Part shown: one piece after another, positions 1 to 21,315 of the stretch
Position numbering within the stretch: position 1 is the first letter of the stretch
Layout of the letters: each line of letters begins with the position of its first letter
The notes under the pieces: model-generated
What the model was told of the DNA's origin: nothing
The model's database searches: none
Seen by the model: the letters and a program-made list of their open reading frames with translations, nothing else
IMG/VR virus record: IMGVR_UViG_3300037460_000132
Location: 1-21,315 of that record
Length of the DNA: 21,315 bases
Strand: one strand, 5' to 3'
From: a virus
Program-made: the position numbers and the translations under genes

Positions 1-1524
1 GGTCGGCCCGTTGAAGGCGATGAACCATTCGATCTCGACGTCCTGGTTGTTGTCGTTCTCAACCGTGCGGCCCTGGCTCTCGAGAGTGCCGTAGGCGTAG
101 GAGATCTGCATGTCGAGATCTGAGATGCCACCTGGTGTGATCAGCTCGAGGCGGTAGAAGATCTCAGCGCCATCGAGGCCGTCATTGAAGGCCACATCGA
201 TCAGGTCGCCGCCACCAGTGAAGGATCCACCAGGTACCAGCTGCCAGGTAATCTCATCGAAGGATTTCTGCAGCTGGATCTCGGTGTAGGCACCAGTCGT
301 GTCGATGGTGTAGTTGAAGGTTCGAGCATCGCCGGTACCAAACACGAAGACACCCTGGGTGGCCGTGCCGGCACTGATGCCGTTGACTGCCTGGATCTGG
401 CCATTGACTGCGATCTTCAGCAGAACGCCATAGCCGAAGTCGTTGTTGCCGAAGCCCATGCCTGGAGGTGACGACTCGAAGTAAGGCCTCGAGGGTGCCA
501 CGGTCATGTTGCCGTCGATCGCTCCCTGGGGTTCCATCGTGACGTTGCCGATGTTGATGGTCTCGTAGGGTCCGAAGACATTCACGAATCGTTGGACCGA
601 GAAGCTGGTGGCGTTGTGCCGGCGAATCTCAAACGGGATCCAGCCCTGCTCTGCTGAAATTGGATCCTGGCCACCGCACATGTACAGGACGTCAGCTGAC
701 TGCGCCCAGCGCAGAGATCTCACGACCTGGTAGGCCACGCCTGAAGTGTTCACGATCGCTTTCTGAAGTGCGCTCTCGAGGCTCAAGGCCATGGAGGCAT
801 CGCCCAGGAGTTCAGCGAATATCATCCTGCCCTGGCGCTGGTTGGCGTTCGACAAGGTGACGGTGATGTCGTCGTTGCCTGGATCGATCTCGATGTGGTG
901 GATGCCGATCTCGAAGAAGGCCTCGAACAGATCCGCGGAGTCGACGCCGCCTGTGCCGATCTGGCAAAGGACCTGGCCCTTGTCTACCTGGAACAGGAAG
1001 CCGTGCGGCTCGTTGTTGTCAGTCGTGCTCGAGGTCTGCCAGACTTTCGCCTCGTCGGTGCCGGTGCCGGTCATGGTCAGTCGATTGGATGCGATGCTGC
1101 TCACAGCGCCACCCACATCGGCATCGGTCCAGCCGGTACCGAGCGGCACACCGAAGTCACCCTCGAGCCAGGTCGTGGTGGTCAGTACTCTCTCGAAGAA
1201 CTGGTAGGTGTTGGCCCTGGCGAAGTCGAGTGTCGGGTTGCCATTGCTGGCAGCGAACAGCAGCATCGCTGGATCCGACAGTGAAGTCGGGAACGGAACC
1301 AGCAAGGTCTCGTCATCGACGGTGTGCGTGATGCTGCCTGGTGAGTTGTCCAGGGTCTCGGTACCAGGTCGGAATGACATCGGCCCCAGGCGCTCCGGAG
1401 TGAAGTTCTCCATCAGCTCACAGCTGTTGTCTATCCTGGTGACGTCCTCACGCGCAAAGGCATCCTTCGATACCTCGCCGCGGTTGAACTTGTTGAATAG
1501 CCCCTTGCCGACAGTCGAAGCCAT
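1..1524 (-). CDS. Tail nozzle / T7 gp12-like tail tubular protein B, N-terminal part (C-terminus beyond left edge)
   Basis: The frame is open from the ATG at 1524 to base 1, giving 508 residues without a stop, so the gene is partial. Residues about 15-56 (RGEVS, an Arg/Asp pair near 30-32, then a MENFTPE segment and FRPGTETL) match the N-terminal signature of gp12-like nozzle proteins of short-tailed phages (GEvSp...R.D...N....p.G...RPGt). The rest is beta-rich and Gly/Thr/Asn-rich, as expected for a nozzle or bridge protein. The start codon overlaps the stop of the tail adaptor gene as TAATG and has no convincing Shine-Dalgarno, so translation is probably coupled to that gene. Its place directly after the adaptor is the T7 gene 11-12 order. 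The family is inferred from motif and position; the C-terminal part cannot be judged. Confidence 0.75.
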   Translation of the reverse strand, partial: MASTVGKGLFNKFNRGEVSKDAFAREDVTRIDNSCELMENFTPERLGPMSFRPGTETLDNSPGSITHTVDDETLLVPFPTSLSDPAMLLFAASNGNPTLDFARANTYQFFERVLTTTTWLEGDFGVPLGTGWTDADVGGAVSSIASNRLTMTGTGTDEAKVWQTSSTTDNNEPHGFLFQVDKGQVLCQIGTGGVDSADLFEAFFEIGIHHIEIDPGNDDITVTLSNANQRQGRMIFAELLGDASMALSLESALQKAIVNTSGVAYQVVRSLRWAQSADVLYMCGGQDPISAEQGWIPFEIRRHNATSFSVQRFVNVFGPYETINIGNVTMEPQGAIDGNMTVAPSRPYFESSPPGMGFGNNDFGYGVLLKIAVNGQIQAVNGISAGTATQGVFVFGTGDARTFNYTIDTTGAYTEIQLQKSFDEITWQLVPGGSFTGGGDLIDVAFNDGLDGAEIFYRLELITPGGISDLDMQISYAYGTLESQGRTVENDNNQDVEIEWFIAFNGPT

Positions 1525-2732
1525 TACGGACGATCTCGATTGACGTTCCCGCGGTAGAGGCGTGAGCGGCTCCAGCTGCCCAGTGCCAGGCGTTTCGGTA
1601 CACCGTTGATGGCATTGGTGCTCATGGCTTCACGGCGTCTGGCCGTGTACTGAGCAACAGCGACCTCCTTGTTGCCACCAGGTATGTTGGCATCGAGCGC
1701 CATCCTGCCGGCCACCAGGCGCTTGAAATAATCTGGCCAGTTCTCGTAGTCGGTCAGGAAGGCCTTCGAGACATACTCGACGTAGATGATCTGCTGGCTC
1801 GAGTAGATCAGCGTGTTGCCGGTACCCTGGTCAAGCTGCTGGACATAATCTCGCAGCGGGGTCCGCATCAGTTCATCGACGTACACGCCATTGATCCGGT
1901 GCCAGTTCGCCGGCAGTGCCTGGACATACTCGTAGCCCCAGGGTGGATCGATGCCTGGATCGTAGAACAGCTGGTCCGATTGCAGGCCGAAGTTCCAGGA
2001 GGTGTCCTCGAGGACCGCGCCGACCAGGCCGTTGTCCAATGCGATCGAGATCCGGTTCTTGGCCAGGCTGTCATCGGTGTTGCTGACGATAGGATCCAGC
2101 ATCAGGATCTGCAGGCAGTCGTTGTAGATCGCACGGAGTGTGTCGGTCAGGACGTCCGGAGCGAAGCCCCTGGTGTCTGGCTGGTTGCCCAGCTCCACGG
2201 TCTTGGAGACTTCGACGCGCTGCTCGAGCTTCGTCTGGATCATCTCCTCGGCATCGGGATCGTACTTCCAGGCAAGCTCCCTGGCCATGTAGGCCGAGAC
2301 CACCTTCGCGAACGATGGCGGCATATCGGGCAGCTGCGGGTCCGTGTGCGAGATCAGGTAGCGGATGTACGGGAACTCGAAGTCGGTCAGCAGGCTGGTG
2401 CTCTCGCGGACCGTCCTGGTGATGGGTGACTCTTCTCGAGCGTCCTGGTAGATGGCAGGCTTGCCATCGATCAGGTTGAACATGGCCACAAAGTCAGCCG
2501 GCAACGGACACTCGAAGTCGAAACCACTATCGCCGGCAGGAGCGCCACCAGTCAGCTGGGCAAGTAGAGTTGCGTACCTGGGCTTTACCAGCTCCAGGCA
2601 GTAGTCCACTGCGTCGACATCGTAGAGTGCGTCCAGGTCATAGCGAGTAGAGACATCGTCAGTGTCCGTCAGCAGTCGCCGCTCACCGAGCAGTTGCAGG
2701 GAGCCGTTGTATAACGACAGCTTTGTAGCCAT
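1524..2732 (-). CDS. Tail adaptor (T7 gp11-like tail tubular protein A), internally duplicated
   Basis: 402 residues, about twice the length of T7 gp11 (about 196). It would sit between portal and nozzle and seal the head-tail junction. Two copies of the adaptor pattern can be lined up. Residues about 6-185 start with LYNGSLQLLG, have LPADF near 78 and a FAKVVSAYMARELAW helix near 141. Residues about 201-380 start with AIYNDCLQIL, have LPANWHRI near 273, and a FKRLVAGRMALDANI helix near 336. Both copies end in a helix rich in Glu, Gln and Arg. A GAGGT Shine-Dalgarno precedes the ATG. The next gene downstream is the nozzle protein, joined by TAATG. The adaptor call is firm by motif and order; the duplication is my manual alignment. 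Confidence 0.78.
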   Translation of the reverse strand: MATKLSLYNGSLQLLGERRLLTDTDDVSTRYDLDALYDVDAVDYCLELVKPRYATLLAQLTGGAPAGDSGFDFECPLPADFVAMFNLIDGKPAIYQDAREESPITRTVRESTSLLTDFEFPYIRYLISHTDPQLPDMPPSFAKVVSAYMARELAWKYDPDAEEMIQTKLEQRVEVSKTVELGNQPDTRGFAPDVLTDTLRAIYNDCLQILMLDPIVSNTDDSLAKNRISIALDNGLVGAVLEDTSWNFGLQSDQLFYDPGIDPPWGYEYVQALPANWHRINGVYVDELMRTPLRDYVQQLDQGTGNTLIYSSQQIIYVEYVSKAFLTDYENWPDYFKRLVAGRMALDANIPGGNKEVAVAQYTARRREAMSTNAINGVPKRLALGSWSRSRLYRGNVNRDRP

Positions 2733-2747
2733 GTCCTACCTCATCAG

Positions 2748-3269
2748 TTATGCGACTGCAGCGGTGGCTTGAATCTTTTCGCCAGCGTATTTCATCGCCT
2801 GTACCTGGGTGTTGAAACCCTCTTTCACGACAGCGCCGGTCGCCTTGTTGCAAACAGCAAACTTGCGCACGGTGCCGAAGTGTCGAATCACATAGTCGTT
2901 GCCGATGTCGATCTCTGCCGCGATCATCGGAGCGGCCAACTCGATCCAGTCATACACCTGGACAGTCAGCTCCATCGCAACCGTGCGGCGAATGACTGCC
3001 ATTGCAATCCAGGATCCGTCTTCCGCAGTGATGCGGATCATGTCGAGATCCCTGAATCGGGTGGCCATGAATGTCCAGGTCTTCTGATCTTCGACCTGGT
3101 CCTGGTTGTAGTGCGATGGCATGAAGCAGGCCCAGTTGTTGTGCATCTGGTCCTCGGTCTTCACCTCACCTGGTTTGACAGGGTTAACGGGTAGCCTTAC
3201 CTTGGCGGGTGCGGCTGGTGCTGCTGCAGTAGTTGTAGCCTTTTTTGGTGCGGCTTTCTTAGCAGTCAT
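2748..3269 (-). CDS. Unknown protein between capsid and tail genes (173 aa)
   Basis: I do not recognise a family. The start is ATG at 3269 with GGAG upstream; a longer reading (to 3326) would run through the terminator hairpin and is rejected. Residues 2-30 form a Lys/Ala/Pro-rich low-complexity tail (AKKAAPKKA, AAAPAAPAK), likely disordered. The rest is a mixed alpha/beta domain with a well-formed final segment (KFAVCNKATGAVVKEGF then QVQAMKYAGEKIQ). It lies just after a terminator and 15 bases before the tail adaptor gene, so a virion or head-completion role is likely by position only. It contains no transmembrane segment. Confidence 0.7.
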   Translation of the reverse strand: MTAKKAAPKKATTTAAAPAAPAKVRLPVNPVKPGEVKTEDQMHNNWACFMPSHYNQDQVEDQKTWTFMATRFRDLDMIRITAEDGSWIAMAVIRRTVAMELTVQVYDWIELAAPMIAAEIDIGNDYVIRHFGTVRKFAVCNKATGAVVKEGFNTQVQAMKYAGEKIQATAAVA

Positions 3270-3286
3270 TACTGGTCTCCAAATAT

Positions 3287-3311
3287 AAAAAGGGCCAGCG
3301 ATCAACTGGCC
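3287..3311 (-). terminator. Intrinsic terminator after the capsid/decoration pair
   Basis: On the minus strand GGCCAG (3311-3306) pairs with CTGGCC (3298-3293) over a 7-base loop and is followed by C, five T and an AT-rich run (3291 onward). It sits 73 bases past the stop of the 80-residue gene and 18 bases before the ATG of the next gene. Some read-through must reach the tail genes unless they have their own promoter. Confidence 0.75.
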
Positions 3312-3325
3312 AAAAATGACCGGCA

Positions 3326-3354
3326 CCCTGCGCCTCCGGAGAGAGAACGCAGGG
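3326..3354 (-). other. Additional stem-loop before the terminator
   Basis: CCCTGCG (3326-3332) is perfectly complementary to CGCAGGG (3348-3354), with an internal CTCCGGAG palindrome in the loop. It has no T-run directly after it. It may be an RNA-processing or mRNA-stabilising hairpin at the 3' end of the capsid transcript. Confidence 0.45.
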
Positions 3355-3383
3355 GCCGATCCCCAGTTACTACCTTACCAGGT

Positions 3384-3626
3384 TTAGACGAGAGTGGTGT
3401 CGCCGTTGGCGTCGATCTGGGTAACCTGTGCGGAAACCGTAGTCGTACCAACAACAAGAACCACATCACCCAGCTTCAGGCCCTTATCCAGACCGTCATC
3501 GATGTAGCCAGCTGCAATGATTGTAGCCACTGCAGTAGCCGGTTCGACGTAGGTCCAAACAGAACCACCGAAGCCAGCACCAACATTCGGTGCCACCAGG
3601 TTAAGTTGCTTAGTTGTATAAGCCAT
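3384..3626 (-). CDS. Small capsid-adjacent protein, possible head decoration protein (80 aa)
   Basis: 80 residues, compact, beta-rich, no cysteine. It has the pattern of small phage proteins encoded next to the major capsid gene: an N-terminal YTTKQLNLV segment, a middle AAGYIDDGLDKG turn, then GLKLGDVVLVVGT and a Thr/Val-rich C-terminus. Proteins of this kind are usually annotated as hypothetical or as head decoration/fibre proteins; that role is inferred from neighbourhood and shape. The start has a GAGGG Shine-Dalgarno, 16 bases after the capsid gene stop, so it is cotranscribed with capsid and then followed by a terminator. This fits a product needed in high copy. Confidence 0.72.
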   Translation of the reverse strand: MAYTTKQLNLVAPNVGAGFGGSVWTYVEPATAVATIIAAGYIDDGLDKGLKLGDVVLVVGTTTVSAQVTQIDANGDTTLV

Positions 3627-3642
3627 GATGCATTACCCTCCG

Positions 3643-4485
3643 TTAGGTAGTGTTCACAGGGAACGCAGCAGTGTCATCGTGCAGCATTTTTACCACGCCG
3701 ATGTCCTGAAGCAACTTGCTTCCCATGAAGGTTGTGCAACGCGCCCACGACTTATCGTTCTTGCGATCGTACCCAACTTCAGTACGAATGTTCTCGATGT
3801 CACAAGCGTGACCGATCGAGGCCTTGGCATGCATGAAGCATGTCGCCGATGCGGATCCAGTTCCAGGCAATCCAGCATCCACGATCCAGTTGACGCCGTA
3901 CCAGTTGAAGGCACGAGACTTGGAAACATTCTCGAACCCTTTCAGGTTTACGAAGTCGCTGGAGGTGAACTGTTGAAAGCCCATCAGCTGGCCCACGAAG
4001 GCTGGGGTCACGATGGCAAACGGCTCTTCATCGAGCGCGAAGTTATTCGCCAGGATGGTTCGAGCTGTCGACACCAGTGCGATGGTTGCCGCAGCGGCAC
4101 CACCCCAGGCAGTGGAAGCGGTTGTGAGTTCGGTGTAGATGTCATCATCGATCTTTCTGTTGATGACCTTCATCGAGGTCTCTTGCATGATCCGACGACC
4201 ATCACCCTGGGACGCATAGATGTTGAATCTGGTGCGCTCCGGAACATCGTGCCACTCTTGAAGTAACGCGGTGAACTGGTTGAGGTTATCGGGGCGAGTT
4301 GGAATGTCACCATTCACGCCACGAGTTGTTGCGGTGGCACCACCGGAGTCAGCGACCAGGAACGTAGCTTCGTTACCATTGATCTCAGTTTCCACTGTGG
4401 TGGTCCGACGAGAAAGACTTTGGCCCTTCTCAAAACCCATGACGACTTCCTGGCGAAACATTTCTTGGAAGGCTGTATCAGCCAT
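3643..4485 (-). CDS. Major capsid protein
   Basis: 280 residues. It resembles the phage capsid family Pfam Phage_capsid_2 (PF19821), an HK97-fold type. Supporting features are the Gln-rich amphipathic N-terminal helix (FQEMFRQEV), a middle region with INRKIDDDIYTEL, a P-domain-like stretch with AFVGQLMGFQQF, and the conserved-looking AFNWYGVNWIVDAGLPG followed by CFMHAKASIGHA. There is no protease domain or delta domain. The ATG at 4485 has a strong AGGAG Shine-Dalgarno 5 bases away. It lies downstream of a separate promoter/terminator region and directly before a decoration-like gene; scaffold and portal genes are upstream, as in T7-like gene order. Confidence 0.88.
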   Translation of the reverse strand: MADTAFQEMFRQEVVMGFEKGQSLSRRTTTVETEINGNEATFLVADSGGATATTRGVNGDIPTRPDNLNQFTALLQEWHDVPERTRFNIYASQGDGRRIMQETSMKVINRKIDDDIYTELTTASTAWGGAAAATIALVSTARTILANNFALDEEPFAIVTPAFVGQLMGFQQFTSSDFVNLKGFENVSKSRAFNWYGVNWIVDAGLPGTGSASATCFMHAKASIGHACDIENIRTEVGYDRKNDKSWARCTTFMGSKLLQDIGVVKMLHDDTAAFPVNTT

Positions 4486-4593
4486 AGATTGCTCCTATTC
4501 AGTTAGTGGTCAGTTAACCGCTTTGTCGGAGGAGGCTCTAATGTCAGGTCTGCCAGGGAGGCCGTGGTGTTCGGGGCTGGCTCGATGAGGTTG

Positions 4594-4617
4594 AGGGTCG
4601 TTCTCAGCGTCGACCCT
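4594..4617 (-). promoter_or_regulatory. Stem-loop at the predicted 5' end of the capsid mRNA
   Basis: AGGGTCG (4594-4600) and CGACCCT (4611-4617) form a perfect 7-base-pair stem with a 10-base loop and no T-run, so it is not a terminator. It falls right at the start site predicted from the promoter at 4619-4648. Stem-loops at the extreme 5' end can protect an mRNA from degradation; that function is inference. Confidence 0.45.
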
Positions 4618-4618
4618 G

Positions 4619-4648
4619 ATGATAGATCAGCTCGGAGAATTATTGCAA
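4619..4648 (-). promoter_or_regulatory. Candidate sigma70-type promoter for the capsid gene
   Basis: On the minus strand a -35-like TTGCAA (4648-4643, 4 of 6 to TTGACA) is separated by 18 bases from a -10-like TATCAT (4624-4619, 5 of 6 to TATAAT). It lies between two upstream terminators and the capsid gene, where a promoter is needed if the terminators are efficient. A chance match cannot be excluded. Confidence 0.45.
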
Positions 4649-4663
4649 TCCCCCACCAGGCAG

Positions 4664-4702
4664 AAAAATGCCTGCTACCTGGTCGCTAAACCAGGGCAGG
4701 CA
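4664..4702 (-). terminator. Strong intrinsic terminator upstream of the capsid gene (second of two)
   Basis: Read on the minus strand, TGCCTGC pairs with GCAGGCA and, inside it, CCTGGT pairs with ACCAGG. This gives 13 base pairs with a 2-base bulge and a 6-base loop, followed by TTTTT (4668-4664). It would stop transcripts from the portal/scaffold region before the capsid gene. Confidence 0.82.
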
Positions 4703-4778
4703 CTGGACGCAGATCAGCGAGTTACAGCTGCCAAGGATCTGCAGGACCCAGCTCGAGAACATCTGGATCCCATTACTC

Positions 4779-4814
4779 AAAAAGAACCCCGCTGTCCATA
4801 CGACTGGAGCGGGG
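4779..4814 (-). terminator. Intrinsic terminator after the scaffold gene (first of two)
   Basis: On the minus strand CCCCGCT (4814-4808) pairs with AGCGGGG (4793-4787) over a 14-base loop and is followed by TTCTTTTT (4786-4779). It begins 45 bases after the scaffold stop. The loop is long, so it may be weaker than the second terminator 80 bases further on. Confidence 0.68.
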
Positions 4815-4858
4815 CCTGAAGCCTGGGCCGATTACTTAGAAACCCAGGAGCGGACAGT

Positions 4859-5848
4859 CTACTGCGATCCCTCGAACTTATCAATCATGGTCTGAGCGTT
4901 CATGTAGGCCTGCTGCGCCGGCTTGTCCTTGTGCCATCCAACCGAGTCATCACGCATGCGGGTCTTCGATTCCTCGACCACCTTACGCGCATCGTTGAGT
5001 GTCGCTTCCTCGCCGCCCTTGATCGGATCCATCGGTGAGATCTGGCGGTCGACGTTGACCAACCAGGTCATGACCTCGGCGCTGTTCATCAACGCACGGC
5101 CATCAGGCATACGCGCCTGCTTGAATGAATCTCGAATTGCTTCGGGTAGCAGGTTGATCTGGTTGTTGGCTCGATTCATGTTGATCTGATACTCAGGCCC
5201 CCAGTTCTCCTTCGCCAGCTTGGTGAAGTCCTGGGCGTCCAGGTTGTCCTGGGTATGCATCTGCTCGACCACCTTGTCGGACTCACCCATGTAGGTGTTC
5301 ATCAATTCGCTCAGTGCTTCCTGGGAGATGTTGTGCTTGTGCGCCACCTCGGCCACTGGCCCCATCATCTCGAGATCTACCTCGGACAGCTCACGGTCGG
5401 CGCTGGTGAAGTCATACTCAGTAGCCTTGAGTGGGATGTCATTGGCGATCCGGAAGTCACTGACCTGCTCTTCGGTTGCATCATCGGGTAGGCCGGTTGA
5501 GACTTCGCCGGCTCGAATCTTGTCGTGTGCCTGGAACGCTGACTCCATGAACTTGTCCTGGTCGGTGTAACGCTCGAGGCGCTTACCCCAGTCTTCATTC
5601 TCGCCGGCCAGGTTTTTGCGCCAGATGTCACCTTTACCGGATCCACCATCACCGCCGTCACCATCACCATCGCCGCCACCGTCACCGCCACCGCCGTCAC
5701 CGTCACCATCACCACCACCGCCATCGCCACCATCGCCATCGCCGTCACCTCCACCATCGCCATCTCCACCACCACCATCACCGCCATCGTCGCCGGCAGG
5801 TGCTCTGTAAACGTAGCCACTGGACCACTTGTTGTTCATGAATTTCAC
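4859..5848 (-). CDS. Scaffold protein with N-terminal Gly-Asp tract
   Basis: 329 residues from a GTG start at 5848, chosen because AGGAG lies 8 bases upstream and the GTG overlaps the stop of the preceding gene (GTGA); the internal ATG at 5839 is too far from that site. Residues 19-69 are almost only Gly and Asp. Residues about 70-329 are acidic, helical and hydrophilic (EVAHKHNISQEALSELM, DARKVVEESKTRM), typical of phage scaffolding proteins. The position between portal and major capsid is that of T7 gene 9. The role is inferred from position and composition. The strongly acidic disordered N-terminus is unusual; it might bind cations or keep the scaffold soluble. Confidence 0.75.
   Translation of the reverse strand: MKFMNNKWSSGYVYRAPAGDDGGDGGGGDGDGGGDGDGDGGDGGGGDGDGDGGGGDGGGDGDGDGGDGGSGKGDIWRKNLAGENEDWGKRLERYTDQDKFMESAFQAHDKIRAGEVSTGLPDDATEEQVSDFRIANDIPLKATEYDFTSADRELSEVDLEMMGPVAEVAHKHNISQEALSELMNTYMGESDKVVEQMHTQDNLDAQDFTKLAKENWGPEYQINMNRANNQINLLPEAIRDSFKQARMPDGRALMNSAEVMTWLVNVDRQISPMDPIKGGEEATLNDARKVVEESKTRMRDDSVGWHKDKPAQQAYMNAQTMIDKFEGSQ
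5642..5794 (-). repeat. GGN-GAY triplet tract coding for Gly-Asp repeats
   Basis: About 51 consecutive codons are Gly or Asp, built from short units such as GGDGDGDGG. On the plus strand this shows as CCA, CCG, TCA and TCG triplets. Such tracts can expand or shrink by slippage, so length variation between related phages is likely. Confidence 0.85.
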
Positions 5849-6138
5849 TGGGTATTCTCCTGTTGTTGTTCATCGAGTTCACCGATCGGTTGCCGGCATT
5901 GTCGAAGGATTTCTTTGCCCACAAATATGCGGCCATTGAGGAATGCTGTCTCGTCAAACGAGCCAACCTGGTAGGCCAGCATGTCGTACAAACACAGCTT
6001 GCCGATGATCGCTTTGATGGCGATTGTCTGCTGCTCGGCGTTAGCGGTTTCTTTCTCATCGAAGCACATCTGCAGTGCGATGAGTTCGTGGCGCTCCAAC
6101 TGTGGTACGTGGAAGACGTCAGTCTCTTTCTTCTTCAT
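5845..6138 (-). CDS. Unknown small protein between portal and scaffold (97 aa)
   Basis: I do not recognise a family. The protein is hydrophilic and largely helical, starting MKKKETDVFHVPQLERHEL and ending in a Gln/Glu-rich tail (GELDEQQQENTQ). It starts 34 bases after the portal stop with only a weak GGAC-like ribosome site, and its stop overlaps the GTG of the scaffold gene, so the two are probably translationally coupled. Its size, position and helical content would suit a head assembly cofactor, but no direct evidence shows this. Confidence 0.7.
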   Translation of the reverse strand: MKKKETDVFHVPQLERHELIALQMCFDEKETANAEQQTIAIKAIIGKLCLYDMLAYQVGSFDETAFLNGRIFVGKEILRQCRQPIGELDEQQQENTQ

Positions 6139-6172
6139 GGATGATCAGTCCGGTTGTTCAGTAACCTGGGCG

Positions 6173-7735
6173 TTATGCTGCTGCCTGCTCTGCCTGGGCC
6201 TGGGCCTCGGCCTGCTTTTGTTGTTGTTCGGTCATGGTCTTGACATCGTCCAGGCTACGCAGCCACTTCTCCGGTGCGCCAGATCCCTGGATCGCATCGC
6301 GTAGGCTGATGCCGAAGTCGACATGGTTGATGACACCAGGATCTGCCTGGGCTGCTCTCTCGAGTAGCTCGGAGACCTGCTGGAACTGCTGGACCTTCTT
6401 CTCTTCCTGAGACTCGGACAGCGGAGACTCGAACTTGAATCTGATGTCCTGGCCCAGGAGGGATTTCGGAATGTCCTGGGGTGATCCCAGGAAGCCATTC
6501 TTCAATGCGGTCTCGAAGGCCAGCTCACACATGCGGCCTGAGTACTCGTGCTCGATCGGTGCGAACAGCGGCAGGTTCTCCCTGCGGAATTGCTTCATGC
6601 GTTCGCTGACTTCGTAGGCTGTCATTTCCCTGCCAACGTCAGGCATGTTGATCTTGTTGACGTAGAACGCGGACTGCAGGACCTCGACAATACCTTCGCG
6701 CATCTCGAGGCCGATCGGGAATCCTTTGCTGTCCTGGACCAGTGGCCGCAGGCTGGCACCCAGGCGCTCGTCGTAGTCTTCGCTCACGAACGTGATGCCA
6801 TCAGGGTAGAGATTCGCATCTCCGCGGATGACATTCTCGGTCGCAATAATAGGCGGTCTCGCGTGACGTTCCCCAGCTTCCAATAGTGTATGTGTCATCG
6901 CTTGAAGGGTTCGAGCGTCTGGGAGACCTACCACAGTTGCAGGCGAGTACGCATACGGGCTGCAAGCAATGGTCTGGAACCGAGGCACGATGTATCGCGG
7001 ATGCATGTTGCCTCCGATCTCCATGATGGTCTCGGTCTGCAGATCCAGGGTGAGCTGGACCCGCGGGAATCTGTCGTACTTCGGGTCGTCGTACATCTGG
7101 GAGGTGATGTCGAAGTGGTGGACTGGTACCTCGTGGAATGGCTTGTCCTTCAGCAGCTTCTGATGAGCCAGCGGCATGTTCTGAACGCCGTAGTACTGAG
7201 CCATCTTGTACAGCGCGACATCCTCCTTGCGGACCACGCCATCGACCTGGCCATTCTCGTCATCCCACCAGGCGATGTCCTTCATGTGCCAGGTGCGGAA
7301 CAGCAGACCGGAGGCCTGGCGATTCAGCTCGATGCTCATGACGCCATTGCCGAAGGTCACATAGTCGTTGTCGAGTTCCTTGGTGGCCCTGCGGAAGTTC
7401 GCGTTGCGCTGGTTCATCAGCATCATCAATCGCTTGGTCGCCCACTCGAGCCACATCTTGCCCTCGTGGTCAGCCTCGCCCTCGATGCCGATCGAGAACC
7501 ACTCGCCGTCACGGAGCATGGCTTCCAGGGAGTTGGCCAGCTCTCGACGGATCAGCAGCGGCTGGCTCGATGCCAGGCTGTCGGTCAGCTCTTCGCCAAT
7601 GAAGTGGGTGCGTAGGAAGTCGTTGCGTTCAGGGTAGAAATTCTCGGCCAGCTCCTGCCAGAGACTGAGCACAGGATACTGCTTCTCGAACCGCTCTCGA
7701 GAGAACTTGCGGAGCATGCCAGGCGACATCGGCAT
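6173..7735 (-). CDS. Portal (head-tail connector) protein, T7 gp8-like
   Basis: 520 residues, normal for the podovirus head-tail connector family (Pfam Head-tail_con, PF12236). It forms the dodecameric ring for DNA entry and tail attachment. Visible family features are the early helix with FYPER (residues about 33-37), a SSQPLLIRRELANSLEAML stretch, DNDYVTFGNGVM near 120, RTWHMKDIAWW near 146, and the later INMPDVGREMTAYEVSERM segment near 365, which matches the conserved connector region (typically ...R-x-TA-x-E-x-x-x-R). The C-terminus is a Gln/Ala-rich tail. The ATG at 7735 follows the stop of the preceding gene after 3 bases and has no strong ribosome site. Terminase genes lie upstream and scaffold/capsid downstream. 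Confidence 0.9.
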   Translation of the reverse strand: MPMSPGMLRKFSRERFEKQYPVLSLWQELAENFYPERNDFLRTHFIGEELTDSLASSQPLLIRRELANSLEAMLRDGEWFSIGIEGEADHEGKMWLEWATKRLMMLMNQRNANFRRATKELDNDYVTFGNGVMSIELNRQASGLLFRTWHMKDIAWWDDENGQVDGVVRKEDVALYKMAQYYGVQNMPLAHQKLLKDKPFHEVPVHHFDITSQMYDDPKYDRFPRVQLTLDLQTETIMEIGGNMHPRYIVPRFQTIACSPYAYSPATVVGLPDARTLQAMTHTLLEAGERHARPPIIATENVIRGDANLYPDGITFVSEDYDERLGASLRPLVQDSKGFPIGLEMREGIVEVLQSAFYVNKINMPDVGREMTAYEVSERMKQFRRENLPLFAPIEHEYSGRMCELAFETALKNGFLGSPQDIPKSLLGQDIRFKFESPLSESQEEKKVQQFQQVSELLERAAQADPGVINHVDFGISLRDAIQGSGAPEKWLRSLDDVKTMTEQQQKQAEAQAQAEQAAA

Positions 7736-7738
7736 GAC

Positions 7739-8041
7739 TTAACCCAGGGCTGAAGATTTGTCGAGGACAGTGCCTGATCGGCCAGTGCCGGCACGGCGCA
7801 TCGCGATCGCTTTCTGAGCTGCGATCCTCGAGGTCGTGGACATGGATCCGGTCGGTGTTGACTCGGCCAGCTTACGAGCTTCCTCGTCTGACTTGGCCTT
7901 GGCTTCCTTCTCGGCTTTCAGGGCATCGGCCCTGGCGCGTTCGGATTGTTTCTCGGCATCTTTCCTGGCGCTCTTCGCTTCCTTGTTGCTCGAGTACGAA
8001 CTGTAAGCCGACACTGCGGCCATCACTGCGGTAGCTGCCAT
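7739..8041 (-). CDS. Small basic Ala-rich protein before portal, possibly T7 gp7.3-like (100 aa)
   Basis: 100 residues. A short apolar N-terminus (MAATAVMAAVSAYSS) leads into a charged Ala/Lys/Glu helix and a basic C-terminus with AAQKAIAMRRAGTGRSG and a final LDKSSALG. The position just before portal and the Arg-Ala-Gly-x-Gly C-terminal pattern recall T7 gp7.3, a small tail/host-range protein that ends in a similar basic Gly/Ser motif. This is a weak resemblance, not a proven homology. The ATG overlaps the stop of the preceding gene as TAATG. Its AAQK-4-RR motif also occurs at the end of that neighbour. Confidence 0.68.
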   Translation of the reverse strand: MAATAVMAAVSAYSSYSSNKEAKSARKDAEKQSERARADALKAEKEAKAKSDEEARKLAESTPTGSMSTTSRIAAQKAIAMRRAGTGRSGTVLDKSSALG

Positions 8042-8673
8042 TATGCTATTGCTCCCCGTTTAGGTTTAGCCTCGAAGGCGCTGGTCGCGGCCTGCCCTCT
8101 ACGAGTGGCCTTTTGTTTCTGAGCTGCGACATTCGAGGCTACCCTGGTGGATCCGTAGCCACCACCCTTGGCCTTCGCTCGGGCTGATGCAGTTTCGCTC
8201 TGCTCGGTGATGCCCTGGGTCTCGTACTCGATCTGCTGGACCTCGAAGATCTCCTTGCCGCTCTGCTTCGCCAGGCGTTCAGCTTTCTGCCTGGCATCGC
8301 CAGCGTAGGTGCGCTTCTCGTCGTTCTTGCCACGAGTGTAGGATCCTTGCCGCGTGGGCTTCTTGTAGTGGAACTCCCAGTTGCGAGGATCGTCGGCGCG
8401 GCTACCAGTGGAAGCGAGATGCTCCTTGAATGATTTGCGCTTGATCTTCTTCCCTTTGGCATCGAGGATGTTGCCACCCGCGACGACCTTCTTGCCGCCC
8501 CCGCCCTTGTAGTCGAAGCCTTCGGTTTTCTCAGCGATGGGTTTTGCTTTCGCCAGCGCCGGCGCGTACATCCCTGTGCCTGGCCTGGCTGCTTGATAGT
8601 TCTTGGAGCCTGGACGGCCCCTGGCGGGTGTCGCTCTTTTGTCGCGAGTTCGTCTGCTGTCACCTTTGGCCAT
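8041..8673 (-). CDS. Unknown highly basic protein (210 aa)
   Basis: No family recognised. The protein is strongly basic and mostly low complexity: Arg/Lys/Gly-rich N-terminus (GDSRRTRDKRATPARGRPG), a Gly-Lys segment near residue 58 (GGGGKKVVAGG), a more ordered charged helix around 125-150 (ARQKAERLAKQSGKEIFEV), and a C-terminal AAQKQKATRRGQAATSAF. The start at 8673 has a GAGGTAGAG Shine-Dalgarno. The charge suggests contact with DNA or RNA, or with packaged DNA in the virion. It lies between terminase and portal with two other small, disordered proteins. Confidence 0.68.
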   Translation of the reverse strand: MAKGDSRRTRDKRATPARGRPGSKNYQAARPGTGMYAPALAKAKPIAEKTEGFDYKGGGGKKVVAGGNILDAKGKKIKRKSFKEHLASTGSRADDPRNWEFHYKKPTRQGSYTRGKNDEKRTYAGDARQKAERLAKQSGKEIFEVQQIEYETQGITEQSETASARAKAKGGGYGSTRVASNVAAQKQKATRRGQAATSAFEAKPKRGAIA

Positions 8674-8679
8674 GAGACT

Positions 8680-8907
8680 CTACCTCAGTGACTTGGGTGC
8701 GCCACCGAAGCCATCGCCGTTGGCGTCATTGTCGGTGTCGATGAACTTGCCACCACCCGCGCCGTTGTCGTTGACCAGGCTGCGCTTGTTGCGCGATCCC
8801 TTGTTGGTTCCAAAGCCATTGAGCTGGCCCATGTCGTAGTCGTCGGAGGTGCCGTCTTTGATCTTGGAGCCTCCGGTGTTTTGCTTAGATGATCCGTAGT
8901 TTGGCAT
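8680..8907 (-). CDS. Unknown Gly/Asn/Asp-rich small protein (75 aa)
   Basis: 75 residues, no hydrophobic core visible, rich in Gly, Asn, Asp, Ser and Lys (for example KFIDTDNDANGDGFGGAPKS), hence probably disordered. The ATG overlaps the upstream acetyltransferase stop as TAATG and the stop lies 6 bases before the next ATG, so it belongs to the same translation unit. Lack of complexity makes family assignment impossible by eye. The frame is supported by gene packing rather than by homology. Confidence 0.6.
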   Translation of the reverse strand: MPNYGSSKQNTGGSKIKDGTSDDYDMGQLNGFGTNKGSRNKRSLVNDNGAGGGKFIDTDNDANGDGFGGAPKSLR

Positions 8908-9395
8908 TACAGTACCCTCTCCCAGTTCTCTTCGGTCAGATGGAAATCAAGCTTCGTGAGCAGTGACCGGAAAGGGTAATCGCATTTCATGTGAATAATC
9001 AAGATGTCAGCTCCAAGGTTTTTTAGGTCCAGGGATGCCAGCTTGATCAGCCGGTAACCGACCGTGCTGCCGCGGTGAGTCGGGTCGACGTACATGATGT
9101 CGTTGATGGCCATCGTGGTCTCGGAGTAGTGCATGTGCTTCATCACGAAGCTCACGAAGTATCCAACCAGGCGACCACGCTCGTGGCCCAGGAGCTTGAC
9201 GGATCCCTGGAGCGTGTCTCGAGCCGTGAAGATCCGCAGCATGCCGGCGTCCTCCATTGCCTGGTACTTGTCGAGATCTGGGATGAACGGCTTGATGGCC
9301 TTGTCGGTTGCGATCTCCTGGTAGTGGTCCTCGAGCATCGGCCAGATCTCATCGATCACATCGGCGTAGGTCTCTACCTGGTAGGTGATCGTCAT
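8907..9395 (-). CDS. GNAT-family N-acetyltransferase (phage type, 162 aa)
   Basis: This enzyme would transfer an acetyl group from acetyl-CoA to an amine; the substrate is unknown. The GNAT core is visible: beta strands around VGYFVSFVM (77-85) and NDIMYVDPTHR (98-108), motif A R108-G-S-T-V-G113 for acetyl-CoA binding, followed by the helix YRLIKLASLDLKNLG, then ILIIHMK and a final LTKLDFHLTEENW. It resembles the GNATs often found next to phage packaging genes. I start at 9395 because this ATG overlaps the previous stop as ATGA; a longer frame to 9416 has poorer spacing to a ribosome site. It is the second GNAT in 1.7 kb. Confidence 0.83.
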   Translation of the reverse strand: MTITYQVETYADVIDEIWPMLEDHYQEIATDKAIKPFIPDLDKYQAMEDAGMLRIFTARDTLQGSVKLLGHERGRLVGYFVSFVMKHMHYSETTMAINDIMYVDPTHRGSTVGYRLIKLASLDLKNLGADILIIHMKCDYPFRSLLTKLDFHLTEENWERVL

Positions 9396-9634
9396 CGGGT
9401 CCACACCAGGATGCAACTGAGATTCGCCGCCTCGACCGTTCGTTCGATGTTGTAGCCGAAGTGATCGAGCGCATCATCCTCGTCCATCTCGTGGCCCAGC
9501 TGCTCCAGCATTTTCGGGATGCTGTACACCAGGGCCGGCGCATCGGTGTGTCCAATGATGCAGTCATCGAAGCCATCGAGCTGCGGGATCCTGTCATCAG
9601 GGAATCGCTCGGCAATGTCTTCGGCGTAGCTCAT
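9392..9634 (-). CDS. Conserved small phage protein of unknown function (80 aa)
   Basis: 80 residues. The sequence follows a pattern I know from many small phage-encoded proteins: MSYAEDIAERFPDDRI, then DGFDDCIIGHTD, a VYSI helix, EDDALDHFGYNIE, and a short beta C-terminus. No function is known to me. The EDA-x-x-HFGYNIE segment is the most family-like part. Its ATG overlaps the 52-residue gene (ATGA) and its stop overlaps the GNAT start (ATGA), so it is inside a coupled series. Confidence 0.72.
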   Translation of the reverse strand: MSYAEDIAERFPDDRIPQLDGFDDCIIGHTDAPALVYSIPKMLEQLGHEMDEDDALDHFGYNIERTVEAANLSCILVWTR

Positions 9635-9789
9635 TGTCGCGGGTGGTCCTGCACCAGGTCATGTCCGCACTTCGTGCATTTGTACAGCCACTCGAACTTG
9701 ATCGCCTGGGTGCCGATCGGGCGCTTGCCCATGAACGTGTACTTCTGGTGGCTGCAGATCGCCTCCTTCACTTTGTCGAAAAACTTCAT
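9631..9789 (-). CDS. 52-residue zinc-ribbon-like protein
   Basis: This gene is below common ORF length limits but well supported. ATG at 9789 has an ideal GAGGAG site 7 bases upstream, and the TGA overlaps the next ATG at 9634. The product starts MKFFDKVKEAICSHQKYTFM and has C12-x-H14 and, near the end, C38-x2-C41 with H43 (KCTKCGHD), a layout that suits one structural zinc. Similar small phage and bacterial proteins have the form C-x-H ... Cx2CG. Function unknown; a nucleic-acid or protein contact is possible. Confidence 0.78.
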   Translation of the reverse strand: MKFFDKVKEAICSHQKYTFMGKRPIGTQAIKFEWLYKCTKCGHDLVQDHPRQ

Positions 9790-9923
9790 CGGTTTCTCCT
9801 CCTCGAGATCTTGGCCATCTGGTTGCGCATCCTGCGCCTGCGGACACTCGGCCAGAACCAGGGTGAATAGTCAGAGCGGTGTCGCGCTCCGTCCTTGCAC
9901 TTATTCTTTCGATGCATTGGCAT
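9786..9923 (-). CDS. 45-residue arginine-rich protein
   Basis: The frame runs from ATG at 9923 to TGA at 9786. The ribosome site GAGGAG is 7 bases upstream, inside the preceding gene, and the stop overlaps the next start as ATGA. It overlaps the preceding gene by 23 bases. The product has basic ends (MPMHRKNKCKDGARHRSD, SRRRNR), a central aromatic PWFWP motif, and RRRRMRNQ in the second half. This fits a nucleic-acid or membrane-surface binding peptide. No family recognised. The ribosome site and the two-sided overlap make a chance ORF unlikely. Confidence 0.7.
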   Translation of the reverse strand: MPMHRKNKCKDGARHRSDYSPWFWPSVRRRRMRNQMAKISRRRNR

Positions 9924-10182
9924 TGAAATGCTCCTCGATTAGTTTCTCCAGCTCGTCCAGGCTCTCGAGCGGTACGCCGGCACGGTCCAGGATCTCGGGC
10001 ATCATCAGTTTGGTTGCGACCATCTTGATGTCGCCCTTGACCAGCCAGACGTAGCTCGTGGTGTGGACGCAGGTCGTTTGGTTTCGATCCTGCTGCAGGC
10101 CACAGACCAGCTCGGGGTTGATGAAGATTAGATCGCCGGCCTGGTTGATCCCGCGGCCATCCTCGAATGCGACCGCGATCAT
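9901..10182 (-). CDS. Unknown 93-residue protein
   Basis: The N-terminal half is beta-rich (MIAVAFEDGRGI, LIFINPELV, then SYVWLVKGDIKMVATKL) and the C-terminal half a charged helix (LESLDELEKLIEEHF). The layout of a short beta domain ending in a strand-and-VKGD-type turn recalls FlbD-like or small SH3-like proteins, but this is too weak to assign. AGGA lies 8 bases before the ATG, which also overlaps the GNAT gene stop (ATGA). Confidence 0.7.
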   Translation of the reverse strand: MIAVAFEDGRGINQAGDLIFINPELVCGLQQDRNQTTCVHTTSYVWLVKGDIKMVATKLMMPEILDRAGVPLESLDELEKLIEEHFNANASKE

Positions 10183-10556
10183 GTCACTGTCCTGAAGTAG
10201 ACGATCTCATCGAAGTCCTCGTCGTATGGGTAGTGCGTCATCGGCGTCCAGGCCTCGGCCTCGAAGGCCTTGCGATTACCTGGTGATGACACGGCCAGCA
10301 GAACCTTGGCACCGTGCTCGATGCAGTACTCGGTTCGCTCCTTGTGTAGCTTGCGCCAGATCCCTTGCTGCCGGTACTGCGGGTTGACGGCACCACCGAA
10401 GAAGTACCAGACACCTGGGCCTCGCTCCTCGGCTGCAACCACGCCAACGATGTCGCCCATGTCGTACTCGACAAACCAGCAGGCCTCCTTCTCGCAATCG
10501 AACTTGCCCTCGTGCGCCCAGGGGAATGCGTGGGTGATGATCGCTGGGGGTTTCAT
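10179..10556 (-). CDS. Second GNAT-like acetyltransferase (125 aa)
   Basis: 125 residues from the ATG at 10556, which overlaps the oxygenase stop (ATGA); the longer frame to 10640 is a read into that gene. The GNAT core includes IVGVVAAEER (36-45), a YFFGGAVNP strand (51-59), motif A Q60-Y-R-Q-Q-G65 and the following helix WRKLHKERTEYCIEHG, then VLLAVSS-x-x-NRKAFEAEAW, the usual N-x-x-A-x-x-x-x-x-x-W/F ending of acetyl-CoA-binding proteins. The R-Q-Q-G-I-W motif has Trp where Gly or Ala is normal, which could alter cofactor binding. The substrate is unknown. Confidence 0.75.
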   Translation of the reverse strand: MKPPAIITHAFPWAHEGKFDCEKEACWFVEYDMGDIVGVVAAEERGPGVWYFFGGAVNPQYRQQGIWRKLHKERTEYCIEHGAKVLLAVSSPGNRKAFEAEAWTPMTHYPYDEDFDEIVYFRTVT

Positions 10557-11122
10557 CGCTCGATGTCCATGATCAGGTGGATCCGGTCGTGGTCCATCAG
10601 GTTGACCACGGTGTGGACCTCGCTGACCTCGATCTCCCATAGGTCGCCTGACTGCATCGGCTGGACCTCGCCACCACAGATGAAGATGTCCTCATCACCG
10701 CCTTCGACTACCAGGTGGAAGCGTCGATAGAAATCTGGCACTGGCCCCTGGTCAGGGTGCGGGAGGACCGTCTTGTTGGGTGCCAGCTTGACCAGGAGTA
10801 CACGGCCCAGGCGCAGCGGTGAATCCAGGTGCCGCATCTCCTCGGGTGACAGCAGCCAGGCCAGGTTGTTGGCAATCTTCAGTGTGTTCACCATCAGCTC
10901 ACCGGCTGGGAAATCCTCGCAAGCAATCTCCTCGTGCAGCTCCTGGAGCGTCTTGTACTCGACGCCGACTGGACCACGCAGGCCGATGTCCTCGACGTCA
11001 ACGTGCGGGGATCCTGGGAATGTGGTCCTGGGTGATTTACCCCAGAGCAATGGCTGGCTCTTCAGCTCGTCGCGGATTGGTTGCGCGTCGACGGTGCCGC
11101 CGATCCTGTGGAAGTTCTTCAT
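10553..11122 (-). CDS. 2-oxoglutarate/Fe(II)-dependent oxygenase, Asp/Asn beta-hydroxylase-like
   Basis: 189 residues. Enzymes of this fold hydroxylate amino-acid side chains or small substrates using Fe(II), O2 and 2-oxoglutarate. Visible metal ligands are H122-x-D124 (LPHPDQG) and distal H170 (EVHTVVN), with R180 in RIHLIMD as the likely 2-oxoglutarate-binding Arg. RRFHLVVEGG (133-142) and N174 fit the aspartyl/asparaginyl hydroxylase pattern. The N-terminal half with FPGSPHVDVEDIGLRG also looks family-like. The protein is close to family length, so likely complete. It lies in an ATGA-coupled run between a small unknown gene and a GNAT gene. Target protein or nucleotide unknown. Confidence 0.8.
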   Translation of the reverse strand: MKNFHRIGGTVDAQPIRDELKSQPLLWGKSPRTTFPGSPHVDVEDIGLRGPVGVEYKTLQELHEEIACEDFPAGELMVNTLKIANNLAWLLSPEEMRHLDSPLRLGRVLLVKLAPNKTVLPHPDQGPVPDFYRRFHLVVEGGDEDIFICGGEVQPMQSGDLWEIEVSEVHTVVNLMDHDRIHLIMDIER

Positions 11123-11385
11123 GACTTTGCCCAGTTGTTCAACCAGGTGGCCAGGCCTCCCAGCATTGACGAGTTGTACCTGACCTTGTAGCCGACCAGG
11201 ATCTTGATGGTTTCCTCTGCCGCCTGGACGGTGGTCTCCAGCTGGTGGATCCTGATCGCGTCTTCATCCATGCACTTGCCGCGGTGCTTGGCGAGATCTG
11301 CGATGTAGTGGACCTTGTCCTCGGGCGGGATGTTCATCTTCATGATCTCATCGATGCCTTTGTCTTTCTCTGCTTCGGTGCTCAT
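11119..11385 (-). CDS. Unknown helical protein following terminase (88 aa)
   Basis: 88 mostly helical residues (MSTEAEKDKGIDEIMKMN, then KVHYIADLAKHRG and a heptad-like IHQLETTVQAAEETIKILV), ending in a more apolar SSMLGGLATWLNNW. It is probably an oligomeric helical protein. An excellent GGAGAAAGAT ribosome site precedes the ATG, and the start overlaps the terminase stop as ATGA. Its position directly after terL might suggest a packaging accessory role, but nothing in the sequence proves it. Confidence 0.7.
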   Translation of the reverse strand: MSTEAEKDKGIDEIMKMNIPPEDKVHYIADLAKHRGKCMDEDAIRIHQLETTVQAAEETIKILVGYKVRYNSSMLGGLATWLNNWAKS

Positions 11386-12872
11386 ATCTTTCTCCGGATT
11401 CGGCGCTTGGTTGCGCCCTGGGTGTTCACTCTCACGTTCTGATTCTGCGCGTACTTGTGGCTCCTGGCTGACCTGGGTGCCACGTTGATCTTCGGCGGGA
11501 TGCTCGGGCCGATGTCCTTCTTCGTCATCTTGGGGAACAGCTCAGTGAATCCCCAGATCAATGCGTCAGCTCGGTCGGGTGATCTCAGCCCGACATAGCC
11601 AGATTGTAGCATGGCCATCAGCTGCTCCTCGATCTCAGGGAAGTAGCCGATGTGGTGGATGGTTCCCTGGTCGTAGATGGCGCTGATCGGCTCGGCTCTG
11701 ACTTCCTTGCCGCGACTCGCTGTGACAGCTGTGAATGGCAGGTGTGGATCCTGGGCCTGGATGACGGCGCGTACCATGTCGCCACCGTAGTTGACCTCGC
11801 CAACGATGCGATCTGCCTGGTGCCTGTCGTATGCATCGGCGACGATCTTGCCCCAGACTTCGGGAGGTGCCTTGATCGATAGATCCTCGATCAGGTACCC
11901 ATGTCCGTCAGTACCCAGGGCAACGACAACGATCCCGACTTCGTCTGATCGCTTGTCCTCTGGTCCCTTGGTGCCTGACGGATCCACGGCAACAACAACG
12001 CGAAGCCACTGGGGCAGCTTCTGACCTTCCTGGCCGAGGACTCTGTTCTGCGACAGGGTCTCCTCGGTCCACAGGGAACCATCGGAATCGTCAGCCCATT
12101 GGCCGTAGAGGAATCGGCGCTTCGCTCCTTCGCCTAATGCCTCGAGCTGTGACAGATACTTCGGGTCCAGGTTGGCCGCGTTACCGTGCGGGTTCATTGT
12201 CAAATAGTTGTAGTCGAACTCGTTAGCCAGGTTGCGGTGCGGTGGCTCCGGATCCTTCTTCGAGATGAATCGAATGTAGGACCAGTGACGCTTCGACGGT
12301 GGATTGAGATCGTAGTAGGCCTTCAGCTTCAGGCCCTTGTGCTTGGCGATCAGGCGATCGTCCTTGTCGTACTCGTCCCAGGACGTCAGCTGGGCCAGCC
12401 TGGTGAGCGCAGTCTCGACCGACTTCCAGGGAATCTGTGAGCACTCGTTGAAGAACATCGATGCGTACTCGTGGCCCAGGACCTTCTCTACGCGCTTCTC
12501 CTCGTCCAGGCCACTCAGCCATACCTCTGAACCGTTCGGCAGCTTGTAGTACCAGTCAGTCTTGTTGAGCATGTCGTCCGCGGCTGGTAGCTCGGGGAAG
12601 CACAGCCTCACGACTTTCGGAATGGTGTCCAGGCCGATGGCTGTCTTGGCCACGTTGAATCGGTACCTGGCGATCAGGTGCCTGGAGTTGGGTACAGCGC
12701 ATGCCCTCATAAAGATGGCACGGATGATCAGGAATGTTTTGCCGCTGCGGGATCCACCACCGAGCGCACAGTGCGTGGCGTCAGCGGACAGGTTGTTCAT
12801 GGCCGACATCTGATCGGCAGTGAGCGTGTACTGGAACTTGGCTGGAGCGTCTGCCGCTGGGCTGAAACTCAT
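11382..12872 (-). CDS. terL: Terminase large subunit (packaging ATPase and nuclease)
   Basis: 496 residues, a full-length terminase motor that pumps DNA into the prohead and cuts concatemers. ATPase part: Walker A GGGSRSGKT (38-46), Walker B-like MFFNECSQ (139-146) where Asn stands in the usual Asp position before the catalytic Glu143, and a coupling motif with YYDLNPPSKRHW (186-197). Nuclease part (RNase H-like, Terminase_6C type): D297 in VVAVDPSG, E359 in GEVNYGGD, and D433/D436 in SPDRADALIW. The C-terminus is basic. The start at 12872 lies 7 bases after the small-subunit stop with a modest AGGTAG ribosome site. Confidence 0.94.
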   Translation of the reverse strand: MSFSPAADAPAKFQYTLTADQMSAMNNLSADATHCALGGGSRSGKTFLIIRAIFMRACAVPNSRHLIARYRFNVAKTAIGLDTIPKVVRLCFPELPAADDMLNKTDWYYKLPNGSEVWLSGLDEEKRVEKVLGHEYASMFFNECSQIPWKSVETALTRLAQLTSWDEYDKDDRLIAKHKGLKLKAYYDLNPPSKRHWSYIRFISKKDPEPPHRNLANEFDYNYLTMNPHGNAANLDPKYLSQLEALGEGAKRRFLYGQWADDSDGSLWTEETLSQNRVLGQEGQKLPQWLRVVVAVDPSGTKGPEDKRSDEVGIVVVALGTDGHGYLIEDLSIKAPPEVWGKIVADAYDRHQADRIVGEVNYGGDMVRAVIQAQDPHLPFTAVTASRGKEVRAEPISAIYDQGTIHHIGYFPEIEEQLMAMLQSGYVGLRSPDRADALIWGFTELFPKMTKKDIGPSIPPKINVAPRSARSHKYAQNQNVRVNTQGATKRRIRRKI

Positions 12873-12879
12873 GGGCTAC

Positions 12880-13491
12880 CTACAAGTTGGCATCCTGGGC
12901 GCAGTATTGTTGCACAACGATCACACCTGTTCCAGCCTTCTGGTGCTCGGAGTAGGCGTTGTAAAACTTCATGATCATGTCCAGGTATTTGCCCTTGTCC
13001 TTGCCGTACTTGATCTCGGTCTCGTACCTGGTGCTGGTGACATCGCCCTCTTCGTTGGTGCTCTCGGTCTCGAACTGCTTGAACTCGTGGACCATCTTCC
13101 TGGCGATCGGTGGCATCTCATGGATCGGTAACACGCGGCCATCGTCATCGAACATATCCTTGGGATCGAACAGCGCCAGGCCACCCACTTCCTGGAGTGT
13201 CTCCTCGAAGGTGACCATCAGGTGCTCGTGGCCATGGATGCGTAGCTCCTTCACTCGGGCTATGACGTCAACCTTTTTCAACAAGCGCCACCCCAGGGTA
13301 CCAGCTGTCGGCCTGGGGATCGGCCTGGCCTTTGTGCCGTATGCTACCTGGTAGGCTTCAGTCGCGTTCTGGGTTATGACATAGTGCTGCGCGAACTTCT
13401 CGTGCTTGAGATTCTCGGCGCGTTCAGCACGTTGAAGCTGCGCTCTCTTCTTGGCTGCAGGCGTGATTGCTTTCTTCTTAGCCGCCGCCAT
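12880..13491 (-). CDS. terS: Terminase small subunit
   Basis: 203 residues. It recognises the packaging site and loads the large subunit. The region from about residue 32 (KFAQHYVITQNATEAYQVAYGTK, then AGTLGWRLLKKVDVIARVKEL) matches the Terminase_2 family (PF03592) helix-turn-helix, preceded by a Lys/Ala-rich tail. A central segment (FEETLQEVGGLALFDPKDMFDDDGRVLPI) and ARKMVHEFKQFE also fit that family. C-terminal KDKGKYLDMIMKFYNAY is a typical family ending. GGTGGAGA precedes the ATG. It directly precedes terL. Confidence 0.88.
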   Translation of the reverse strand: MAAAKKKAITPAAKKRAQLQRAERAENLKHEKFAQHYVITQNATEAYQVAYGTKARPIPRPTAGTLGWRLLKKVDVIARVKELRIHGHEHLMVTFEETLQEVGGLALFDPKDMFDDDGRVLPIHEMPPIARKMVHEFKQFETESTNEEGDVTSTRYETEIKYGKDKGKYLDMIMKFYNAYSEHQKAGTGVIVVQQYCAQDANL

Positions 13492-13774
13492 GCGCCATCT
13501 CCACCCATATCAGGATCTTGGTCTCGACCAGGACAACAGCTGGCATCAGGTGGTGCGGGTTCGGATCGTTCCAGGCTCGGCCAGCGCCGGCTTCCATGTA
13601 CTCGTCGCGTAGGTGCATCGGCACCTTGAGCCAGTGCTCTCTGCATCCCCATAGCCTGCCGGCAATGAACTCCTCGCAACCAGGCCAGCCACAGGTGTGG
13701 CCACTGGTAGGCACTCGCCACTCGGGACCGCGGCGGTCGAGGTTGTGTTTGTGTACCTGGTGCTGGTTAGTCAT
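13478..13774 (-). CDS. Small zinc-finger-like phage protein with C-x4-C-x10-C-x2-H (98 aa)
   Basis: 98 residues from ATG at 13774 (GGGAG 9 bases upstream); an ATG 6 bases earlier is also possible. It contains CGWPGCEEFIAGRLWGCREH and then WLKVPMHLRDEYM, a layout seen in many small phage proteins (C..GC......MC..HW..VP..LR), and a C-terminal apolar strand (AVVLVETKILIWVE). Four ligands suggest one structural zinc. The exact job is unknown. It overlaps the start of the terminase small subunit gene by 14 bases and the upstream gene by 8 bases. Confidence 0.75.
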   Translation of the reverse strand: MTNQHQVHKHNLDRRGPEWRVPTSGHTCGWPGCEEFIAGRLWGCREHWLKVPMHLRDEYMEAGAGRAWNDPNPHHLMPAVVLVETKILIWVEMAHGGG

Positions 13775-14006
13775 ACCCATTGACTCCCAGCTCCTGGCAC
13801 ATTTCGATGTAGCACTCGTCGCAGTAGTCATCACCCAGGATCAGGACGCCATCAGGTGGTACCACATCGCTGAACGTCTTCTCGCAGGTCGAGCAGCGAT
13901 CGATGACTGCCAGGCCTGGTGGCATTCCATCCACGCGCAAAGGACCGGCCTCAACGAACTGCTCTCCGTCGAAGTCCATTTTGTGAAAGGTGATTGATCT
14001 ACTCAT
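13767..14006 (-). CDS. Small protein with two Cys pairs (79 aa)
   Basis: 79 residues. The start ATG at 14006 overlaps the previous stop by 8 bases; AAGG lies 9 bases upstream. The C-terminal half carries CSTC and YCDEC about 23 residues apart, consistent with a zinc ribbon (CSTCEKTFSD, GDDYCDECYIEM). The N-terminal half is beta-rich (FDGEQFVEAGPLRVDG). No family recognised. The longer reading to 14093 is rejected because it lies inside the neighbour and is Ser/Arg-rich. Confidence 0.66.
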   Translation of the reverse strand: MSRSITFHKMDFDGEQFVEAGPLRVDGMPPGLAVIDRCSTCEKTFSDVVPPDGVLILGDDYCDECYIEMCQELGVNGYD

Positions 14007-14292
14007 TGAACTCGGCCTTGAGGATTGAATAGTCCCTGGGTGAAATGATGCACATGTTCGGCAGCATGTAGACAACGCTCTCCTGGTTGACAAATGTGTT
14101 GCAGGGATTCCAGGTCAGAACTGTCTCCCACCATTTCAGGATCGGTGGCGACAGATATTCATCAATGATGATGCGAGTCATCACGGTACCGAAGCAGGCC
14201 ATGTGGTGAGCTGCCTGCTTCTGGATCCTGTCGAGTTTCTTTGCGGCCTCGAGGATCGTGGCCCTGGTACAGGTCGCCGTCGAGTTATCCAT
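13999..14292 (-). CDS. Unknown 97-residue protein
   Basis: 97 residues from ATG at 14292 with GGGGAA 6 bases upstream; it overlaps the collar-like gene stop by 8 bases. It has a helical start (ATILEAAKKLDRIQKQAAHHM), then beta-like segments (TRIIIDEYL, SVVYMLPNMCIIS) and ends LKAEFNE. Three of its four cysteines are scattered and no zinc motif is evident. No family recognised. It belongs to the same overlapped series. Confidence 0.66.
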   Translation of the reverse strand: MDNSTATCTRATILEAAKKLDRIQKQAAHHMACFGTVMTRIIIDEYLSPPILKWWETVLTWNPCNTFVNQESVVYMLPNMCIISPRDYSILKAEFNE

Positions 14293-14806
14293 ACTTGTTC
14301 CCCAGGACTTTGTACAGGTGCGGGAACTCGATCGCTGACAGCTCACGGCCATCGCACGGAATGCACCCGAGAGCTGGTCCGGTTGCGATGTGGATCTCGC
14401 CAGTCTTCTGGTCGATCAAGTGCTCCATCCGGACAGATTCATCCAGCCACACGCCAGTGATGTCATGGCCCTGGATCCTGGCCAAGACACCCTCATCGAT
14501 TTTGCGGTTGATGGCGGCACCGGCCTGGTCCGCGTACTGAGCACGGATCGAAGTCTGGTATCGATCGGCCCAGTCATCACGGATTTCATTCTGCTGCGCC
14601 CACTCCTCGACCGCGGACATCTCACGCTCGGCTCCCATGTTGAGAGGCTGCGGCCTGGTGGCGTAGTGTCCTCGAAGATCAGGCACACGGAACTTGACGC
14701 GCTGGCCAGGCACCACGACCTTCATGATGTTCTCGGCCTTCACGATTGCTGGGATCGCCAGCACGGCTGCTGAGTTCTTCAGGAATTGTCGCCTGGTTAG
14801 AATCAT
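14285..14806 (-). CDS. Tat-signal protein with inverted (circularly permuted) tail-collar-like halves
   Basis: 173 residues. Residues 1-28 form a twin-arginine signal-like N-terminus: TRRQFLKNSA, an apolar AAVLAIPAIV stretch, then KAE. Residues 33-51 contain FRVPDLRGHYATRP, which matches the second half of phage tail-collar domains (FrLPDLRGr). Residues 145-173 are GPALGCIPCDGRELSAIEF followed by PHLYKVLGNKYG, which match the first half (pcDGr.ls...yp.Ly..lG..YG). Between them is a helical segment (60-130). So the two halves occur in the opposite order to the usual domain. Start at 14806 has GGAG and overlaps the previous stop (ATGA). Twin-Arg phage proteins near structural genes are known; the role is unclear. 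Confidence 0.72.
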   Translation of the reverse strand: MILTRRQFLKNSAAVLAIPAIVKAENIMKVVVPGQRVKFRVPDLRGHYATRPQPLNMGAEREMSAVEEWAQQNEIRDDWADRYQTSIRAQYADQAGAAINRKIDEGVLARIQGHDITGVWLDESVRMEHLIDQKTGEIHIATGPALGCIPCDGRELSAIEFPHLYKVLGNKYG

Positions 14807-15363
14807 TCGATGCTCCGGTAGTTGGATCTCTTCAGCTTACGATCGTACCAGATCATTGCGGCCATCTGGTTGCCATAGAACGGCGAGTGACTCGCGGCGT
14901 CCAGGTCATCCATCGTGATGCCGACCAGGTGGTCGCACTCGAAGTGGTCGGTCGGTCTCTGGTAGTGCGTGTTGCCCAGGATGTAAGTGGCCGATGGCGG
15001 GTGCATGAAATCCTCCAGCTCCTGGATCCTGTCCTTCGGCTCGAGCGTGGCTGGGATCTCTCCACCCAGGTGCTCGATGATGTACGGCTCGTCCACGCCT
15101 ACCACAGGGATGCCTTTCGGTATTCGTGCTTCCCCAGGCTCCATGATGATTTGTAGATCCCAGTGCGCGTGACAGCAAACAGTTCGATAGTGGCACCGGC
15201 TGATGTAGAAGTCGTCGTGCTCCTGGTGGTTCTTTTCTTCGATCGGCCAGAAGCCAATGATCGTGACCAGGGGATCACCCGCATCTCGAAATGAAACTGA
15301 GTGCCGTTCGTGGAATCCGCACCTCGGGCATTCGACTTCATCGCGTCCATCTCCATCGCTCAT
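14803..15363 (-). CDS. Unknown protein with N-terminal zinc-like motif (186 aa)
   Basis: 186 residues. An N-terminal CPRCGFHERHSVSFRDAG motif and, further on, SRCHYRTVCCHAHWDL give several Cys/His ligands suited to one zinc ribbon. The middle part (PYIIEHLGGEIPATLEPKDRI) and the C-terminal HYQRPTDHFECDHLVGITM look folded and unrelated to any family I know. The ATG overlaps the RusA stop as TAATG, so it is coupled to it. The protein may bind nucleic acid, but this is only by analogy to zinc ribbons. Confidence 0.66.
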   Translation of the reverse strand: MSDGDGRDEVECPRCGFHERHSVSFRDAGDPLVTIIGFWPIEEKNHQEHDDFYISRCHYRTVCCHAHWDLQIIMEPGEARIPKGIPVVGVDEPYIIEHLGGEIPATLEPKDRIQELEDFMHPPSATYILGNTHYQRPTDHFECDHLVGITMDDLDAASHSPFYGNQMAAMIWYDRKLKRSNYRSIE

Positions 15364-15749
15364 TACATGTCCCTCAGTGTGACGATTATTCTACCTGGTG
15401 CCTCGACGCCGCAGTTGCGGATCAGAAGCATGTCGACCTGTTCATCGTCCACCCAGATCTCAGCGTAGGTGATGGCGTCGAACAGGCACTTCAGGAAGTT
15501 GTCGATGTCGTAGCAATTTTTCCTGCGGTCTGGTTTCCAGAGTTGGATCTCGCAGGACAGTCGTCCCTTCAATGACTGCGGGTTGTGAAGATCTACCAGC
15601 TTGAAGCGGCGAACCTCGGCACGGTATGCCATGCCACGATCGTTGACGGCCATCTTGACGACATGCTTGCCGGCCTTCTGGACGTACTGGCACCACTTCG
15701 TGTAGTAGTGATTTACTGACGGTGGATATGTCAGTTCGAGTTCAGTCAT
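15363..15749 (-). CDS. rusA: RusA-like Holliday junction resolvase
   Basis: 128 residues, normal RusA size. It would cut four-way junctions during recombination or before packaging. Family features: LTYPPSVNHYYTK at the N-terminus, then D74, and DIDNFLKCLFDAI (81-93) with the acidic residues D81, D83 and D91 and K87, followed by WVDDEQV (99-105), matching PF05866 (D-N-x-x-K-x-x-x-D). A strong GGAGAA site precedes the ATG. It is separate (27 bases) from the upstream membrane-protein gene. Confidence 0.9.
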   Translation of the reverse strand: MTELELTYPPSVNHYYTKWCQYVQKAGKHVVKMAVNDRGMAYRAEVRRFKLVDLHNPQSLKGRLSCEIQLWKPDRRKNCYDIDNFLKCLFDAITYAEIWVDDEQVDMLLIRNCGVEAPGRIIVTLRDM

Positions 15750-15776
15750 TTTCTTCTCCGGATCCGTGACACCTTA

Positions 15777-15992
15777 TCACTTTACATGCGAGGCGTACAG
15801 AAACTGGATGTGGGTGTAGGCGCTGTCTGGCATGGCCACAAAACTGCAGTCCTCCTGGGTCTCGATCTGGCAGTTCATCAGCTCTACCAGGAACTCCGAG
15901 TTATTACCCATGAATGGCTGCGCCATGAAGCCGGCAAAGAAGAAGGTGAGCGCCACGGCCACCAGGCACATGACGCTCTGGAACCTGGTCAT
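15777..15992 (-). CDS. Small one-helix membrane or exported protein (71 aa)
   Basis: 71 residues. Residues about 6-26 (SVMCLVAVALTFFFAGFMAQ) form one apolar helix, followed by FVELMNC-type and ETQEDCSFVAMPDSAY regions that contain two cysteines and could be periplasmic. Similar small phage proteins with a membrane anchor and a C-x-x-VAVPD-like end are known, function unknown to me. The ATG overlaps the upstream coiled-coil stop (ATGA) and has no strong ribosome site, so it is likely coupled. Confidence 0.68.
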   Translation of the reverse strand: MTRFQSVMCLVAVALTFFFAGFMAQPFMGNNSEFLVELMNCQIETQEDCSFVAMPDSAYTHIQFLYASHVK

Positions 15993-16495
15993 CTCGGCGT
16001 CTGGTAGCTGCCGTCAGCTGAGAACGGTTGCAGGCCCCAGTAGGTGTGCCGCCAGATGATGCGCAGCAGGTGCTGGACCGGCTCGACGTATGGCCCGACA
16101 GAATCAACCTGCTCCCTGGGAACGTACTGGATGCCGTTCGACATCATCGGCATCAGCCTGTCGATGTTGCTGGGGTCATAGTCCTGGCCGTACAGGACTT
16201 CACTCACCACGCGGATGTCACCCTGGATGTTCCTCATCACTGCCTCGAGTTGATCCTTCTCTCCGACCAGGCTGCTGACGGTGCGTTCCAGTTTGGCCTT
16301 GGCTTCGACCAGCTCGTTCTTCGACCTGGTCACCGAGGACAGATCATTCCTGACATCGCTCCATCGCTTCTCCCAGTCGGAACTGGCGTCGATAAGTTTC
16401 TGCCGGCTGTCGATGCCGGCCTTCTGCTTCACGACTGCCTTGGCCAGCCTGGTGTTCTCGCGTTTCAGTTGGGTCATTTCACTTTTCATGCTCAT
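15989..16495 (-). CDS. Coiled-coil protein (168 aa)
   Basis: 168 residues. Residues about 5-95 are a long charged coiled coil (MTQLKRENTRLAKAVVKQK, KNELVEAKAKLERTV, GEKDQLEAVMRNI), followed by a folded tail with LYGQDYDPSNIDRLMPMM and a Trp-rich HLLRIIWRHTYWGL. No membrane helix and no family recognised. The ribosome site is GGAGAG, part of the ATCCGGAGA element. It precedes a one-helix membrane protein; a lysis role is imaginable but unsupported. Confidence 0.7.
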   Translation of the reverse strand: MSMKSEMTQLKRENTRLAKAVVKQKAGIDSRQKLIDASSDWEKRWSDVRNDLSSVTRSKNELVEAKAKLERTVSSLVGEKDQLEAVMRNIQGDIRVVSEVLYGQDYDPSNIDRLMPMMSNGIQYVPREQVDSVGPYVEPVQHLLRIIWRHTYWGLQPFSADGSYQTPR

Positions 16496-16508
16496 AATTC
16501 TCTCCGGA

Positions 16509-16619
16509 TTAGTAGATCCATATTAGGTAGACGACCATTACTATCGTGATGATCACGGAGGACCAGACGGTCGCCTTGTCGAGTCTCCGCTGTTGTGCAA
16601 TTTCAGCTCTGGTTTTCAC
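16509..16619 (-). CDS. Possible 36-residue membrane peptide
   Basis: A GTG at 16619 opens a frame to TAA at 16509. The product has a basic N-terminus (MKTRAEIAQQRRLDKATVW) and a 19-residue apolar helix near the end (VWSSVIITIVMVVYLIWIY). This matches single-span phage membrane peptides. It overlaps the upstream 59-codon gene by 17 bases and ends 13 bases before the ATG of the coiled-coil gene, filling an otherwise empty gap. The ribosome site is weak, so it needs proof. Confidence 0.5.
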   Translation of the reverse strand: MKTRAEIAQQRRLDKATVWSSVIITIVMVVYLIWIY

Positions 16620-16782
16620 GAGGGATCTTCATGTCGGTGATGTCGTCCTTGTACTTCTGCAGCTCCTCGCCCTGCAGCTTGATGTGCTGGACAGTTTGCG
16701 TGACGATCTCGCGGTGTCGTGCTGACAGTGATCGGTCATTCAGCATGCGGTTAAGCAGCTTGATGATATATTCGCTGTTCAT
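16603..16782 (-). CDS. Small helical protein (59 aa)
   Basis: 59 residues, just under usual ORF cut-offs. It starts at ATG 16782, overlapping the nuclease gene stop as ATGA, with AAGGAG 12 bases upstream (rather far). It is an all-helical charged protein (MNSEYIIKLLNRMLNDRS, then EIVTQTVQHIKLQGEELQKY). No family recognised. Gene packing on both sides supports it. Confidence 0.64.
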   Translation of the reverse strand: MNSEYIIKLLNRMLNDRSLSARHREIVTQTVQHIKLQGEELQKYKDDITDMKIPRENQS

Positions 16783-17084
16783 ATTTTTATCAACTCCTTC
16801 TCGATTAGTTTCTGGCGGGTGCGCCTGGATCCCTGGTAGTACATCAGCAGGAGATCGTCCAGGGTGTACACGATGTGGCCGTTGGGCTTGTACCTGGTGC
16901 GGCCATCGATCTCGTCATGGCATGCACTGCACCCGTAGGCAATTTCTGTATCAGGCCACTTGATCGACAGGCCAGATCCGATTGGCTCATGGCAGGCCAC
17001 GGTGGTCTCGTCACGGCGATTGCAGACGCCTGGGATCCTGATCAGGCACTGCTCACCCTTGGCGCTGTCGGTAATCTTGCTCAT
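16779..17084 (-). CDS. YbcO-like nuclease (DUF1364)
   Basis: 101 residues from the ATG at 17084, which overlaps the upstream stop as ATGA. It matches E. coli prophage YbcO and PF07102: SAKGEQCLIRIPGVCNRRDETTVACHE (residues about 7-33), and IAYGCSACHDEIDGRTR near 49-65. Two Cys pairs and the conserved His/Asp-Glu around CSACHDEID are the zinc and catalytic site of this HNH-type nuclease family. The C-terminus is helical (TRQKLIEKELIKI). The frame up to 17177 is an extension into the neighbour and is rejected. Such nucleases lie in nin-type regions of lambdoid phages. Confidence 0.85.
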   Translation of the reverse strand: MSKITDSAKGEQCLIRIPGVCNRRDETTVACHEPIGSGLSIKWPDTEIAYGCSACHDEIDGRTRYKPNGHIVYTLDDLLLMYYQGSRRTRQKLIEKELIKI

Positions 17085-17605
17085 GTAATCACCCAGCCTT
17101 TCCAGATTGAGGCATACGGCTTGCCGGTTCTTTGGTTGATCCCATGCAGGCTTCGCAGCCCCGAGGTGGCTCGGCAACGATTCTCCATCCGACTCCAGTT
17201 CAGGTCGAAGGCACGGAACAGGTCCTGGTTGTCTCGGACCAGCTGGGTCAGGTTCATCCCAGCGATGGTTTTACCCAGGGATTTGTTCGTGAATGACCAG
17301 TACTTTGCTGCCCAGTTATTCACGCCTCGCTTGCAGATCGGTGACTTCATCTCGTGGCCGAATCGCTCCTTGCCCAGGCGCTTGTTGGTTTCGGCAACCT
17401 CGTTGGGATCTCTCTTCATGCGGTTGATCCGACACTGCTCTGGATCCCTGGGTGGCAGCACCACATTCCCAGCGGCATACGTGGCAAGCAGGGCCTTCGA
17501 GATCTTCTTCCCGTACCCTGGTGGGTTCGCCTTCCTGGTACCGCTGGCCCACTTCTTTTTCAAGTTCTCACTGATCTTTCGTTTGGTTTCCTCTGAGTGT
17601 TTCAT
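17081..17605 (-). CDS. NUMOD3-type DNA-binding protein, homing-endonuclease remnant or relative
   Basis: 174 residues. The N-terminus (HSEETKRKISENLKKKW) is a NUMOD3 motif (hseETkrKiSealk), known from homing endonucleases. A second domain (NNWAAKYWSFTNKSLGKTI, then MNLTQLVRDNQDLF, and a final KPYASIWKGWVI) matches the AK-x-W ... NL-x-x-fvr-x-N motif also linked to such nucleases. I see no GIY-YIG or HNH catalytic core, so it may be a DNA-binding regulator or a decayed nuclease. Its stop overlaps the YbcO-like gene (ATGA). No intron is visible next to it. Confidence 0.72.
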   Translation of the reverse strand: MKHSEETKRKISENLKKKWASGTRKANPPGYGKKISKALLATYAAGNVVLPPRDPEQCRINRMKRDPNEVAETNKRLGKERFGHEMKSPICKRGVNNWAAKYWSFTNKSLGKTIAGMNLTQLVRDNQDLFRAFDLNWSRMENRCRATSGLRSLHGINQRTGKPYASIWKGWVIT

Positions 17606-18207
17606 GCGACTGGCCTCAGTAATACTATGTTGGAATGGATCTCGACATCAGGACTGGCCTTCTCGCCTCGAGCACGATCGTCCAGCATCCGTTTGCGGAT
17701 CTCCTCCTGGGTACCGGACTGCAGATCCTTGATGGCCTGGAGATGTTCGATGACTGACATGTCTGCCTTCTCGATGATGATCTCGTCGGCCCTGGTTGTG
17801 ATCGTCTTGAAGATATTGTAGTCCTCGATGCGCTCGATCGTGCGGTCCACCATCTGTGGGGTGGCATCGATCTGCGCGAAGCCGGCGAAGCCTGGGCCAA
17901 TCTCCTCGTGGCGTATCACCTCGAGTGATCTGGCCAGGCCCTGCATCTGGAATGAGTTCGGCATGTCTTCGTTCCAGGCGTCAGCCAGGCGCTTGTCCAG
18001 GTGCGTGGCGCTGCTCAATCCATAGAGCGCACCCTGGTGGCTGTGCATCATCAGCCGGTACATATCCCGATGGATGTCGTACTCGACTGCCAGCTTCCAG
18101 CCGGCCTGCTGCAGGCGGTGGGTATTAGACTCCCAGCCAACCCACACTACCCCGATCGGTCGGGATAGTATGCGGTGACTCGGATCGCTAAATGTTCCCC
18201 TGCTCAA
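17602..18207 (-). CDS. Conserved phage protein of unknown function (201 aa), TTG start
   Basis: 201 residues. It starts at TTG (18207), inside the end of the previous gene, with GGAG 7 bases upstream; this start keeps the family-like N-terminus RPIGVVWVGWESNTHRL. The part VGWESNTHRLQQAGWKLAVE (about 23-42) with IHRDMYRLMM resembles a phage protein family seen in other phages, without known function. The C-terminal half is helical and acidic (RTIERIEDYNIFK, EIRKRMLDDRARG). The alternative GTG further inside would cut off the conserved start. Confidence 0.68.
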   Translation of the reverse strand: MSRGTFSDPSHRILSRPIGVVWVGWESNTHRLQQAGWKLAVEYDIHRDMYRLMMHSHQGALYGLSSATHLDKRLADAWNEDMPNSFQMQGLARSLEVIRHEEIGPGFAGFAQIDATPQMVDRTIERIEDYNIFKTITTRADEIIIEKADMSVIEHLQAIKDLQSGTQEEIRKRMLDDRARGEKASPDVEIHSNIVLLRPVA

Positions 18208-18391
18208 TCTTCAGCTCCAGCTCTGTGATCTCACGCTGGACGTTCTCGACCACGACCTTCGCCGCCTCGAGTTCGCGCAGCTTGTTCTTCAATAGCTTCA
18301 CTGCCTTGGATTGATTCTCTTCAGCGATCTCGCGGTGTGCTTTGGCGATCGCCGCCTTCGGGTCTGGCTTCTGTACGTCAGTCGTCGTCAT
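18188..18391 (-). CDS. Coiled-coil protein (67 aa)
   Basis: 67 residues from ATG at 18391, with CGGAGAAAATACA upstream. After a short flexible start (MTTTDVQKPDPKA) the rest is one charged coiled coil (AKAHREIAEENQSKAVKLL, then LRELEAAKVVVENVQREI and LELKIEQ). It is probably a dimeric helix. No family recognised. It overlaps the neighbour upstream by 14 bases and the TTG-start gene downstream by 20. Confidence 0.66.
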   Translation of the reverse strand: MTTTDVQKPDPKAAIAKAHREIAEENQSKAVKLLKNKLRELEAAKVVVENVQREITELELKIEQGNI

Positions 18392-18563
18392 TGTATTTTC
18401 TCCGTTCAATGGTGATGGTGTAGGGAAAGATCCGGTGCCAGAGTGGCACATGTTTTCGGATCCTGGTTTTCTCTGCCGCAACCGCGGCATCAAAATCTTC
18501 TTCTGCGATTTCTGACCTGGCAAGCCTGGCCACTTCGCTGGTAATCTTTTCTTGTCTGTTCAT
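18378..18563 (-). CDS. Unknown small protein (61 aa)
   Basis: 61 residues from ATG at 18563, 8 bases after GGAG of the ATCCGGAGA element, and overlapping the upstream stop (ATGA). A GTG 6 bases earlier is too close to that site. The helical N-terminus (EKITSEVARLARSEIAEED) leads to a basic Arg/Lys region (EKTRIRKHVPLWHRIFPYTI) and an acidic end. No family recognised. The ATG choice is the best supported part of the call. Confidence 0.66.
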   Translation of the reverse strand: MNRQEKITSEVARLARSEIAEEDFDAAVAAEKTRIRKHVPLWHRIFPYTITIERRKYNDDD

Positions 18564-18910
18564 TCCCACATCTCCGGATTGCCCACCATGTGAGCGTTTT
18601 GTTTCATCGTCATGCCGTCACCGATCATGACGCAGTAACCGAGTTCAGTAATCGAGAAGTACAGGCCGGCGCAGGTCTCGCATGCGTACCAGGTAGCCAG
18701 CGGAACCTCGTCGCCATAGATCCGGTCCTCCATCTCGTACTCGTCGTTCGATGGCCGGCTCCTGGGGAACGATGCACACTCGTCACCGACAGCGATGCGC
18801 TCACCACAGGAGTGGCACTTGCGCGATCGCTTGGTCTCCAGGATCTCGAAGTCACTGGGGCCATAGTAGTACCAGTCGCCATCGGTGTCGCAGCTGCAGC
18901 CAACACTCAT
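18560..18910 (-). CDS. Zinc-binding small phage protein (116 aa)
   Basis: 116 residues from the ATG at 18910 (ATGA with the upstream stop). A larger frame to 19090 is rejected as a read-through of the neighbour. CSCD, CHSCGERIAVGDEC (about 33-46) and WYACETCAGLYF (about 75-86) give two to three zinc ligand sets. The C-x2-C ... I-x-x-GD-x-C ... C-x2-C layout is a known pattern of phage proteins of unknown function that look like zinc-ribbon folds. It is followed by an acidic/aromatic tail. Confidence 0.76.
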   Translation of the reverse strand: MSVGCSCDTDGDWYYYGPSDFEILETKRSRKCHSCGERIAVGDECASFPRSRPSNDEYEMEDRIYGDEVPLATWYACETCAGLYFSITELGYCVMIGDGMTMKQNAHMVGNPEMWE

Positions 18911-19152
18911 GGCTTGTTCATCGGGTAGGCCATGCCGTGGCCGACATGCATGGCACCACAGTCGGGACACTTCTTGCCGCCACCAGTGATCGACCAGATG
19001 TAGGCCGTGAATTGTGCCTGGCAGAACGGGCATTCGATCTGGATACTCGAGCGACCAGGTATCGAGGTTCGACCACCACAGTGGATCCACTGCTTGCCCT
19101 TGTCGGCATCGTAGATGGGCTGGGTCACCTTCACTTCACCCAGGGGCCTCAT
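18907..19152 (-). CDS. Zinc-ribbon protein (81 aa)
   Basis: 81 residues. C-x2-C pairs at CPFC (about 41-44) and CPDC (about 62-65), with an intervening ITGGGKK turn, form a classic two-knuckle zinc ribbon. The N-terminal part (PIYDADKGKQWIHCGG) has one extra Cys. The C-terminus is HVGHGMAYPMN. The ATG overlaps the previous stop (CTATGA) and the stop overlaps the next ATG (ATGA). Probably a DNA- or RNA-contacting small protein, function unknown. Confidence 0.72.
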   Translation of the reverse strand: MRPLGEVKVTQPIYDADKGKQWIHCGGRTSIPGRSSIQIECPFCQAQFTAYIWSITGGGKKCPDCGAMHVGHGMAYPMNKP

Positions 19153-19376
19153 AGCAGGAGATTCCCTGCAGCGTTCCTGGTTGGCTGCTGATCGAAGTAC
19201 AGGTACTCGACATCGTCCTTGTGTTCATCGCAGGCCCAGACAACTTCATCTTCACCGCGGAACCAGCTGGTCTCGATCGTCACTTTCCATCGACCGATCT
19301 CGCCGCACTTGCATTTGGCGCAGGTGTTTTTCTTGTGCTGCTTCTTGCCAGATTTTCGTGGGTAGCTTTTGCTCAT
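19149..19376 (-). CDS. Basic Cys-rich small protein (75 aa)
   Basis: 75 residues. After a Lys-rich start (MSKSYPRKSGKKQHKKN) it has CAKCKCGEIGRW and later WACDEHKDDVEY, that is C-x2-C-x-C and C-x2-H, enough for one zinc site. The rest is beta-like (KVTIETSWFRGEDEVVW). The ATG at 19376 overlaps the stop of the NinB-like gene (ATGA). No family assigned. Confidence 0.7.
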   Translation of the reverse strand: MSKSYPRKSGKKQHKKNTCAKCKCGEIGRWKVTIETSWFRGEDEVVWACDEHKDDVEYLYFDQQPTRNAAGNLLL

Positions 19377-19870
19377 GCTGCTCTCTCCTCGGCCTGGTCC
19401 AGTAGGTTGGCCCAGCCCTTCTCGTCAGGGTCAGTCAGGTTGACACCCAGCTCGTCGTAGTAGTCGCGGAACTTGGTCAGGTAGGTGGCCATCTCGTTGT
19501 TCGACAGGTACTCGGTGTGGACGAACATCTTCACGAACCACTTCATTTTTTCCGGATCCGATCTGTACTTCTTCGAGTAGCCATTGTAGACCTCGGCGAA
19601 GTTGCCATCACCGATGATCATCAGCGGCAGGCACCACTTGTACTTGCATGCCCAGTCCAGGAGATCCTCGGCAGATTCGTGCTCACCACCCAGGCCACTC
19701 TTCACGACATCGCCGTACCAGATGTGCTGAAGGCCTCGCTGCCTGGCTGACTTGTTGGCCACGCCAGAGATGACCACCTGGATGCTGCCATCCATCGGTC
19801 GGTCCAGGAGATCAACGAGTGCCGCCTGCTGGAGTTTCTTGTTTACGATCACGTAGGTTTTCGCCTTCAT
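19373..19870 (-). CDS. NinB-like recombination protein
   Basis: 165 residues. The KSARQRGLQHIWYGDVV stretch (about 40-56) parallels the RS-x-x-QNR-x-x-W-x-x-L-x-D motif of lambda NinB (PF05772), and YLTKFRDYYDELGVNLTDPDE near the end parallels its EFAELLELIQAFGTERGV region. Lambda NinB helps recombination together with other nin genes. Between these parts lie CKYKWCLPLMIIGDGNF and a WFVKMFVHTEYL segment. Resemblance is moderate, and the position among nin-type genes (YbcO, RusA nearby) supports it. ATG at 19870 overlaps the previous stop. Confidence 0.58.
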   Translation of the reverse strand: MKAKTYVIVNKKLQQAALVDLLDRPMDGSIQVVISGVANKSARQRGLQHIWYGDVVKSGLGGEHESAEDLLDWACKYKWCLPLMIIGDGNFAEVYNGYSKKYRSDPEKMKWFVKMFVHTEYLSNNEMATYLTKFRDYYDELGVNLTDPDEKGWANLLDQAEERAA

Positions 19871-20352
19871 GCCTGCATCCCCTTGACCGCCTTGGTCATC
19901 GCGGCGAAGCCGTCAGTGATGTACTTCTCCCAGGTCTCGGGAGTGGCCTGGGCCTCGAGCATCTTGGCCGACTCTTCGACCACCTGCTGGTAGAACTTGA
20001 TGTCGTCGCCGCGGTACGGGACGCCGCTCTCGATGTGCTGGATCACGTAGGCCTTCTGCGGATCACTGAATGCCAGGAAGGTCAGCCAGGTTGCACACAC
20101 TCGCTCGATGTACGGTGACTTCCAATGTGGCTCACCCTTCTTGTCGCGATCGAGCTGCGGCTCCTCGTTGTGACCCTGGGGTTCCTGGTGCTCGAGCCAC
20201 CACTTGGCTGCGCCCAGGTAATCCTTCGGGATGAACTTCGACTCGTGCTTCCTGCGCCAGATCTTGTAGACCAGGACCAGCTGCTCGTCGGGTATCGGTG
20301 GCGGCGTTGAGTAGGTCCGCTCGGTTTGTTGTTCTCTGGATTCGTCAAACAT
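19867..20352 (-). CDS. Protein following the replication initiator, unknown (161 aa)
   Basis: 161 residues from ATG at 20352, which overlaps the initiator stop (TAATG); ATCCGGAGA lies upstream. It is helical (VLVYKIWRRKHESKFIPKD, ERVCATWLTFLAFSDPQ, KMLEAQATPETWEKYITDG) and moderately acidic. In lambda a helicase loader follows the initiator, so a loader-like job is conceivable, but I see no loader or AAA+ ATPase motif (no P-loop). Function unknown. Confidence 0.65.
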   Translation of the reverse strand: MFDESREQQTERTYSTPPPIPDEQLVLVYKIWRRKHESKFIPKDYLGAAKWWLEHQEPQGHNEEPQLDRDKKGEPHWKSPYIERVCATWLTFLAFSDPQKAYVIQHIESGVPYRGDDIKFYQQVVEESAKMLEAQATPETWEKYITDGFAAMTKAVKGMQA

Positions 20353-21128
20353 TAGTTGTATTCTCCGGATGCAATCTTGTTGAAGTTCGTTTCCTTGGTG
20401 ATCCACAGCAGCGTGGATCTGAATGGTTTCGATCGTCCCGCTCCTGCTGGTACCCTGCCGGCCAGGAAGTCATTGGCTGCGATCTCACTGAAGAAGTTAT
20501 CCCACTGTGACAGGCTCGGGATGTCGAGCCATCGCTGTCGGATCTGGCCCTGGATTGTCTTCGTTGACTTGGCTACCTGGGGCAGGCTGTGGTCTCTGGC
20601 GAAGTTGTTCCACTTGTCAACAATCTCCTTCACCGGCACAGGTGAAGAACGCGGAGCGTTTTCACTTGTAGTGTCTTGTTTAGGTTTACAGGTTTTCAGG
20701 TTCTCAGATTCAGGTTCTTCTGGGTTAGGGTCTGGGTTCCCAGGAATAACCCGCTGGGTTTCTCCTGGGTTATCTCCAGGTTCTTCCTGGGTTGTTTCGG
20801 GTGTATCCTGGGATCTCGGTCGGCCTCCTTTTGCGCCGTTTAGCCTTGATGTAGCAGCCTTTCGGTGATATTCAGCTATGTTTCGGTCACATTTGTCGTT
20901 TGTGTATCCGTCAGCTGTCTCAGTGAAGTACTCACCCAGGATCAGCTTCATAACCTCCTGGTAAGCAACGATGTTGAGTCGCCGCGCCAACAGGACCAGG
21001 TCCAGCGGCAGCGGTTTCTCACTGTCGTAGTAGTAGTTGATCAGCCGCAAGTAAATCCCTTCTTCTTCGGGCAGTAAGTAATGCGTCCGCTTGATCCACT
21101 TATCAATGTCGAACCCGTAATAGTACAT
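20352..21128 (-). CDS. Phage replication initiator, DUF1376-type N-terminus
   Basis: 258 residues from ATG at 21128. The N-terminal domain (MYYYGFDIDKWIKRTHYL, then LPEEEGIYLRLINYYYD and PLPLDLVLLARRLNI) matches DUF1376 (PF07120), a winged-helix-like DNA-binding domain of phage replication proteins. A Pro/Glu/Asn/Thr-rich linker (about 105-150) leads to a C-terminal domain with WNNFARDHSLPQV, FLAGRVPAG and WITKETNFNKIASGEY, similar to the end of lambda O-like and DnaT-like proteins. The linker is coded by the repeat array at 20689-20793. An earlier ATG (21182) or the 21239 start would overlap the regulator. No strong ribosome site lies before 21128. Confidence 0.86.
   Translation of the reverse strand: MYYYGFDIDKWIKRTHYLLPEEEGIYLRLINYYYDSEKPLPLDLVLLARRLNIVAYQEVMKLILGEYFTETADGYTNDKCDRNIAEYHRKAATSRLNGAKGGRPRSQDTPETTQEEPGDNPGETQRVIPGNPDPNPEEPESENLKTCKPKQDTTSENAPRSSPVPVKEIVDKWNNFARDHSLPQVAKSTKTIQGQIRQRWLDIPSLSQWDNFFSEIAANDFLAGRVPAGAGRSKPFRSTLLWITKETNFNKIASGEYN
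20689..20793. repeat. Iteron-like repeats in the initiator gene, candidate replication origin
   Basis: Five exact copies of CTGGGTT start at 20720, 20732, 20754, 20765 and 20787, spaced 12, 22, 11 and 22 bases, close to whole helix turns. CAGGTT recurs at 20689, 20697, 20711 and 20777, and CAGGTTCTTC is repeated exactly 66 bases apart. The copies fall in two codon phases, so they are not just a protein repeat. A T-rich stretch (about 20655-20700) adjoins them on the side of the initiator's 3' end, as in the lambda origin. Confidence 0.6.
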
Positions 21129-21135
21129 CTGGGTT

Positions 21136-21315
21136 CTACGACTGAAAGATATAAGAAGGGTAAATGTCTGGGTCCAGTTCATGCAGCGGGATGCCACTGA
21201 TCTTGTGAATATACGGGTGCCAGGGAACCGCGATGCCATTGTGTAACCACTTCTGCAGCAGATGCCTGGAGCACTCGCGTCCGGACAGCTCGGTAATGGC
21301 TACTGCACCTTGAGC
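21136..21315 (-). CDS. Cro/YdaS-like regulator, C-terminal part (5' end beyond right edge)
   Basis: The frame is open from base 21315 to TAG at 21138-21136, giving 59 residues. It has a helix-turn-helix-like segment (AITELSGRECSRHLLQKWLH, then NGIAVPWHPYIHKISG) and ends IPLHELDPDIYPSYIF, like the C-terminus of Cro and YdaS-type regulators (IP-x-x-eLRPDIYP). The stop is 7 bases before the replication initiator start. It would act as a transcriptional switch or early repressor, hinting at temperate ancestry. The N-terminus is outside the window. Confidence 0.65.
   Translation of the reverse strand, partial: AQGAVAITELSGRECSRHLLQKWLHNGIAVPWHPYIHKISGIPLHELDPDIYPSYIFQS

Follow-up and report, generated by a model that had tools for sequence, protein, structure and literature searches.

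A small phage protein with reversed tail-collar halves behind a Tat-type leader

Introduction

What is a viral protein of 173 residues that carries both halves of a phage tail-collar domain in reversed order, behind a twin-arginine-type leader and upstream of terminase genes? Such a protein is encoded in the 21,315-nucleotide stretch of viral DNA that we analysed (the window). The answer developed here, to which we give about an even chance, is that this small phage protein is probably directed to Tat and is built around a circularly permuted collar domain.

Results

The gene and its surroundings

The open reading frame (ORF), its coordinates and the peptides quoted in an earlier note on this DNA were borne out with an offset of one residue, FRVPDLRGHYATRP lying at residues 39-52 and PCDGRELSAIEF at residues 150-161 of the protein; LYKVLGNKYG occupies residues 164-173 and TRRQFLKNSA residues 4-13. 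The gene also lies where that note had placed it, upstream of small genes and terminase, with the small subunit (TerS) ~0.8 kb and the large subunit (TerL) ~1.4 kb away and small ORFs between. The features are as follows.

14285..14806, minus strand: gene for the 173-residue protein, Tat-type leader plus putative permuted collar (ORF; homologue in L074/L075)
14708..14806, minus strand: leader cassette, Tat-type, residues 1-33, MILTRRQFLKNSAAVLAIPAIVKAENIMKVVVP (common to 44 distinct viral proteins)
14654..14707, minus strand: collar second half, residues 34-51, GQRVKFRVPDLRGHYATR (adds 20-27 bits when set behind the C-terminal half)
14381..14653, minus strand: fast-evolving linker, residues 52-142 (39% identity; in L074, predicted as a long helix)
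14471..14569, minus strand: stretch aligning to a major-capsid-like segment, residues 80-112 (the same stretch of L074 matches its own major capsid protein; weak in the window copy)
14288..14380, minus strand: collar first half, residues 143-173, stopping at the KYG loop position (Pfam Collar 14-40 of 57, E 3.5e-7)
13999..14292, minus strand: next gene, its start overlapping the collar-gene stop (ATGGATAA; from the sequence)
12880..13491, minus strand: terminase small subunit, context (phrog_51, E 1.3e-20)
11382..12872, minus strand: terminase large subunit, context (phrog_979, E 2.2e-73)
3643..4485, minus strand: major capsid protein (MCP), of the family of the MCP matched by the L074 linker (PF19821, E 5.8e-23; phrog_3437, E 5.3e-51)

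The stop/start overlap ATGGATAA lies at 14285-14292. The genes downstream of the collar gene begin MDNSTATC, MDNVIPF and MDKEEHK in three viruses (the window and the L073 and L074 homologues), and their dissimilarity suggests module exchange at the collar-gene junction. Elsewhere in the window, an HNH endonuclease adjoins a homing-endonuclease-like ORF at 16779-17605, and a scaffold-like ORF (4859-5848) beside the capsid gene has, close to the N-terminus, a long Gly/Asp repeat.

The collar halves are reversed and complementary

The second half of the collar had been proposed to lie near the N-terminus and the first half at the very C-terminus, and profile searches agree. The Pfam Collar profile (PF07484) aligns with residues 147-173 over its positions 14-40 of 57 (E 3.5e-7); in its native order the protein scores 30.5 bits on the first half only, thus passing the curated cut-off of 24 bits. 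The N-terminal stretch GQRVKFRVPDLRGHY, which alone scores nothing in Pfam, corresponds to the missing end of this profile. Placed after the C-terminal stretch, it carries the match on to position 55 and lifts the Pfam score from 27.0 bits to 46.8 bits (48.7 bits with a GDG spacer, 43.1 bits with another join), while control fusions, comprising two scrambled second halves, a stop readthrough and an overlapping frame, give 26.5-28.6 bits. Recovery of a native downstream second half through frameshift or readthrough was rejected, as the readthrough scores 27.2 bits and the other frame 28.6 bits versus 27.0 bits.

A stricter null was provided by a custom collar HMM built from 30 canonical collars of viral contigs. 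With this model the first half alone scores 27.3 bits and, with the protein's own GQRVKFRVPDLRGHYATRPQ appended, 53.9 bits. This peptide is the top scorer among all of the protein's own 20-mers, and its gain to 53.9 bits was equalled by none of 20,000 random 20-mers and none of 5,000 shuffles. The homologue in L074 likewise rises from 31.6 bits for the half alone to 60.2 bits in restored order, so that the comparison set beforehand, swapped against native order, comes out far better for the swapped order in both proteins (27 to 54 bits and 32 to 60 bits). In an unbiased HMM search of 6,849 ORFs, L074 matched model positions 44-56 near its N-terminus (E 0.031) and 9-40 at its C-terminus (E 2.7e-6), halves that are complementary and without overlap. 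The reversed order is not due to chance. No continuous PF07484 domain in native order is present, and because the halves are reversed and ~95 residues apart, we file the protein as a permuted relative of PF07484 and not as an ordinary member.

A third collar-bearing locus with the same leader cassette, L063, seems from its sequence to hold a second permutation with a different cut point. Its collar (model positions 11-55) directly follows the leader, and a peptide resembling strand 1, ILPGQIQYFAGEM, stands at the end; the gain of 8.6 bits from this peptide is small, and none of 20,000 random 13-mers did as well. The L063 leader is split by a frameshift, which we left uncorrected.

The halves are the best-conserved parts

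Among 44 loci of viruses with a related TerL, compared for the collar-gene slot, two contigs with an identical protein (L074 and L075) hold a 184-residue homologue at 8337-8891 that is 55% identical to the window protein. It occupies the same slot upstream of TerS and TerL, has the same order of halves and ends in the same ...GNKYG-stop. L073 holds a C-terminal part with the ending of the window and L074 proteins; L076 has the leader in this slot in front of another body, and in L078-L080 this gene is absent from the slot. The 56-kb contig of L075 also bears a canonical collar within a 1205-residue ORF, which makes the permuted mini-protein an extra copy. A homologue, beyond the collar half, was not found among INPHARED phages, nor was a homologue of the collar protein found in 84,980 bacterial and archaeal genomes; the middle region, as sole query, returned no relative.

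Between the window and L074 proteins, identity is 88% in the second half, 85% in the first half and 39% between them, with 38 of the 44 half residues identical, a result equalled by 2 of 138 circular mask shifts (counting the unshifted one). The pN/pS values follow the same pattern: the second and first halves have 0.09/0.47 and 0.14/0.40, the leader 0.24/0.54 and the linker middle 0.46/0.54. Overall, dS is ~0.83 and dN 0.38, with a bootstrap dN/dS of 0.28-0.64 for this one sequence pair. The contrast of 85-88% in the halves with 39% between them indicates, for this one pair of sequences, that the permuted pair and not the linker is retained by selection. The earlier note had offered circular permutation or completion between chains as its explanation; co-conservation of exactly complementary halves favours that proposal, and neither alternative is singled out.

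Structure prediction and the linker

AlphaFold2 (AF2) on the window protein as a single sequence gave a pLDDT of 37. A second run took the L074 homologue in its mature form, with an alignment to which unaltered collar fragments had been added in register, and gave a pLDDT of 70 and a pTM of 0.37; the long helix was confident and both collar parts moderate. The linker is predicted as this helix, at residues 41-92 of the mature model (52 residues, high pLDDT). The Foldseek (PDB, BFVD) and VIA-align lists for the L074 model do not include gp12, an absence that does not show the folds to be different. In sequence, short tail fibres (9cuy and T4 gp12 1ocy) come closest among solved structures.

The L074 linker matches its own virus's MCP (E 2.2e-4 among 6,849 ORFs, the next unrelated ORF having E 2.6), a likeness that shuffles of this linker do not reproduce and that is weak in the linker of the window copy. 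Given the long helix predicted there, part of the MCP likeness could reflect helix composition. TerL-like and portal-like linker pieces in the window family were suggestive (P 6.5e-4 and 0.053) and not significant among 6,849 ORFs, and we make no claim for them.

The leader is a shared viral cassette

The N-terminus had been described as a twin-arginine signal, and its sequence supports this: the twin-arginine motif, hydrophobic region and cleavage site of a Tat substrate are all present. We can add that the leader is a cassette shared among viruses, and that virion-protein pieces occur in other proteins headed by it. The consensus M.RR.FL...APAIVKAE.LMKI.VP stands at the start of no fewer than 44 different small viral proteins, whose bodies are for the most part unrelated (21 loci in the first scan and 44 in the next; 44 distinct proteins aligned). 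Of 41 cassettes retrieved with an RR-free pattern, 40 contain the twin arginine. Pfam TAT_signal (PF10518) matches nine of the 44 proteins (best E 3e-5); the window protein, at E 0.038, falls below the family cut-off. Conservation extends past the presumed cleavage site, in the motif E-[NS]-[LI]-M-K-[IL]-x-V-P.

Searches of INPHARED for the cassette gave only matches at E 4-6, where the BLAST low-complexity filter may mask it, and 84,980 bacterial and archaeal genomes yielded three loci, all on contigs of metagenome-assembled genomes (MAGs), one adjoining a Walker-A-bearing ORF that is terminase-like by eye. Ten large ORFs neighbouring cassette genes included three terminases, along with replication proteins and an integrase, which indicates that cassette genes do not generally lie among tail genes. 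In L003, L012, L014 and L066, two or three cassette proteins with different bodies are clustered.

Most cassette bodies match no family, and nearly all matches obtained are pieces of virion proteins. With Pfam at E 0.01, and TAT_signal set aside, the 44 proteins gave Collar (3), PhiKZ major capsid (2), DUF7483 (2) and Laminin_G_3 (1); the remaining match, TiaS_FLD at E 0.007, is at chance level. The named PHROG families matched are all head, tail or portal. Outside these matches, no collar is recognisable in the cassette proteins. For L002 and L003, the body matches the C-terminal region of the MCP of the same virus (E 8e-10 and 1e-7, respectively), and that of L076 holds a suggestive portal-like piece (Pfam E 0.01).

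The cassette proteins of L065 and L069 share the same truncated start of a DUF7483-like tail-fibre domain (..GNGSAQTIHHSIGYAPQFIMIK / ..GTGRTQTIEHSIGWEPSFIMIK). Jumbo phages that have the cassette also encode small leaderless ORFs (L138 G009:C1:267336-267674 and L137 G006:C1:26414-26872) that match internal pieces of a major head protein (E 1.8e-17 and 1.8e-11).

Discussion

Judged from its sequence, the protein is best read as a mini-fibre protein directed to the envelope and bearing a circularly permuted collar, possibly complemented between chains. Its layout would be the leader, a strand and loop with PDLRG (the second half), a fast-evolving linker that is predicted to be mostly one long helix and in the relative appears partly capsid-like, and then the first half, which would end exactly at the loop where a canonical domain continues into the second half. 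The leader most likely routes the protein to the envelope, through Tat export or as an envelope anchor. The two halves probably meet at the KYG/GQR loop, within one chain or between oligomer neighbours, and so form a collar-like tip. The gene itself may have arisen from pieces of structural genes recombined behind a mobile leader. Counting against a permuted collar are the small number of homologues, one full and one partial, the modelling scores (pLDDT 70, pTM 0.37), the lack of a gp12-like entry in the Foldseek and VIA-align lists, the small gain and frameshifted leader of L063, and the missing collar in the other cassette proteins.

The same halves could be used differently. If they stood at opposite ends of the helix, each could complete a neighbour's collar, giving either a trimer or a fibre of chains joined head to tail. 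In gp12-type fibres the collar domains form trimers, as in the PDB relatives 1ocy and 5iv5, and the mature homologue's linker is predicted as a single 52-residue helix; however, the placement of helix relative to collar parts is uncertain (pTM 0.37) and ~28 further residues could return the chain, and we regard such complementation as distinctly unlikely. Another explanation dispenses with the collar fold: the body would be shuffled fragments of fibre, capsid and perhaps portal or terminase behind a functional leader. The family matches of the 44 cassette bodies, almost solely partial virion domains, fit this, as do the matches of the L074 linker and the L002 and L003 bodies to their own MCPs and the portal-like piece of L076. 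Yet the collar pieces are exactly complementary, sit at the two ends and are the best-conserved parts, whereas the TerL-like and portal-like matches are individually weak, and a leader as the sole working part with filler bodies would leave the top conservation of the halves unexplained. We therefore hold shuffled fragments to be possible but unlikely. That the gene is functionless, decaying debris of recombination, or arose from misassembly, is highly improbable: although the middle part evolves almost without constraint, the open frame is retained at dS ~0.8 with an overall dN/dS of 0.28-0.64 and occurs on several independent contigs, so that conservation already largely refutes it.

A circularly permuted collar would differ in several respects from known systems. 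All recognisable parts of the PF07484 collar of the T4 gp12 short tail fibre (1ocy, 5iv5) are present (local model positions 9-40 and 44-56); unlike there, the order is reversed with ~95 residues between the halves, no fibre shaft is present, a Tat-type leader stands in front and the gene lies away from tail genes. The leader resembles those of Tat substrates of Proteobacteria in its Z-R-R-x-F-L motif, hydrophobic stretch and A-x-A-like end, but differs in the block conserved past the predicted cleavage site and in the small, mostly unrelated mature bodies. Small canonical phage collar proteins such as QTH80458.1 (Pseudomonas phage pPa_SNUABM_DT01) are likewise small and combine a collar with a short N-terminal segment; we rejected QTH80458.1 as a counterpart on account of its canonical collar order and lack of a leader. 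In the open PMC literature we found no circular permutation of a phage collar domain and no account of one Tat leader heading numerous small phage proteins composed of parts of virion proteins.

As to function, one may speculate that the protein imitates a receptor-binding fibre tip at the cell envelope, for instance in superinfection exclusion. Our confidence in receptor masking or exclusion is low because this role fits the collar, LamG and fibre pieces but not the capsid pieces. It is doubtful, and in our judgement quite unlikely, that the shared, virus-specific Tat leader sends many small chimeric proteins of rearranged virion pieces to the envelope as mimics or decoys that, for example, exclude competing phages. 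If these proteins are exported, they would tie recombination among structural genes to what the infected cell's envelope does, and offer a test set for superinfection exclusion. Collar permutants would also constitute a natural test of the contacts required for folding and trimerisation of the domain.
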